Source: Nautilia profundicola AmH (GTDB taxonomy: Bacteria; Campylobacterota; Campylobacteria; Campylobacterales; Nautiliaceae). From it: a DNA stretch of 64,000 bases. The stretch is from positions 645,001-709,000 of the forward strand of contig NC_012115.1 of assembly GCF_000021725.1 (NCBI RefSeq). The letters run 5' to 3'. Positions 1-64,000 of the stretch are shown here, piece by piece. The position numbers and the translations under genes were made by a program. Under the pieces are notes generated by a model. It was not told the origin of the DNA and did not search any database. It was given only the letters and a program-made list of their open reading frames with translations. Each line of letters opens with the position of its first letter. Position 1 is the stretch's first letter.

Positions 1-1857
<1,857 letters not shown>

Positions 1858-1904
1858 GGTGATGGACAAGACTTTTAACAGCTAACTTTCAGTATATAGT
1901 ATCA

Positions 1905-2023
1905 ATCCTAGCGGGAAAAGCGTAGGGGAAACACCCAGTTCCATTCCGAACCTGGCAGTTAAGCCCTACAGCGCTGATGATACTGCACCTTTCAGGTGTG
2001 GGAAAGTAGGTCCCTGCTAGGAT
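1905..2023 (+). rRNA. rrf: 5S ribosomal RNA
   Basis: About 119 bases beginning and ending with complementary ends (TCCTAGCGGG at the 5' side, CCCTGCTAGGA at the 3' side). The internal segments CCATTCCGAACCTGG and the loop after it are typical of bacterial 5S. It lies about 50 bases after the 23S end, as in an rrn operon. A near-perfect outer inverted repeat (CAGTATATA at 1890-1898 and TATATACTG at 2030-2038) flanks the gene and could form the precursor-processing stem. Confidence 0.95.
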
Positions 2024-2263
2024 TTATAGTATATACTGTAAGTCCTAAAGCTACTGATCATCTTCTCAATAATTTCTTTTAAACTACAACTGTCAGGGTC
2101 TGGCACTTTTTAAATTTGTTGCTTTTCTTGTTCTTATGTATGTTTATAGTGTTTACAATGTCTGTCAATATTTGTATGTTCCATCCTCTTCCTTTCGAAT
2201 ATTTGTAAATATCATCTTTATTTGTATGAGATTATAAATTTCTTTTTAATCATGTTTAAATGC

Positions 2264-2269
2264 TATAAT
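2264..2269 (+). promoter_or_regulatory. -10 element for the Ste24-like protease operon
   Basis: TGCTATAAT (perfect TATAAT with an upstream TG one base away) lies 20 bases before the ATG at 2290, with a T/A-rich stretch instead of a clear -35 box, as is common in epsilonproteobacteria. The rest of the 2041-2283 gap holds two copies of a GTCTGNCA motif and nothing else I recognise. Confidence 0.6.
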
Positions 2270-2289
2270 TCGCATAAAAAAGGTTGAGT

Positions 2290-3483
2290 ATGGTCAATTT
2301 GTTGATTGGAATATTTGGTATATATGTTTTTATTAAAATAGTTTTGGAAATAAAAGAAGTTTTATATATTAAAAACGTATTTGGACTCGGTGCCGTATTA
2401 ATGGATATAGAAACATATAAAGACGCAGCGATATATTCTATATATAAGCACACTCTTAATATTTTTAACGCTTTAATTTCACTCTTTTTGGTAGTTTTTT
2501 GGCTTAGCGGAGGACTGTTTATTATCAATTTCTTACTTTACAAAAGTAATTCTTTGCTTAGTGAGCTTGAAATACTTTTGGCTTTTTTTGCAATAAACTA
2601 CATTTTAACTTTGCCTATTAATATCTGGGAAAAGCATATAGATAAAAGGTTCGGTTTTAATGTAGCGCCTTGGAGTATGTTTTTAGTGGATGAAGTTAAA
2701 AAGATTTTTTTATTTATAATATTTGGTGGTGCATTTTTTGCAGGACTTATATATTTTATTGAGAATTTTAAAAACTGGTGGTTATACGGATTTGTATTCA
2801 CATTCGGTGTAGTAATAATGATTAATCTTTTATATCCTTTTTTTGCACAGATGTTTAACAAATTTACTCCTCTTGAAGATGAAGGACTTAAAGATGCCAT
2901 TGAAGAGATGATGGCTAAAGTCGGGTTTAAAAGCAGCGGTATATATGTAATGGACGCAAGTAAAAGGGATACGAGGTTAAATGCTTATTTTGCAGGGTTT
3001 GGTAATACTAAAAGGGTAGTGCTTTTTGATACGCTTCTTAAAAAACTTACCAAAGATGAAATTTTGGCAGTTTTGGGACATGAGCTTGGCCATTTCAAAC
3101 ACAAAGATATATTTAAAAACATTGCAGTTGTGGGTGTGATGCTTTTTGTATTGTTTGCTATATTCGGCAATCTGCCCGATACTCTTTTTAAAGAGCTTAT
3201 GGTGCCTAAAATCGGTGCAAATATTATTATTTTGGCACTGCTTTTCAGTGAAGTGATTTTCTTTGTATTGCAGCCGTTTGTAAATCTTATCAGCAGACAC
3301 AACGAATTTGCCGCCGATGAAATGGGAAGTGAGCTTGTAAGCAAAAAAGACCTTGCAAGCGCACTTAAAAAACTTGTAAGCGAAAACAAACACTTTCCGA
3401 GAGTCAGCAAACTATATTCGTTTATTTACTATTCGCATCCTCCTATTTTAGAAAGACTTGAAAAGCTGGAGAATGAGAAATGA
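2290..3483 (+). CDS. M48 family membrane zinc metalloprotease (Ste24/CAAX protease-like)
   Basis: Integral membrane zinc endopeptidase of the M48A type. The zinc motif HELGH sits in the segment LAVLGHELGHFKH (about residue 265) and the third ligand is in NEFAADEMG near residue 343. Several hydrophobic segments cover the N-terminal half and flank the active site, matching the Ste24 architecture, and about 397 residues is the usual length. The start is ATG 2290, six bases after AGG; an in-frame TTG at 2284 directly abuts that AGG and is unlikely. It overlaps the next gene by ATGA. The family has roles in membrane protein quality control; CAAX processing itself is not expected in this organism. 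Confidence 0.9.
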   Translation: MVNLLIGIFGIYVFIKIVLEIKEVLYIKNVFGLGAVLMDIETYKDAAIYSIYKHTLNIFNALISLFLVVFWLSGGLFIINFLLYKSNSLLSELEILLAFFAINYILTLPINIWEKHIDKRFGFNVAPWSMFLVDEVKKIFLFIIFGGAFFAGLIYFIENFKNWWLYGFVFTFGVVIMINLLYPFFAQMFNKFTPLEDEGLKDAIEEMMAKVGFKSSGIYVMDASKRDTRLNAYFAGFGNTKRVVLFDTLLKKLTKDEILAVLGHELGHFKHKDIFKNIAVVGVMLFVLFAIFGNLPDTLFKELMVPKIGANIIILALLFSEVIFFVLQPFVNLISRHNEFAADEMGSELVSKKDLASALKKLVSENKHFPRVSKLYSFIYYSHPPILERLEKLENEK

Positions 3484-4139
3484 AAGTATTGATTACAGGG
3501 ATTAGCAGAGGGATAGGATACGGACTTGCGAAGTATTATATTGAAAACGGGGATGAAGTTTATGCAATAGGCAGAAAAAATCCCTTTGACGATGCTCTTA
3601 GGTTTTACAGGCTGGATGTAAGTGCATATGAGAAGATTCCCCATGCCATTGAGTCTCTTGAAATTGATGAGCTTGATTTGGCAATTTTAAATGCGGGAAT
3701 ATTGGGTGAGATTAAAGAGATGAAGTATTGGAGTGTTAAAGAGCTTCAAAATATATTTGATATTAATGTATGGGCTAATAAGGTTTTGATAGATGAACTT
3801 GCTCCTTTTACTGAAAAAATAGTGGTAATGAGCAGCGGGGCGGCCGTAAACGGAAACCCAGGCTGGGGAGGATATTCTTTAAGCAAATGTGCGGTAAATA
3901 TGATGGTCAGTATCTACTCAAAAGAGATTGATTCTAAAATTTACGCTTTGGCTCCGGGAGTTATTGATACGGATATGGTAGAAAAGGTAATAAGCGGAGA
4001 TCATTCCAAATTTCCAAGCCTTGACAGGGTCGAAAAGGGCAGGGTTAGTCTGGAAGAGGGAGTATTAAGAATTGTAAATACTATTGATAAACTTGACGGA
4101 TTTGAAAACGGTAGTTTTGTGGATGTGAGGCTGGTTTGA
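3480..4139 (+). CDS. Short-chain dehydrogenase/reductase (SDR)
   Basis: A 219-residue Rossmann-fold oxidoreductase. The cofactor motif TGISRGIG is at the N-terminus, NAGILG marks the fourth strand, and YSLSK carries the catalytic Tyr and Lys. The length fits a classical SDR. It starts four bases inside the protease gene and its stop overlaps the TTG start of prmC, so the three genes are translationally coupled. The substrate cannot be told from the sequence. Confidence 0.88.
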   Translation: MKVLITGISRGIGYGLAKYYIENGDEVYAIGRKNPFDDALRFYRLDVSAYEKIPHAIESLEIDELDLAILNAGILGEIKEMKYWSVKELQNIFDINVWANKVLIDELAPFTEKIVVMSSGAAVNGNPGWGGYSLSKCAVNMMVSIYSKEIDSKIYALAPGVIDTDMVEKVISGDHSKFPSLDRVEKGRVSLEEGVLRIVNTIDKLDGFENGSFVDVRLV

Positions 4140-4909
4140 AAATAAAAGACTTTTTAAAAGAAACAAACGGAAGCTACATACTTGAAAAAGTATTAAACAA
4201 AGACAAAACATGGCTGTTTTTGCATGATGATCTGGAAGTGCCGAAAGAAGCTGTTGAGATTTTGCGAAAAGTAAAATCAGGATATCCGGTTGAGTATATT
4301 TTTGAGGAAGTGTGGTTTTACGGGGACAGGTTTTATATAAAAGAGGGTGTGCTGATTCCAAGGGATGATACGGAGGTAGTACTGGAAAGAGCGATAAAGT
4401 TAATAAATGAAAAGTGTAAAACGAAAAGTGAAAAGTGTAAGATAGTGGATTGCTGCACGGGAAGCGGGGTGATAGCGATAGAAATTGCCAAGCATACAAA
4501 TGCCAAAGTTATTGCAACGGATATTAGTGACACAGCCATTGAAGTGGCTGAAAAAAACATAGCTTTACATAATGTCGATGTTGAAGTAAAAAAATGTGAT
4601 TTATTAAAATGTGAAGGAGAGGAGATAAAAGCCGACATTCTTGTTTCCAATCCTCCGTATGTGGAAAATTCTTGGCAAAAACCAAATGTTTATGAGCCGG
4701 ATTTAGCGTTTTACGGAGGGGATGACGGGCTTGATATAGTAAAGGAGCTTATCCTTAAAGCAAAAGATCTGAAATACAAAGCTGCGGTAATAGAAATAGG
4801 GTATAACCAAAAAAATCTTTTAAGTGAATTTTTAAAAGACAAGGCTGAAAGTTTTGAATTTTTTAACGATTTGGCGGGAAATGTGAGAGGAATTGAGATT
4901 ATTTTTTGA
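4136..4909 (+). CDS. prmC: Peptide chain release factor N5-glutamine methyltransferase
   Basis: PrmC/HemK methylates the GGQ glutamine of release factors RF1 and RF2 using S-adenosylmethionine. An N-terminal helical domain is followed by the SAM-binding motif (CCTGSGVIAIEIAK, about residues 103-116) and the signature NPPYVE (about residue 173). The start is a TTG five bases after GAGG, overlapping the SDR stop. Between the two domains, residues about 90-102 are encoded by a 35-base heptamer array that looks like an in-frame insertion (see separate entry). The 3' end overlaps the convergent MFS gene by 11 bases. Confidence 0.92.
   Translation: MKIKDFLKETNGSYILEKVLNKDKTWLFLHDDLEVPKEAVEILRKVKSGYPVEYIFEEVWFYGDRFYIKEGVLIPRDDTEVVLERAIKLINEKCKTKSEKCKIVDCCTGSGVIAIEIAKHTNAKVIATDISDTAIEVAEKNIALHNVDVEVKKCDLLKCEGEEIKADILVSNPPYVENSWQKPNVYEPDLAFYGGDDGLDIVKELILKAKDLKYKAAVIEIGYNQKNLLSEFLKDKAESFEFFNDLAGNVRGIEIIF
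4407..4441 (+). repeat. Five-unit heptamer array inside prmC
   Basis: Five tandem 7-mers (ATGAAAA, GTGTAAA, ACGAAAA, GTGAAAA, GTGTAAG) encode a Lys/Cys/Ser-rich linker between the two PrmC domains. The same kind of array occurs at 15321, 17030, 18525, 46123 and 54863 in this window. Confidence 0.75.
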
Positions 4910-6038
4910 GTCTGTTTATAAAAAATATTGAAACAAGCGTTAATACAACTGTAATTTCAAATGTTTTAAATAGACCAATCTTTTCTCCCACAAGTCCTAC
5001 AAGATAGACTATAACGGAGCTTACTCCGAAATTTATTCCCATATAGATGCTGTTGATAAAAGTCGGTTTGTTCGTTTTGAGATCATGTACAAACGCCAAT
5101 AAAACCGGTGAGGAAGTAAAAAGGAAAAAACCAAGAGGTGCGAGTAAAATCCAAAGTGCGTTTTTGAAAAAGAGTAAAAAAAGTATCAGAAAAAGAGCAG
5201 AGCCGATACTTGAGATTATAAGCATATTTACCCTTCCGATTTTATCCGAAAATCTTCCCGCAAAAAATGCACCCAAAATCCCAAACCCCTGAAGTACTCC
5301 AAAGGCGATACTTGCACTCTCTACACTGTAGCCGTTGTGTGTGAGAAACAAAGGAAGGTAAAGAGATATTGCGTATTTTGAAGTGTAATTGAAAAGAATA
5401 AAAACCGTAAGCATTGTAAAAAAGGGCTTTACTTTGTTTAAAACGCTTTTGATTTCGCCTTTTTCAAACTTTTTGGCATTAAAAGTTGTTTTGTAGTCTT
5501 TGAGTTTAATGTATAGAAAAATGCTTGAGAGTATTCCAAGAGGTGTCAGCTTCCAGATACCGTCAAGCCCCCAAAGAGAAATTACCCCGGCTGCCAAAAT
5601 CGGCCCTACGGTTCTTGCACTCTCACCACCGACCATAAAATAGCTCATTCCCTTACCGCTCTGGTTGCCTGAGAATTCTTTTATCATAGTGGGGCTTGGA
5701 ATATGAAAAAATGCCGCGCTTATTCCTGCGATAAAAAGTAAAAACAAAGCAACCGCGTAAGATGACGTAAGGCTCAAAAGCCCCATTGAAACCGCTGTAA
5801 TTGAAGGAGTGAGGATCACAAAATATTTGGCGTCGTTTCTTTCGGCGATAAGACCTAAAAGAGGGTTGAATAGTGAAGGGATTTTTCTTGCGATATCCAA
5901 AAAAGACGCCTGTGTAAGGCTGATACCGAGTCTCTCAATAAGAAGCGGCAAAATGGGAGCCAGGAGGGCGGAGAAAATATCGTGTGTAAAATGTGCGAAT
6001 GAAATTAAAAGGACTTTTGATTTTTGAAACTGTTTCAT
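4899..6038 (-). CDS. MFS transporter, fosmidomycin-resistance (Fsr)-like
   Basis: A 379-residue major facilitator with about 12 hydrophobic segments. The N-terminus (AHFTHDIFSALLAPILPLL) resembles the Fsr branch, and a loop motif GRFSDKIGR between transmembrane segments is the classic MFS signature. Drug or metabolite efflux is the likely role, but the substrate is unknown. The start codon overlaps the stop of the upstream small exported protein (ATGA), so the two are co-translated. Confidence 0.85.
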   Translation of the reverse strand: MKQFQKSKVLLISFAHFTHDIFSALLAPILPLLIERLGISLTQASFLDIARKIPSLFNPLLGLIAERNDAKYFVILTPSITAVSMGLLSLTSSYAVALFLLFIAGISAAFFHIPSPTMIKEFSGNQSGKGMSYFMVGGESARTVGPILAAGVISLWGLDGIWKLTPLGILSSIFLYIKLKDYKTTFNAKKFEKGEIKSVLNKVKPFFTMLTVFILFNYTSKYAISLYLPLFLTHNGYSVESASIAFGVLQGFGILGAFFAGRFSDKIGRVNMLIISSIGSALFLILFLLFFKNALWILLAPLGFFLFTSSPVLLAFVHDLKTNKPTFINSIYMGINFGVSSVIVYLVGLVGEKIGLFKTFEITVVLTLVSIFFINRLKK

Positions 6039-6307
6039 TTCAGTTTTTCATTCAGTTTGATGTATTCCGGTTTTGTTTCGATACATTGTATGGCGGGTGC
6101 GGCTTTCGGGTCGTCTCTGAACACTACTACGCAGTGCATTCTCGGATATCCCTGTGTGTCAAACTCATATACCCTCGGATTGATTCCGCTTGTTTCTATT
6201 GTGTAGCTTAGGGTGTTGACCGTTTTTTTAAATACTCCTACTAAACTGTTCCAGTTAAAAGCGAATGAAAATGTTGCAATAAGTGCAAAAATGATCAGTT
6301 TTTTCAT
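6035..6307 (-). CDS. Small exported hypothetical protein
   Basis: A 90-residue protein with a clear N-terminal signal peptide (MKK, hydrophobic core, likely cleavage after the Phe-Ala-Phe region). The mature part contains two cysteines, in RMHCVVVF and AIQCIE, that could form a disulfide. A good ribosome-binding site (AAGGAG) precedes the ATG. It overlaps the MFS gene by four bases and follows marC by nine. I do not recognise the family; a periplasmic location is inferred. Confidence 0.7.
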   Translation of the reverse strand: MKKLIIFALIATFSFAFNWNSLVGVFKKTVNTLSYTIETSGINPRVYEFDTQGYPRMHCVVVFRDDPKAAPAIQCIETKPEYIKLNEKLK

Positions 6308-6316
6308 TGTATCTCC

Positions 6317-6892
6317 TTAAAAATGTAAATATTTGGCAATTCCGTCCAATAACATCTGGACGGAGAGTGAAATTAAAAGCATACCCATAAGTTTTTCAAC
6401 CGCACTGAAAACGCGGTTTGGGATTATTTTAGAAAATTTGAGTGAAATTATAATAATTAACGCACTTAATGTCCATGAAATTAGCGAAGCTCCCAAAACC
6501 TCGGAAATTCCGTACTGTGATGAAAAAAGAATGAGTGTGGCCAGAAGAGAAGGCCCTGCAATCATAGGAATTGCAATAGGGACGAGGTAGAGTTCGTTTT
6601 CTTTGCCAAACATCGGATCACTGCTTGGAAAAATCATTTTAAGTGCGATTAAAAAGAGAATTATCCCTCCTGCAATTGATATTGATTCTTCCCTGAGTCC
6701 CAGAAAGTTCATTATGTTTTTGCCGAAGAATATAAAAATAAAAATAACCACAAACGCAAAAATAAGCTCTCTTATAATAATCTGTAGTTTTTCTTTGTCG
6801 TTATAGTCTTTAAGTAGTGATAGAATTACCGGGAAATTTCCGAACGGATCCATAATAAGAAAAAGTGTTACGGCAATATGCAAAATATCCAT
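6317..6892 (-). CDS. MarC family integral membrane protein
   Basis: A 191-residue protein with about six membrane segments. The N-terminal FLIMDPFGNFPVILSLL and the later IPMIAGPSLLATLI are hallmarks of the MarC/UPF0056 family (members often called NAAT). The length is normal and transport function is not established. It is the first gene of a leftward group (marC, small exported protein, MFS) and diverges from the mutS-like gene across a 48-base spacer containing a perfect palindrome. Confidence 0.88.
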   Translation of the reverse strand: MDILHIAVTLFLIMDPFGNFPVILSLLKDYNDKEKLQIIIRELIFAFVVIFIFIFFGKNIMNFLGLREESISIAGGIILFLIALKMIFPSSDPMFGKENELYLVPIAIPMIAGPSLLATLILFSSQYGISEVLGASLISWTLSALIIIISLKFSKIIPNRVFSAVEKLMGMLLISLSVQMLLDGIAKYLHF

Positions 6893-6911
6893 AAGACGCC
6901 TTTAAAAAATA

Positions 6912-6927
6912 GTGTATAATTATACAC
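6912..6927. promoter_or_regulatory. 16-base perfect palindrome over the -10 box between marC and mutS7
   Basis: GTGTATAATTATACAC is a perfect inverted repeat that includes TATAAT (6915-6920), the likely -10 of the rightward mutS-like gene, and reads the same on the other strand for marC. It may be a shared divergent -10 or an operator. Confidence 0.5.
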
Positions 6928-6940
6928 AAAAAAGGCTGGC

Positions 6941-9694
6941 ATGGACATTAATAAACTCCTCGCTTCAAAAAAGCTCTTAACCGAAATATATTTTGATCTG
7001 CAAAAATATTACGATTCGATTTATCCCAATGCCGTTGTATTAATGGAAGTCGGAACGTTTTTTGAAACATATGAGGCCGGGGGAGTGGGAAAGGCCAGGG
7101 AAATTGCAAACGTACTCAACATTCAGCTTACAAAAAAGAATAAATCAATTCCCGAAATTGACGTTAAAAACCCTCTGATGGCCGGGTTTCCGAATCATGC
7201 GCTTGATCGTTATCTTGAGAAACTGATTGAAGAGAACAAATACACAATCATACTTATAAAACAAAAAGGAACGCCTCCGAATGTAAAAAGGTATCTCAGT
7301 GAAATAATATCTCCGGGTGTCAATCTCGAATACAATAAAACACCTGAAAATTACGTAACTTCTATAATTGTTGAGAAATATTCGGCGTATCATGTGGGGT
7401 TTGCGAATGTAGACGTTACGACGGGGAAAAGCTACGTATATGAAAACTACTCCACAAAAGACGATCCGACTTTTGCTTTGGATGAGCTTTTCAGGCTGCT
7501 TCAGACGTATAAGTCAAATGAAATTATCCTCACGCTTAAAAACGTCGACTGCGACGAGATTGTAAATTATCTGGAGCTTGACGGTAAGAACATCATAATA
7601 AACCGTACAAGAATGGATATAAGCTACCAGAATGAAATATTCAAAAGGGTTTACAACATTCAGAGTCTGCTCAGTCCCATTGAAGTTATGAATTTTGAAA
7701 AATTCCCTTTGGTGACGGAGTCTCTGGGGATTCTGCTTGAGTTTGTAATAGCACACAATAAAGAGCTTCTTACAAAACTAAAAGAGCCTGTTTTGATTGA
7801 GGATGAAAAATTCGCATACCTCGGAAACAACCCGATTAAACAGCTCGAGATTTATAAAGTATTAAAACTAATAGACAAAACAAAAACCGCCATGGGTAAA
7901 AGGCTTATAAAAGAGAGGCTTTTTAACCCGGTGCGTGATGAAAACGAGCTTGAAAAGCGGTATAAATCCGTAAGCTTTATGCTTAACCGTTATAAGGAAT
8001 TTGAACCGCTTTTAAGGGATATATACGACCTTGAAAAGATTGACAGGAAAATAAAACTTAAAAAACTGCATCCGTTTGAGCTCAGTTTCCTGCTGACATC
8101 CCTTGAGGCGATAAGCGAAATTTACATCAAACTCAAAAAAAGAACAACAAAAATAGACAATTTCAGCGATTATATAAAAAGAAATTTCGAGCTTGACAAA
8201 ATAAACGTAAAACTTGAAGATATTAAAGAGAGCTTTTTTAAACGGGGCGTGGACAAGACGCTTGACGAGCTTATTGATGAAAAAGAGAAATATTATAAAG
8301 ATCTTTTGAGCATTAAGAAAAAAATCGAAAGCCTGGGGGATGTAAAAGTTGAGATAAACCAGCTTGATAAGGAAGGCTTTTATTTTACCCTTACCAAAAA
8401 CAGATTCAATATGATAAAAGACAAATTTTATGAAACGTTTATAGATATAGACGGGGAGAAACTCTTTTTTGACGATTTGAGGATTAAACAGCTTACCAAC
8501 AGCGTGAAAATAAACGGTGATAAAATTGAAGAGATCAGCGATAAAATAATAGCACTTCAAAACAAAATCATAAAAAAAACAACCAAACTTTTTATTAAAA
8601 AACTTGAGGAGATTGAAAGGGAGTTTGATTTACTGAATTCCCTTTCCGATGAAATCGCAAAAATAGATGTGGCGGTCAGCAGTGCAAAGGTTGCAAAAGA
8701 GTACAACTACACAAAACCTAAAATCAAAAACGTAAAGGCGAGATTTAAAGACTTAAGGCATCCGCTTATTGAAATAAACCAGGAAAACGGCGTTTATGTT
8801 CCGAATGATATCGATTTTAACGAATACGACGGAATGCTTTTATACGGAATCAACAGCTCCGGTAAAAGCTCACTTATGAAGAGTGTCGGAATTGCGGTAT
8901 TTTTGGCTCAGGCGGGCTTTTTTGTGCCTGCAAGCGAGATGGAGTTCAGTCCGTATAACGCGATATTTACAAGAATAGAGGCGAGTGATAATTTAAGCAA
9001 GGGGCTCTCAACCTTTGCGGTTGAGATGCTTGAGCTTAAAAACATATTCAACCGAGCAAACGAGAACTCTTTAGTACTTGGTGACGAAATAGCACACGGA
9101 ACTGAAACCACTTCAGCCCTTGCCATTGTGGCGAGTGCCGTTATCAAACTTGCAAAAAGAAAAATAAACTTTCTCTTTGCCACACACCTGCATCAGCTTA
9201 TGGATATAGATGAGGTAAAAAACCTCTCAAACGTTGTGGCAAAACACCTTGAAGTGTGGTTTGACGGGGAAAAACTCGTATACGACAGGAAACTCAAAGA
9301 CGGAAGCGGAAGCAGTGTTTACGGGCTTGAGTTTGCAAAATCAATTTATATGGATAAAGAGTTTATTAAACTTGCTGAAAACATACGTAAAAAACTAACC
9401 GACGAATACAGTGAAATCGAGCTTCTTTTGAAAAAGAAAAAAAGCAGATACAACAAAAACCTGTTTGTTACCACATGTGCGATATGCGGCAAGCCGGTGG
9501 AAGATGTGCATCATATAAAAGAAAAAGAGAAGGCAAAAGAGGGCTTTATTGACCATATGCCGGTACATCACAAATACAATCTCATACCTTTATGCAAAAA
9601 ACACCATAAAATGGTTCATGAAGGAAAAATAAGAATAACAGGATTTGTTACTACAAGCAAAGGGATAGAGCTTCATTTTGAAGAGGCGGATTAG
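6941..9694 (+). CDS. MutS7-type DNA mismatch-repair ATPase with C-terminal HNH nuclease domain
   Basis: A 917-residue MutS homologue. The N-terminal mismatch-binding domain keeps the Phe-x-Glu reader in GTFFETYE (F40, E42). Connector, lever and clamp regions follow, then the ATPase with Walker A GINSSGKSS (about residue 635) and Walker B LVLGDEIAHGTE (about residue 705). The last ~80 residues carry an HNH-type zinc nuclease: CAICG at about 845, a VHHIKEKEK segment, then PLCKKHHKMVHEG. This architecture is that of the MutS7 subfamily known from epsilonproteobacteria, giant viruses and octocoral mitochondria. AAAGG lies six bases before the ATG. The stop overlaps the convergent neighbour. Confidence 0.92.
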   Translation: MDINKLLASKKLLTEIYFDLQKYYDSIYPNAVVLMEVGTFFETYEAGGVGKAREIANVLNIQLTKKNKSIPEIDVKNPLMAGFPNHALDRYLEKLIEENKYTIILIKQKGTPPNVKRYLSEIISPGVNLEYNKTPENYVTSIIVEKYSAYHVGFANVDVTTGKSYVYENYSTKDDPTFALDELFRLLQTYKSNEIILTLKNVDCDEIVNYLELDGKNIIINRTRMDISYQNEIFKRVYNIQSLLSPIEVMNFEKFPLVTESLGILLEFVIAHNKELLTKLKEPVLIEDEKFAYLGNNPIKQLEIYKVLKLIDKTKTAMGKRLIKERLFNPVRDENELEKRYKSVSFMLNRYKEFEPLLRDIYDLEKIDRKIKLKKLHPFELSFLLTSLEAISEIYIKLKKRTTKIDNFSDYIKRNFELDKINVKLEDIKESFFKRGVDKTLDELIDEKEKYYKDLLSIKKKIESLGDVKVEINQLDKEGFYFTLTKNRFNMIKDKFYETFIDIDGEKLFFDDLRIKQLTNSVKINGDKIEEISDKIIALQNKIIKKTTKLFIKKLEEIEREFDLLNSLSDEIAKIDVAVSSAKVAKEYNYTKPKIKNVKARFKDLRHPLIEINQENGVYVPNDIDFNEYDGMLLYGINSSGKSSLMKSVGIAVFLAQAGFFVPASEMEFSPYNAIFTRIEASDNLSKGLSTFAVEMLELKNIFNRANENSLVLGDEIAHGTETTSALAIVASAVIKLAKRKINFLFATHLHQLMDIDEVKNLSNVVAKHLEVWFDGEKLVYDRKLKDGSGSSVYGLEFAKSIYMDKEFIKLAENIRKKLTDEYSEIELLLKKKKSRYNKNLFVTTCAICGKPVEDVHHIKEKEKAKEGFIDHMPVHHKYNLIPLCKKHHKMVHEGKIRITGFVTTSKGIELHFEEAD

Positions 9695-10305
9695 ACGATG
9701 TCTTTGACCTCTATTTTGAATTTATTAAACCTGAATTCCGCTTCTTTAAGGTAGTAAAAAAATTTATCTTTTTTTATGCCTTTGAATTTTGTAATAAAAT
9801 TTTCAAAATATTCCCAAAACATCGGTATGTTTATGTTTTGTTTGATTTTGATTATATGGCTTTGGCGAAGCAGTTTTTTGATTTCTTCCGGGTCCATGTT
9901 TTCATATACTTTCATATCGTTAAGTAATATATTGTATATTTTGCCTCCGTAATCAATTGTCAGGAAATTTTGTGCGGTGTAAATTGATTTGAGATCTTTT
10001 TTATTGGTTTTCGGTATATAGAGGTATTCGTCAAATTCCGTAATTTCGTTTTTTTTCAAAAACTCGTCTTCGCAGATCTTTGCCATAACCTCTCTAATAT
10101 GCCCTATCTCTTTAACCACACTCGCATATGCAAATCCAAATTTTTCGGCAATTTGACTCGGGGTGTATTCCAATAAGAATGCATGCAGTATTTTTGCTTT
10201 TCTGTCAATTTTTTTGGGTGAGAATTTTCTTTTGCATTTGGCGCATTTATAATAGCCGTCTTTTAATTTATACAGGATGTAATGGTCGCAGTAAACACAG
10301 CTCAT
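9691..10305 (-). CDS. Zinc-ribbon plus helix-turn-helix protein, possibly transposase-derived
   Basis: A 204-residue protein. The N-terminus has two CxxC pairs (CVYC and CAKC) forming a zinc ribbon of the kind found at the start of IS1595/ISXO2-type transposases. An HTH-like segment (PSQIAEKFGFAYASVVKE) follows at about residues 49-66. The rest (about 110-204) has no DDE catalytic core that I can see, and no inverted repeats flank the gene. It is therefore either a domesticated DNA-binding protein or a small regulator. It is convergent with the mutS-like gene, overlapping by four bases. Confidence 0.65.
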   Translation of the reverse strand: MSCVYCDHYILYKLKDGYYKCAKCKRKFSPKKIDRKAKILHAFLLEYTPSQIAEKFGFAYASVVKEIGHIREVMAKICEDEFLKKNEITEFDEYLYIPKTNKKDLKSIYTAQNFLTIDYGGKIYNILLNDMKVYENMDPEEIKKLLRQSHIIKIKQNINIPMFWEYFENFITKFKGIKKDKFFYYLKEAEFRFNKFKIEVKDIV

Positions 10306-10353
10306 TTTATTCCTTTAAAGTTTTGTTCTAAAATTATATAAGAAAAATTAAAA

Positions 10354-10385
10354 TTTAAGAAAAATTTAAGTTTTTGTGCTATCAT
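10354..10385 (+). promoter_or_regulatory. Candidate promoter of the FecBCD-type operon
   Basis: TTTAAG (10354-10359) with a second TTTAAGTTTT at 10365, followed by TGTGCTATCAT whose TATCAT (10380-10385) is the likely -10. The T-rich spacer and AAGT-type -35 resemble epsilonproteobacterial sigma-70 promoters. Confidence 0.45.
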
Positions 10386-10428
10386 TTCAGTGACCCTTTT
10401 AGAAAATCCCTCTCTTTGGAGTTATCAC

Positions 10429-11457
10429 ATGAAAAAACTTGTTTTGTTATTAGTTGCGATAATTTTAAATGCGAAAGTTATTACCGATTCGTTAAACAGA
10501 ACCGTAAATATTCCTGATAATATTAAAAAGGCCGTAGCCGTAGGTCCGGGCGCGTTAAGGCTGGTGGTTTATCTTGGCTCACAAGACAAAATTGCGGGAA
10601 TTGAAAAAAGAGAAAAAAAATTTATTTTCGCACGTCCTTACATACTTGCACATAAAGAGCTGCTTAAACTGCCTGTGGTCGGAATGGGCGGTCCGAATGT
10701 GCAGATTAACCTTGAAAAAATTATTTCATTAAAACCAGACGTAATAATCGCCGGATATATTTCAAAAAGCAGAGCCGATATGATAACGGCAAAAACAGGC
10801 ATTCCGGTTGTGGTGATTAGTTACGGTAAGCTCGGGACGTTTGCCAATGAAAAACTGTTTAATTCTATTAAGATCTTAGGAGAAGTGTTTAATAAACAAA
10901 AAAGAGCCGAGGATGTAACAAAGTATATTAAAAACCTCGATAAAGATATCAAAAAAAGAAAATTCAAAACCGATAAAAAGATCTATATCGGTGCCGTGGC
11001 ATTCAAAGGACTTCACGGTATAACTTCAACCATGCCTAAATTCCCTCCTTTTAAGATGCTGGGCATTAAAAACGTAATAAATTCAGATGCCAAATCACAG
11101 ATTTTTATAAATAAAGAAGCGCTTTTTAAGCTCAATCCGGATGTGATTTTTATAGACGAAAGCGGAATGAAGTTTATTAAAGATAGTTTTATAAAACACC
11201 TCAAAGCATATAAAACACACGAAATTTACGGGATACTGCCGTATAATAATTATATGACCAATATAGGAACGGCTTATGCGGATACGTATTATATCGGCAA
11301 AGTTCTTGCGCCCGGAAAATTCAAAGATATCGATATTAAACAAAAAACTGATGAGATTTATAAGTTTTTGGTCGGCAAACCTTGTTATAATTCGATGGCC
11401 GAATTTTTCGGAGGATTTAAAAAACTGTTTAAAGGGTTTGTTTGCAGGATTATATAA
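10429..11457 (+). CDS. Periplasmic substrate-binding protein of a FecBCD-type metal/siderophore ABC importer
   Basis: A 342-residue periplasmic-binding protein of the FhuD/BtuF/FepB class. It has an N-terminal signal peptide, then the two lobes typical of helical-backbone binding proteins (start VITDSLNRTVNIPDNIKK; VAVGPGALRLVVYLG). The ATG at 10429 is chosen because GGAG lies seven bases upstream and a signal peptide begins there; an upstream GTG at 10390 would add 13 unhelpful residues. No lipobox Cys is visible. Its 3' end overlaps the permease gene. The cargo is unknown: ferric siderophore, haem, cobalamin or nickel chelate are all possible. Confidence 0.85.
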   Translation: MKKLVLLLVAIILNAKVITDSLNRTVNIPDNIKKAVAVGPGALRLVVYLGSQDKIAGIEKREKKFIFARPYILAHKELLKLPVVGMGGPNVQINLEKIISLKPDVIIAGYISKSRADMITAKTGIPVVVISYGKLGTFANEKLFNSIKILGEVFNKQKRAEDVTKYIKNLDKDIKKRKFKTDKKIYIGAVAFKGLHGITSTMPKFPPFKMLGIKNVINSDAKSQIFINKEALFKLNPDVIFIDESGMKFIKDSFIKHLKAYKTHEIYGILPYNNYMTNIGTAYADTYYIGKVLAPGKFKDIDIKQKTDEIYKFLVGKPCYNSMAEFFGGFKKLFKGFVCRII

Positions 11458-12422
11458 AACTATTACAGAAAAATATTTTTTTAACGCTGTTTGCATTTAT
11501 TGTACTTATTGTTATTTTTATTCTTTCAGTTAAAACAGGGGAAGGCAATTATACCTTTTCATCTATAATTGACGCTTTTTTTAACAAAAACGACGAATAT
11601 TTTATAATATACGAAATAAGAATACCAAGAAGCCTTGCTGCGGTGTTTGTAGGTGCGTCTTTGGGTGTGGCGGGGCTTGTTATGCAGTATATTTTGAAAA
11701 ACCCTTTGGCTTCACCTTTTACTCTCGGTATTTCGCACGGGGCTTTGTTTGGTGCGAGTTTAAGTATAGTGTTTTTTAATTCGCTTTATCTTGCTTTGTT
11801 TGCTTTTATCGGGGCCAATGTTGTTACTTTTATGATTTTGACGCTTAGCAGACTCAGAGGATTTACTCCCGAAGTTTTGATTTTAAGCGGTGTGGCAATC
11901 AGTGCGCTTTTTGGAAGCGGAAGTATGTTTTTACAGTATTTTGCCGATGATTTGGAACTTAGCAACATAATAAACTGGAGTTTTGGCGATTTAAGCAAGG
12001 CGGAATATTTCAGTATTGGTGTGCTTTTTACGGTTTTTATACTTGCATTTATTTACTTTTATATAAAAAAATGGGATTTTAACGCACTTGATATAGTTGA
12101 GAGTGAAAACGTGGGAGTAAACGTTAGGCGTTTAAGACTGGTTTCTTTACTGATAGCCACTCTTCTTAGTGCCGTAAGTGTCGCGTATTTCGGAATAATC
12201 GGATTTATCGGGCTTATTGCTCCACATTTTGCGAGGCTTTTAAGCGGGGATTTCAGGTTTTTACTGCCGCTTAGTGCGATAATAGGTGCGGGACTTTTAC
12301 TGCTTTCGGATATTGCTTCAAGAATTCTTTTATCGCCGGTAGAACTGCCTGTCGGGATTCTTACATCTTTTATCGGGGCTCCTCTTTTTTTAATACTTCT
12401 TATTAAAATATACAGGAAATAA
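11442..12422 (+). CDS. FecCD family ABC transporter permease
   Basis: A 326-residue integral membrane protein with about ten hydrophobic segments. Family motifs include IRIPRSLAAVFVGASLGVAG at about residue 60, NPLASPFTLGIS at about residue 88 and, near the C-terminus, GFIGLIAPHFARLL, the ATPase-contact loop. The start is a TTG five bases after AGGG, inside the binding-protein gene, implying translational coupling. It forms the channel of the importer with the flanking genes. Confidence 0.9.
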   Translation: MQDYIKLLQKNIFLTLFAFIVLIVIFILSVKTGEGNYTFSSIIDAFFNKNDEYFIIYEIRIPRSLAAVFVGASLGVAGLVMQYILKNPLASPFTLGISHGALFGASLSIVFFNSLYLALFAFIGANVVTFMILTLSRLRGFTPEVLILSGVAISALFGSGSMFLQYFADDLELSNIINWSFGDLSKAEYFSIGVLFTVFILAFIYFYIKKWDFNALDIVESENVGVNVRRLRLVSLLIATLLSAVSVAYFGIIGFIGLIAPHFARLLSGDFRFLLPLSAIIGAGLLLLSDIASRILLSPVELPVGILTSFIGAPLFLILLIKIYRK

Positions 12423-12423
12423 A

Positions 12424-13179
12424 ATGAGGTTTGTTGTAGAGAATTTAAGGTTTTGCTATAAAAGCGACAAAATACTTGATGATATAAGTTTTGAGCTTAA
12501 ACGCGGAGATGTCGTTGCGATACTGGGTGTAAACGGTGCCGGAAAATCGACGCTTTTAAAAACAATAGCCAAGGTTGTTAAACCTAAAAAAGGTACTGTG
12601 TATCTCGGTGAGGAAGATATACATAAACTTGATTTTTCCGAGCTTGGTAAAAAAATAGGATATGTAAATCAAAAAAGTGAAGGCGGGTATCTGAATGTGT
12701 TTGATACGTTGCTGCTCGGCAGAAAGATCTATTTTAAAAGCTCTCCTAAAAAAGAGGATTTAAAACGGGTTGAGGATATTTTAGATAAACTTGATTTAAA
12801 AAACAAGGCTTTTACACCTACGAATGAATTAAGCGGCGGAGAGTTGCAAAAAGTGGTAATTGCAAGGGCGCTTTTGCAGGAGAGTGAGGTACTGCTTTTG
12901 GATGAACCGACAAATAACCTTGATATTAAAAACCAGGTTGAGGTTCTTAAACTTGTAAGAGAATTTTCAAAAGAGAAAAAAATATTAAGTATTCTTGTAA
13001 TGCATGATATAAATCTTGCGCTTCGCTTTTGTGATAAGTTTATTTTTATGAAAGACGGTAAAATTGAAGCGGAAGGCGGTAGGGAAATAATTACTGCCGA
13101 GCTGATAAAAAAAATATATAATATTGATGTGGATATCTGCAGTTACAGAGGTATTGATGTAGTGGTGTTTAAAAATTGA
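12424..13179 (+). CDS. FecE-type ABC transporter ATP-binding protein
   Basis: A 251-residue ATPase. Walker A is GVNGAGKST (about residue 36), the signature LSGGELQKV is near residue 138, Walker B is VLLLDEPTNNLD and the switch histidine is in VMHDINLA. It follows the permease by one base and closes the three-gene importer operon. After it comes 678 bases without a gene. Confidence 0.92.
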   Translation: MRFVVENLRFCYKSDKILDDISFELKRGDVVAILGVNGAGKSTLLKTIAKVVKPKKGTVYLGEEDIHKLDFSELGKKIGYVNQKSEGGYLNVFDTLLLGRKIYFKSSPKKEDLKRVEDILDKLDLKNKAFTPTNELSGGELQKVVIARALLQESEVLLLDEPTNNLDIKNQVEVLKLVREFSKEKKILSILVMHDINLALRFCDKFIFMKDGKIEAEGGREIITAELIKKIYNIDVDICSYRGIDVVVFKN

Positions 13180-13255
13180 GTTAATGAACGGTCATTTAAT
13201 CTAAATTTAAGGTTTCTGTTATAAAATTTCATTAAGCCTTTTAAAAAGTTTCTTC

Positions 13256-13276
13256 AAGAAGGAAGTTTTCCTTCTT
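13256..13276. terminator. Hairpin after the FecBCD-type operon, possible terminator
   Basis: AAGAAGGA, loop AGTTT, then TCCTTCTT: a perfect 8-bp stem 77 bases after the ATPase stop. It is followed only by a mixed AT stretch, so a classical T-tract is missing and termination is weakly supported. Confidence 0.4.
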
Positions 13277-13795
13277 AATTCTCATATTAGTGTCTGGCAC
13301 CAGAAACTGCGGATATAAAATCTCTTGTTTACTTTTCATTATTTTATATAGCTAACGCAATTATGTTGTTAGTATATATGTTAGACGTGATATTGTTATA
13401 TTGTATGTATGGTGTATCAACTCTAAAACTATTTTTGATGCTTAAATACAAACGGTTTGTTTTACAAATAAAATAGTTAAAGCATAAATGAATTGCAAAT
13501 TATATTATTGGATTTTGTAGTGTCTGTCATTGTATATATTAAATTAATGTTGTTTTTTGATGTTTTCAATATTTAGATTTTAAGTGATTTAAGTTTTGAT
13601 TGTTTAAATTTGTATTATGCATTATAAGTTTAGTGTTTAGATAATTTTAAAAATTTTGTGCTTTGAATTATAAAAGTATGAACTGTGATTGTGAAAAAGA
13701 AACAGATCTAATTTTTGTACTTGTATATAAATAGGACTAAAACTTAATCAATTTGCTTTAATTTAAGTTCTAAAAATATATAAGAATATAAAAAT

Positions 13796-13828
13796 TTTAA
13801 GTTTTTTCTTAAAAAACTGAGTTACAAT
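13796..13828 (+). promoter_or_regulatory. Promoter of the nikMNQO operon
   Basis: TTTAAGTTTT (13796-13805) and TACAAT (13823-13828) are separated by 17 bases. The first matches the TTTAAGTNTT -35 element described for Campylobacter jejuni sigma-70 promoters. Transcription would start about 24 bases before the ATG. Confidence 0.6.
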
Positions 13829-13857
13829 TCACTGTAAAAAAATCAAAAGGAGAAAAA

Positions 13858-14499
13858 ATGCATATTCCTGACGGATATATTTCACCTGTAACTTGTGCGG
13901 TAACGTATGCCGTAGCGGCACCATTTTGGTATTACGGGTTTAAAAAACTTAAAGAAAAACTAAACGAAGAGACTCTTCCGACTCTTGCAGCATTGAGTGC
14001 ACTAAGTTTTATAATTATGATGTTTAATATTCCGGTACCCGGAGGTACGTCCGCCCATGCAGTTGGTGCTGTAGCGATTGCAATTCTGTTCGGTCCCTGG
14101 GTGGGGTTTGTTTCGGTTTCACTTGTGCTATTAATTCAGGCGGTGGTGTTTGGAGACGGAGGAATAAGTGCCTGGGCAATTAATTCTTTATCAATGGGAT
14201 TTGTCGGAAGTTTTGTAGGTTATTACGTATTTAACGCACTTAAAAAATATAAATTCGCACCTTTCATAGCCGGGTATGTAGGTATTTTGGCTTCTGCACT
14301 GGTTGTTGGAATAGTACTTGGTATTCAGCCTATGTTTTGGGTTTCAAACGGGCATCCTGAATATTTCCCGTTCGGGCTAAAAGTTGCAATTCCTGCAATG
14401 CTAAGCGCTCATCTAATTATCGGGTTTGCAGAAGGAATACTTACTCAAATAGTATATAAACTTGTTGGCGAAAAAACTATTCAAAGGATTGCGGCATGA
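13858..14499 (+). CDS. nikM: ECF-type nickel/cobalt transporter S component (NikM/CbiM)
   Basis: A 213-residue CbiM/NikM protein, the substrate-binding membrane subunit. The mature N-terminus MHIPDGYIS carries the conserved His2 used for metal binding. The conserved GGTSAHAVGAVAIAILFGPW and VVFGDGGISAWAINSLSM segments contain further metal-site histidines and glycine-rich turns. It is led by AAAAGGAG and a good promoter. Nickel rather than cobalt is inferred from the PDGLE-type NikN that follows and from the hyp genes downstream. Confidence 0.9.
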   Translation: MHIPDGYISPVTCAVTYAVAAPFWYYGFKKLKEKLNEETLPTLAALSALSFIIMMFNIPVPGGTSAHAVGAVAIAILFGPWVGFVSVSLVLLIQAVVFGDGGISAWAINSLSMGFVGSFVGYYVFNALKKYKFAPFIAGYVGILASALVVGIVLGIQPMFWVSNGHPEYFPFGLKVAIPAMLSAHLIIGFAEGILTQIVYKLVGEKTIQRIAA

Positions 14500-14798
14500 A
14501 AAAGAAACTTTATATAATGCTTGGGGTTTTGATTGCGCTTGTTCCGTTAGGGCTATTGACAGACGCTCCTGCATGGGGTGAGTGGGACAGCAGTTATTTT
14601 GAAAAAGTATTAGGGTTTATGCCTCAGGGAATTGAGAAAATCGAAAACTCTATTCATATGAAATATATTTTGCCTGATTATTCACTTCCCGGTGCGAATG
14701 ATGTATTGGGCTATTATATAAGTGCGATCGTGGGTGCGGTGCTTGTATTTGCAATTTATTATTTTATTTATCTGATGGTTAAAAGGAAAAAAGCGTGA
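14496..14798 (+). CDS. nikN: PDGLE-domain accessory membrane protein (NikN-like)
   Basis: A 100-residue protein with one N-terminal and one C-terminal membrane segment enclosing an extracytoplasmic loop. The loop carries the family motif in a variant form (PDYSLPG, where the canonical sequence is PDYxxPG/PDGLE). It overlaps nikM by four bases and nikQ by four. In nickel and cobalt ECF systems this small subunit assists metal loading of the S component. Confidence 0.82.
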   Translation: MKKKLYIMLGVLIALVPLGLLTDAPAWGEWDSSYFEKVLGFMPQGIEKIENSIHMKYILPDYSLPGANDVLGYYISAIVGAVLVFAIYYFIYLMVKRKKA

Positions 14799-15331
14799 GA
14801 ATATTTTTTATTGCTTTTTTCTTTCTTTTTTTATATTTAAAAAATATTGAAGCAATACTCCTTGGAGTTTTGGTTTTATTGGCGATTGATTATAAAAAAA
14901 TGCTAAAAAGGAGCAAAAGGGTTATTGTTTCAATATTTTTATTTAATTTAGGCGTAAGTGTCGGTTATGTTCTGATGGGATATATTGAAAGTTTTAACCC
15001 ATGGGATTATGTAATATATATAAACCTCAAAGTTTTTTTAATGACGTATTTTGTTTTCTGGTTTTTTGAAAGGGTAAATGTTGTTGAATTTTTTTCTTTT
15101 TCAAAAGATCTGAGTTATTTGATGACAATGACATTGTCGCAGATCTTTTCATATAAAAAAACCTTTGAAGATTTCAGAATGGCTTTCAAATCAAGGGTTA
15201 TTAGTTTAAGGGATAAAGAAAAAGATTTCATAGCAAATACGTTTAAGTTTTTTTTCAAAAAGGCTATGAGGGATTCTAAAGAAAAAGCGCTTGCCATGAG
15301 GGCGAGAGGCTTTTTCGATAGTGAAAAGTGA
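14795..15331 (+). CDS. nikQ: ECF transporter transmembrane T component (NikQ/CbiQ)
   Basis: A 178-residue CbiQ-type protein, shorter than the usual ~220-250. It has hydrophobic N-terminal segments and the coupling helices near the C-terminus, where AMRARGF is the conserved Ala-Arg-Gly motif that contacts the ATPase. The start is GTG 14795, eight bases after AAAAGG and overlapping nikN. The last codons (Ser-Glu-Lys-stop) are formed by the first units of a heptamer array, so the C-terminus may have been reshaped by the repeat. Confidence 0.85.
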   Translation: MRIFFIAFFFLFLYLKNIEAILLGVLVLLAIDYKKMLKRSKRVIVSIFLFNLGVSVGYVLMGYIESFNPWDYVIYINLKVFLMTYFVFWFFERVNVVEFFSFSKDLSYLMTMTLSQIFSYKKTFEDFRMAFKSRVISLRDKEKDFIANTFKFFFKKAMRDSKEKALAMRARGFFDSEK

Positions 15332-15355
15332 AAAATTAAAAATGAAAAGTGAAGA
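15321..15355 (+). repeat. Five-unit heptamer array at the nikQ/nikO boundary
   Basis: GTGAAAA, GTGAAAA, ATTAAAA, ATGAAAA, GTGAAGA in tandem, 35 bases. It supplies the nikQ stop codon and ends just before the nikO start. Confidence 0.75.
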
Positions 15356-15357
15356 AG

Positions 15358-16119
15358 ATGAATGAAATTGTAAGTATTAAAAACGGATATTTTTATTATG
15401 AGGATAATTTAGCGCTTGAAAATATAAATTTAGAGGTTAAGGAAAAAGAAAAACTTGTTTTGTTGGGAAATAACGGGAGCGGCAAGTCGACTCTTTTAAG
15501 GGTGATTGCCAGGCTTTATTTTTTAAATAGAGGCGAGTACAGGTTTGAGGGAAAACCTCTTAAAAAAAGAAAAGTTAAAAAGGAATTCAGAAGCAAGGTA
15601 GGCATTCTTTTTCAAAATCCGGACGCTATGATATTTAATCCGACTGTATATGATGAAATAGCTTTTTCTCTTAAAGAATTCGGATTTGACAATGTTGATG
15701 ACAGGGTTATAGAGATAGCTAAAGAATTCAATATAGAAAAACTGCTTAAAAAATCACCTCTTGAACTAAGCGGTGGGGAAAAACAAAAGGTAATGCTTGC
15801 TTCCATTATGGTGTATGAACCAAAACTCCTGCTTCTTGACGAACCGACTGCGGCTATGGATCCGAGAACTACAGGATGGTTTATAGATTTTATTTATGAT
15901 CTTGACATTACTGCAATTATCGCAACTCATGATCTGGCGGTGGCGTATGAACTGAGCGACAGGGCGGTTGTAATGGATGAAGGGCATAAAATTGTTTATG
16001 ACGGGGATATGGAAGAGCTTATGAAGAATCTCGATGTACTGTTACAGGCAAACCTTATACATAAACACAGACACAGACACAAAAAATTTATTCATTCACA
16101 CTACCATTTACACTTCTAA
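15358..16119 (+). CDS. nikO: ECF transporter ATP-binding protein with histidine-rich C-terminus (NikO/CbiO)
   Basis: A 253-residue ATPase of the ECF A-component type. Walker A is GNNGSGKST, the Q-loop reads GILFQNPDAMIF, the signature is LSGGEKQKV, and Walker B is LLLLDEPTAAMDP followed by the switch His in ATHDLA. The final ~18 residues are strongly histidine-rich (HKHRHRHKK, then HSHYHLHF) and could bind or buffer nickel. ATG 15358 is preferred; an in-frame GTG at 15349 lies inside the heptamer repeat with no ribosome-binding site. Confidence 0.9.
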   Translation: MNEIVSIKNGYFYYEDNLALENINLEVKEKEKLVLLGNNGSGKSTLLRVIARLYFLNRGEYRFEGKPLKKRKVKKEFRSKVGILFQNPDAMIFNPTVYDEIAFSLKEFGFDNVDDRVIEIAKEFNIEKLLKKSPLELSGGEKQKVMLASIMVYEPKLLLLDEPTAAMDPRTTGWFIDFIYDLDITAIIATHDLAVAYELSDRAVVMDEGHKIVYDGDMEELMKNLDVLLQANLIHKHRHRHKKFIHSHYHLHF

Positions 16120-16150
16120 CAGTCCAAAACCTATACAAGAAAATTTAGAT

Positions 16151-16182
16151 TTTAAGTTTTTTTTAAAATTTCAGGGTATAAT
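16151..16182 (+). promoter_or_regulatory. Promoter of the hypBCDE operon
   Basis: TTTAAGTTTT (16151-16160) and a perfect TATAAT (16177-16182) with a 16-base T-rich spacer: the best promoter in the window. It predicts a start near 16189, which would place the structured leader at 16209-16303 inside the hypB 5' untranslated region. Confidence 0.7.
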
Positions 16183-16208
16183 TCTGTGTATTGAATAGTT
16201 ATTTTCTT

Positions 16209-16303
16209 AAAATTTCATTTTTTTCAAACGGCTTCACTACGGTGCCCGAAATTAAAAATTTCGACCGTAACGTTGTGCAGATGTTTTCTCAAAATGAAAT
16301 TTT
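16209..16303 (+). ncRNA. Candidate structured leader RNA upstream of hypB (copy 1 of 2)
   Basis: A 95-base element closed by a perfect 13-bp inverted repeat (AAAATTTCATTTT at 16209-16221, AAAATGAAATTTT at 16291-16303). Inside is a second stem (ACGGT with ACCGT, plus CGAAATT with AATTTCG, loop AAA) at 16239-16268 with a 3-base bulge GCC. The loops on both sides (TTTCAAACGGCTTCACT and CGTTGTGCAGATGTTTTCTC) are unpaired or weakly paired. A second copy at 52518-52609 has the same core but an outer stem altered by compensating changes. It ends 27 bases before the hypB ATG and follows a strong promoter. It looks like a cis-regulatory RNA; ligand unknown. Confidence 0.7.
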
Positions 16304-16330
16304 AAAAAATGCAATAAAAAAGGAGTCAAT

Positions 16331-17041
16331 ATGGCTGAAATTATCAATGAAGATATTAAAAACAACCCTCAGTTATCACATAAAGTTACCGTAATTGAAA
16401 AAATTCTTTCTAAAAACAACGCTATGGCGGATGAAATCAGAAAACAGTTTGATGAACATAAAATAACATGTTTTAATATGATGAGTTCCCCCGGAAGCGG
16501 GAAAACAACAACTCTTGAAAATTTAGCAGGTAAACTGCCGTATAAATTCGGAGTAATTGAAGGAGATTTGGAAACGAGCAGAGATGCCGAGAGAATCAGA
16601 AACAAAGGTATCTGGTCATTTCAGCTTCAGACAGGAAGAGCCTGCCATCTTGATGCCGGAATGGTAAAACACGCAATGCCTGAATTCCCGTTTGACGATG
16701 TGGAAGTTGCGTTTATTGAAAACGTGGGTAACCTTGTATGTCCTGCAAGCTATGATGTAGGAGCTCATTACAATATGGTATTCGTAAGTGTTCCGGAAGG
16801 TGACGATAAAATCGAAAAATACCCTGTAATGTTCAGAAAAGCCGATATAGTCGTTATTACAAAAGCGGATATGGTTGATTATTTTGATTTTAATATCGAA
16901 AGAGCAATTGAAAACGCAAGAAAACTAAAACCTGGAGTCCCGGTAGTACTTCTAAACAATAAAACGGGCGAAGGGCTTGATGAAATAATAGATTGGATTA
17001 AACAAAAAAGAGAAGAACACTTAAAGTCAATTGAGAATTGA
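16331..17041 (+). CDS. hypB: Hydrogenase nickel-incorporation GTPase HypB
   Basis: A 236-residue SIMIBI GTPase that, with HypA, inserts nickel into NiFe hydrogenase large subunits. The P-loop is SSPGSGKTT (about 52-60), the switch region EGDLETSRDAERI follows, and the metal site Cys-His is in GRACHLDAGM. The base-recognition motif is ITKADM. The N-terminal CxxCGC nickel-binding tail of some HypBs is absent, as is usual for epsilonproteobacteria. GGAG lies five bases before the ATG. The C-terminal residues and stop come from a heptamer array. hypA is not in the window. Confidence 0.95.
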   Translation: MAEIINEDIKNNPQLSHKVTVIEKILSKNNAMADEIRKQFDEHKITCFNMMSSPGSGKTTTLENLAGKLPYKFGVIEGDLETSRDAERIRNKGIWSFQLQTGRACHLDAGMVKHAMPEFPFDDVEVAFIENVGNLVCPASYDVGAHYNMVFVSVPEGDDKIEKYPVMFRKADIVVITKADMVDYFDFNIERAIENARKLKPGVPVVLLNNKTGEGLDEIIDWIKQKREEHLKSIEN

Positions 17042-17064
17042 GAATGAGGAATTGAGAATTAAAA
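17030..17064 (+). repeat. Five-unit heptamer array at the hypB/hypC boundary
   Basis: ATTGAGA, ATTGAGA, ATGAGGA, ATTGAGA, ATTAAAA in tandem (35 bases). It supplies the hypB stop and ends directly at the hypC ribosome-binding site GGAG. Confidence 0.75.
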
Positions 17065-17073
17065 GGAGAAAAT

Positions 17074-17388
17074 ATGTGTCTTGCAATACCGAGTAAAGTT
17101 TTGAGTATAGATGAAAACAATATAGCAGAAGTTGATACTCTTGGAGTAAAAAGACAGGTTAGTCTTGATTTGATCCAGGAAGAGGTAAAACCTGGAGATT
17201 ACGTGCTTATTCACGTAGGATACGCAATGGGTAAAATTGATGAAAAAGAAGCCCTCGAGAGTATAGAAGTATATAAAATGCTGGCGGAAGCCGCAATGGA
17301 GGATGATTTTGCGATAGATCCAGAAAAACTGGTCAATGAAGACGGCCCGCTTTTATATAAGCCGGAGGAAGAAGAAAATAAACAATAA
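17074..17388 (+). CDS. hypC: Hydrogenase maturation chaperone HypC
   Basis: A 104-residue HypC/HupF protein. The N-terminus MCLAIPSKV has the essential Cys2 that works with HypD in building the Fe(CN)2CO group and docking it on the hydrogenase precursor. VHVGYAMG-type residues (LIHVGYAMGKIDE) are conserved in the beta-barrel. The C-terminal 25 residues are acidic and variable. It has AAAAGGAG upstream and lies between hypB and hypD in one operon. Confidence 0.95.
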   Translation: MCLAIPSKVLSIDENNIAEVDTLGVKRQVSLDLIQEEVKPGDYVLIHVGYAMGKIDEKEALESIEVYKMLAEAAMEDDFAIDPEKLVNEDGPLLYKPEEEENKQ

Positions 17389-17405
17389 ACTGAATGGAGC
17401 CGAAA

Positions 17406-18524
17406 ATGAGTGATTTAACACTAAAAGATCTGTATTTTAAATTCAGAGACCCGACCGCTATGAAAACTTTGGCTGAGCTTATCAGAAAAGAAGCCAAAGG
17501 TCTAAAAGAGCCTATGAGGGTAATGGAGATATGCGGAGGACATACGCATACTATTATGAAATACGGGATCAAGCAGCTTTTGCCTGAAAATATAGAATTT
17601 ATACACGGTCCCGGGTGTCCTGTGTGCGTAATGCCGAAAGAAAGAATCGACCATGCAATCGAACTTGCTAAGCAGGACGGTGTTATTTTGGCGACTTTAG
17701 GGGATATGATAAGAGTGCCCGGAAGTAAAAGTTCGCTTGCGAAAGTAAGGGCTGAAGGGGCTGACGTAAGACCGCTTCATTCAACTTTGGACGTTCTTAA
17801 AATTGCAAAAGAAAACCCTGATAAAAAGGTTGTGTTTTTCGCAATAGGGTTTGAAACGACTACACCTATGACTGCAGCTTTAATGGAAAGGGCATTTAAA
17901 GAAGGTATTAAAAATATCTATTATCATATAAACCATGTACTTGTACCGCCTCCTATGAGAGCAATAATGGACAGCGGTGAAGCTAAAATAAACGCATTTA
18001 TAGGTCCAAGCCACGTCAGTGTAATAATCGGGGCTAAAAGTTATCAGTTTTTGGTAGACAGTTATAATACACCTGTTGTAGTAGCGGGGTTTGAGCCGGT
18101 GGATGTGATGGAGAGTATTTTGATGCTTGTACGCCAGAAACTAAAAGGCGAGCCGAAAGTGGAAATACAATATAAACGTGCGACAACATGGGACGGAAAC
18201 GTGTTGGCACAAAAAATGATTGATAAATATATGGATGTAAGAGACACGTTCAGATGGAGAGGGCTTGGAGATATCCCGAAAAGTGCATTGAAACTAAGAG
18301 ACGAATATGCGGAGTTTGATGCAGAAAAAGTGTTTGCGGATATTTTACCGAATGAGCCGATTGACGATCATAAACTTTGTATCTGCGGACAGATTTTAAG
18401 AGGTCTTGCAAACCCGACAGACTGTAAAGTGTTCGGAACGGCATGTACGCCAAGCTCACCTCTTGGAAGTTGTATGGTAAGTGACGAGGGTGCATGTAAT
18501 GCGTATTACAGGTATGCAAGGTAA
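17406..18524 (+). CDS. hypD: Hydrogenase maturation iron-sulfur protein HypD
   Basis: A 372-residue HypD. Hallmarks are the CGGHTHTIMKYG motif, the GPGCPVCVMP cysteines of the redox site, FAIGFETTTP, and the C-terminal cysteines that hold the 4Fe-4S cluster (CICGQ, ACTPSSPLGSCMVSDEGACNA). It cooperates with HypC to receive cyanide from HypE and add it to iron. ATG 17406 is chosen because GGAG lies five bases upstream; the ATG at 17394 precedes that site. Confidence 0.95.
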   Translation: MSDLTLKDLYFKFRDPTAMKTLAELIRKEAKGLKEPMRVMEICGGHTHTIMKYGIKQLLPENIEFIHGPGCPVCVMPKERIDHAIELAKQDGVILATLGDMIRVPGSKSSLAKVRAEGADVRPLHSTLDVLKIAKENPDKKVVFFAIGFETTTPMTAALMERAFKEGIKNIYYHINHVLVPPPMRAIMDSGEAKINAFIGPSHVSVIIGAKSYQFLVDSYNTPVVVAGFEPVDVMESILMLVRQKLKGEPKVEIQYKRATTWDGNVLAQKMIDKYMDVRDTFRWRGLGDIPKSALKLRDEYAEFDAEKVFADILPNEPIDDHKLCICGQILRGLANPTDCKVFGTACTPSSPLGSCMVSDEGACNAYYRYAR

Positions 18525-18552
18525 GTTAAAAATGAAAAGTGAAAAATTATAA
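18525..18552 (+). repeat. Heptamer array between hypD and hypE
   Basis: GTTAAAA, ATGAAAA, GTGAAAA, ATTATAA: four units of the RTKRARA-type heptamer, starting at the hypD stop and ending 16 bases before the hypE ATG. Confidence 0.65.
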
Positions 18553-18568
18553 TTCAAAAAGGAAAACA

Positions 18569-19546
18569 ATGAAAATAACATTGGCTTACGGCGGTGGCGG
18601 AGAAGAGACCAACAAACTGATTCATGATCTTTTTTATAAAAACTTCTCAAACCCTGTGCTTGAAAGTGCGGAAGATGCGGCCGTTGTGGAAATGAATGGA
18701 AAAACGGCTTTTACAACGGACAGTTTTACGGTAAGTCCTATATTTTTCAACGGAGGCAATATCGGAAAACTTGCAATTGCCGGAACATGCAACGATATAG
18801 CAATGATGGGTGCGAAACCTGAATATATAACGTGCGGATTTATGATTGAAGAAGGGCTTGAATTTGGTGAACTTGAAGAGATTGTAAAAACAATGGCAAA
18901 AGAGCTTGAAAAAGCAGGGGCTAAAATAGTAGCGGGTGATACAAAGGTGGTGCCTGCGGGAAGCGTGGATAAAATATTTATAAACACATCCGGAATAGGA
19001 ACTGTTATTAAGCCAGGAATAAGCGCACATAATCTTAAAAAGGGCGATGTTGTAATTGTAAGCCGTGATATCGGAAGACACGGGACTGTCGTAATGGCGC
19101 ACAGATATGAGGTTGAAACGGATATCGAGAGTGATTGCAAAGTTTTATGGGAAGAGGTTGAAACTCTTATAAATGCAGGAATTGATATAAAAGCAATGCG
19201 TGACGCTACAAGAGGAGGGCTGAGTGCCGTACTTAACGAATGGGCGGATGCAAGCGGTGTCGGAATTGAAATAAGCGAAGAGAAACTGCCGATTTCGGAT
19301 GAGGTGATCGGACTTTGTGAAATATTCGGATTTGAGCCTATGGATTTGGCAAACGAGGGTACTTTTGTGGTGGCAGTAGATGCTAAAGACGCCGAAAAAG
19401 CGGAAGAGATTCTAAAAAAATTCAATTCAAGCGCATCAATAATAGGGGAAGTGACGGATGACAGGAAAGTTGTATTAACATCTCCTTGGGGAAGTAAAAG
19501 ATACATCGAACTTCCAAAAGGTGAACTTTTACCAAGGATTTGTTAA
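18569..19546 (+). CDS. hypE: Hydrogenase expression/formation protein HypE
   Basis: A 325-residue PurM-like ATPase that dehydrates the carbamoyl group on its own C-terminal cysteine to a thiocyanate for the hydrogenase cyanide ligands. It starts LAYGGGGEETNKLI, has the nucleotide-binding segments TTDSFTVSPIFFNGGNIGKLA and DATRGGLSAVLNEWA, and ends with the required PRIC. The start is ATG 18569, six bases after AGG; an upstream in-frame GTG at 18539 lies in the heptamer repeat. Confidence 0.95.
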   Translation: MKITLAYGGGGEETNKLIHDLFYKNFSNPVLESAEDAAVVEMNGKTAFTTDSFTVSPIFFNGGNIGKLAIAGTCNDIAMMGAKPEYITCGFMIEEGLEFGELEEIVKTMAKELEKAGAKIVAGDTKVVPAGSVDKIFINTSGIGTVIKPGISAHNLKKGDVVIVSRDIGRHGTVVMAHRYEVETDIESDCKVLWEEVETLINAGIDIKAMRDATRGGLSAVLNEWADASGVGIEISEEKLPISDEVIGLCEIFGFEPMDLANEGTFVVAVDAKDAEKAEEILKKFNSSASIIGEVTDDRKVVLTSPWGSKRYIELPKGELLPRIC

Positions 19547-19556
19547 TTTTTTTTTG

Positions 19557-19562
19557 GTAAAA
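19557..19562 (+). promoter_or_regulatory. Possible -10 box for menG
   Basis: TAAAAT after a T8 run (TTTTTTTTGG) directly after the hypE stop, 30 bases before the GTG start of menG. The T-run plus -10 pattern matches the weak -35/T-rich style seen elsewhere in the window. Confidence 0.35.
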
Positions 19563-19592
19563 TTGTGTATGAATAATCATTTAGGAGAAAGC

Positions 19593-20294
19593 GTGAGCAG
19601 ACAGGAACAAATAGTCCAAATGTTCGATTCCATTGCGAACAGATACGATTTTGTAAACAGGGTTTTAACATTTGGAATTGATAAAAAATGGCGTCAAAAC
19701 GCTATTAAAAAGACTTTGGAAATTATAGACAAACCTGAAGTGAAAATTTTGGATGTCGCATGCGGGACGGGGGATATGATTGAAATATGGCAAAAAGAAG
19801 CCGATAAAAAAAATATAAAAACGCATATCTGCGGACTTGATCCCAGCAGCGGTATGCTTGAAGTTGCGAAAAAAAGATTTTCAAACCTTAAGTTTTATCA
19901 GGCATATGCGACGGATATTCCTTGTCAAAGTGGTACGATTGACGGTATAAGTATATCGTTTGGAATAAGAAACGTGCTTGAAATCAAAAAAGCTATAAAA
20001 GAGTTTCACAGGGTTTTAAAAAACGGAGGGGTAGTTCTTGTTCTGGAGTTTGTAAAAGCAGAAAATCCTAATAAATTTAGAAAATGTGTGGATTTTTATT
20101 CAAATAAATTTCTTCCTAAAATAGGCGGAATTCTCAGTAAAAACAAAGAAGCGTATGAATATCTGCCAAATTCGATTGAGAATTTTTACACTCCGAGCCA
20201 GCTTGTGAGTTTATTTGAGGAACAGGGATTTAAAACTATAAAAAGCGACAGTTTTAACTTCGGTCAGGTTGGAGTGTTTATATTTAAAAAGTAA
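19593..20294 (+). CDS. menG: Demethylmenaquinone/2-polyprenyl methyltransferase (MenG/UbiE family)
   Basis: A 233-residue SAM-dependent methyltransferase for the last step of menaquinone synthesis. Family features are FDSIANRYDFVNRVLTFGID near the start, the SAM motif ILDVACGTGDM, and the UbiE signature SFGIRNVLEIKKAI plus GGVVLVLEF. GTG 19593 is preferred because AGGAG lies five bases before it and it matches the family start; an ATG at 19569 lacks a ribosome-binding site. A strong hairpin terminator overlaps its stop. Confidence 0.9.
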   Translation: MSRQEQIVQMFDSIANRYDFVNRVLTFGIDKKWRQNAIKKTLEIIDKPEVKILDVACGTGDMIEIWQKEADKKNIKTHICGLDPSSGMLEVAKKRFSNLKFYQAYATDIPCQSGTIDGISISFGIRNVLEIKKAIKEFHRVLKNGGVVLVLEFVKAENPNKFRKCVDFYSNKFLPKIGGILSKNKEAYEYLPNSIENFYTPSQLVSLFEEQGFKTIKSDSFNFGQVGVFIFKK

Positions 20295-20319
20295 AGGAAG
20301 TTCCCTTTACTTTTCTTTT
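20287..20319 (+). terminator. Rho-independent terminator after menG
   Basis: AAAAGTAAAGG (20287-20297), six-base loop, CCTTTACTTTT (20304-20314): an 11-bp stem continued by a T-rich tract to 20319. The stem's first bases overlap the menG stop codon region. Confidence 0.8.
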
Positions 20320-20422
20320 ATAAGTGTCTGACATTATAAATGTGTGCAGTTTTGAAATTATTTTTTTTCTTATATATTTATTTTGATTTGTTCTCCAGTT
20401 GAATGCAATTAAAAGGAGGAGA

Positions 20423-20623
20423 TTATCCTCCTCCTACGAAATTAAGAGCTTCTACTTTGTCGTTTTCCTGAAGTGTGTATTTATCCCAGTCGTCTTTTTT
20501 TACAATTTTCATATTAACGGCAACCGCCATTGTTTTATCAAGAACTTTCAGATCTTCCAAAAGCTGTTTGACGGTTGTGTTTTGTTGTATTTCTTTTTCG
20601 TGTCCGTTTATAATTATTTTCAT
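20423..20623 (-). CDS. thiS: Sulfur carrier protein ThiS
   Basis: A 66-residue ubiquitin-fold protein with the C-terminal Gly-Gly tail (FVGGG) that is thiocarboxylated and donates sulfur to the thiazole ring of thiamine. It begins MKIIINGHEKEI and carries the VKQLLEDL helix typical of the family. It lies eight bases after glyS on the same strand, probably in one transcript. The other thiamine genes are not in the window. Confidence 0.88.
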   Translation of the reverse strand: MKIIINGHEKEIQQNTTVKQLLEDLKVLDKTMAVAVNMKIVKKDDWDKYTLQENDKVEALNFVGGG

Positions 20624-20631
20624 TGTATTCC

Positions 20632-22605
20632 TTAAAGAGTGATTTCTTTAATATCCGCAATATCAAGGAATTCTTTATAGATTGACGCTATAAGGCTTTT
20701 TCTGTTGTGTCTTACTTTTTCATCATCCACATTTACCATTACGTTGTCAAAGAATTTATCGATTAAAGGTTTGAGCGATACAAGGAAATCAAGTTTTTCT
20801 TCAAGGTTTTTGATTTCTTTTACTTTTTTAAATTCATCCCAAAGGGCTTTTTCCTCTTCTTTTTCAAACAGACTCTCATCAACGTTTATAGAATTTAAAT
20901 CAAAATCTTTTACAATATTCGCAACCCTTTTGAATGTGCTTGAAAGCTCTTTGAAGCCTTCAGAATTTACCATTTCGTTAATCAGTTTTACTTTTTTGTC
21001 TATTTCTCTGAGGTTGCTTTCACCAGTGGCCAGTACGCTTCTGATAACAGAAGGGTTTACGTTATAGAATTTATACAGTCTTTCGAAAATGAAATCAACA
21101 AGTGAGTTTGTATCGAAGTCTTTGTAATTGTCTTTGAGTTCGTTGATAATATCTTTAATATCAAGGTCAATGTCGTTTTCATTTGCTATTTTTATTATGT
21201 AGTTTGCAGCACGTCTGAGTCCGAACGGATCTTTGTTTCCTTTTGGAATTTTACCTATGCTGAAAAGCGCCATTAAAGTATCAAGGTTTCTTGCGATGTT
21301 TAGAAGTGCCGATGTTTTATTGCTGGCTTCATCCGTATACTGTTCTTTGATCGCAACTGCGATTTCATCCTCAATGCCTGCAGCTTTTGCGTAATAATAC
21401 CCCATAACACCCTGAAGTTCCGTAAATTCATAAACCATTTCCGTTAAGAGATCGGCTTTTGCAAGGTTTACGGCTTTTAGGAGTTTGTCTTTATCTGCAG
21501 AGAATTTGTCAGCCAAGATTTCGGCTATTTTTTCTTCTCTTTTTACTTTGTCGTATACGCTTCCGAGTCCGTCCATATAAACGATATCTTTTAGCCCTTC
21601 TATGCTTAAGCCGTTTTTAAGGTCGTTTTCCCAGAAAAATAGTGCGTCAGAAAGTCTTGCTCTGAGTACCTTTTCGTTACCTGCAATGATTTTGTCGAAA
21701 TTATCCGTATAGGCGTTGCTTACAACCACAAAAGCGTTTGTAAGTTTGCCATCTTTATATACAGGGAAATATCTTTGATGCTCTTTCATTGATGTAATAA
21801 TAACTTCCGGCGGGAGTACCAAAAACTCTTCGTCAAATTTCCCAAGAAGTGGTGTTGGGTATTCGGTGATTGCCACGATTTCCGCTAAAAGATCTTCGTC
21901 AATTTCCACTTTGATACCGTTTTCTTTTTCAAGTTTTTCGATTTCCCTTAAAATTTTGGCTTTTCTTTCATCCTGATATAGGATAACGCCGTGTTTATCG
22001 AGTCTGCAGAAATAATCGCCTACATAACCGATTTCAATATCGTCTTTGAAAATTCTGTGCGGTTTTGTAATGTTTGATGATTTTACGCAGTATGCGTCGA
22101 ATTCTATAACCTCGTCTTCGAGCATACAGAGTATCCATCTTACAGGTCTTATAAATTCCGCTTCGCATTCTCCCCATTTCATAGTTTTTCCAAAACTCAA
22201 AGAGTTTAGCCATTCGTTTATCATTTGAGGCAGAAGTTCTTTAGCTTCTTTTCCTTTTACTTCTTTTTGGAAATATGCAAATTCTTTATTGCCTTTGGCT
22301 TTGAAAGTTACTTCATCAACCGAAATACCGCATTTTTTTGCAAAACCTTCGAGAGCTTTCGGGTTTTTTTCAATTATTTCTTTCGGAGCTCCCCAGATTT
22401 CTTCTGTTTTGTCTTCTTGTTTTACGGGGAATTCCCTGTGCCATAGTGTAAGTCTTCTTGGAGTGTAGTAAAAACTGAAAGTTGCTTTTAAATCATATTT
22501 TTCTAAAACGTCAAGCCATTTTTTTTCAATGTTTGGCAGTTCTTTTAAAAGTGGAATTGCCGGAAGCTCTTCAACTCCTATTTCTATTAATAAGGGTTTT
22601 AACAT
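20632..22605 (-). CDS. glyS: Glycine--tRNA ligase beta subunit
   Basis: A 657-residue GlyS of the bacterial alpha2-beta2 glycyl-tRNA synthetase. The start MLKPLLIEIGVEELP is diagnostic, and the body keeps the HD-like and DALR-type anticodon-binding parts (SARL-like RARLSDALFFWENDL, LFSIGKIPKGNKDPFGLRRAA). ATG 22605 is seven bases after AAGGA; an adjacent TTG at 22608 is less likely. The alpha subunit gene glyQ is elsewhere, which is unusual compared with genomes where the two are adjacent. Confidence 0.95.
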   Translation of the reverse strand: MLKPLLIEIGVEELPAIPLLKELPNIEKKWLDVLEKYDLKATFSFYYTPRRLTLWHREFPVKQEDKTEEIWGAPKEIIEKNPKALEGFAKKCGISVDEVTFKAKGNKEFAYFQKEVKGKEAKELLPQMINEWLNSLSFGKTMKWGECEAEFIRPVRWILCMLEDEVIEFDAYCVKSSNITKPHRIFKDDIEIGYVGDYFCRLDKHGVILYQDERKAKILREIEKLEKENGIKVEIDEDLLAEIVAITEYPTPLLGKFDEEFLVLPPEVIITSMKEHQRYFPVYKDGKLTNAFVVVSNAYTDNFDKIIAGNEKVLRARLSDALFFWENDLKNGLSIEGLKDIVYMDGLGSVYDKVKREEKIAEILADKFSADKDKLLKAVNLAKADLLTEMVYEFTELQGVMGYYYAKAAGIEDEIAVAIKEQYTDEASNKTSALLNIARNLDTLMALFSIGKIPKGNKDPFGLRRAANYIIKIANENDIDLDIKDIINELKDNYKDFDTNSLVDFIFERLYKFYNVNPSVIRSVLATGESNLREIDKKVKLINEMVNSEGFKELSSTFKRVANIVKDFDLNSINVDESLFEKEEEKALWDEFKKVKEIKNLEEKLDFLVSLKPLIDKFFDNVMVNVDDEKVRHNRKSLIASIYKEFLDIADIKEITL

Positions 22606-22645
22606 CAAGTTTCCTTTTTGTTTGTAATTTTAGCAAAATTGTTGT

Positions 22646-22651
22646 TATAAT
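22646..22651 (+). promoter_or_regulatory. -10 box for the receptor-signalling operon
   Basis: GTTGTTATAATTTG contains a perfect TATAAT 32 bases before the ATG at 22684, with a T-rich upstream stretch. On the other strand GCTAAAAT (22627-22634) could serve glyS. Confidence 0.55.
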
Positions 22652-22683
22652 TTGTAAATCAGTTATTTTTATTCGGGGAAGGG

Positions 22684-24585
22684 ATGAAAAAAATGCAGGT
22701 TGTTGTATTGTTACTCATACTGCTGAATATAGTTTTTGCTGCAAATAATAGTATAAAAACACTACTTAATGAAATAGAAAAAAAAGAAGACCTATCACAA
22801 CAAACAAAGCAGGAAAGTGCAGGAATATCGTATGTTATAACAAGATATCAGCTTGATATGATGCAAGCAAGATATCTTAGAGACATATTAAAAAATACAG
22901 TTGTAGGGTATGAAATAAGCAGATATGGTGTACTTGATCCCTGGAGTGCTAACAATCTTCCGTATGCAAGCAGCGGAGTAAGGGTGTTTATAGATAATCA
23001 GGAAATTACAACCGCTAAATATGATAATGGATTGTTCTTATTGGGTAATATCAATTTATCATTTGTAGATCATATTGAAATTTATTATCTTTCTCCGTCA
23101 TATAAAATAACAACTGAACCGGCTTATGTTATTATCAAACTTTATTCAAAACAGCCAAGAAGGGATGAAGGTAAAAAGGTATCTTTTTCATATGGGACAT
23201 ATGGTTCAAATTCACAGAGTTTTGAAATGGCTGACAATAAAAAAAATTATTATATAAACTTTTCACACAGTGAAGTAAATCATAAACTTGTTGATTTAGA
23301 TGGAGTTAACGTTTCAAGAGATAATAAAAACTATCATTTTTTATGGACATATAAAAACAATAATACAAACTACTTATTAAATGCGATATATCAAAACCAA
23401 GACCCGTTTATGGGTATTAGTATGGACGGTGAGTTGGATGAGGGGTATCAAAAATATAAAGAAGTCCATTTTGGCATAGAACATAAATTAAATACGTTGA
23501 ATTTTAAATATACAATAGATTATATGGTCGATGATATATATTATTATGAAAATAGCGGCTTGTTTTTACAAAAAATCGATACTTATCCATATTTCACACC
23601 TGTTCAAAAAGTATATGTAAAAGGATATGATTTAGTAAATACACTTAAAATTAGTAACGAAAAATCATTAAATAAACAAAGAATTATTTACGGAGCAAGT
23701 TTTAGAAATAAATCAATGGATTATTATAATCTTTATGTAAATGATTCCGCAATTGATTATAATGGAATAAAAAAACAAAACATTATAAATCTTTTTATCG
23801 AAGATAATATTCAGATAAAAAGAAATCATATTGTAACATTCGGATATGAATTTAGTAGATATTTTAATGATGTGGTAAACGATTACAACCTACACCAATA
23901 TAAAATTGTTTCAACATATCTGCCTAATAGTAAAAATATAATTAAATTATCTTTTCATCATATCGAGTATACGGTACCTCCATATTTGTATAAAACTCTT
24001 TTTGGTGCGAATGTGCTAAAACCTCAAAAAAATGATGTTGTGATCGGTAAATATAAAAAGATATTTGACGACGAAAGCGATATACAATTAGTAGGATTTT
24101 ACGGAATAAATAAAAATTTTCCAATTGCAAAAACAGATGGAAGTTTGAGCTCATACGATAAAAATATTTATGTAAAAATGATTGATTTGAAATTTCATAA
24201 AAATTATGATGAGATTAATGATTTTATTATAAATTATATTTATTTGAAATTAGAAAACATTAATTTGAACAGAAGTCACAGAGTGATTTTATTGAATACT
24301 CACAGGTATAAAAGATTCGACTTTTTTGAAAATATCGTTTATCAAAACAATGAATATAAAGTGGATGGAGAAAAGAACAAAAAAAGTGGTATAGATGTCA
24401 GTCTTGGTGTGAAATATAATTACAGTAGAAACCTTACTTTCTCACTAAAAGGAGAAAATATATTTAATAATGCTTATGAAAATTCTTTTTACAGAATAAT
24501 TAATTTTGATCCTAATAATTTACAGACAACGAATGTACAGCTTATTGATAGGAAAATTACAATAGGAATGGAGTATTGGTTTTGA
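22684..24585 (+). CDS. TonB-dependent outer-membrane receptor
   Basis: A 633-residue protein with a signal peptide (MKKMQ then a hydrophobic core ending VFAANNS), a plug domain (ITRYQLDMMQARYLRDILKN, VFIDNQEITTAKYDNG, VDHIEIYY) and a long Tyr/Asn-rich beta-barrel. It ends in an aromatic residue (GMEYWF) as outer-membrane proteins do. The ligand is unknown. The gene is the first of a four-gene run with a small exported protein, a histidine kinase and an EAL response regulator, so it may act as a sensor or be regulated by them. It is noticeably more AT-rich than the flanking hyp and Ehr regions. Confidence 0.85.
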   Translation: MKKMQVVVLLLILLNIVFAANNSIKTLLNEIEKKEDLSQQTKQESAGISYVITRYQLDMMQARYLRDILKNTVVGYEISRYGVLDPWSANNLPYASSGVRVFIDNQEITTAKYDNGLFLLGNINLSFVDHIEIYYLSPSYKITTEPAYVIIKLYSKQPRRDEGKKVSFSYGTYGSNSQSFEMADNKKNYYINFSHSEVNHKLVDLDGVNVSRDNKNYHFLWTYKNNNTNYLLNAIYQNQDPFMGISMDGELDEGYQKYKEVHFGIEHKLNTLNFKYTIDYMVDDIYYYENSGLFLQKIDTYPYFTPVQKVYVKGYDLVNTLKISNEKSLNKQRIIYGASFRNKSMDYYNLYVNDSAIDYNGIKKQNIINLFIEDNIQIKRNHIVTFGYEFSRYFNDVVNDYNLHQYKIVSTYLPNSKNIIKLSFHHIEYTVPPYLYKTLFGANVLKPQKNDVVIGKYKKIFDDESDIQLVGFYGINKNFPIAKTDGSLSSYDKNIYVKMIDLKFHKNYDEINDFIINYIYLKLENINLNRSHRVILLNTHRYKRFDFFENIVYQNNEYKVDGEKNKKSGIDVSLGVKYNYSRNLTFSLKGENIFNNAYENSFYRIINFDPNNLQTTNVQLIDRKITIGMEYWF

Positions 24586-24971
24586 GGATAATATTTAGTG
24601 TGATTATTACAGTCGCATGTTTGCTGTATGCACAAGATACCGAAGTTAAACTGTTTACAAAACTGTTTACTTCTTTGTTTAATAAAAAAATTGTCTATGT
24701 TTATACGGAAAATCCTAAATACAAAAAACTCCATTCTATTTTTTTAAAAAATGTTGATGATTGTAATAAAGCAGATATTGTGCTTGGTATTAGCAAAGCG
24801 TGTAAAAATAAACCGCATTTTTTACTTGATTATTATGAATATAAACGGCATAAAAATGCAATCGGTGCATTTTATTGGAGAAAAGGTAGACCGCAGCTTA
24901 GACTAAGAAAAAATATGATTTTAAAATATAAATTAACTATTACTCCTGAATTTGAGGAGTTTTTGGAATGA
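24582..24971 (+). CDS. Small exported protein of the receptor-kinase operon
   Basis: About 129 residues with a signal peptide (MRIIFSVIITVACLLYAQ). Two cysteines (DDCNKADIVLG and KACKN) and a C-terminal part reading GAFYWRKGRPQLRLRKNMI recall the end of YfiR/DUF4154 periplasmic regulators, though the protein is shorter than that family. This relation is only a guess. The start is taken as TTG 24582, eight bases after GGAG and overlapping the receptor stop. It sits just before a membrane histidine kinase with a periplasmic domain, its most likely partner. Confidence 0.6.
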   Translation: MRIIFSVIITVACLLYAQDTEVKLFTKLFTSLFNKKIVYVYTENPKYKKLHSIFLKNVDDCNKADIVLGISKACKNKPHFLLDYYEYKRHKNAIGAFYWRKGRPQLRLRKNMILKYKLTITPEFEEFLE

Positions 24972-26446
24972 AAAAGATTGAATTAAAAAATACCACTACA
25001 TATGTATTAAGTTTTTTGGTAGTAGTGATGATCGGTTTTTTATTGTGGGTTTCCAATATGTTCCAGAAAACGGAAAAAAGAATTAGTAATGATTTGTATA
25101 AATATCAGATTTCAGAAATTTCGTATTTTATGAAAAACATTGAAAGATATATTGATATTAAATACGGTAAAGACTTATCAGAAAAATTAAAAAAAGATAT
25201 TAAAGCAAGAAAAGAACTTAATCTATATTTAAGCAGTTTTATAACGGTTAAAATAAAAAATATTTTTATTGTTTATAAACCGGAAAAAGAACAGTTTTTC
25301 AGAGTGCTTGCAGACGGAAGTTTAAATCAAAAAGATAAATTTGCTTTTAATGAAAAATTCGAACCTTTAAAAAGTGAATATTGGTATAAAGTATTAGCAA
25401 CTAAAGAGCCTGTAATATTCAAACAAAAAATAAATGACATATGGACAACTTATTTGTATCCGGTAGTTAAATTTAATAGAGTAAGTTATATTATTGTCGT
25501 TGATTTTTCAACATTACCGTTAAATGTGATTAATGATAATCTTCAAATATTAAAAAGTAATTTAAAAGTTATATTGTTTGTAATGATTATTTCTGTAGTT
25601 ATTTTAGTGTTCTTTTTGTTTTATGACTGGAAAAGACAAAAAGAGATGCAAAACCTTATAAAAGAGTTGAAAATTTTAAATGATACTCTTGAAGACAAAG
25701 TTCAGGAAGAAATTCAAAAAAACAGGGAAAAAGAAAAACAGCTGATTTTACAGTCAAGAATGGCGTTGATGGGAGAACTTTTGAGTATGATTGCTCATCA
25801 ATGGAGGCAACCTTTAAATGTTATGAGCTTAATTATTTCACAATTAAAAATTGATTTTGATTTAGGTGATATTAATGAAAAAGAGATTAAAAAATCTATT
25901 ATAAAAATTGAAGAGCTTATTCAGCATTTGAGTAATACCATTGATGATTTTAGAAAGTTTTATAGAAGGGAAGATTCCGTTCAATCTGTTGATTTAAAAA
26001 ATATAATCGAACAAACATTAAACATTGCAAAACCATCTATTGAAAATAAAAACATAAAAATTATTCAAGATATAAAATGCAAGAAAAAAGTAAAAACGTT
26101 TCCAAACGAATTAAAACAGGTTTTATTAAATATAATAAGAAACGCCGAAGATATATTAAAAGAAAGAAAAATACAAGACCCGTATATAAAAATTAAAGTT
26201 TATTATGATTATAAAAAGAATTTATGTATCATTGATATAGAAGATAATGGTGGAGGAATAAGAGAAGATATAATAGATAAAATATTCAATCCTTACTTCA
26301 CTACAAAAGATGAAAGAAACGGAACGGGGCTTGGTCTTTATATGAGTAAACAGATTGTTGAAGAAAGATTAAAAGGCAAACTTTACGCATTTAATAGCGA
26401 AGTAGGTGCGGTATTTAGAATTGAATTAAAGGTTGATCATGAGTGA
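24968..26446 (+). CDS. Membrane-bound sensor histidine kinase
   Basis: A 492-residue kinase. The first membrane segment is at about residues 12-31 and the second at about 199-218, enclosing a periplasmic sensor region of ~165 residues. A coiled coil (about 225-260) leads to the H-box LLSMIAHQWRQPLNVMSL, a form common in epsilonproteobacteria. The ATPase has the N-box NIIRNAEDIL, G1 DIEDNGGGI and G2 NGTGLGLYMSK. It overlaps the small exported protein by four bases and the response regulator by eight. Confidence 0.9.
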   Translation: MKKIELKNTTTYVLSFLVVVMIGFLLWVSNMFQKTEKRISNDLYKYQISEISYFMKNIERYIDIKYGKDLSEKLKKDIKARKELNLYLSSFITVKIKNIFIVYKPEKEQFFRVLADGSLNQKDKFAFNEKFEPLKSEYWYKVLATKEPVIFKQKINDIWTTYLYPVVKFNRVSYIIVVDFSTLPLNVINDNLQILKSNLKVILFVMIISVVILVFFLFYDWKRQKEMQNLIKELKILNDTLEDKVQEEIQKNREKEKQLILQSRMALMGELLSMIAHQWRQPLNVMSLIISQLKIDFDLGDINEKEIKKSIIKIEELIQHLSNTIDDFRKFYRREDSVQSVDLKNIIEQTLNIAKPSIENKNIKIIQDIKCKKKVKTFPNELKQVLLNIIRNAEDILKERKIQDPYIKIKVYYDYKKNLCIIDIEDNGGGIREDIIDKIFNPYFTTKDERNGTGLGLYMSKQIVEERLKGKLYAFNSEVGAVFRIELKVDHE

Positions 26447-28412
26447 ACTACAAAAAATTATTGAATTTACTAAAAACTTTAACGTATTGTATGTAGAAGA
26501 TAATAAAGACGCATTAGAAGAAACTAAAATTATTTTTGAAAGATTTTTTAAAAAAGTAATAACAGCTTCGGACGGTGAAGAAGGTTTGGAGAAATTCAAA
26601 AACAACAAGATCGACCTTGTTATAACTGATATAAATATGCCGAAGTTAAACGGGCTTCAAATGATAAAAAAAATTAAAGAAATAAGTCCGGAAATTAATG
26701 CATTAGTAGTATCCGCTTATAATGAAACTGATTATTTTATAGAAGCAATCAAGTTAGGTGTGGATGGGTTTATTTTAAAACCTTTTGAAATAGAGCAGTT
26801 TATAGATATTCTTAAAAAAATCACACACAATCTTTTATTAAAAAAAGAAGCCAAAGAGTTTGAAAATTTACTAAAACAGTATCAAAATATTGTTGATAAA
26901 AGTGTTATGGTTGCTAAATTTGATACCAATAAAAAATTCACATATGTAAACAATGAATTTTGTAAAATTTTCAGTTATCCAAAAGAAGAAATCATTGGTA
27001 AAGAAATACATCATATGATTTATAATGCAGAAAAGATGCAAGATGAAATTGAAAAATTTTGGGAAAGTATAATAAATGAAAAAAATTTATTTAGTGAAAT
27101 AATTAAATGTAAAGATAAAAATGGAAAAATCATTTATATTAAAGCATTAATCAGTCCTATATTAGATGAAAACGGGAATATTATCGAATTAATTTCCATA
27201 TGTTACGACATAAGTGAAATGATGAAACCTAAAAAGCTTTTATATGATTATTTGGAAAATGCAAAAGAACCTTTTGTAGCATTAATTGAAATTGAAAACT
27301 TTCAAAGTTTCAGGAACTTTTTCGGTGAAAAAATTGCTGAAACAATTGAACATAAATTTGAAGATTATTTAAAAGATCTGTTGCCTGATGGTATTGATAA
27401 AATATTTGACTTGGATGAGGGTGAGTATGCGATTGTTACAGATTTGGCAAATAATTCAAAAAGTTATGAGGAATATATTAATGAACTTAAACAAATACAA
27501 AGAAAAATTAATTACTCCCAATTGGATATAGGAGAGTTTTTATATGATATTACTGTAATAATGTGTGTTTCCAAAGGTAAAGAAGCTTTTGAAAACACCA
27601 GAATAGGTATGAATAAAATTAAAAATAATAAAGATTCTTTTTTAATTGCGGATGGTTTACTTGCGAAAGAGAAAAAAATAGCTCAGGAAAACCTGCAGAT
27701 TCTTCATATTCTAAAAGAAGCAATTGATAACAAAAATATTATTTGTTTTTATCAGCCGATTATAGAAAACAGTACGAAACGCATTGTAAAATATGAGACA
27801 TTAGTAAGAATCGAATATGATAATAAAATCATACCTCCGTCTAAATTTATTGATGTTGCAAAACAGGGTATTTACTATTCAAAAATTACGGAAATAGTAT
27901 TAAGTGAAGCGTTTGATATTGTTAAAAAATTTAAAGATTACGATATAAGTATTAATATTTCCGAAATTGATATAGAAAAAGAAATAGTAAGAGAACTTAT
28001 TTATGAGATGTTAAGTAAAAACAAAGAATTTGCCAAATATGTAACATTTGAATTGCTTGAAGATGCAGATGTAGAAAAATATGATGTGTTGGAGGAGTTT
28101 ATTACTAAAATTAAAGATTTAGGCGTAACAATAGCGATTGATGATTTTGGAAGCGGATATTCGAATTTTATAAGACTTATTAATTACAAGCCTGATTTTC
28201 TAAAACTTGACGGTACATTAATAAAAGATATTCATAAAGATAAATTTTCTTACAGTGTAGTAAAATCAATTGTAGAATTTGCTAAAGCAAATGAGATTAA
28301 AACTATAGCCGAGTTTGTTGAAAATGAAGAAATTTTTAAAACTGTAAAAGAACTTGGAGTTGATTATTCCCAAGGATATTACTTCGGAAAGCCGGAAAGA
28401 CTAAAATTATAA
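26439..28412 (+). CDS. Response regulator with PAS and EAL (c-di-GMP phosphodiesterase) domains
   Basis: 657 residues. The receiver domain (about 1-125) has YVEDN, phospho-acceptor Asp in LVITDINMPKLNG and Lys in ILKPF. A PAS domain (about 140-265) follows, then a GGDEF-like segment that has lost its GGDEF motif (DLDEGEYAIVTD). The C-terminal EAL domain keeps ETLVR, NIS, the metal-binding DDFGSGYSN, KLDG and QGYYFGKP, so it is probably an active phosphodiesterase. ATG 26439 lies six bases after AAAGG. Being overlapped by the kinase gene, it is the likely phosphotransfer partner, converting the signal to lower c-di-GMP. Confidence 0.88.
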   Translation: MSELQKIIEFTKNFNVLYVEDNKDALEETKIIFERFFKKVITASDGEEGLEKFKNNKIDLVITDINMPKLNGLQMIKKIKEISPEINALVVSAYNETDYFIEAIKLGVDGFILKPFEIEQFIDILKKITHNLLLKKEAKEFENLLKQYQNIVDKSVMVAKFDTNKKFTYVNNEFCKIFSYPKEEIIGKEIHHMIYNAEKMQDEIEKFWESIINEKNLFSEIIKCKDKNGKIIYIKALISPILDENGNIIELISICYDISEMMKPKKLLYDYLENAKEPFVALIEIENFQSFRNFFGEKIAETIEHKFEDYLKDLLPDGIDKIFDLDEGEYAIVTDLANNSKSYEEYINELKQIQRKINYSQLDIGEFLYDITVIMCVSKGKEAFENTRIGMNKIKNNKDSFLIADGLLAKEKKIAQENLQILHILKEAIDNKNIICFYQPIIENSTKRIVKYETLVRIEYDNKIIPPSKFIDVAKQGIYYSKITEIVLSEAFDIVKKFKDYDISINISEIDIEKEIVRELIYEMLSKNKEFAKYVTFELLEDADVEKYDVLEEFITKIKDLGVTIAIDDFGSGYSNFIRLINYKPDFLKLDGTLIKDIHKDKFSYSVVKSIVEFAKANEIKTIAEFVENEEIFKTVKELGVDYSQGYYFGKPERLKL

Positions 28413-28420
28413 GGAACAAA

Positions 28421-28825
28421 ATGAAACCTAAAATTTATGAAAAAAAAATTATTGTAAGTAGTAAAGATATTGATTTTAACGGACATGTTAATAATCTGAA
28501 ATACCTTGAGTGGATGATTAATGTTGCAATGGAACACTCAACACACGAGGGATTCGGTGTTGAATACTATAAAACTCATGGAGTAAGCTGGGTTGCCAAA
28601 AAACATTGCATAGAATATAAACTCCCGGCATTTGAAGGTGACGAGCTTGTTTTGAGAACATGGATTGATGAGGTAAAAAAACTGCTTGTAATCAGAAAAT
28701 ATGAAATTTATAAAAATGACAAACTTATAACTTCAGGATTCAGTGAGTGGGTTTTTGTGGATTTTAAAACACAGAGGCCTAAAAGAATACCTGAAGATAT
28801 TATTGAGAAATTTTTTGTAGGTTAG
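28421..28825 (+). CDS. Acyl-CoA thioesterase (hot-dog fold, 4HBT family)
   Basis: A 134-residue single hot-dog protein. The signature DIDFNGHVNNLKYLEW places the catalytic Asp in the 4-hydroxybenzoyl-CoA/YbgC-like class. WISEW-type residues (GFSEWVFVDFKTQRPKRIP) close the fold. It starts eight bases after the EAL gene stop, with AAGGA upstream, and is convergent with the Ehr operon. Substrate chain length is unknown. Confidence 0.82.
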   Translation: MKPKIYEKKIIVSSKDIDFNGHVNNLKYLEWMINVAMEHSTHEGFGVEYYKTHGVSWVAKKHCIEYKLPAFEGDELVLRTWIDEVKKLLVIRKYEIYKNDKLITSGFSEWVFVDFKTQRPKRIPEDIIEKFFVG

Positions 28826-28826
28826 T

Positions 28827-29327
28827 TTATTCAAATGTTTTTAAAAATTTCAAAAGCCCTTTTATTATATCTTTTGGGCTTGGAGGGCATCCCGGGATAA
28901 AATAATCTATTTTTAAATCGTTTCCTTTTATTGCATATGTTTTTTCAAAAACACCCATATCTTTTACACACTCACCAATTGCTATTACCCATTTAGGAGA
29001 CGGCATCTGGTTATAACAGTCTATTGCATGATGGTACATATTCATTGTCATTACTCCGCTTAAAAACATAACGTCCGCGTGTCTTGGACTTGCAACAAAA
29101 TGTATTCCAAGCCTCTCTAAGTCATAATAAGGATTGCTTAAAGCGTTACATTCAGCTTCGCATGCGTTACAGCTTCCGCTATCAACCATTCTTATTGCAA
29201 GGCTTCCGGCGAAATGTTTTTTAATTTTATCTTTTATCTGTTTTTTTATCTCTTTAAGTTCCCTATCAAATTCTAAATTTTCAGTAACTATTCCCGTTTG
29301 AATTCTCTTTTCCCAGAATTTTAGCAT
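28827..29327 (-). CDS. Small iron-sulfur subunit of the Ehr/hydrogenase-4-like complex (NuoB/HyfI-like)
   Basis: A 166-residue homologue of NuoB, HycG and HyfI. It keeps the cluster-binding cysteines of the proximal 4Fe-4S centre: DSGSCNACEAEC, GECVKDMG and PGCPPSP. It is the last gene of the six-gene leftward operon. Together with the large subunit it forms the peripheral arm; electrons would pass through this cluster. No separate ferredoxin-like subunit (NuoI/HyfH) is encoded in this operon, so the electron donor is unclear. Confidence 0.88.
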   Translation of the reverse strand: MLKFWEKRIQTGIVTENLEFDRELKEIKKQIKDKIKKHFAGSLAIRMVDSGSCNACEAECNALSNPYYDLERLGIHFVASPRHADVMFLSGVMTMNMYHHAIDCYNQMPSPKWVIAIGECVKDMGVFEKTYAIKGNDLKIDYFIPGCPPSPKDIIKGLLKFLKTFE

Positions 29328-29336
29328 TTTTATCCT

Positions 29337-30701
29337 TTACAAATCGTTTCCGGCATAACTTAAATCGAAACTTTTATTAATAAGTGGAAAGTCCGCGATA
29401 ATATCTTTGTAAATTGTCGTGTGAAACGCCTGCCAGTTTATGTGTGAAGGGTCACGTACGTAAAATCTGTCGACTACTCCGTCTTTAATTTTCATATACA
29501 TAAAAAGCTCACCGATAGAACTTTCTACAAAACTCATATATTCTCCGTCTTTAAATTCATTAAGCATTAATTTTTCTTTTTTATCGGTTTTGAAATTTTT
29601 AATCATTTCAATTGAATTTAAAACTTCTTTTATTCTTACTCTAAATCTATCTGATACTTCGCCTTTTTTCCCAAGCTGCATTTTATATCCGAAGTTTTTA
29701 TAAAAAAGATTGTTTCTTACATCAAGTTCAACTCCACTGGCTCTCGCCGTCACACCCACAACTCCGTATTTTGCAGCCTTTTGTCTGCTTAAAGCCCCTG
29801 TGGTATTAAATCTGTCCCAAAGACTTGCAATATCATTTATCCAGTCTTCAAAAAATTCAACTTCTTTTTTTAAATAATCAATAAATTTGGTAAGTTCTTG
29901 ATAGTCTATTTCAACTTCCTCTTTTATTGCCCCGAATCCGAATCTGTGCCCTGTAATTTTTGCCATAACTCTTCTTGCTTCTTCAGTAAGTTTACTCATA
30001 AAAGCAAGAGCCGCACCAAATCCCGCGTCGTTTGGTATAAATCCTAAATCAGTTAAGTGATGGATAATCCTTTCAAGTTCAAGCAGGGTGAAATATTTTT
30101 GTTTAAGGGAATTCGGAATTTCAATTTCACTTGCCTGAGATAAAATATCCATAAAGGCAATTTGATAGGCAATACTTTCATTTCCACTTATTCTTTCAAC
30201 TATTTTTTTGATTTCATTTACTTTTTTACCCTCAACCATTTTTTCAATTCCGCGGTACTTGTAATAGTGCCTAACTTCAAGATGAAGTATCTCTTCGCCC
30301 GCCTGGGAAAACTGAAAATGCCCGGGTTCTATAATTCCTGCATGAATAGGTCCTACAGGTACCACAAAAACGTTATCTCCTTCAATTTCTTCGTATTTGT
30401 AAGGAGTGAATACTGTAAAATCAATCTCTTTTTTATTAAAATCTTTTCTTAAAGGATATATGTGTTTTGGAAATCTTTCATGTTTTACAAGAGGTCTTGT
30501 ATCAAACGCCCCTTCAAATTCTATTCCGAATTCGTCTTTGATTTTTCTCTCCATCCATATGGCTGACGGGTATTTTGACATCAGTGATTTAACTGTCGGA
30601 TTTTTTTTATCTACGCTTTGGCGTTCGATTTTACTCTCATAAACGTCAATAATTTCAAAATTCTCTAACTTATCAAGTGCAAATCTGGCAATTAATCTCA
30701 T
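29337..30701 (-). CDS. Large subunit of an energy-converting hydrogenase-related (Ehr) complex, NuoC-NuoD fusion lacking Ni-binding cysteines
   Basis: A 454-residue protein. Residues 1-90 are a NuoC-like domain (MERKIKDEFGIEFEG, then HERFPKHIYPLRKDF); the rest is NuoD/HyfG-like (PVGPIHAGIIEPGHFQF, SGVELDVR). In NiFe hydrogenases nickel is held by RxCGxC and DPCxxC. Here these read RISGNE (Ser172, Glu175) and DPSHIN (Ser419, Asn422), so all four ligands are missing. It is therefore homologous to hydrogenase-4 but is unlikely to be a hydrogenase. It fits the Ehr group described between group-4 hydrogenases and complex I. It overlaps the upstream membrane subunit gene by four bases. Confidence 0.88.
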   Translation of the reverse strand: MRLIARFALDKLENFEIIDVYESKIERQSVDKKNPTVKSLMSKYPSAIWMERKIKDEFGIEFEGAFDTRPLVKHERFPKHIYPLRKDFNKKEIDFTVFTPYKYEEIEGDNVFVVPVGPIHAGIIEPGHFQFSQAGEEILHLEVRHYYKYRGIEKMVEGKKVNEIKKIVERISGNESIAYQIAFMDILSQASEIEIPNSLKQKYFTLLELERIIHHLTDLGFIPNDAGFGAALAFMSKLTEEARRVMAKITGHRFGFGAIKEEVEIDYQELTKFIDYLKKEVEFFEDWINDIASLWDRFNTTGALSRQKAAKYGVVGVTARASGVELDVRNNLFYKNFGYKMQLGKKGEVSDRFRVRIKEVLNSIEMIKNFKTDKKEKLMLNEFKDGEYMSFVESSIGELFMYMKIKDGVVDRFYVRDPSHINWQAFHTTIYKDIIADFPLINKSFDLSYAGNDL

Positions 30702-32077
30702 TTCATAATCCCTTCGATAAAATCAAAACTTTGTGGCAATAGAAGAAAAGCAGTTGAGATGAATAGTATAAAAACTGCGATTATTTCGCTTTTATAAACT
30801 TTTTTTTCTTTTTCTTCTCTTACGTATTGCATATTCTGATAAATATGAACGAATCTGTAAAAGATAATGCTAAGCAACATTAAAAGAATAAAAACGGTTC
30901 CAATCATTAAAAAGAAATAATTTGAATCTTTTGCAATGTCAACCATCGTTTTAAATCCGTATATTTCACTGAAAAACATAGGGCTTGGAGGTAGAGAAAT
31001 TACTCCTAAAAACATAGCGGCAATCATAAAAGCGGCAAATTTGTTGAGATTTTTTAATGTTCCTTTAAATATATATTTTTTGTTTTGTTCTAAAATTTGT
31101 GAGCTTATAAAAAGACCCGGTTTCATAAAAGCGTGAGCGGCGAAGTGAAGAAGTGTCGCAAAATATCCTCCGCTTATCCAAAATAGAGCTATTAAACTCA
31201 TATGTTCAATTCCAGAAAGTGAAAAAAGACGAACAAAATCTTTTGCCCTATAGATTAAAAAACTTACAAAAAAGAGAGTTATTAAGATATAAATGTATCC
31301 GATTGCGATTAAGTGTGAATAATTGATATGTTTTTCTATCATTGAAAACCTGAAAAACCCTAAAATTATAGCACTCTCAAGTATACCGCTGAAGAGTGCT
31401 CCCACCTGATAAACTGAAGCTCTTTCAATATCTGCCAGCCACAAATTCATCGGAAAAAATCCCATTTTAATAAACATTCCTATCATTACGAATATAAATC
31501 CGAGCTCAAAAAGATATTCGTTTATTTTTTGCGTGTTGTTAATTAGTGAGTAAAAGTTCATAGCATTTTCACCCAAAACATCTTTGCTTGCGGCGTAAAT
31601 TAAAATTATTCCAAAAAGAATAAGAGAAATTGCGATAGCTCCGACTATTAGATATCTCCATGCTTCAATGTCTGCTTCTTTTGAAACTTTTACTTTTATC
31701 ATATATACGGTTGATAAAGTCGCAAATTCAAGTCCTACCCAGTAAAGCCCCATATTGTTTGAAAGGATTGAGATAATTATTCCTATCCAAAAAACCGCAA
31801 AGAATCTGTAAAACCTTTTAATTGATTTTTCATTAAGTTTGATTCTATCAGGCAATGAAATCATTGAAGCAAAAACCGCAACGGCTACTATTGAAGATAC
31901 AACAAGAACAAAACTTCCTAATTTATCAATATAAAAATAGTCGTTTACAAAAGGGTGGGTAACCGTATATATTACTCCGAAAAATATTGTTGAAGCTGTA
32001 AATGCCATTAATTTCCTGCTTATTTTAAAATAACTTAAAACAAAAACTATTAGCGGAGGTACAAAAAGAAATTCCAT
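30698..32077 (-). CDS. Antiporter-like membrane subunit of the Ehr complex (HyfF/NuoN-like)
   Basis: A 459-residue proton-translocating-type membrane protein with about 13-14 hydrophobic segments. The family motifs include a conserved region GMFIKMGFFPMNLWLADIERAS, with the membrane lysine, and HFAAHAFMKPGLFISSQ with histidines of the channel. It follows hyfE-like by one base and overlaps the large-subunit gene. It should form part of the ion-pumping membrane arm. Confidence 0.88.
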   Translation of the reverse strand: MEFLFVPPLIVFVLSYFKISRKLMAFTASTIFFGVIYTVTHPFVNDYFYIDKLGSFVLVVSSIVAVAVFASMISLPDRIKLNEKSIKRFYRFFAVFWIGIIISILSNNMGLYWVGLEFATLSTVYMIKVKVSKEADIEAWRYLIVGAIAISLILFGIILIYAASKDVLGENAMNFYSLINNTQKINEYLFELGFIFVMIGMFIKMGFFPMNLWLADIERASVYQVGALFSGILESAIILGFFRFSMIEKHINYSHLIAIGYIYILITLFFVSFLIYRAKDFVRLFSLSGIEHMSLIALFWISGGYFATLLHFAAHAFMKPGLFISSQILEQNKKYIFKGTLKNLNKFAAFMIAAMFLGVISLPPSPMFFSEIYGFKTMVDIAKDSNYFFLMIGTVFILLMLLSIIFYRFVHIYQNMQYVREEKEKKVYKSEIIAVFILFISTAFLLLPQSFDFIEGIMK

Positions 32078-32683
32078 TTATTCTCCTTGATATTTAAAAA
32101 GTAGGTTGATAATTAAAATAAACATCATCAAATCAAAAAACACCCCAAGCTCAATTAGTGAAGGCATTCCGTTTGTCGCGACAATTCCGAGTAAAAACAA
32201 AGAGTTTTCAATAAATAAAAAGCCCATAATTTTTGCAATCATTTTTTTGTGTTCCATTATCAAAAGAAGTGAAAGAAAAAGCGAGCTTATTGAAATTGCC
32301 ACAAAATTCGGATGTGTTGTAAATGAATCTAAAACAGGCGTAATCAGATAATATGTAAATACCAAAACAATCGGAACGATTATCGTTAAATACTGAATTT
32401 TTATAATCTGTGATATATCTCTATTGATTTTAAATCTTATAGTTATTTTTTTTAATACAAGCGGGATAACTAAAAATTTTATAATTATTGTAATGATACC
32501 CATAATTACCAGCTCTTCATTTCCAAGGTGTTTTCCGATTACTATTGCAATACTCCCCAAAATAAGGGAATTAAGTCCATACCAGAAATAGAGTCTGAAG
32601 AGTCTGTTTGTAAAAAGCGAAGCAATAAGTACGGCAATAAAAAAGCCTATTAATACGTTTATCATTTTACTCTCCCACCACAT
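32078..32683 (-). CDS. Membrane subunit of the Ehr complex (HyfE-like)
   Basis: A 201-residue hydrophobic protein with about six membrane segments. It resembles HyfE, a fused NuoK-like region (FLFIENSLFLLGIVATNGMPSLIELGVFFDLM keeps the conserved membrane glutamates). The ORF can begin upstream of the better start MINVLIGFF; the annotated start overlaps the NuoH-like gene by 17 bases and ATG about 18 bases further in is possible. It lies between the NuoH-like and NuoN-like genes. Confidence 0.8.
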   Translation of the reverse strand: MWWESKMINVLIGFFIAVLIASLFTNRLFRLYFWYGLNSLILGSIAIVIGKHLGNEELVIMGIITIIIKFLVIPLVLKKITIRFKINRDISQIIKIQYLTIIVPIVLVFTYYLITPVLDSFTTHPNFVAISISSLFLSLLLIMEHKKMIAKIMGFLFIENSLFLLGIVATNGMPSLIELGVFFDLMMFILIINLLFKYQGE

Positions 32684-33587
32684 AATAGATAAATAGTGAT
32701 AAAAATCCGAAAATTATCGCAATTCCCAGAAGATTAGGCACTTTAAAAAGTCTCAATTTAGCAGTGTTTACTTCAACAAGAGCCACTGCAACCGATACTA
32801 AAATAAGTTTAAGAATAAAAACCGTAACAGCCAGGCACCAGCATAGATTCACCCCAAAAGGTAAAAACAGGCTTACAAACAGAGTTGCGAAAATTGCAAA
32901 TTTAAGTGCGCTTGCCATTTCGATTAACGCCAAATCGGCACCTGTACTCTCAAGAACCATTGCTTCATGTACCATTGTAAGCTCAAGGTGAGTTTCCGGA
33001 TTGTCTATCGGAATTCTCCCATTTTCCGCAATCAGGATAATAAAAAAGCTGATTGCCGCCAGAACAAAACTTGCTGCGTGGTTTATATCAAAATAGTCGT
33101 TCAGGTTTAAAACTGCTTTACTGATTCCTATACTTTGTCCGATCAGTGAAATACTGAAAACCGTTAAAATCATTGCGGGTTCCACAAGTGCCGAAATAAA
33201 GGCTTCACGGCTGCTGCCTATTCCTCCAAACGCATTTGCACTGTCAAGCCCTAAAAGCATTAAAAAAAACGTTGAAAGAGATAAAAGTCCGGTAATGGTA
33301 AATGCGTCGATAAATGAGATGTAAAAACTTCCATGAAAAACAGGAGGCATTAAAAATACCACCACAATAATAGGAGATAAAATCATAAATACGGCAATTC
33401 TGCTTATTTGGCTCGATTCTTTTGCATAAACAAGCTCTTTATGAATAAGTTTTACAAAATCCGCATACGGCTGAAACGGACTAATCGGCTTTTTAAACAG
33501 TAAAAACATTTTTATTGATTTTGTAAGCCCGAGTAAAAACGGAGCTATTAAAAATATAAGAGATATCGTCAAAATATAATTTATCAT
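32667..33587 (-). CDS. Membrane subunit of the Ehr complex (HyfC/HycD/NuoH-like)
   Basis: A 306-residue membrane protein of the NuoH/HycD family, which links the peripheral arm to the membrane arm. Conserved segments are FKKPISPFQPYADFVKLIHKE, AENGRIPIDNPETHLELTM with the conserved acidic residues, and EASADLALIEMASALK-like sequence (STGADLALIEMA). It overlaps the NuoL-like gene upstream by four bases. Confidence 0.9.
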   Translation of the reverse strand: MINYILTISLIFLIAPFLLGLTKSIKMFLLFKKPISPFQPYADFVKLIHKELVYAKESSQISRIAVFMILSPIIVVVFLMPPVFHGSFYISFIDAFTITGLLSLSTFFLMLLGLDSANAFGGIGSSREAFISALVEPAMILTVFSISLIGQSIGISKAVLNLNDYFDINHAASFVLAAISFFIILIAENGRIPIDNPETHLELTMVHEAMVLESTGADLALIEMASALKFAIFATLFVSLFLPFGVNLCWCLAVTVFILKLILVSVAVALVEVNTAKLRLFKVPNLLGIAIIFGFLSLFIYYVVGE

Positions 33588-35443
33588 TTTTTCTCTCCAA
33601 ACAGGAATTTATAAAAAATCGCCATTACAATTCCTTCAAGCATTATATTTCCCCAACTGATTTCTTTGTAAAACACTCTGAAACTAAACAGGGCGAATAT
33701 CAAAAGCATAAAAATAAGGCTTGAATATCTATGTCTTTCAAAATGGGACAGTCTGTATACGAAATAGCTTAGATAATTCAGTCCTTTTACCACATTATCG
33801 TATAAACTTTTTTCAAAAAGAGGTTTAATATGCACTTTATAAAGTGAAGATGAAAATTTAGTTTTGTGTCCTGCAATTGTTTGGGTGCGGGTATGAATAT
33901 CCGGGCGGTAGAGCCACTCAAAAAATCTTCTGACAGGTCCGGCAAATCCTGTAGCTGAATACTGGCTTTTAGGAGTAGTGTTGTATCCGCATGCCCAGGT
34001 GTGATAAATTCTAATTTTCGGGTTTAAATATTTATAAAACGCATATATTGCAAAAACTACAATTATAAGTCCTCCTAAAATTAAAAGAGGGGCAACCGCT
34101 CCGTTTGAATTTAGTGAATGCATAACCCAGATATTTTGGAAAAGTTTATGATAAATATCTGCAACAGGCATAGAATGATTAATGATCTTTATAAAAAAAG
34201 GCATAAAAAGCATAAGTGAAATAACTACTCCTGCCATAAGAATCTGCCCTGTCAGCATTAATTTGTTTACTTCTTTTGCGTGTTTTGCGTTTTTGCTTCT
34301 GCTTAGACCCAAAAATGTAATACCAAACGCCTTTACAAAGCATGCTATAGCAAGTCCTCCGGTGAGAGCCAATGCAAAAATTGCAAAAGGAAATGAGAGT
34401 TTTAGCACTAAATTGTCAATACCGCTGGAGCTGAGCATGCTCTGAAATATCATCCACTCACTCAAAAAGCCGTTTGTAGGAGGGAGTGCAGAGATTGAAA
34501 TAGCTGCAATTAAAAACATAAAAGCGGTAACCGGCATAAGTTTTATAAGTCCTCCGTAGCTTTCTATATGTTTTGTGTGGGTGGCATATAAAACGCTTCC
34601 GGCACTCATAAAAAGAAGAGATTTAAAACTCATATGGTTAAACGTATGATATAGCGCGGCAATAAATGCAAATGCCGCAAGAGCAGGGAGTTTAAGGTAT
34701 GTGAAAATCATACCAACTCCGATTCCTATAAGGATAATTCCTATATTTTCGATTGAATGGTTTGCGAGAAGTGCTTTTATATCATGACTTGCAATAGCAT
34801 ACAATACCCCTACAAGGCTTGAAACAGCCCCGAGCGCTAAAATAATCACTCCCCATTCAATCTGCCAGTTTGGAATAATAAAAAGAAACTTTAAAAATGC
34901 ATAAATTGCAACTTTTAACATTATTCCGCTCATAAGAGCGGATACGGGAGAAGGAGCCGCCGGGTGAGCGTACGGCAGCCATACATGCAGCGGTACGACT
35001 CCAGCTTTGCTTAAAAATCCTATGGTTATGAGTAAAAAGAGTAAAGTAGGGTATTTAAAATCAGCGGCTAACTCTTTTAAAGTTTTAAAATTTGCAAATA
35101 AAGAATCTCCCCCAAGCATTAAAAAGAAAAGCAGAATAAAAACAAACCCGAAATGAGTCATAAAAAAGTAAAATCTTGCAGCTTTTACCGCTTCGTCAGT
35201 CGGTTCGGTTAAAATTAATTGCCAGCTTGCAAGGCTCATAAGCTCCCAAAAAAACAAAAACGGAAGTATTTCATTTGATAGTACGACACCTATCATTGAA
35301 AATATGAACGTAAAATAATGAATCAAAAAATGAGTTTTTCTCTTTATATGAGATAAGTACCCTATCATATAAAAAAGATTTGGAATTACTCCAAGAAGTA
35401 TTAAAAAAAGAAACAACAAAGAAAGTGGATTCATACTAAACAT
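33584..35443 (-). CDS. Antiporter-like membrane subunit of the Ehr complex (HyfB/NuoL-like)
   Basis: A 619-residue NuoL/HyfB-type protein with about 15 membrane segments. It has the lysine- and histidine-bearing channel motifs (GFLSKAGVVPLHVWLPYAH, PAAPSPVSALMSGIMLK, LANHSIENIGIILIG, YHTFNHMSFKSLLFM). It is the first gene of the operon, with a good promoter at 35489-35521 and AAAGG eight bases before its ATG. Operon order is L-H-E-N-CD-B-like, as in hydrogenase-4 but without the ferredoxin-like subunits HyfA and HyfH. Confidence 0.9.
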   Translation of the reverse strand: MFSMNPLSLLFLFLILLGVIPNLFYMIGYLSHIKRKTHFLIHYFTFIFSMIGVVLSNEILPFLFFWELMSLASWQLILTEPTDEAVKAARFYFFMTHFGFVFILLFFLMLGGDSLFANFKTLKELAADFKYPTLLFLLITIGFLSKAGVVPLHVWLPYAHPAAPSPVSALMSGIMLKVAIYAFLKFLFIIPNWQIEWGVIILALGAVSSLVGVLYAIASHDIKALLANHSIENIGIILIGIGVGMIFTYLKLPALAAFAFIAALYHTFNHMSFKSLLFMSAGSVLYATHTKHIESYGGLIKLMPVTAFMFLIAAISISALPPTNGFLSEWMIFQSMLSSSGIDNLVLKLSFPFAIFALALTGGLAIACFVKAFGITFLGLSRSKNAKHAKEVNKLMLTGQILMAGVVISLMLFMPFFIKIINHSMPVADIYHKLFQNIWVMHSLNSNGAVAPLLILGGLIIVVFAIYAFYKYLNPKIRIYHTWACGYNTTPKSQYSATGFAGPVRRFFEWLYRPDIHTRTQTIAGHKTKFSSSLYKVHIKPLFEKSLYDNVVKGLNYLSYFVYRLSHFERHRYSSLIFMLLIFALFSFRVFYKEISWGNIMLEGIVMAIFYKFLFGEKK

Positions 35444-35488
35444 TAACTTTACCTTTAAGTAAAATTTAAGGAAAGAAAAACTGACGGA

Positions 35489-35521
35489 ATTATACTGCTT
35501 TTTGCTTATAAATTACTTAAA
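35489..35521 (-). promoter_or_regulatory. Promoter of the Ehr operon
   Basis: On the minus strand TTTAAGTAAT (35521-35512), 17 bases, then TATAAT (35494-35489). Both match the epsilonproteobacterial sigma-70 pattern, with about 45 bases to the first ATG. Confidence 0.65.
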
Positions 35522-35552
35522 AGCGATTTAAAATTTTAAATTTGTCACGAAA

Positions 35553-36440
35553 TTACTCAATTATTTGTTTATAGTTCTTGTATATTGGTTCGTCCACATA
35601 AAGTCCGTCAATTGTAAAAGGGCCTTCTTTTTCGAACCTCTCGACTATCATTTTGGCAAATTTCAAATCTTCTCCGAATATTTTATTCGCTATTTCGCAT
35701 TGTGCCGGAGTAATACATCCCACTCCCTGCATTCCGAGATTTTTTTGAAGCAGGCACCATTTTTTAAAGCCGTCTAAGTCTTTATACTGCTGATACACAA
35801 ATCCTATAGGTATGATATTCATATACCTGCAGGTAAGGGAAAAGTCGCTTAAAATTCTGTGAATCAAAGGATTGTTAAGCTCAATAACAGAGTGATTTAT
35901 GTTTAATTCGTTGAGAAGATCATATATTCCGATATAAAAAGTAGTGAGTTTCGGATGGGTTAGGTCTTTTAGATTAAAAAACGCCTCTTTGGTCTCGATA
36001 GACGCGTGTATTTCTTTATCGGTTATCATAAACACATCGTCTATTTCTTCTACGGAATTGACTTTTGGAATTCTAAAAGCGTTAAAAGAGAGTCTGTTTA
36101 AATATTTGATATCTTCAAGCCCGCCTTCGTTTAGAGGATTTACCCTTATTACTATTTCTTTATTTAGATTTTTTATATTTGAGAGGAAAACTGCGATCAT
36201 TACCCTTGCAATTTCTTTTTTCTCTTTCGGTACGCCGTCTTCAAGATTTAGCATAATAACATCCGCCGGCAGTTCATCTATTTTATTCAGGTGTTTTACC
36301 TGATGTCCGCTTACCATTAACATGCTTCTTTTTTGAGTTGTTACAGTCGCTAATCGGTTGGCTTTGATCAGTTGTTCGGCTTTTTTTATATCATTTGATT
36401 CGACAATGTTTTGAATTTCATTAATATCGCTAAAAACCAT
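35553..36440 (-). CDS. HpcH/HpaI aldolase/citrate lyase (CitE-like) family protein
   Basis: A 295-residue TIM-barrel lyase-like protein. Core motifs are RSMLMVSGH near residue 38, the metal-binding region NLEDGVPKEKKEIAR, IVIRVNPLNEGG with the substrate-binding arginine, and the second metal glutamate in ASIETKEAFFNL. This is the architecture of malyl-CoA lyase, citramalyl-CoA lyase and citrate lyase beta. The exact substrate is unknown. It overlaps the cytochrome c gene start/stop junction by one base and diverges from nothing; it is the downstream gene of that pair. Confidence 0.78.
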   Translation of the reverse strand: MVFSDINEIQNIVESNDIKKAEQLIKANRLATVTTQKRSMLMVSGHQVKHLNKIDELPADVIMLNLEDGVPKEKKEIARVMIAVFLSNIKNLNKEIVIRVNPLNEGGLEDIKYLNRLSFNAFRIPKVNSVEEIDDVFMITDKEIHASIETKEAFFNLKDLTHPKLTTFYIGIYDLLNELNINHSVIELNNPLIHRILSDFSLTCRYMNIIPIGFVYQQYKDLDGFKKWCLLQKNLGMQGVGCITPAQCEIANKIFGEDLKFAKMIVERFEKEGPFTIDGLYVDEPIYKNYKQIIE

Positions 36441-36835
36441 TATTTATCCTTTGAAGTTAAATACAAAAGAATTGCTTTTATTTCATTGTCTGTCAAATAG
36501 TCATATTTAGGCATTATATTTATATATTTTAAAGGTGATTCGGGGTTGCGTTTTATAATTGGTTTAATTTTTATTTGGTGAAATAAAGCTTTTTTCAGTC
36601 TTTCAAATGTTAATTTTTTAAATGGATAAGTTTTGATTATTTCTTTTTTACCTTTTGAATTTATAAAAGAAGTTATTATTTTCCCCTGACCTTTTGAACC
36701 GTGACATTTTGCACAGCTAATTCCCCTTGGATTATTATAAAGCATTTTTCCGTATTCGAGGTTTGTAATAAACCATTCATCATTTTTTGCAAAAAGAAGA
36801 GAGAATAAAAATATAAAACTTAAGCGAATTAACAT
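36440..36835 (-). CDS. Periplasmic monohaem cytochrome c
   Basis: A 131-residue class I-like cytochrome c. It has a signal peptide (MLIRLSFIFLFSLLFA), one haem-binding CAKCH at about residue 41, and a probable methionine axial ligand in NIMPKYDYLTDNEIKAILLYL. The position ahead of a CitE-like gene gives no clear functional link. A divergent 61-base spacer separates it from folD. Confidence 0.85.
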   Translation of the reverse strand: MLIRLSFIFLFSLLFAKNDEWFITNLEYGKMLYNNPRGISCAKCHGSKGQGKIITSFINSKGKKEIIKTYPFKKLTFERLKKALFHQIKIKPIIKRNPESPLKYINIMPKYDYLTDNEIKAILLYLTSKDK

Positions 36836-36896
36836 TAACTTCTACCTTTTATGTTAAAATTTCAAATATTTCTCATTTTATCAAAAAGGAAAGATA

Positions 36897-37751
36897 ATGA
36901 CAATTCTTGATGGAAAAAAACTCTCCGAAAAAATAAAAGACAATTTAAAAAAAGAAGTTGACGAACTTAAAACCAAAGGTATTACTCCTGGTCTTGCGGT
37001 GATACTTGTAGGTGATGATCCGGCAAGTCATACATATGTAAAAATGAAAAGAAACGCATGTCAAAAAGTAGGAATTTACAGTGTAGTGCATGAATTTCCT
37101 GAAAGTATTACGGAAAAAGAGCTACTCTCAACAATCAAAATGATTAATGAAAATCCGAATATTCACGGACTTCTAATTCAACTGCCTCTTCCAAAACATA
37201 TAGATACTACCAAAATCCTCGAAGCGGTGGACCCAAGCAAAGACGTTGACGGTTTCCATCCGTACAATATGGGTAGACTTGTAGAAGGTCTTGATACGTT
37301 TGCTCCTTGTACACCGCTTGGTGTAATGGAAATATTTGAAGAGTATGAAATTGACCTTAAAGGAAAAGACGTATGTGTCGTAGGTGCGAGTAATATCGTA
37401 GGTAAACCTATGTGGGCGCTACTTGTAAACGCATGGGCGACTGTTGATATCTGCCATATCGAAACAAAAGATTTAGCAGCACATACAAAAAGAGCTGATA
37501 TCGTAATCGTAGGTGTAGGAAAACCGAACCTTATTACAGCTGATATGGTTAAAGACGGTGTAATAGTAATTGATATAGGAATCAATAGACTTGAAGACGG
37601 AAGACTTGTGGGTGATGTTGATTTTGAAAATGTTAGCAAAAAGGCGTCATATATAACTCCCGTGCCTGGCGGTGTAGGACCTATGACAATAGCAATGCTT
37701 CTTAAAAACACGGTAAAAGCCGCTAAAAACTTTGCGAAAGAGGTTAAATGA
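36897..37751 (+). CDS. folD: Bifunctional methylenetetrahydrofolate dehydrogenase/methenyltetrahydrofolate cyclohydrolase
   Basis: A 284-residue FolD, which interconverts methylene-, methenyl- and formyl-tetrahydrofolate. Signatures are the active-site segment SHTYVKMKRNACQKVGI (catalytic Tyr and Lys), LIQLPLPKHID, the PCTPLGVMEI loop, the NAD(P) motif VVGASNIVGKPM, and PVPGGVGPMTIAMLL. AAAAGGAAAG precedes the ATG. It overlaps lepB by four bases. Confidence 0.95.
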   Translation: MTILDGKKLSEKIKDNLKKEVDELKTKGITPGLAVILVGDDPASHTYVKMKRNACQKVGIYSVVHEFPESITEKELLSTIKMINENPNIHGLLIQLPLPKHIDTTKILEAVDPSKDVDGFHPYNMGRLVEGLDTFAPCTPLGVMEIFEEYEIDLKGKDVCVVGASNIVGKPMWALLVNAWATVDICHIETKDLAAHTKRADIVIVGVGKPNLITADMVKDGVIVIDIGINRLEDGRLVGDVDFENVSKKASYITPVPGGVGPMTIAMLLKNTVKAAKNFAKEVK

Positions 37752-38587
37752 AAGAAAAACTGAAAAAACTTTATAACTGGTCCAATACATGGACCGGTAC
37801 TATTGTTATTGTACTTCTTATTATTTTCTTTTTGGCTCAGGCGTTTGTGATTCCAAGCGGAAGTATGAAAAGAACGCTTCTTCCGGGTGACGCTCTGTTT
37901 GCGAAAAAATTTGCATACGGAGTTCCGATTCCTCATATTCCATGGCTTGAAATACCGGTGCTTCCTGATTTCAGGGGTGACGGGCATTTAATAGACGGTC
38001 CGAGACCTCAAAGGGGAGATATTGTAATCTTTAGATTCCCTGTAAACCCTAAGATGCATTTTGTTAAAAGATGTGTGGCTGTTGGCGGGGATAAACTTAT
38101 GGTTAGAGATAAAAATTTATATCTAAGAGTTCAAAACAGCGACCAACAGACAGTTGAATTTGCCAAAAAAATGAAAGCCGCAGTTGTGGATATAAACGGA
38201 GAAAAATGGGTGATGAACCCGTATATGACACTGCATCCGGGTGTACATCACGACCCGCATGTAGATTTTCCTGAAGAGGTTATAAATTACGGACCTATAA
38301 TTGTTCCGAAAGACAACTATTTTATGATGGGTGACAACAGAGACCACAGTAACGACAGCAGATTCTGGGGACCTGTGCCTTATAAACTGATAGTGGGTAA
38401 ACCTTGGTTTATTTATATGAGCTGGGTTATGCAAAAACCTGGTGAAGACGAAGCGGAAAACTGTCCGAATTACACAATCAGATGGAACAGGGTAGGAAAA
38501 ACCATTGATGAGATTGAAGAAGAGCTGCGTGAAGGTAAAAAACCATACCTTACAGCAGGATGCAATCCAAAAGCAAATGCGAAATAA
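37748..38587 (+). CDS. lepB: Signal peptidase I
   Basis: A 279-residue membrane-anchored serine protease that removes signal peptides. One N-terminal membrane segment (about 18-37) is followed by the nucleophile in IPSGSMKRTLLPGD, the general-base Lys in HFVKRCVAVGGD and the box E signature GDNRDHSNDSRFWGPVP. A C-terminal extension (about 240-279) is hydrophilic. It is coupled to folD and followed ten bases later by an M50-type protease gene. Confidence 0.95.
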   Translation: MKEKLKKLYNWSNTWTGTIVIVLLIIFFLAQAFVIPSGSMKRTLLPGDALFAKKFAYGVPIPHIPWLEIPVLPDFRGDGHLIDGPRPQRGDIVIFRFPVNPKMHFVKRCVAVGGDKLMVRDKNLYLRVQNSDQQTVEFAKKMKAAVVDINGEKWVMNPYMTLHPGVHHDPHVDFPEEVINYGPIIVPKDNYFMMGDNRDHSNDSRFWGPVPYKLIVGKPWFIYMSWVMQKPGEDEAENCPNYTIRWNRVGKTIDEIEEELREGKKPYLTAGCNPKANAK

Positions 38588-38596
38588 GGGAATAAG

Positions 38597-39259
38597 TTGG
38601 AGTTTTATATAATTAAATATGCCGCTTTGGCATTTGCTTTTATTATAGCCATTGTCGGGCATGAGATTATGCACGGGCTTGTCGCCAAATATTACGGTGA
38701 CTTGACGGCAACAAAAGAGGGGAGGCTTAGTATAAATCTTCTAAAACATATAGACCCGTTCGGAAGTATTGTTTTTCCGATAATTCTTTTTGTTTCTCAA
38801 AAACTGGCGGGTGTGGCGGATCCGATCGTTTTCGGATGGGCCAAACCGGTACCGGTGAATATTTTTACAGTGGTAAACAGAGGCGGGTATATAGGTGCTT
38901 TTAACGTTTCAATCGCAGGTGTTGTTTATAATTTAACCCTGGCGGTTGTAGCTTCGACGCTTATCGGTGTTGTAGGTAAGCCGGACGGGTTTATCAGTCT
39001 GTTTTTATATATGTTTTTGATGTATATGGTTATTATTAATGTAATTCTGGCGGTGTTTAATATGTTTCCGATTCCTCCGCTTGATGGAGCAAACGCAGTT
39101 AAATACCTTTCATTACAGTTTAAATGGTATAAAATAGCCGAATTTTACAATAAGATAGAACCGTATGGGATGATTATTTTAATGATAGTATTGTTTACAC
39201 CATTAAGCAATTATTTCTTTTATCCTGCGTATGTGTTAATAGGCTGGCTTTTGGGTTAA
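38597..39259 (+). CDS. M50 family (site-2 protease-like) membrane metalloprotease
   Basis: A 220-residue polytopic zinc protease. HEIMH in [17 protein letters not shown] is the HExxH site and [13 protein letters not shown] carries the third ligand Asp. It belongs to the compact rhomboid-like S2P group without a PDZ domain. The start is TTG 38597, six bases after AAGGG. Its 3' end overlaps dnaJ (convergent) by four bases within a terminator hairpin. A role in intramembrane proteolysis is inferred; its substrate is unknown. Confidence 0.85.
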
Positions 39260-39280
39260 GAACCCTTAAACCAGCTTTTT
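39243..39280. terminator. Terminator hairpin across the convergent M50 protease/dnaJ ends
   Basis: GCTGG (39243-39247), GGGTT (39253-39257), loop AAG, AACCC (39261-39265), CCAGC (39271-39275), followed by TTTTTACTTT. It spans the overlapping stop codons and may terminate transcripts in both directions. Confidence 0.6.
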
Positions 39281-40350
39281 ACTTTATCAATTGCTTCTTC
39301 TAATATGCTTTTATGTTCTTTAATCTCGCCTCCGAAACTTTTATGCAGTTTTTCAAGAAGTTCTCTTTGCTCATCTGTGAGTTTTTTAGGGTAGACGATT
39401 TTAAGGATTGCGATTAAGTCACCTCTGTATCCGGTGTTCGGATCGGCGATTCCTTCACCTCTGAAAACTATTTTGGTGTTGTCTTTTGTATGAGGTTTAA
39501 TTTCAATCTCTTTTTCCCCGCTGAGTGTCGGTATTTTCACCGTATCACCCAAAATTGCACTTGTAAAGAAGATAGGAACTTCTACGATTAAATTGTTTCC
39601 TTTTCTTTTGAAAATTTTTGATTCTTTTACATTGAATATTAGATATAAATCACCCCTGTACCCGCTGATATCCTGGTTACCTCTGCCTTTTACCCTCATT
39701 CTCATTCCGGTGTCTATTCCGGCAGGGATGTCGACTTTTACGGTTTCACTCTCAACTATATAACCTTTGCCTCTACATTCGTTACATACTTTTTTGGCTA
39801 TAAATCCTCTGCCGCTGCACTGAGGACAGGTTTGGGAAATTCTCATAAATCCGTTGCCCATGATTATTGTGCCTCTTCCGTGACAGCTCGGGCATGTTTC
39901 TTTTTCTTCCGCTCCGCTGCCTTTGCATTTCGGACAGAGTTTAAAATAGTTTATTTCAATCTCTTTACTCACACCGTATACGGCCTCTTCAAATTCAAGC
40001 GTAACTTCTATAGCTTTATCTATATCGTAAGGCATCTGAACTTCGGCTCTACCTCCTCCGAAACCGCCTCCGAATATATCGTTAAACATATCGAAGATGT
40101 CACCGAAATCGAAATCTGTTTTGAATCCCTGTCCTTCAAGACCTTCTTTACCGTATTTGTCGTAAATTGCTCTTTTTTCGTCATCGCTTAAAACCTGGTA
40201 AGCCTCGTTTATTTTTTTAAACATCTCTTCGGCTTCTTTGTCACCCGGGTTTTTGTCAGGGTGGTATTTCATTGCGAGTTTGCGATAGGCTTTTTTGATT
40301 TCTACTTTTGTAGCAGTTCTTTCAACACCTAATATTTCATAATAATCCAA
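39256..40350 (-). CDS. dnaJ: Chaperone protein DnaJ
   Basis: A 364-residue type I J-protein. The J domain (1-70) has HPD in [14 protein letters not shown] Gly/Phe-rich region ([19 protein letters not shown]) follows, then four zinc-finger repeats ([32 protein letters not shown]) and the C-terminal substrate-binding domains. It stimulates DnaK ATPase. The upstream spacer to purL (173 bases) has the octamer dyad described below. Confidence 0.95.
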
Positions 40351-40395
40351 CTGCCCCTCCTAAATTTTTGTTGAAATTATAACAACTTTAGCAGG

Positions 40396-40488
40396 TAAGT
40401 TGTGAAGCACTTAAGTCGTGAAGCTATAAAAAGTTTTAAATTATATAAATTCCTTAACCACTTATCTACTTACCCACTTCACAACTTA
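40396..40488. repeat. Inverted pair of octamer arrays between dnaJ and purL
   Basis: A perfect 12-bp inverted repeat, TAAGTTGTGAAG (40396-40407) and CTTCACAACTTA (40477-40488). Each arm opens a short run of 8-base units beginning AAG: plus strand at 40397, 40405, 40413 and 40421; minus strand units AAGTTGTG, AAGTGGGT, AAGTAGAT, AAGTGGTT reading leftward from 40487. It may act as a regulatory dyad or a terminator-like structure, or be a mobile microsatellite. Confidence 0.6.
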
Positions 40489-40496
40489 ATATATGG

Positions 40497-40502
40497 TATA
40501 AT
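40497..40502 (+). promoter_or_regulatory. -10 box for purL
   Basis: TATGGTATAAT ends in a perfect TATAAT 21 bases before the purL ATG. The right arm of the octamer dyad occupies the usual -35 region, so the dyad could influence this promoter. Confidence 0.6.
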
Positions 40503-40523
40503 TTCTTAAAAAAAAGGTACATT

Positions 40524-42719
40524 ATGGCATATGAAATTGATAAAAATCAATTAAACGAAGTACTTGAGAAACATAAATTATCTTGGGAAGATTATGAGCA
40601 TATTAAAAAAATATTAGGAAGAGAACCTAATTTTGTTGAACTTGGTGTATTTAGTGCTATGTGGAGTGAACACTGTTCATACAAATCAAGTAAAGTGTAT
40701 TTAAAAGGATTTCCTACAGAAGCTCCTTGGGTTATTCAGGGGCCTGGTGAAAATGCTGGGGTTATTGATATCGGCGGAAATATGGCGGCTGTATTTAAGA
40801 TGGAATCTCACAACCACCCGTCATTTATCGAACCTTATCAGGGAGCGGCTACAGGTGTCGGAGGGATACTCAGAGACATATTTACAATGGGTGCAAGACC
40901 TGTTGCGAATCTTAACGCCATCAGATTCGCACACATTAAAGGCGACGATGAAACCGCTAAACTTCATAGACACCTTCTTCACGGGGTAGTTGCCGGAATT
41001 GCGGGATACGGAAACTGTATAGGTGTTCCTACAATCGGTGGGGAAACCGCTTTTGAAGAGTGCTATAAAGGTAATATTTTAGTTAATGCTTTTTCACTTG
41101 GAATCTGTCCTCAGGATGAGATTTTCTACGCAAAAGCGGAAGGTATCGGAAATCCTGTAATTTACGTAGGATCTAAAACGGGAAGAGACGGTCTCGGTGG
41201 AGCCGTGATGAGTAGTGACAGCTTTAAAGAAGGAGACGAAGATCAAAGACCTACAGTTCAGGTAGGGGATCCTTTTACTGAAAAACTTTTAATGGAAGCG
41301 TGTTTGGAACTGTTTAAAACAGATTATATCGTAGGTATTCAGGATATGGGTGCCGCTGGGCTTACATCTTCAAGTTTTGAAATGGCCGGAAAGAGCGGCA
41401 GTGGACTTGTAATGCACCTTGATAAAGTTCCTATGAGGGAAGAGGGAATGAACCCTTATGAGCTTATGCTAAGCGAAAGCCAAGAGAGAATGCTTATATG
41501 TGCCAAAAAAGGGTATGAAGATAAAGTAATCGAAATATTTAAAAAATACGACCTTGACGCCGAGGTAATCGGAGAGGTTACGGATACCGGAAGGGTTGAA
41601 CTGTTTTGGTACGGTGAAAAAGTGGCGGATATTCCTGTAGATCCTATTACCGAAGAAGCACCTGAGCTTGTGAGACCTGTAAAAGAGCCTGAATACCTTA
41701 AAGAAATCAAAAACGTTCAAATTCCAGAAGTAGATCCGCAAGTTGCTTTTGAAAAACTGATGGCTGAGAGCGAAGTGGTTGACAAAGCGTGGATTTATGA
41801 GCAGTACGATTCAATGGTACAGACAAATACCGTAGATACAAAAAGAGCCGACGGAAGCGTTATAAGGGTTAAAGAAAACGGAAGATTTCTTGGTATGGCA
41901 TGTGATTGTAACGCAAGATTTAATTATATCGATCCGAAGCTCGGAGCCGCAGCGGCGGTGATGGAAGCCGGAAGAAACGTAGCGGTTAAAAAAATAAAAC
42001 CTTTAGCGATTACCGACTGTCTGAATTACGGAAACCCTCTAAATCCTGAAATTATGTGGCAGTTTAAAATGGGATGCGAAGGGATAAAAGAAGCATGCCG
42101 TGAACTGAATACACCGGTTGTAAGCGGTAACGTATCACTTTATAACGAAAACGAAGGTGAGGGCGTATATCCAACTCCTGAGATCGCAATGGTCGGTGCA
42201 AGTGACGATTACAGAACGACTGATCTTAAAAATGAAGGCAACAGCATTTATATTTTAGGCGAAACGAAACCTGAATTTGGCGGAAGTCTTTACCTTAAAG
42301 TTTTCGGTGGAATTGTAGCGGGAGAGCATCCTGAAGTTGATTTTGAAAAAGAACTTAAACTTTGGGACGTACTGCAAAGTAATCTTATCGAAAGCGCAAA
42401 AGACATCTCAACGGGCGGTGCGGCGATAGCCGCTTATAAATGGGCGTGTGTGAGTGATAAAGGGCTTGATCTTAATATTAATGTAAGTTCACCTAAAGAT
42501 ATATTTGCCGAAAGCTTAAGCAGAGCTTTTGTGGAAGTTAAACCTGAAAATGAAGCTGAGTTTGAAAAACTCTGCAATGAAAAAGGTATCTATTTTGAAA
42601 AAGTAGGAACCGTAGGTGGAAATAAAATAAAAATCAACGAAGTTGAAGTTCCACTTGATAAAGCAAAAGACATCTATTTTAATACATTCCCGAAAATTCT
42701 TAAAAACGAAATCATCTGA
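40524..42719 (+). CDS. purL: Phosphoribosylformylglycinamidine synthase subunit PurL
   Basis: A 731-residue small-type PurL, the ATP-using subunit that needs PurQ and PurS (not in the window) for purine synthesis step 4. Motifs are [20 protein letters not shown] near the N-terminus, [23 protein letters not shown] with the catalytic His, [15 protein letters not shown], and a second PurM-like half ([13 protein letters not shown]-type [15 protein letters not shown]). AAAAGG lies before the ATG. Its 3' end overlaps a convergent lysR gene by eight bases. Confidence 0.96.
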
Positions 42720-42727
42720 TTTTCGGG
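42689..42727. terminator. Terminator hairpin at the convergent purL/lysR ends
   Basis: CCCGAAAAT (42689-42697) pairs with ATTTTCGGG (42719-42727), a perfect 9-bp stem around a 21-base loop. On the plus side it is followed by a T-rich run (TTTGTTTCTTTTTTT). It lies inside the coding ends of both genes. Confidence 0.6.
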
Positions 42728-43587
42728 TTTGTTTCTTTTTTTATATACTTTACGAAATCGTCAAATAATTCTGTTTTAATTTTATTTTTATGATATACAA
42801 GGTAAAAGTTTCTTTTAAATGTTATATTTTTAATTTTTATTTCAAAAAGCTTTTTTTCTTTTAATTCTTTTTTTACAACTTCTTTAGAAACGCATGTAAG
42901 TGTTTCAGGGTTGTTTAAAAGTATTGTTTTAGCCTCTTCAAATTCATTAAATTCCATAAATATTTCTATATCAATAATGTTTTTAATCTGTTTTAAAAAC
43001 ATTTCTCTTGTTCCTGACCCTGTTTCTCTTAAAATCCATTTTTTATGTTTCAATTCGTCTATAAATACTTCTTTTTGAGGAGTTTTAGAAACAATAATTA
43101 ATTCGTCTTCTTTAATTTTTTCTTTTATAATATTATTGTTTTCACATTCTGTTTCTATAAATCCCAAATCTATTTTTCCTTCCATAATATTATTTATAAT
43201 TATTGATGAATTGTGTATTTCTTTTTTAATTTTTACATTATTATTCGATGATAAATAATTAAATATTATTTGAGGTAATAAATAAGTACCGATTGTTTTA
43301 CTTGCTGAAATAGAGAGAGTGCCTGCTATTTTTTCTTTTAAAAAACTATGTTTGGCTGAAATTAGTTCATTGTATGGATTTAAAGTCATTTCTCTGAATT
43401 TTCTTCCTCTTTCATTTAATATTAGTTTTTTTCCTATTCTGTCAAAGAGTGTTTCTCCAAGTTTATTTTCTAATGATTTGATTGATTGTGATACTGCTGA
43501 TTGTGTTACGGAAAGTTTTTGTGCAGTTTTTATTACATTTTGATTTTCAGACAGTTCTAAAAATATTTCAAGTTCTTTTAGAGTCAT
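42712..43587 (-). CDS. LysR family transcriptional regulator (probable regulator of yeiH)
   Basis: A 291-residue LysR protein. The N-terminal winged HTH ([35 protein letters not shown]) is canonical, followed by the periplasmic-binding-like effector domain. It is transcribed divergently from a yeiH-type gene across a 97-base spacer containing two direct repeats. This arrangement, LysR beside YeiH, is common and suggests local control in response to a sulfur-containing or related anion. Confidence 0.88.
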
Positions 43588-43602
43588 GAAAGTCCTTTTT
43601 AG

Positions 43603-43645
43603 TTTTACTTAATATATTATCAAAAATTATTAATTTTACTTAATA
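43603..43645. promoter_or_regulatory. Direct repeats in the lysR/yeiH intergenic region
   Basis: TTTTACTTAATA occurs at 43603-43614 and 43634-43645, 31 bases (about three helical turns) apart. The second copy merges into a palindrome TTAATAATATTAA (43640-43652). These are candidate binding sites for the neighbouring LysR protein. Confidence 0.5.
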
Positions 43646-43684
43646 ATATTAAATAATTAAAATTTCACGAAAAAAGGAGTTTGA

Positions 43685-44703
43685 GTGTTTAGTAAAGAAA
43701 ATAGGGGAAATACAATAAATGGTATTTTGTTTGTGGCATTGTTTGCGCTGGCTGCAATCCAAATATCCAATTTACCGTTTATAAAACATTTAGGTCTTAG
43801 CCCTTTAATTGTAGGAATTGTAATTGGTGTTTTTTATGCTAACACTTTAAGGCATAGACTTCCAAAAGAATGGATTCCGGGGATTTTATTTTCAACAAAA
43901 AATATATTAAGATTAGCAATTATACTTTACGGGTTTAGAATTACATTTCAAAATATTTTTGCAGTTGGTATACCCGGGATTATCGTATCTGTTTCAATAG
44001 TATTCGGTACATTTATAATCGGATATCTCATTGGTACAAAAGTTTTAAAACTCGATATGGATACCGCAATATTGACAAGTGCAGGTAGTTCTATATGCGG
44101 GGCTGCTGCGGTATTGGCTACTGAGCCGGTAATAAATGCAAAACCATATAAAAGTGCGGTAGCAGTTGCGACAGTTGTGATTTTCGGAACTATAGCGATG
44201 TTTTTATATCCATTTGCATATAAAATGGGGTTAGTTCCTCTTTCAGCAGAAGCTATGGGGATTTATATAGGTGGAACTGTGCATGAAGTTGCACATGTTG
44301 TAGCAGCTTCAACCGCAATTAATCCTGAAGTGGCTAAAATTGCCGTTATAGTTAAGATGATAAGAGTTATGATGATTGCACCGTTTTTAATAATACTCGG
44401 AATATGGCTTTCAAAAAAAGGAGAAAATGCAAAAAAACAGTAACAATCCCATGGTTTGCAGTATTTTTTATATTAGTGGCAGGTTTTAATTCTCTACATG
44501 TTTTGTCAAAAGAAGTAGTTTTGATGATTAATACTTTTGATACTTTTTTACTTACAATGGCAATGACTGCTCTTGGAATGGAAACAACGGTGGAAAAATT
44601 TAAAAATGTAGGAATGAAACCGATTTATCTTGCTTTTATTTTGTTTATTTGGCTGATTATCGGAGGCTATTTTATAGTTAAATTAGCATTATTGTTTAAA
44701 TAG
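43685..44703 (+). CDS. YeiH family putative sulfate/anion exporter, split by a -1 frame change
   Basis: Together the two parts give a ~339-residue YeiH/UPF0324 protein, close to the ~350 of the family. The first frame (43685-44443) covers LGLSPLIVGIVIGVFYANT, TSAGSSICGAAAVLATEPVI and GGTVHEVAHVVAAS. It stops at TAA 44441 just after an A7 run. The -1 frame continues without a break with the family's C-terminal part (TIPWFAVFFILVAGFNSLHVL, LLTMAMTALGMETTVEKF, to 44703). The start is GTG 43685, five bases after GGAG. The gene may be phase-variable, use programmed frameshifting, be a recent pseudogene, or contain a sequencing error. Confidence 0.75.
44418..44443 (+). promoter_or_regulatory. Candidate slippery site with upstream Shine-Dalgarno in yeiH
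   Basis: AAGGAG (44418-44423), seven bases, then A AAA AAA (44431-44437) in the zero frame (GCA AAA AAA CAG TAA). A -1 slip gives GCA AAA AAA ACA GTA and restores the reading frame. SD-like sequence before A-rich heptamer recalls the dnaX frameshift signal of E. coli. Confidence 0.5.
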
Positions 44704-44707
44704 GAGA

Positions 44708-46108
44708 TTAGAGATATATCTTTTCTCCCATTTCAACAATATGAGCTCTTTTATTAAGATAAGAATTAATAACAGCCTTAAAAATTGTCTGTTTGTCTTC
44801 TTCACCATGAATTAAAAATATTCTGTCAAGTTTTTCAAATTCATTCATCCATTCAAGCAGTTCTTTTTGATCTGCATGTGCCGAAAAACCGTTAATTGTA
44901 TGAACTTTCGCTTTTACGATTATTTCTTCATGGAATATTTTAATAAATTTTGCACCGTCAACAATTTCACGTCCCAGTGTTCCTTTGGCCTGGTATCCTA
45001 CAAATAAAAGAGCATTCCTTGGATTCCAGACTCTGTGTTTTAAATGATGCAAAATTCTGCCGCCATTACACATTCCGCTTCCGGCTATTATTATAGCACC
45101 TCTTTCAATATTGTTAATAGCTTTACTTTCTTCTACATCTTTTACAAGTCTTAATTGTTTAAATTCAAACGGATGTGATTTGCATGAGTTGCATTTACCT
45201 GTTAATAAGTTTTCCCATTTTTTATATACGGCTGTTACTTTTGTGGCCATTGGTGAGTCAAGAAAAACTTTAGCGGACTTTGGTAGTGATTTTTCTTCGC
45301 TCATTTCTTTGAGTATGCATAAAATCTGCTGGGCTCTTTCTATGGCAAAAGTAGGTATTAATACATTTCCGCCGTTAAGCAGAGTGTCAATGATGACTTT
45401 TTTGAATTCTCTAATACTTTCATCAATATTTTTATGGTTTCTGTCTCCGTATGTTGATTCTATGAATAAAGCGTCCGCGTATGTAGGTTTTGCTGGGGTA
45501 GGGAGTATACCGTTGTTTTTATTTCCGAGATCTCCGCTGAAAACCACTTTTTTTTTAATATCAAACTCTTTAAAATCAATTTCAACAAAACTGCTTCCCA
45601 AAATATGACCCGCATCCCTGAATGTAGCTTTTATATCTTTTGTAATTTTAATTTTTTTATTATATTCTATTTTAACTCTGTTAATTTTTTTGAAAATTTC
45701 TTTGATATCGTCTTTTGTATATAGCGGTTTTTTGATTTTATTTTCTTCTCCTCTTCTTTGGGCTTTTTTGTATCTTGTTTTGTACTCTTCCTCCTGAAGT
45801 TTCGCACTGTCCATAAGAACTATTTTTGCAATATCAAAAGTAGCCGGATGTGCAAAAACTTTACCCCTGAAGCCCTGTTTGTAAAGAAGAGGAATTCTTC
45901 CTACGTGGTCTAAGTGACCGTGTGTTATAATAAGTGCGTCGATTTCTTTTGGGTCAAATCCAAGAGGTTCGTAATTTAAATGTTCGTTAAGTCCCTGAAA
46001 CATACCGCAGTCAATTAAGATTTTGCTTTTTCCGGTATCGAGAATGTGGGCGGAGCCGGTTACTATTTTGGCGGCTCCAAAACTTTGTTCGTATGCCTGT
46101 TTTTCCAT
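44708..46108 (-). CDS. Beta-CASP metallo-beta-lactamase RNase (CPSF/RNase J-related)
   Basis: A 466-residue protein. The MBL core has THGHLDHVGR (HxHxDH), DAGHILGSS with the third metal His, and FSGDLGNK. The beta-CASP insert and the RNA-specificity part carry ESTYGDRNH, GSGMCNGGRILHHLKH and the final INGFSAHADQKELLEW. It resembles bacterial homologues of the archaeal/eukaryotic CPSF nuclease, hence probably an RNA endonuclease or exonuclease. A 45-base spacer with a heptamer array separates it from ppsA upstream. Confidence 0.88.
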   Translation of the reverse strand: MEKQAYEQSFGAAKIVTGSAHILDTGKSKILIDCGMFQGLNEHLNYEPLGFDPKEIDALIITHGHLDHVGRIPLLYKQGFRGKVFAHPATFDIAKIVLMDSAKLQEEEYKTRYKKAQRRGEENKIKKPLYTKDDIKEIFKKINRVKIEYNKKIKITKDIKATFRDAGHILGSSFVEIDFKEFDIKKKVVFSGDLGNKNNGILPTPAKPTYADALFIESTYGDRNHKNIDESIREFKKVIIDTLLNGGNVLIPTFAIERAQQILCILKEMSEEKSLPKSAKVFLDSPMATKVTAVYKKWENLLTGKCNSCKSHPFEFKQLRLVKDVEESKAINNIERGAIIIAGSGMCNGGRILHHLKHRVWNPRNALLFVGYQAKGTLGREIVDGAKFIKIFHEEIIVKAKVHTINGFSAHADQKELLEWMNEFEKLDRIFLIHGEEDKQTIFKAVINSYLNKRAHIVEMGEKIYL

Positions 46109-46122
46109 AATAATCCTTTATA

Positions 46123-46150
46123 AATTCACTTTACATTTTTCACTTTTAAC
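46123..46150 (-). repeat. Heptamer array between ppsA and the beta-CASP nuclease gene
   Basis: On the minus strand GTTAAAA, GTGAAAA, ATGTAAA, GTGAATT: four units of the same heptamer family that occurs around the nik, hyp, prmC and E2 genes. Confidence 0.65.
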
Positions 46151-46153
46151 TGT

Positions 46154-48547
46154 TTACTTATTCTCCATTTCCGCAATATCTTTGATGATTTTCAACACGC
46201 TGTCAGGATTTAAGCTCATACTTTCAATTCCGATGCTAACTAAAAATTCAGCAAATTCCGGATAATCACTCGGTGCCTGACCGCAGAGGCCTGAATATTT
46301 TTTGTTTCTTTTAGCGCCTTCCACAGCCATTTGAACCATTTTTTTAACGCCTTCGTCTCTTTCTTCATAATCAAATGCAACTATCTGGGAGTCCCTGTCG
46401 ACTCCTAATGTAAGCTGAGTTAAATCGTTTGTTCCGATACTGATACCGTCAAACACGTCTAAAAATTCGTCTATTAAAATTACGTTGTTTGGAATTTCAC
46501 ACATCATATATGTTTCAACATCACCGAGTCCGTATTTGATTAGCAACTCTTTGACTCTTTTCGCTTCTTCCACACGTCTGCAAAACGGAATCATAATCAC
46601 AATGTTTTCAAATCCCATTTCATAAATGGCTCTTTTCATTGCGATGCATTCAAGCTCAAACCCTTCTTTGTAACTCGGATGCGTATATCTTGCGGCTCCC
46701 CTGAATCCGATCATCGGGTTTTCTTCAATCGGCTCGAAATGTCTTCCTCCTAAAAGGTTTGCGTATTCGTTTGATTTAAAATCACTCATTCTAACAATAC
46801 ATTTTTTAGGATAAACGCCTGCCGCAAGTGTAGCGACACCTTCGCTTAGTGTCTTTACGAAAAAGTCTATCGGATCACCGTCATACGGGAATGCGAGTTC
46901 GTCGATTAGAGCCCTTTCCGTTTCACTTAAAATATCGGGGTGTTTAATAGCCATCGGGTGTGCTTTGATGTATGTGTTTATAATAAATTCCATTCTTGCA
47001 AGACCTATACCGTCAACCGGCAGTTTTGCCAGGCTGAATGAGAGTTCCGGATTTCCGAGGTTCATCATTATTTTTGTTTTAGGGCGGGGCAGTTTAGAAA
47101 TATCCACTTTTTCTATTTCAAAATCAAGTATTCCCTCATAAACTTTTCCGACTTCCCCCTCTGCACAGCTTACAGTAACTTCCTGTTCGTTTTTGAGTAT
47201 TTTAGTGGCGTTTTTTGCTCCTACAATTGCCGGTTTTCCGAGTTCACGGCTTACAATCGCCGCATGGCATGTTCTGCCTCCGGTTTCCGTAATGATAGCG
47301 CTTGCTATTTTCATTACAGGTTCCCAGTCGGGGCTTGTAGTGGTTGCTACTAAAACATCTCCTTTTTCGAATTTATCCGCTTCAGCCATGCTTTTTAAAA
47401 TTTTTACTTTTCCTGCGCCTATTTTTTCCCCGACTGCGTTACCGGTTAGGATTACGTTTGATTTTTCTTTTAGTTTGTAAATTTCAAATTCGTTAACTTT
47501 TTCTTGGGAATGTACCGTCTCAGGTCTTGCCTGAACCATATACAGTTTACCGTCGACACCGTCTTTTGCCCATTCCATATCCATCGGAGTATAGCGCCCG
47601 TTTACTTCCGTGTAGTGTTCTTCTATTTTTATAGCCCATCCTGCAAGCATTAAAACATCTTCATCGCTTATTGCAAACTGTTTTTTCTTTTCAATCGGTG
47701 TTCTTATGTTTTTGGTAAACTGCTCGGCAAGGTTTGTTGTTTCTTTTTTCTCGGAAAAGATCATCATTTTTTCTTTGTTTCCGAGTTTGCGTTTTAGTAC
47801 GGCTTTGTGGCCTTTTTTGTACGTAGGTTTATGAACAAAGAAACTGTCCGGGTCAATCGTTCCTTGAACCACGTTTTCTCCAAGACCCCATGCGGCATTT
47901 ATAAACACCACGTCTTTAAATCCTGTTTCGGTATCGATACTAAACATTACACCGCTGCTGCCTTTGTCACTTCTTACCATTTTCATTACAACTACGGCTA
48001 AGTAAACTTTCAAAGGATCGAAATTGTGGGTATATTTGTAGCTTATGCTTCTGTCGGTAAAATTACTTGCAAGACACATTTTATATGCATATAAAAGGTT
48101 TTCTTCGCCTTTTATGTTTAAGTATGTTTCGTTCTGTCCGGCAAATGAAGCAGTCGGAGAGTCTTCCGCAGTTGCAGAACTTCTGACAGCCAAACTTACA
48201 TCGTTTCCATACTCTTTTTTAAGCTCTTCATAGCCTTTTAAAATTTCGTCTTTTAAATCTTTTGGTATTTCGGCGTTTATTATCATATCACGGCATGTTT
48301 TTCCAACTTTTTTTAATTCGTCTATGTTTTGAGGATCGAAATTTTTAAAAATTTCTGCAAATTTTTCATCAAGACCATTATGCTTTAAATAATATCTATA
48401 TGCGCTTGCCGTTACACCGAATCCGTTTGGTACATTTATACCAAGGGGAGTGAGTTTATTGTACATTTCACCGAGGCTGGCATTTTTACCACCGACTTCG
48501 TCAACATCTTTGATTGAGAGTTCTTTGAAGAATTTTATGTAGTTCAT
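46154..48547 (-). CDS. ppsA: Phosphoenolpyruvate synthase
   Basis: A 797-residue enzyme making PEP from pyruvate and ATP, needed for gluconeogenesis from reductive-TCA-derived pyruvate. The N-terminal ATP-grasp part has VGGKNASLGEMY and LAVRSSATAEDSPTASFAGQ. The phosphohistidine is in ITETGGRTCHAAIVSRELG. The C-terminal PEP-binding barrel has FSLAKLPVDGIGLARMEF, GFRGAARY and SIGTNDLTQLTLGVDRDS. It lies downstream of the MgtC/ATPase genes with a 60-base gap. Confidence 0.95.
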   Translation of the reverse strand: MNYIKFFKELSIKDVDEVGGKNASLGEMYNKLTPLGINVPNGFGVTASAYRYYLKHNGLDEKFAEIFKNFDPQNIDELKKVGKTCRDMIINAEIPKDLKDEILKGYEELKKEYGNDVSLAVRSSATAEDSPTASFAGQNETYLNIKGEENLLYAYKMCLASNFTDRSISYKYTHNFDPLKVYLAVVVMKMVRSDKGSSGVMFSIDTETGFKDVVFINAAWGLGENVVQGTIDPDSFFVHKPTYKKGHKAVLKRKLGNKEKMMIFSEKKETTNLAEQFTKNIRTPIEKKKQFAISDEDVLMLAGWAIKIEEHYTEVNGRYTPMDMEWAKDGVDGKLYMVQARPETVHSQEKVNEFEIYKLKEKSNVILTGNAVGEKIGAGKVKILKSMAEADKFEKGDVLVATTTSPDWEPVMKIASAIITETGGRTCHAAIVSRELGKPAIVGAKNATKILKNEQEVTVSCAEGEVGKVYEGILDFEIEKVDISKLPRPKTKIMMNLGNPELSFSLAKLPVDGIGLARMEFIINTYIKAHPMAIKHPDILSETERALIDELAFPYDGDPIDFFVKTLSEGVATLAAGVYPKKCIVRMSDFKSNEYANLLGGRHFEPIEENPMIGFRGAARYTHPSYKEGFELECIAMKRAIYEMGFENIVIMIPFCRRVEEAKRVKELLIKYGLGDVETYMMCEIPNNVILIDEFLDVFDGISIGTNDLTQLTLGVDRDSQIVAFDYEERDEGVKKMVQMAVEGAKRNKKYSGLCGQAPSDYPEFAEFLVSIGIESMSLNPDSVLKIIKDIAEMENK

Positions 48548-48607
48548 GGGAGTCCTTTTTCATAAACTTATTACAAGTATTATAGAGGGTTTTTACTTAA
48601 AAGATTC

Positions 48608-49822
48608 TTAAAAAAAGTAAATTCCAGCGAAAATTGTTGATATTCCAAAAATTATAAGAATTATTGATGACAGGATAGTATTTTTTCTTCCGAAATAAAT
48701 AGCATATATTGCTTTTAAAATATTATTGCTGCCTGTTGCTATGAAAATTGCTTTTAGAAGTAAAGATTTGCTGATTAAATATTTTCCAGTAAGAAGAGAA
48801 AGTATATAAGGGTCAATATCTGTAAAACCAATGATAAATGATAATATCTGAAGCCCAGTATTTCCATAATGTGATGTAATATATTTCGTAATAACCATCA
48901 TGGCAACGAATAGTAAGGCAAATAAAAATGCTGTTTGTAATTCAAGAGGATTTTGGTCACTTACATAATCAGATGTTTGATCGTTTTTATAAAAAATAAA
49001 AGATAAAATTATCATGATTCCTGCAAATCCGATATAAAAAAGACTCATTGATTTAGCAATCTCAATATTAAAGATATATGCTATTGCAAGAATTCTTATA
49101 TACATCATGGCCGTAGCTATAATAATTGCACTGTTTAAAACGGGAGAGCTTATTTCTTTCGCTTTTTTTGCGAGTACTACTGTTGTTGCAGTTGAAGAAT
49201 ATAGCCCTCCTAAAATTCCGGTAATAAGATATCCTTTGTTTTTAAAGAAATATTTTTGCAGAATATAACTAAGATACGAAATACCGGATATTATTACCAC
49301 CGCCAGCCATATTTTAAACGGTGAGATATCAATAAAACTTAAGTTGTTTTTCGGAAGCAGCGGAAGAATAACGGCACTTAAAAGTATAAATTTTCCTAAT
49401 GTTTCGAATTCTGTAATGTTAATGTTTTTTGTAAAAGTTTGAAGATGTGTTTTTGAGTTTAGTATAAATACCACAAGAACAAAAATAAGTGATGGCATCC
49501 ATATACTATATTCAATGCTTATAGGTCCCAACGCATATACAACTTCAGCTACTAAAAATATAATAATGCTTGATTTGTTTTGTTTTAATTTTTGTATATA
49601 AAAAAGAGAAAAAAGAAGAGTAAAGCTGAATAATCCTAATATATAAAGCCAAATATCGATTTTATAGAATATAAATCCGAGAAGACCGAGTAGTGTATAT
49701 GTCCTGACTGAGCCTATTAGGGAATTTTCTTTATGTTTTTCTTCTTTATAAGTTTTAAGCTCAAGTCCTATTAAAAAACTAAATGCCGTCGTTATAATCA
49801 AATGAATTAAATCAGGGTTCAT
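48608..49822 (-). CDS. MgtC/SapB-like membrane protein with DUF4010 domain
   Basis: A 404-residue membrane protein. The N-terminal part (FLIGLELKTYKEEKHKENSLIGSVRTYTLLGLLG) matches the MgtC/SapB domain. The C-terminal DUF4010-type part includes GILGGLYSSTATTVVLAKKAKE and SFIIGFTDIDPYILSLLTGK. About 11-12 hydrophobic segments are visible. It overlaps the P-type ATPase gene by four bases, so both are made together; a role in ion or pH homeostasis is inferred. Confidence 0.8.
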   Translation of the reverse strand: MNPDLIHLIITTAFSFLIGLELKTYKEEKHKENSLIGSVRTYTLLGLLGFIFYKIDIWLYILGLFSFTLLFSLFYIQKLKQNKSSIIIFLVAEVVYALGPISIEYSIWMPSLIFVLVVFILNSKTHLQTFTKNINITEFETLGKFILLSAVILPLLPKNNLSFIDISPFKIWLAVVIISGISYLSYILQKYFFKNKGYLITGILGGLYSSTATTVVLAKKAKEISSPVLNSAIIIATAMMYIRILAIAYIFNIEIAKSMSLFYIGFAGIMIILSFIFYKNDQTSDYVSDQNPLELQTAFLFALLFVAMMVITKYITSHYGNTGLQILSFIIGFTDIDPYILSLLTGKYLISKSLLLKAIFIATGSNNILKAIYAIYFGRKNTILSSIILIIFGISTIFAGIYFF

Positions 49823-52485
49823 ATTACTTCAATTCCTTTTACTTTTCTATAATATCGTAAAACTGTGATTTTTACAAAGTCGTTTACAACAAACCAGCTA
49901 AGTGCATAAACCCACATAAAAATTGCCCATTCCCATCCTATTGGTGTCATTATACCGAATCCATACACGGCAATTACAGTACCTATGATTCTTGTTGTGA
50001 ATGTGGCTGTAAATAAAATTAAAGATGGGTAAGGTTTTTTGAAAAACCAATCGTCAATTCTTGTATTGTATATAGTGCCGTGTCCAGCAATTACCATTTT
50101 TGCAAAAAACAAAGACTGCACAAACGCTAAAAATGAATTTTTATCTTCAAAATGCACCCATTTCGGTATATCAGGTAAAATTACCGCACTTTCTGGGTGT
50201 GATTGTAAATAAATCATTACAATATAAAAAATAGTAAAACTGCTTATAACTCCTGCTACTCCCAGCCATGATGAAAGAACCAGCATTTCATGCATATCCC
50301 ATCTAACAGGTTTTTTTCTTAGTTTGGTATTATCATAAGCAATAGCAAGAATCGGGATATCGTTTAGCAGTGCCAAAACGATAATCATAATAGATGTTAA
50401 AGGATAAAAATTAAACACAATAATAGAAAGCGTCATAAAAATAACTATTCTGATGGTTTCGGCTATTCTGAAAATCGTATAGCTTTTCATTCTTTCAAAA
50501 GTAATACGGGCTTCTTTAATTGCATCAATAATAACTTTTAATCCAGGTGTCAAAAGTACAATATCCGCAGCCGCTCTTGCAGCATCTGTTGCACCGCTTA
50601 CGGCAATCCCTGTATCGGCTTTTTTAAGAGCAGGTGCGTCATTTACACCATCTCCTGTCATTCCGACAATATGATCTGCTTTTTGCAGTTCATCGACTAT
50701 AAAATATTTGTCTTCCGGAAACACTTCCGCAAATCCGTTTGCTTCTTCTATTATTTTAATAATTTCACTTTCATGTCTTTTTACTGTACCTTTTGTTAGA
50801 GTTGTGCTTATTTCTTTTTTTACAAGTGAAACGATTTCATTTACTTTTTTTTGTATTTCTTCTTCACTGATATTAAGTGTTTTAAGGAGTGCTTTTGAAA
50901 TAATAACGGCCAGTTTTACATATTCGTCATGTGTTTCGTTTTTTAGCTCTTTAATAGAATAGATTTTTTCACCGATACCTAAAATTTTAGCTATATATCT
51001 GGCGACTGCCACATTGTCGCCCGTTACCATTTTAACCTCAACACCTTTTGCTTTGGCTTCTTCAATCGCTTCTTTGGAATCCGCCCTTGGAGGGTCATAT
51101 AAAGGAATGAGCCCTAAAAAGTGAAATTTGGAATCGTTTTCCTGTTTATATGCAACCCCTAATGTTCTAAATCCATCATTTGCAAACTCTTCTATTTTTT
51201 CATATGCTTTTTTCTTTTCTTCCTCACTCAAATCGCATAATTCTATTATAATTTGAGGAGCACCTTTTGTTGCGATTATTTTTTTACCGTTTATTACAAT
51301 TACACTTTCAGTTCTTTTTCTTACCGGGTCAAAAGGGATAAACTTTTCAAGAGTGTAATTCGGAAGTTTAATACTATTTTTTTGGGCCCATTCAAAAATA
51401 GGTTTTTCAATAGGGTCGTTATTTTCTTTTTTGCTTGCAAACAGGGCGTATCTTATCACTTCTTCAACTGTATGGTTAGCAAATGTAAAAATTTCTCCGA
51501 CGGTCATTTTGTTTTGTGTAAGCGTGCCTGTTTTGTCAGAACAGAGAATATCCATGCCTGCCATTTCTTCAATTGCGGCAAGACGGCTGACAATCGCCTG
51601 TTTTTTTGCAAGATTCATAGCCCCTACAGCCATGACTACTGTCAGTACGGTCGGAAGCGCTACAGGAATAGCCGCTACAGTTAAAACAAGAGCGAAAGCT
51701 AAAAGTTCCCATAAATCTTCGCCTCTTTGAATACCGACAAATACAATTAGCGCAACTAAAACTACTGTTATTATTATTAAAAAGTTTCCGACATTTATTA
51801 CCATTTTTTGAAAATGGCTTCTTTGATTTGCTTTGGCTTTTGCAACAAGTCCAACTGTTTTACCGAAATATGTATTAAGTCCTGTACCGACAACAAGAGC
51901 CGTCATTTCTCCTTGTTTAATAATGGTGTTTGAATAAGCAATGTCACCCGGCTTTTTATCAACTGGTAGACTCTCACCCGTAAGTGCAGATTGGTCAACC
52001 GATAAAAATTCACTTCCCTGTACCAGTTTGACGTCGGCAGGAATAATATCACCTATTTTAATTTTGATAATGTCCCCAGGTACTAATTCCCTTGCCGGAA
52101 TTTCCTGCCATTCACCGTTTCTTAAAACTGTGGCTTTTCTTGCAAGTTTGCTTTTTAATACTTCAATTGCATTAAGTGCTTTATGTTCCTGATAAAAATC
52201 TAAAAATGCGTTGGTAAACAGCATTATCATAATAATTACAAAGTCTTCCCATCTGTGAACTGCTGCACTTAATATGGCTGCAACTTCTATCATCCAGGGA
52301 ATAGGCCCCCAAAATCTTCTAAATATTCTGTGCCACAGAGGCTCTTTATATTCAGGGAGTTCGTTGAAACCGTATTTCTTGAGTCTTTTTTTTGCTTCTT
52401 CACTGTTTAAGCCGTTATTGATATCGGTTTGAAATTCCGCGGCTACTTTTTCAATGGGGATGTTTTTGTAATCATCTGTTTTCAT
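49819..52485 (-). CDS. Plasma-membrane-type H+-ATPase (P3A P-type ATPase)
   Basis: An 888-residue P-type ATPase. Landmarks are the actuator TGES (DQSALTGESLPVDKKPGD), the PVALPTVLTVVMAVGAMNLAKK membrane helix, phosphorylation Asp in CSDKTGTLTQNKM, KGAPQ nucleotide site, and the hinge MTGDGVNDAPALKKADTGIAV. The lack of CPC and the N-terminal region (LKKYGFNELPEYKEPLWHRIFRRFWGPIPWMIE) place it with proton-exporting P3A ATPases. A ~60-residue insert (about 515-575) lies in the P domain. It is preceded by a copy of the hypB leader element. AAGGAG is before the ATG. Confidence 0.9.
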   Translation of the reverse strand: MKTDDYKNIPIEKVAAEFQTDINNGLNSEEAKKRLKKYGFNELPEYKEPLWHRIFRRFWGPIPWMIEVAAILSAAVHRWEDFVIIMIMLFTNAFLDFYQEHKALNAIEVLKSKLARKATVLRNGEWQEIPARELVPGDIIKIKIGDIIPADVKLVQGSEFLSVDQSALTGESLPVDKKPGDIAYSNTIIKQGEMTALVVGTGLNTYFGKTVGLVAKAKANQRSHFQKMVINVGNFLIIITVVLVALIVFVGIQRGEDLWELLAFALVLTVAAIPVALPTVLTVVMAVGAMNLAKKQAIVSRLAAIEEMAGMDILCSDKTGTLTQNKMTVGEIFTFANHTVEEVIRYALFASKKENNDPIEKPIFEWAQKNSIKLPNYTLEKFIPFDPVRKRTESVIVINGKKIIATKGAPQIIIELCDLSEEEKKKAYEKIEEFANDGFRTLGVAYKQENDSKFHFLGLIPLYDPPRADSKEAIEEAKAKGVEVKMVTGDNVAVARYIAKILGIGEKIYSIKELKNETHDEYVKLAVIISKALLKTLNISEEEIQKKVNEIVSLVKKEISTTLTKGTVKRHESEIIKIIEEANGFAEVFPEDKYFIVDELQKADHIVGMTGDGVNDAPALKKADTGIAVSGATDAARAAADIVLLTPGLKVIIDAIKEARITFERMKSYTIFRIAETIRIVIFMTLSIIVFNFYPLTSIMIIVLALLNDIPILAIAYDNTKLRKKPVRWDMHEMLVLSSWLGVAGVISSFTIFYIVMIYLQSHPESAVILPDIPKWVHFEDKNSFLAFVQSLFFAKMVIAGHGTIYNTRIDDWFFKKPYPSLILFTATFTTRIIGTVIAVYGFGIMTPIGWEWAIFMWVYALSWFVVNDFVKITVLRYYRKVKGIEVI

Positions 52486-52517
52486 GTCTGCTCCTTAACT
52501 CATTGTAAGCATTCTTA

Positions 52518-52609
52518 AAATATTGTTTTGAGAAAACATCTGCAACGTAACGGTCGAAATTTTTAATTTCGGGTACCGTAGTGAAGCCGTTTGAAAAAAA
52601 ACAATATTT
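52518..52609 (-). ncRNA. Candidate structured leader RNA upstream of the H+-ATPase gene (copy 2 of 2)
   Basis: Reading on the minus strand, 92 bases closed by AAATATTGTTTT and AAAACAATATTT (12 bp perfect). The core is identical to copy 1 at 16209-16303 except for G to A in the bulge, one A/T change after ACCGT, and a 2-base deletion in CGTTG(TG)CAG. The outer stem differs from copy 1 by three base-pair changes, each compensated. It ends 32 bases before the ATPase ATG, in the same orientation as copy 1 relative to its gene, and lies between the lpdA stop and the ATPase. Confidence 0.7.
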
Positions 52610-52640
52610 AAGATTGCTAAAACTTTCATAAACATTTATT

Positions 52641-53933
52641 TTATTTAAATTTCCTCAATGCCCGATCAATCGCTTCAGAATATGTCGGATGAGGAAAAGT
52701 GACTTTTTTAAAGGTGTTTATATCAAGCTCGGCTTCAAGTGCCGTTGCGATTATTCCGATAAGCTCTTCGGCGTTCGGTGCGAATATATCCGCTCCGCAT
52801 AAAAAGCCCTCTTCATCCGCATAAAGAATAACCTCACCGTTTTCATCCCCGAAACCGCTTCCCGAAATCCCGAGGTATGAGAGAGGAAAGGCGGCTGTTT
52901 TTTCGCTTCTTTCACCTATGTTTGCATATGAAAGAGGGAGTGTGTAGATGAATTTCGGAATATTATCAAGGTTTAGTTTTTCTTTTTTACCGAGTATCTG
53001 ATCGGCGACATTTAGAGCCTGGGCCCTTGCCGCATGTGCTAAAAGAAGTTTTCCGTTACAGTCTCCGATTGCATATACATTCGGCATTGATGTTTGGAAA
53101 AATTCATCGGTTTCGATTCCTTTAGACACTCTGATTTTATCTGTTTTTACAACATTCGTATCAGGAACTCTTCCTGCCGCCACCAAAAGGTATTCGGATG
53201 AAAGTATTTTATCACCGCTTTGAATTATTACTTTATTATCCTTTACAAAGGCTTTTTGTATAGAAAATTCCGGTATCAAGTTGATTCCGAGTGTTTTTAA
53301 CTGGGTTTCAAGTTTTTGGGTGATAGAAGGAGGGAATTTTTTTGAAATGTTTTTATGTCTGTAGATGAGGTTGACCCGGCTTCCGAGTGCCGCAAAAAGA
53401 GAAGCCATTTCAAGCCCGATTGCCCCCGTGCCGTATATTGATATCTCTTTTGGCACGTGTTTGAAATTTAACGCTTCATCGGAAGTGATTATTTTTTTAG
53501 AATCATACTTAATACCTTCCGGTATTCTGGGGTAAGAGCCTGTGCCTATTATTGTATATTCGCTTTTTATAATCTCGCCGTTTACCTCAACACCGTCATC
53601 TGTTACAAATGCCTCGCCTTCAATCAGCTTAACTCCTGCCGCTTTACACTGTGCGGTTACGGCTTTGGTGCTTTTTTGGATACGTGATTTTATTTTATCC
53701 TGCAGTTTTTGAAGGTTTAAGTGTGCGGATTTAGTGAAAACTTCTTCTTTGCTTTCAATTACGCTCCCGGCTCTGTGGAGCAGGTTTTTGGAAGGAATGC
53801 AGCCGTTATGCAGACACGTTCCGCCTAAATGGTTCAGATCTTTTTCTATGAGGGCAACTTTTTTGCCGGCTTTGCTTAAAACTATTGCGGCTGCGTAATT
53901 AAGACCGCCTCCTATAAGGATTACGTCATACAT
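52641..53933 (-). CDS. lpdA: Dihydrolipoyl dehydrogenase (E3)
   Basis: A 430-residue FAD/NAD disulfide oxidoreductase that reoxidises the E2 lipoyl group. It has the FAD motif IGGGLNYAA, redox-active CLHNGC, NAD-binding GTGAIGLEMAS, VYAIGDCNGKLLLAH, and the C-terminal His-Glu pair (FPHPTYSEAIDRAL with HPT and E). It is about 40 residues shorter than typical Lpd (~470). It overlaps the E2 gene by eight bases and ends the complex operon. Confidence 0.92.
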   Translation of the reverse strand: MYDVILIGGGLNYAAAIVLSKAGKKVALIEKDLNHLGGTCLHNGCIPSKNLLHRAGSVIESKEEVFTKSAHLNLQKLQDKIKSRIQKSTKAVTAQCKAAGVKLIEGEAFVTDDGVEVNGEIIKSEYTIIGTGSYPRIPEGIKYDSKKIITSDEALNFKHVPKEISIYGTGAIGLEMASLFAALGSRVNLIYRHKNISKKFPPSITQKLETQLKTLGINLIPEFSIQKAFVKDNKVIIQSGDKILSSEYLLVAAGRVPDTNVVKTDKIRVSKGIETDEFFQTSMPNVYAIGDCNGKLLLAHAARAQALNVADQILGKKEKLNLDNIPKFIYTLPLSYANIGERSEKTAAFPLSYLGISGSGFGDENGEVILYADEEGFLCGADIFAPNAEELIGIIATALEAELDINTFKKVTFPHPTYSEAIDRALRKFK

Positions 53934-55131
53934 TTTTTATCTCCTCTTTAAAACTGTTAACAAACACCGCGGCATCTGTTCCGTTTAGTATTCTGTGATC
54001 AAACGTGAAGCTGACCTTTATTTTTCCTCCGCTTAATTTTCCAAAAGCTGCAATCCCTGCGTCTTTGTCGTTGATAAGAGCCGTAAAACGTTCAATATCA
54101 AACATTCCAAGATTACTCACCCCGAAAGTCGAACCGCTAAGGTCTTCAACGCTTAATCTTTTGCTTTTTATCTCTTTTAACCATTCGTTTATTTCATTTA
54201 GATCTTTTTGCTCGGCGTTTTTGATTACGCACATAAAAAGCCCGTCTTCCCTGCTTACTGCTACGGATATATTGGAGGAGGGGAAAGTTAAAAGTGTGTC
54301 GTTTTGTAAGACGGTGCGTGTAAGCGGATTTTTCTGCATGGCGTTTGCGAGTGCTTTTAAAATTAAGGCGGTTAGTTTTATACCTTCTTTTTTTGTGATT
54401 TCTATTTCTTCAAATACGAAAAACGTCGGTTTGGTCAGGGAATTTTGAAGATTTTTAATAACCGCAAGCTGATTTGGGGTTAGGGGAGTAATTTTTGGGA
54501 TGTTGTTTTGTTTAATATAGTTTAATACCTCTTCACTGTCAATTTTATGATCGAGTTTGAACATGTCGTATTCAATGTTGTATTCTTTAAGCAGTTTTAC
54601 GGCTTTTGGAGTAAAATATCTGCTGATTATATGCTCTTTTATATCTTTAATATGTGCCGGTTTTGGGATTTTATTATTTTCTTGCAGTTTTTCTATATCG
54701 ATTCCGAATCTGGCGGCTTCTTTTTTTGCCGCCGGTGATGCCGTGCCTTTGATTTCACTTTTCGGTTTTGAAACAATTGAATTTATTATATCGTCTAAAT
54801 TTATTTCGTTTTTTTCTTCGGGTTGTTTCGGCTTTGGTTTTTCATTTTCAGGCTCTTTTTTTTCTTCATTTTCCATTGTCAATTTTCCATTTTCCATTGT
54901 TTCAATTATAGCAATTACGCTTTTTACCGGAACTTCCTCTCCTTCTTTTACGAGGATTTCTTTTACAACCCCTTCTTCAAAACTCTCAATATCCATAACC
55001 GCTTTGTCGCTTTCCACTTCGCAGAGTTTATCGCCTTTTTTTACGAAATCGCCTGCTTTAACGTACCATTTTGTGATTTTACCTTTATCCATCGTATCGC
55101 TTAGAATCGGCATCGTTACTTTATATTCCAT
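53926..55131 (-). CDS. Dihydrolipoamide acyltransferase (E2) of a 2-oxoacid dehydrogenase complex
   Basis: A 401-residue E2. The lipoyl domain (1-77) has the lipoylated Lys in EVESDKAVMDIES. A charged linker (about 78-110) partly encoded by a heptamer array follows. Then come two tandem subunit-binding-like segments (ASPAAKKEAARFGIDIEKL and TPKAVKLLKEYNIEYDMFKL), then the catalytic domain ending in FTFDHRILNGTDAAVFV. The usual active-site pattern is DHRxxDG; here the Asp is Asn. ATG 55131 is used since it begins MEYKVTMPILSDTM, with GGAAGG upstream; the longer ORF lies inside E1 beta. Confidence 0.9.
   Translation of the reverse strand: MEYKVTMPILSDTMDKGKITKWYVKAGDFVKKGDKLCEVESDKAVMDIESFEEGVVKEILVKEGEEVPVKSVIAIIETMENGKLTMENEEKKEPENEKPKPKQPEEKNEINLDDIINSIVSKPKSEIKGTASPAAKKEAARFGIDIEKLQENNKIPKPAHIKDIKEHIISRYFTPKAVKLLKEYNIEYDMFKLDHKIDSEEVLNYIKQNNIPKITPLTPNQLAVIKNLQNSLTKPTFFVFEEIEITKKEGIKLTALILKALANAMQKNPLTRTVLQNDTLLTFPSSNISVAVSREDGLFMCVIKNAEQKDLNEINEWLKEIKSKRLSVEDLSGSTFGVSNLGMFDIERFTALINDKDAGIAAFGKLSGGKIKVSFTFDHRILNGTDAAVFVNSFKEEIKNV
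54863..54897 (-). repeat. Five-unit heptamer array inside the E2 linker
   Basis: On the minus strand ATGGAAA, ATGGAAA, ATTGACA, ATGGAAA, ATGAAGA (35 bases). It encodes part of the flexible linker directly after the lipoyl domain. Confidence 0.7.
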
Positions 55132-56095
55132 TTTGGGCCTTCCATTCAAGGATTTGTTGTAAAATTTTTTCAGGTGTAGGGATTGATGCGAGTTCAAGTT
55201 TCCTGTTATATGGAATAGGTACATCGGCTCCCGCTATTCTTAAAACCGGTGCGTCTAAATCATAAAAGCATGTTTCCATAATCTGTGCGGCTATTTCCGC
55301 CCCCATTCCTCCTGTTTTGTGGTCTTCTTCTACAATAACCGCTTTTTTTGTTTTTTTGATTGACTCGGCGATTGTATCTATATCAAGAGGCCTTAGGGAG
55401 TTCAAATCTATTATTTCCACATCGATTCCGGCTTTTGCAAGCTCTTTTGCGGCTTCGGTTACGTCGTATCTCATTTTCAGGTAGGTTATAATGGTTAGAT
55501 CTTTTCCTTTTTTTACAATCTCTGCTTTGAAAGGATCGAAATTCTTAATTTCCCTAAACTCCATCTCCATAGGATACAGAAGTTCATGTTCTAAAAATAT
55601 TACGGGGTCGTTACTGAAAATCGCCCATTTTAAACCGTGATAAGCATATGTTGCGTTACTTGCACTCAAAACTATAAGACCCGGGATTGAAGAGTAGAGT
55701 GTTTCATAACTTTCGCTGTGCTGTGCGGCAAGCTGTCTTGATACGCCTCCGGGCATTCTTACAGTTAAAGGCACAGTCATTTTTCCGCCGCTCATATATC
55801 TGAATTTTGCCGCGTGGTTTACAATCTGATCCATTGCAAGGAGAGAAAAGTTCACCGTCATAATTTCGGCTACGGGTCTGAGTCCCGCAATTGCCATGCC
55901 TATTGCGTTTCCCACTATACTAAGCTCCGCTATCGGGGTGTCGATTACACGGTTTTCGCCGTATTTAGCAAATAGTCCTTCGCTTACACGGTAGCTTCCT
56001 CCGTATCTTCCGACATCTTCACCTAAAATAACCACGCTCGAATCCGCAGCCATTGCTTCGTCTAAGGCTTTGTTTAATGCACTACGGTATAACAT
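55121..56095 (-). CDS. Pyruvate (2-oxoacid) dehydrogenase E1 beta subunit
   Basis: A 324-residue transketolase-like E1 beta. It begins MLYRSALNKALDEAMAAD, then VVILGEDVGRYGGSYRVSEGL, DTPIAELSIVGNAIGMAIAG and VRMPGGVSRQLAAQHSES. The C-terminal part carries EEDHKTGGMGAEIAAQIME. ATG 56095 is seven bases after AGGAG; the longer ORF start lies inside E1 alpha. It overlaps E1 alpha and E2 by 14 and 11 bases. Confidence 0.92.
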   Translation of the reverse strand: MLYRSALNKALDEAMAADSSVVILGEDVGRYGGSYRVSEGLFAKYGENRVIDTPIAELSIVGNAIGMAIAGLRPVAEIMTVNFSLLAMDQIVNHAAKFRYMSGGKMTVPLTVRMPGGVSRQLAAQHSESYETLYSSIPGLIVLSASNATYAYHGLKWAIFSNDPVIFLEHELLYPMEMEFREIKNFDPFKAEIVKKGKDLTIITYLKMRYDVTEAAKELAKAGIDVEIIDLNSLRPLDIDTIAESIKKTKKAVIVEEDHKTGGMGAEIAAQIMETCFYDLDAPVLRIAGADVPIPYNRKLELASIPTPEKILQQILEWKAQNGI

Positions 56096-57053
56096 TTTCA
56101 CACTCCTTGCAAAACACTCCCTCATACAGCTCCTCAATATCAGGTTCGGGAGAATTTTTGGCAAATTCTACGGCTTCATTGATAATTCGTTCCACTTTTG
56201 CGTCTGTTTCCTGAAAATAATTTTCGTCAGCCAGGCCTTTTAGCAGAGCCTCTTTTTTAAGATTTTCTATAGGGTCTTTGCTCTTATATATTTCAAGTTC
56301 TTCCTCGCTTCTGTATTTGCCGGCGTCACTCATGCTGTGACCTTCGTACCTGTAAGTTTTCGCTTCTATGAAATAAGGTCCGAGACCGTTTTCGATATAT
56401 TCTTTCGCTTCACTTACCGCTTTATATACTTCGCATACGTTCATACCGTCTATTACTTTTGCCGGCATGTAGTTTTTGACTTTATTGAACTGTTCGATAA
56501 ACGGGCTTACCCATGAAATATGCGTTCCTATTGCGTAAAAATTGTTTTCAAGGAAGAAAATTATAGGAAGTTTCCATGCGCTTGCAATGTTTATACTTTC
56601 AAAAAAAGCCCCCGCATTACTTGCACCGTCACCGAATATGGCAAACACACCTGCATTTTCGCCCTGAATTTTTCTTGCATACGCACAGCCTGTGGCAATC
56701 GGCAGATGTCCGGCTACTATTGCGTCTCCTCCGTAAAAGTCAAGATTTGGTTCAAACAGGTGCATTGAACCGCCTTTTCCTCGGCTTACACCCGTTTTTT
56801 TGCCAAAAAGTTCAGCCATTACGGCTCTCGGATCCATTCCTCTTGCAAGAGCAAGAACGTGCTCACGGTAATGTGTAAACACATCTCCTTTGTCAAACGC
56901 CTGCATTGTTCCCACACTTACGGCTTCCTGACCGATATCAAGATGTAAAAACCCGGCAATGTTGCCGTTCATATATTCACGTTTTGCGGCCAGTTCGAAT
57001 TCACGCCCGAGTTTCATCAGATAATAAAACTTTTTAACCCTTGCGCTATTCAT
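56082..57053 (-). CDS. Pyruvate (2-oxoacid) dehydrogenase E1 alpha subunit
   Basis: A 323-residue E1 alpha. The thiamine diphosphate motif is FGDGASNAGAFFESINIAS...ENN (GDG at about 149, NNFYAIGTH at about 178). The phosphorylation-loop-like segment is TYRYEGHSMSDAGKYR, and SRGKGGSMHLFEP is conserved. Close similarity to PDH and acetoin-dehydrogenase E1s; pyruvate is the most likely substrate given the linked acyl-CoA synthetase and pfkA, but acetoin cannot be excluded. It overlaps the AhpD-like gene by eight bases. Confidence 0.9.
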   Translation of the reverse strand: MNSARVKKFYYLMKLGREFELAAKREYMNGNIAGFLHLDIGQEAVSVGTMQAFDKGDVFTHYREHVLALARGMDPRAVMAELFGKKTGVSRGKGGSMHLFEPNLDFYGGDAIVAGHLPIATGCAYARKIQGENAGVFAIFGDGASNAGAFFESINIASAWKLPIIFFLENNFYAIGTHISWVSPFIEQFNKVKNYMPAKVIDGMNVCEVYKAVSEAKEYIENGLGPYFIEAKTYRYEGHSMSDAGKYRSEEELEIYKSKDPIENLKKEALLKGLADENYFQETDAKVERIINEAVEFAKNSPEPDIEELYEGVFCKECENVIP

Positions 57054-57381
57054 TGCCGAACTCTTCTATGGCGTTAAAAAGAGGGGTCAGATACATAAGA
57101 GCCGGCCCTCCGTGCATCAACACGGCCTGCATTCCCGCTTCTACTATTTCTTCTTTTGTGGCGCCGAGTTTGATAGCGTTTTGTGTGTGAAACGCAATAC
57201 ACCATTCACACTGTGCCGCAACGGCTAAAGCGATGTTGATCAGTTCTTTGTTTTTGGCACTTACGGCACCGTCTTTTTCAACGCTTTTTAAAAATTCAAA
57301 GAAGTTTTTGGTCTCTTCCGGAGCGTTTTGCTGGAGATTTTTAATGAGAGTATGAATTTCCTGGAGTTTTTCTTTCATCAT
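57046..57381 (-). CDS. Carboxymuconolactone decarboxylase/AhpD-like protein
   Basis: A 111-residue all-helical protein with the AhpD signature CEWCIAFHTQNAI (CxxC plus the following His), followed by GATKEEIVEAGMQAVLMHGGP. AhpD proteins link lipoyl-dependent complexes to thiol peroxidase reduction, so its place as first gene of this operon fits a redox partner for the E2/E3 pair. AAGGAGG lies five bases before the ATG. Confidence 0.88.
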   Translation of the reverse strand: MMKEKLQEIHTLIKNLQQNAPEETKNFFEFLKSVEKDGAVSAKNKELINIALAVAAQCEWCIAFHTQNAIKLGATKEEIVEAGMQAVLMHGGPALMYLTPLFNAIEEFGNE

Positions 57382-57408
57382 GGCTGCCTCCTTTAAGTGG
57401 CTTTATTA

Positions 57409-57442
57409 ATTATAACTCTCCAAACTTTAAAGAGAGCTTAAA
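57409..57442 (-). promoter_or_regulatory. Promoter of the 2-oxoacid dehydrogenase operon
   Basis: Minus strand: TTTAAGCTCT (57442-57433), 18 bases, TATAAT (57414-57409), 27 bases before the ATG of the AhpD-like gene. It lies in the 71-base spacer after the acyl-CoA synthetase gene. Confidence 0.55.
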
Positions 57443-57452
57443 AATTAAAAAA

Positions 57453-59357
57453 TTATAAAATTTTGGAGGCTTCTTCGAGTGATGTAAAATAGAGTTTTCT
57501 TGATTTGTTTAATATTTTGCACGCTTTGATAAAAGATCTTTTGCCTAAAAATATCGGAACCGCTTTTTCGTATTTGATCAGGATTTTCGCTATTTCTTCG
57601 GAATCGGTCATAAACTGCGGCGTAACTATTACATATATCAGATCCGCTTTGTCGTGAATGATTTTCAGTGTGTCGTTGTATCTTTTTGATGTGGCGTCTC
57701 CTATTATATCGATTGGGTTGTTGTGCGACCATGTGCTCGGGAGTACGTGGTTTAGGGCACTTAATGTACTTGAATCAAGCGTTGCGAGATGTTTTTTGCC
57801 GCTTACAAGGTCCGTAAGTATCGCACCGGGACCTCCGGCGTTTGTTACTATAATTACTTCTTTTACGTTTTGAAACTGCGGGGCGTAAATAAGGCTTTCG
57901 ATAGAATCTTTAATAACCGCACCCGCACTTTTTGAAAGGCTTATTATCATTTCATAATTTCCCGCGATATTTCCCGTATGCGAGAATGCGGCTTTTTTGG
58001 CTTCTTTGCTTTTACCGGATTTAAATAAAAGCACAGGTTTTTGCAAGTTTCTGATTGCTTTTAAAAATTCTTTCCCGAACTGCAGACCTTCTGCGTAGAT
58101 TGAGATTGTTTTGCAGTTTTTTTGGCGGTTCAGTTCATTTACGGCGTGTGCGAAATTAAAATCCGCCATATTTCCCATGGAAATTATATGCGAAAAGCCG
58201 GTTTTATAATGTGAGGCTTTATCAAGCAGTGCGGTCAAAACGGCGCCTGACTGGGATACAAGGCCGATACTTCCCGAGTAAATTCTGCTTTTTGCGAATG
58301 TAAGGTTCAATTTCAGGGTGTCGTTATAGATTCCGAGACAGTTTGGACCTATAATATTTATGTTGTGTTCTTTGGCGAGTTCTTTTAGTTCAAGTTCTGC
58401 GGATGTGTTTCCGGATTCTTTAAATCCGGCACTTATGATTATGAAATTTTTACACCCTTTTTTTGCAAGTTTTTTAACGCTCTCTATCACATATACGCTC
58501 GGAATTGCGATAACAGCGGTATCGACTTGGGGGAGGGTGTCAAGGGTGTAAACTTTTTTTGAGAAAAGTTTTTTTAATTTCGGGTTTACGAAATAGATTT
58601 TGGCTTTTGATTTGAGGGCGTTTTTTGCTATTGCGTAGCCGACTTTTTCTTTTTTGTCGGTTGCACCTATAATTGCTACTTTTTTGTTTTCAAAAACGGA
58701 GTGTTTTTTCGGAATAAACTCTTTGTTTCGGACGCTTCCTTTTTTTATTCTCGCATCTACCGCTACAAGACCTCTGTCGGTGTAAAGCAGTGGGTTTATG
58801 TCAAATTCCAGAATCTCTTCGTTTTCAAACATTTTTTGAAACTTTTTTATTACCTCCAACAGATGGTTTAAATCATATTCCTTTCCTCTGAAACGGGGGA
58901 ATATTTTGGAGATTTTTGTAGTGTTTACGGATTTTATGATTTCCTCGTCATCAGCGTACGTGTCGATATAGCATATGTCTTTTTCTATTTCTATTAACGT
59001 GCCGCCTTTTCCGAAAAGCAGTACTTTTTCAAATATCTTGTCATTGATTCCGCCGATAAACATCTCAAGCCCGCTTAACTGCTCTTCAACTATAAATTCG
59101 TCGTTTTCATCAAGGGCAATGCCGTGTTTTTTCAGTGAGGTGATTATTCTTTTTTTTGCGGCGTTAAGGCTTCTGTTGTTTTTTATGTCCGTAATTACGC
59201 CTCCGACATCCGATTTGTGTGAAATTTTGTTTGAGTGTATTTTCAACACGCATGGAAAAATATCAAAGTTCAGATCTTGCGAGAGCTTAAAAACCCTGTA
59301 TTTTGGATGGGGTATTTCGTATTTGGAGAGAATTTCGTAAATTTCCGCTTCTTTCAT
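57453..59357 (-). CDS. ADP-forming acetyl/acyl-CoA synthetase, single-chain, ATP-grasp domain first
   Basis: A 634-residue NDP-forming acyl-CoA synthetase. Residues about 1-210 form the ATP-grasp (beta) part (VLKIHSNKISHKSDVGGV, FIVEEQLSGLEMFIGG). A CoA-binding Rossmann domain begins VAIIGATDKKEKVGYAIAKN (about 228). The succinyl-CoA-ligase-like part has GPNCLGIYN, GLVSQSGAVLTAL and the phospho-His in AAFSHTGNIAGN. Most single-chain homologues run alpha then beta; here beta comes first. With PDH it would turn acetyl-CoA into acetate with ATP gain, or run in reverse. Confidence 0.85.
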   Translation of the reverse strand: MKEAEIYEILSKYEIPHPKYRVFKLSQDLNFDIFPCVLKIHSNKISHKSDVGGVITDIKNNRSLNAAKKRIITSLKKHGIALDENDEFIVEEQLSGLEMFIGGINDKIFEKVLLFGKGGTLIEIEKDICYIDTYADDEEIIKSVNTTKISKIFPRFRGKEYDLNHLLEVIKKFQKMFENEEILEFDINPLLYTDRGLVAVDARIKKGSVRNKEFIPKKHSVFENKKVAIIGATDKKEKVGYAIAKNALKSKAKIYFVNPKLKKLFSKKVYTLDTLPQVDTAVIAIPSVYVIESVKKLAKKGCKNFIIISAGFKESGNTSAELELKELAKEHNINIIGPNCLGIYNDTLKLNLTFAKSRIYSGSIGLVSQSGAVLTALLDKASHYKTGFSHIISMGNMADFNFAHAVNELNRQKNCKTISIYAEGLQFGKEFLKAIRNLQKPVLLFKSGKSKEAKKAAFSHTGNIAGNYEMIISLSKSAGAVIKDSIESLIYAPQFQNVKEVIIVTNAGGPGAILTDLVSGKKHLATLDSSTLSALNHVLPSTWSHNNPIDIIGDATSKRYNDTLKIIHDKADLIYVIVTPQFMTDSEEIAKILIKYEKAVPIFLGKRSFIKACKILNKSRKLYFTSLEEASKIL

Positions 59358-59358
59358 T

Positions 59359-60321
59359 TTATTCCTTTCCCATAAGAGGTGCCGCGATTTTCAGCATTTC
59401 GGGGTTTAGTGCGTATTTTGAAGTTATTATTTCATTTAGATCTTTTAGTATAAACTCTCCGTTTTTATGTGTAACGATCTTATCGGGCGAACTTTCGATG
59501 TGATCTATTGCTTTTACGATAAATTCGGCGGCTGTGAGTCTTTCAAACACGGTAGGCGAACCGCCTCTTTGGATGTGTCCGAGTATTGTGCTTCTTGCTT
59601 CAAATCCTATTTCTTTTTCAAACCACTCTTTGATTTTATCGGTTATTTTCAAACCTTCTGCAACAATGGCGATAAAATACCCCCTGCCGTTTTTAATTTC
59701 GTTTAAGTATCTTTTTTTGAGATTTTCAAGGCTGTATTCAACTTCCGGAATCAAACACATTTCCGCTCCGTTGGCTACCGCACTTGTGAGCGCGAGATAT
59801 CCGCATTCCCTTCCCATTACTTCAATTACAAAAGCCCTTGCAAACGAACTTGCGGTGTCTCTTATTTCGTCTATTGCGTGGCGTATTACGTTTAAGGCGG
59901 TGTCGGTGCCTATTGTATAATCGTTAAGCGGTATATCGTTGTCGATTGTTGCGGGGATACCCATAAACGGCACTTTAAAATCTTTATAAAAAACGTCAAG
60001 CGCTCTGAAACTGCCGTCTCCCCCTAAGATTACAAGTGCGTCGATACCGTGCTTTTTGAGGTTTTCGTAAGCCTGTTTTCTATATGTTTTTTCATACCAT
60101 CTTTTGCTTCTGCTCGATCTGATTATCGTCCCGCCTCTGAATATTATGCCTGAGACGTCTTTGAAAGAGGCTTTTTTTATTTTTCCTTCGATCAATCCTT
60201 CGAGTCCGTCGTATATAAAGTAGGGCGTATGGTTTTTTAAATATGAATATTCGACAAACTTTTTAATCGCAGGGTTCATACCGCTGCTGTCTCCTCCGCT
60301 TGTAAGTATGGCTATGTTCAT
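59359..60321 (-). CDS. pfkA: ATP-dependent 6-phosphofructokinase
   Basis: A 320-residue PfkA. It starts IAILTSGGDSSGMNPAI; ATP use is indicated by GGDGS (pyrophosphate-dependent enzymes read GGDD). The substrate site has PATIDNDI with catalytic Asp, and VMGRECGYLAL and GHIQRGGSPTVFERL follow. One base separates it from the acyl-CoA synthetase gene. Many Campylobacterota lack this enzyme, so its presence suggests glycolytic use of stored or external sugar. Confidence 0.92.
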   Translation of the reverse strand: MNIAILTSGGDSSGMNPAIKKFVEYSYLKNHTPYFIYDGLEGLIEGKIKKASFKDVSGIIFRGGTIIRSSRSKRWYEKTYRKQAYENLKKHGIDALVILGGDGSFRALDVFYKDFKVPFMGIPATIDNDIPLNDYTIGTDTALNVIRHAIDEIRDTASSFARAFVIEVMGRECGYLALTSAVANGAEMCLIPEVEYSLENLKKRYLNEIKNGRGYFIAIVAEGLKITDKIKEWFEKEIGFEARSTILGHIQRGGSPTVFERLTAAEFIVKAIDHIESSPDKIVTHKNGEFILKDLNEIITSKYALNPEMLKIAAPLMGKE

Positions 60322-60330
60322 TGCTTCTCC

Positions 60331-61146
60331 TTATAATATGTCCGCATAATAACTGCTTCTGACAACCGCTCCGCTGACCACGGCTTCAAAGCCGAGATTT
60401 AAAGCCGTGTTTTTAAGAATTTCAAATTCATCATCGCTGTAGTATTTTACAACCTCAAAATGTTTGTCGCTCGGACGAAGATACTGTCCGATCGTAAGCT
60501 GCTTTACACCGGAATTTATCAGATCTTTCATCGTACTCTCCAACTCTTCAAAGCTCTCTCCGAATCCCACGATAATAGATGATTTTGTCGGTTTGAATTT
60601 TGAATAGTATTCGAGTACTTTCAGGCTTAAAGTGTATGAGCTTTGCGGTTTTAATATTTTATGAAGCCTTTTTACCGTTTCGATATTGTGCGCGAGTTTA
60701 TATGAGGCTGAGGCGCACACGGCGTTCAGTGCGTTTATATCACCTTTGAAATCCGGAGTGAGGCTTTCTATTTTTACACCGGGGTTTAGATCTTTTATAG
60801 TGTTTATTACATTTGCAAAATGGGTGCTTCCGTAATCACTCAAATCGTCACGGTCAACGGATGTGATTACAGTGTAAGAGAGGTTTAGATCTTTTACGGC
60901 TTTAGCGATTTTAAGAGGCTCTTCAGGATCTATTGCTGAAGGTTTGCCGCTCTTTACGTTGCAGAATCTGCAGTTTCTTGTGCATACGTTTCCCAAAATC
61001 ATAAACGTAGCCGTGCCTCTTTCAAAACATTCGCCGATATTGGGACATTTTGAAGCGTAACAGACGGTGTTTATCCCTAACTTGTTGATAATTTCGTACG
61101 TTTTTTTAATATGCTCAAACGCCGGAGCTTTTGTTTTGGGTTTCAT
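60331..61146 (-). CDS. lipA: Lipoyl synthase
   Basis: A 271-residue radical-SAM enzyme that inserts two sulfurs into octanoyl-lipoyl domains. The auxiliary cluster cysteines are in CYASKCPNIGECFERGTATF and the radical-SAM cluster is CTRNCRFC. The C-terminal arginine-serine motif is SSYYAD (RSSYYAD). It overlaps lipB by 32 bases and is followed by pfkA after nine bases, so lipoate supply is co-expressed with the dehydrogenase-linked genes. Confidence 0.95.
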   Translation of the reverse strand: MKPKTKAPAFEHIKKTYEIINKLGINTVCYASKCPNIGECFERGTATFMILGNVCTRNCRFCNVKSGKPSAIDPEEPLKIAKAVKDLNLSYTVITSVDRDDLSDYGSTHFANVINTIKDLNPGVKIESLTPDFKGDINALNAVCASASYKLAHNIETVKRLHKILKPQSSYTLSLKVLEYYSKFKPTKSSIIVGFGESFEELESTMKDLINSGVKQLTIGQYLRPSDKHFEVVKYYSDDEFEILKNTALNLGFEAVVSGAVVRSSYYADIL

Positions 61147-61705
61147 CGAATACCTCTGTGATTATCTCTTTTAAGATGTTTTTAGCCTGAGCGGTTGAAA
61201 TTTTTATACCTTCATTATACAACGATGTTGCTTTAATCCCGCTTAAGTTGCAGGGGTTTATTTTGTTGAAGTTTTCAAGATTAGGGTTTATATGTATTGA
61301 AATACCGTGGTTTGAACGTCCGTCAATGTAGCTGAATCCCATTGAGATCAGTTTTCTGTTTTGTATGTAATAACCGGGCTTTGTTTTGTCGTAAACGGCG
61401 CCTATTGCAAATTCCTGTAAAAACATATCGGTGATTTTTCTGATTTTTTTGAAAAAATAGGGCGGATTTTTTACATTGAATATAAAATAAACCATCAGGG
61501 TGCCTTCGTCAAAGTAGGTGATGCTTCCGCCTCTTTTGACTGGCACGGCGAAAGGAAAGTTTTTATATTCCGACAAAGATACGGTATATACGGGATAATG
61601 CGTGGCGAAAAGTACTATGTTTTCATTAAGAGGGGTCAGGGAATCCTGTATTTTTAAAAACTTTTCGTATTCGATAAGTCCTAAGTCTTTGAAAACGATT
61701 TTCAT
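61115..61705 (-). CDS. lipB: Octanoyl-[acyl-carrier-protein] transferase LipB
   Basis: A 196-residue octanoyltransferase feeding lipoyl synthase. Features are the N-terminal FKDLGLIEYEKFLKIQ, VPVKRGGSITYFDEGTLMVYF (usually RGGxxTxHGPGQ), GFSYIDGRSNHGISIHIN, and the active-site Cys and Lys in NPCNLSGIKATSL. It is the first gene of the lipB-lipA-pfkA-acyl-CoA synthetase group, with a -10 box at 61722-61727 upstream. Confidence 0.9.
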   Translation of the reverse strand: MKIVFKDLGLIEYEKFLKIQDSLTPLNENIVLFATHYPVYTVSLSEYKNFPFAVPVKRGGSITYFDEGTLMVYFIFNVKNPPYFFKKIRKITDMFLQEFAIGAVYDKTKPGYYIQNRKLISMGFSYIDGRSNHGISIHINPNLENFNKINPCNLSGIKATSLYNEGIKISTAQAKNILKEIITEVFDETQNKSSGV

Positions 61706-61721
61706 TTTTATCCTTTTATAA

Positions 61722-61734
61722 ATTATAGTAAAAT
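61722..61734. promoter_or_regulatory. Overlapping divergent -10 boxes between lipB and purH
   Basis: On the minus strand TATAAT (61727-61722) can serve lipB; on the plus strand TAAAAT (61729-61734) can serve purH, 22 bases before its ATG. The two boxes lie one base apart in a 50-base spacer. Confidence 0.5.
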
Positions 61735-61755
61735 TCCATAAAAAAAGGAAAATTT

Positions 61756-63270
61756 ATGAGAGCACTTTTAAGCGTGTCTGACAAAACGGGTATTGTTGAC
61801 TTTGCAAAACAGCTTGTCGATTTGGGATTTGAGATAATCTCAACCGGCGGGACTAAAAGAATACTCCAGGAAAACGGAATCGATGCGATAGATATCAGCG
61901 AAATTACTAAATTCCCTGAATGTTTCGGAGGAAGGGTAAAAACGCTTAATCCTTACGTTCACGGCGGGATTTTATACAGAAGCGGGATTGACGACGAAGA
62001 GGCTGAGAAACTCGGAATTACAAGAATAGATTTGGTAGCTGTAAACCTTTATCCGTTTAAAGAAACGATCGAAAGAACGGACGATTTTGATGAAATTATC
62101 GAAAACATCGATATCGGCGGGCCTACAATGGTAAGAAGCGCGGCTAAAAACTTCAAAGACGTGCTTATTGTAACGGATCCGGAAGATTACGATACAGTTG
62201 TAAACGCACTTAAAGAGAAAAAAGACACATATGAATTCAGAAGAGATCTGATGATAAAAGCGTATGAGCACACAGCCGCATACGACAGTATGATTGCAAA
62301 CTATATGAACGAAAGATTCAACGGCGGGTTCGGAAACAAAAGATTTATCGTAGGAAACAGGGTGTTTAACACAAGATACGGTGAAAACCCTCATCAAAGA
62401 GGCGCACTGTATGAATTTGAAGACTTCTACAAAGTTCTAAACATTATAAAAGGCGAGCCGAGTTTTAATAACCTCACAGACATTAACGGTGCCGTTAAAA
62501 TTGCGGTGAGTCTGGGAGAAGGTGCTATAAGTATCATCAAACACGCAAACCCGTGCGGAGCAGCAAAAAAAGACGATCTTGTTACAACATGGCAAAAAGC
62601 TCTTGAATGTGACCCTATCAGTGCGTACGGAGGGGTTGTAGCGGTTAACGGCGTAGTTACGAAAGAGCTTGCGGAAGAAATTAACAAAATTTTCGTAGAG
62701 GTGCTTATTGCGGGTACTATTACGGATGAAGCGGTAAAAGTATTTGAAAAGAAAAAAAGAATCAAACTATTCGATTTAAGAAAACCTAAACTCGAAATTC
62801 CGGGAGATGTTTGGGATTTCAAACACATTGAAGGCGGATTTGTATTCCAGGATGCGGACGTGGTAACTGAAGATGAGGTTGCTGAAGCCAAATGCGTTAC
62901 TAAAGTGTGCGTGGAAGATAAAAAAGATCTTGAAATGGCGTGGAAAATTGCGGCTCTTACGAAATCAAACTGTGTTGTGTTCGTAAAAGATTCTCAAATG
63001 GTGGCAATCGGTATGGGAATGACTAGCAGGGTTGACGCAACAAGATGTGCCGTTGAAAAAGCAAAATCACTTGGACTTGACATTACGGGAAGCTCACTTG
63101 CGAGTGAAGCGTTCTTTCCGTTTAGAGACAGCGTAGATTACGCGGCTGAAGTAGGGGTAAAAGCTATTATCCAGCCGGGCGGCAGCATCAGAGACGATGA
63201 AGTTATAGAGGCGGCTGATGAAGCTGGAATCGCAATGTATTTCACAGGTAAGAGACATTTTCTTCATTAA
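61756..63270 (+). CDS. purH: Bifunctional AICAR transformylase/IMP cyclohydrolase
   Basis: A 504-residue PurH for the last two steps of IMP synthesis. The N-terminal MGS-like cyclohydrolase domain has [24 protein letters not shown] and [17 protein letters not shown]. The transformylase part has [25 protein letters not shown] with the catalytic Lys-His, FFPFRDSVD and [19 protein letters not shown] good AAAAAAGGAAA sequence precedes the ATG. A short hairpin follows the stop. Confidence 0.96.
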
Positions 63271-63282
63271 CACTAATAATTA

Positions 63283-63296
63283 AGCCCTTCCGGGCT
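63283..63296 (+). terminator. Small hairpin between purH and the following MFS gene
   Basis: AGCCC, loop TTCC, GGGCT. There is no T-tract; the stem is followed at once by GGAG, the ribosome-binding site of the MFS gene. It could be a weak terminator or a translational control hairpin. Confidence 0.35.
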
Positions 63297-63305
63297 GGAG
63301 ACAGT

Positions 63306-64000
63306 ATGAAAAAAGAAGTTTTGATTTTAGGATTTGTCAGTTTTTTTACCGACATGGCGAGTGCCATGATAACCACTACTTTTCCTCTTTTTTTGGTTTA
63401 TGTTTTAAAAAACGGAGTTGATAAATTAGGATTTGTAATAGGAATTGCTACGTTTGTATCGTATTTTTTCCGGGTGATTTTCGGTATTTTAAGTGATAAA
63501 TACGGAGTAAGAAAGCCTTTGGCACTTACCGGATATATTATATCGGCCGTATCTAAACCTCTTTTTTATTTTGCCACGTCCTGGCAGCATGTGGCTGTTT
63601 TCAGAAGTCTTGACAGATTTGCAAAAGCCATGAGGAGTGCTCCCAAAGACGCACTTTTAAGTGCTTACGGCAAAGAAAAAGGAAAAATTTTCGGAATTCA
63701 TAAAATGCTTGATGTTGCGGGTGAAATGAGTGGGGCATTGATCGTGTTTTTAATGTTTTATGTTTATTCTGCAAATGAAGAAACTTTCAGAAATATTTTT
63801 TTGATGACAGTATTTCCCGGATTTATGGCAATAATACTCAGTTTTTTTATAAAAGATGTGAAAACGAAAAGAGATTATAAATTTGACCTGCAAAAAGATA
63901 AAGATTTTGTTAAGCAGCTTTTAATTTCAAATTTAATATTGCTTTTTGTAATTAGTGAAAGTTATTTTCTTATCAAAGCAAAAGAAAGTTTTGAGTTTAT
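63306..64000 (+). CDS. MFS transporter, 3' end cut by the window edge
   Basis: The frame is open from ATG 63306 to the window end (231 codons). The N-terminus MKKEVLILGFVSFFTDMASAM and the loop ILSDKYGVRKPLALTGY, followed by LDRFAKAMRSAPKDALLS, are typical of the MFS branch that contains putative multidrug and siderophore exporters. About six membrane segments are visible. GGAG lies seven bases before the ATG (GGAGACAGTATG). Its substrate cannot be told. Confidence 0.85.
   Translation, partial: MKKEVLILGFVSFFTDMASAMITTTFPLFLVYVLKNGVDKLGFVIGIATFVSYFFRVIFGILSDKYGVRKPLALTGYIISAVSKPLFYFATSWQHVAVFRSLDRFAKAMRSAPKDALLSAYGKEKGKIFGIHKMLDVAGEMSGALIVFLMFYVYSANEETFRNIFLMTVFPGFMAIILSFFIKDVKTKRDYKFDLQKDKDFVKQLLISNLILLFVISESYFLIKAKESFEF

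Follow-up and report, generated by a model that had tools for sequence, protein, structure and literature searches.

Small palindromic intergenic repeats of Campylobacterota with a conserved core and covarying arms, including a copy in the hypB leader of Nautilia profundicola

The ERIC repeat (IRU, RU-1) is a 127-bp imperfect palindrome of enterobacteria, and hairpins formed by ERIC and by the NEMIS repeats of Neisseria have reported effects on mRNA processing or stability (PMC2229807). The repeat described here, found in Campylobacterota, is of this known ERIC- and NEMIS-like kind in its behaviour, that of a small intergenic palindromic repeat, and is unrelated in sequence to anything searched. 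Campylobacterota thereby gain a palindromic repeat family that appears to be undescribed in Rfam and in the literature searched, and whose design, a conserved core within freely covarying arms, differs from that of known small palindromic repeats. We interpret it, with a probability of about 0.7, as a family of small mobile palindromic intergenic repeats, some copies of which have been co-opted as RNA hairpins in leaders or between cistrons.

The window analyzed is a stretch of 64,000 nucleotides, positions 645,001–709,000 of the single contig of 1,676,444 bases that forms the genome of N. profundicola. It contains two copies of the repeat, inverted relative to each other and both in sense orientation, as the first-pass annotation had reported; on rereading, the sequences agree letter for letter. 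From stem to stem, copy 1 occupies 16207–16305 on the forward strand and copy 2 occupies 52515–52611 on the reverse strand, both read directly from the sequence. The full repeats, as bounded by covariance model R2, extend over 16193–16322 (forward; 87.6 bits, E = 2.4e-16) and 52498–52625 (reverse; 91.3 bits, E = 3.2e-17). Over 104 nt the copies share 88% identity (E = 3e-32), far beyond chance, and they fold 4.1–4.2 standard deviations better than their dinucleotide shuffles.

In copy 1, the left outer arm TTAAAATTTCATTTT (16207–16221) pairs in folding with the right outer arm AAAATGAAATTTTAA (16291–16305). Between them lies the conserved core with its asymmetric internal loops, CAAACGGCTTCACTACGGTGCCCG..CGACCGTAACGTTGTGCAGATGTTTTCTC (16225–16290; alignments A1 and A3), which includes the apical hairpin CGAAATT-AAA-AATTTCG (16247–16263). 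All these parts are on the forward strand. Copy 2, on the reverse strand, has the arms TTAAATATTGTTTT (left, 52598–52611) and AAAACAATATTTTAA (right, 52515–52529) around a core at 52530–52593, recognized in the sequence and in the same alignments. The three double changes noted earlier between the two outer stems (U-A to A-U, C-G to U-A and A-U to G-C) are real. Copy 1 is followed on the forward strand by hypB (16331–17041; gene list and alignments to relatives), hypC (17074–17388) and hypD (17394–18524), with 27 bases between 16303 and the hypB start codon at 16331. Copy 2 lies between an upstream gene and the P-type ATPase gene (49819–52485, reverse strand), the start codon of which, at 52485, is 32 bases from 52518. 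A 'perfect promoter' had been proposed just upstream of copy 1; the scan for sigma-70 promoters was empty, and the sequence offers only a TATAAT −10-like box at 16177–16182 (forward strand), the TTGACA box being absent.

The unit of the family is an intergenic imperfect palindrome of about 110–135 bp that folds into one long hairpin. Its common core, GGCTTCAC-NNN-GGGTnCCC-hairpin-GACCC-CGTTGCAGA, is set within long arms that keep pairing and not sequence. The hairpin comprises variable self-complementary outer arms, an asymmetric internal loop conserved in sequence (GGCUUCAC / GUUGCAGA) and an apical stem. In the consensus, the asymmetric loop region GGCTTCAC / GTTGCAGA is nearly invariant, whereas the outer stem, which can reach about 28 pairs, has a sequence that varies from genus to genus. 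Terminal sequences are common within subfamilies (GARTYCTCTGAA; TAGACTTCTT) and differ between genera. An alignment of 36 sequences strongly supports the structure: all 28 pairs of the outer helix are doubly changed in at least one copy, and the doubly changed cells number 291, where shuffles give 118 ± 10 and slid controls no more than 130. In the apical hairpin, helix 4 of the covariation analysis, 95% of the cells are paired and double changes occur at eight of nine pairs. The covarying structure noted from two copies is borne out across the family.

A covariance model, R1, built from 13 Nautilia copies has matches in other families of the order, and the element was found in Arcobacter-, Sulfurimonas- and Sulfurospirillum-type genomes. 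An exact 19-nt core pattern retrieved many Campylobacterota contigs from a general genome collection (Sulfurimonas, Sulfurospirillum, Arcobacter and uncultured Campylobacterales), and nearly all of these loci have the same hairpin fold and match R1. Chance matches to the pattern in other phyla have neither; no element was present at 71 pattern loci outside Campylobacterota or in viral contigs. The family is patchy: the strict pattern occurs in at least 11 of 397 members of the class, and the Nautilia subfamily lacks the exact pattern, which makes this a lower bound. Because the model searches scored few candidates in each genome, the extent given here is a minimum. The first-pass annotation had recognized no known riboswitch class, and the element has no Rfam match at the gathering score in the 64-kb window or at E ≤ 1 for eight loci.

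Presence or absence at orthologous sites reveals gain or loss of the element. In the sister genome G001 the spacer before hypB contains unrelated sequence, and the element is absent from this spacer in all other Nautiliaceae read there. Judged from these sequences, the hypB copy is specific to N. profundicola, and any function of this copy is putative. The site of the P-type ATPase copy is empty in two congeners. One site filled in the Nautilia genome G002 is empty in G000 and G001 and shows a likely AATT target duplication; this AT-rich site is the only one with a visible duplication. In Arcobacter-type genomes the hypB-hypC gap measures 0–8 nt in 17 genomes and 122–130 nt, with the element, in seven; G086, from a different genus, also has a copy between hypB and hypC, with different arms. 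The gpmI-fabG spacer is filled in several Sulfurimonas genomes and empty in most. In the same spacers, Sulfurimonas species carry different, unrelated palindromic repeats, as if the spacer were a shared landing place. At spacers of the Nautilia genomes G001 and G000, positions occupied by the element in one species carry different AT-rich inverted repeats (GTTAGTTAAGG..., GTGAAGTTGTGAAG...) in its sister.

Where copies are shared, they are strongly conserved. The Arcobacter hypB-hypC element has 89–100% identity (96–100% in the five closest genomes) versus 66–86% at hypB fourfold sites in most pairs; the pair G028/G325 is uninformative (98% in both). The Nautilia queC copy retains 101/110 positions versus 24/79 at neighbouring fourfold sites, and the selD copy 105/109 versus 55/106. 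Four Sulfurimonas copies gave 106/110 versus 74/111, 99/110 versus 67/109, 97/110 versus 71/108 and 106/110 versus 62/103. In all these comparisons the fourfold sites may be saturated, the genomes being AT-rich, and only recognizable copies enter, those decayed further escaping detection. Of the spacers compared within a region, the one bearing the element came first or second in conservation; spacer controls are few, and the element gaps were recognized mostly by their length (122–143). Gene conversion between copies does not account for this pattern, because the arms differ between sites and are kept between orthologues. Conservation in place above fourfold sites, and usually above other spacers, suggests that some copies probably work as RNA.

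Under the preferred reading, the repeat would be a small, non-autonomous mobile element whose spread depends on a putative enzyme that acts in trans and reads the core folded as RNA or single-stranded DNA. If the core is read by such a protein, the loop sequence must stay fixed, and the arms must pair with their sequence free. Copies landing between genes would be co-transcribed with them, and sense copies in leaders or between cistrons could, by analogy with ERIC and NEMIS, be retained as hairpins that determine how an mRNA is processed or how stable it is. Several observations speak against this reading. Y1/RAYT transposases do not co-occur with the repeat. For N. profundicola, the genome paper reports a single potential transposase and no typical transposons (PMC2628731). 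The ends, in contrast to those of classical MITEs, are not conserved between genera, and only the AT-rich site mentioned above shows a target duplication. The strong conservation at shared sites also exceeds the needs of a purely selfish element. A mobile structured RNA module is a rather unlikely, though not negligible, variant. Here the phylum-conserved folded core would be carried as a unit, the outer stem would be rewritten in each copy under selection for pairing only, and fixed copies, for example in the hyp operon, would be kept by purifying selection as working RNA, a single putative core-binding protein both mobilizing the element and acting in mRNAs.

Near-palindromes are a substrate of template-switch correction (quasipalindrome mutagenesis), and the arms of the repeat are near-palindromic. 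The covariation could then reflect palindrome correction at the DNA level and not selection on the folded form, in a neutral MITE-like repeat with no functional copy. Random placement and orientation and the empty sites agree with this, as does the existence of half copies and of an arms-only allele. G053 holds half copies and single arms at several places, and in the gpmI-fabG spacer of the Sulfurimonas genome G280 both outer arms are joined with the core missing. The latter allele prompted the idea that cores are inserted into the middle of palindromes already present; core deletion is the simpler account, as three related genomes hold the core with the same arms, and a tree does not discriminate between the two. 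However, such correction should remove the asymmetric mismatches of the core as well, yet these mismatches are the best conserved part of the element. Copies shared between species, moreover, exceed fourfold sites in conservation and, for the most part, other spacers too. We therefore regard a purely neutral origin as improbable.

We give an equally small chance to the copies being dispersed small RNA genes, each an independent trans-acting structured RNA selected in place with position and orientation irrelevant. Such genes would account for conservation at orthologous sites whatever the neighbours, including the 3′ convergent position behind selD, and for arms that are conserved between orthologues and differ between sites. 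Yet sister species differ greatly in copy number and sites, many copies fill a whole gap within an operon and leave no room for a promoter, and a site scan found no terminator-like site near the hypB copy.

The first-pass annotation favoured a cis-regulatory RNA over a mobile repeat. On this reading, a new riboswitch-like or protein-binding leader class would sense a ligand through its loops and control downstream genes such as hypB. The covarying structure and the conservation in place stand, and covariation, the lack of an Rfam match, three sense leaders in the N. profundicola genome and an independent sense copy, conserved in place, between hypB and hypC of the Arcobacter-type hyp operon would all fit such a class. 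Placement, orientation and neighbours do not, nor does the lack of the element in the hypB leader of G001 and of every other member of the Nautiliaceae read at this site. The N. profundicola genome has seven full copies and one partial copy. Six of these eight lie beyond the two of the window, and most of the six are outside a leader position. Sense leaders make up three of the eight (hypB, queC and the gap upstream of the P-type ATPase gene). Three more are antisense to both neighbours: one in the spacer of an exonuclease-like gene and its downstream neighbour, one beside formate dehydrogenase genes and one between two genes of unassigned function. The remaining two, the copy behind selD and the partial copy, are between convergent genes. 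Placement and orientation thus differ from copy to copy and are not those of one regulatory class. Such scatter is among the findings that the first-pass annotation had itself named as refuting a cis-regulatory class.

The same holds family-wide. Nearly all of about 58 copies surveyed are intergenic, often filling the entire gap. After orthologues and duplicates were merged by hand to about 47 unique sites, there were 18 co-directional sense, 12 co-directional antisense, 8 convergent and 7 divergent sites, with no orientation bias between sense and antisense (p = 0.36). Adjoining genes include mutS, dapE, ftsY, radA, dnaK, grpE, gpmI, fabG, miaA, rnhB, arsC, ureF/ureG, hypB/hypC, flgE, queC, selD and many more, and the full list, named by eye from translations, has no common functional theme. 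A nickel, hydrogenase or selenium theme, prompted by the hyp, ure, selD and fdh neighbours, is not upheld by this list. A copy is found between ureF and ureG in G325 (C1:818222-818349); with the hypB-hypC and hypB copies it makes three nickel-enzyme operons. Unrelated neighbours (mutS, dnaK, fabG, queC, selD, arsC, ureG, ftsY) and the many antisense or convergent copies lead us to reject a riboswitch or leader class, and a cis-regulatory class in general seems very unlikely. Covariation and mobility are not mutually exclusive in this repeat.

Three sources of mobility were dismissed: a REP/RAYT system, since Y1 (PF01797) is absent in nine genomes that carry the repeat (G158, G368, G028, G086, G325, G159, G397, G026 and G036); arms borrowed from IS ends, since in the stretches read the G053 arm motif occurs only in elements, half copies and single arms; and carriage by plasmids or phages, which gave no match to the repeat, none of 15 pattern matches in viral contigs fitting the model. 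A single Y1_Tnp (PF01797) protein of 251–293 aa is found in all six Nautiliaceae genomes tested (G000 C1:388043-388372 and relatives). With dnaA at position 1 and GC skew checked, the sense strand is the leading strand for eight of nine distinct Nautilia copies (G000) and for all seven copies in five complete Arcobacter-type chromosomes (G028, G159, G325, G397, G401). No replication-strand bias is claimed, as Sulfurimonas and other drafts gave about 5 leading and 10 lagging copies by local GC skew. In Nautilia and Arcobacter-type genomes, the leading-strand placement may point to insertion into single strands.

The family shows that a mobile repeat is compatible with double compensatory changes from one copy to another, a point that matters when regulatory RNAs are sought automatically. 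With arms that covary freely, an asymmetric core that does not vary and shared copies that are conserved, it offers a testable case of a mobile hairpin turning into a working RNA, and the hypB-hypC and gpmI-fabG spacers, filled in some genomes and empty in others, are natural experiments at hand. Among known systems, Rfam riboswitches and leader motifs share with the repeat covarying stems, conserved unpaired loops and sometimes a 5′ leader position, whereas the repeat matches no Rfam family and has no consistent downstream function or orientation. REP/REPIN sequences with their RAYT (Y1) proteins are likewise intergenic hairpins with strand-specific features; the Campylobacterota unit is longer, RAYT is missing in most element-bearing genomes, and a Y1 protein is present in element-free Nautiliaceae. 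The Correia or NEMIS repeats of Neisseria resemble it in their size of about 107–155 bp, long transcript hairpin and gene-adjacent insertion, but have conserved terminal inverted repeats of about 24 bp, whereas the ends of the Campylobacterota repeat vary between genera and even copies (PMC2229807). ERIC is alike as a dispersed intergenic imperfect palindrome of similar size, with possible co-transcription with neighbours and with filled and empty sites. The two differ in that 5,426 E. coli genomes gave no match to the Campylobacterota repeat (E ≤ 0.01), and in that this repeat conserves a core while its arms covary freely.
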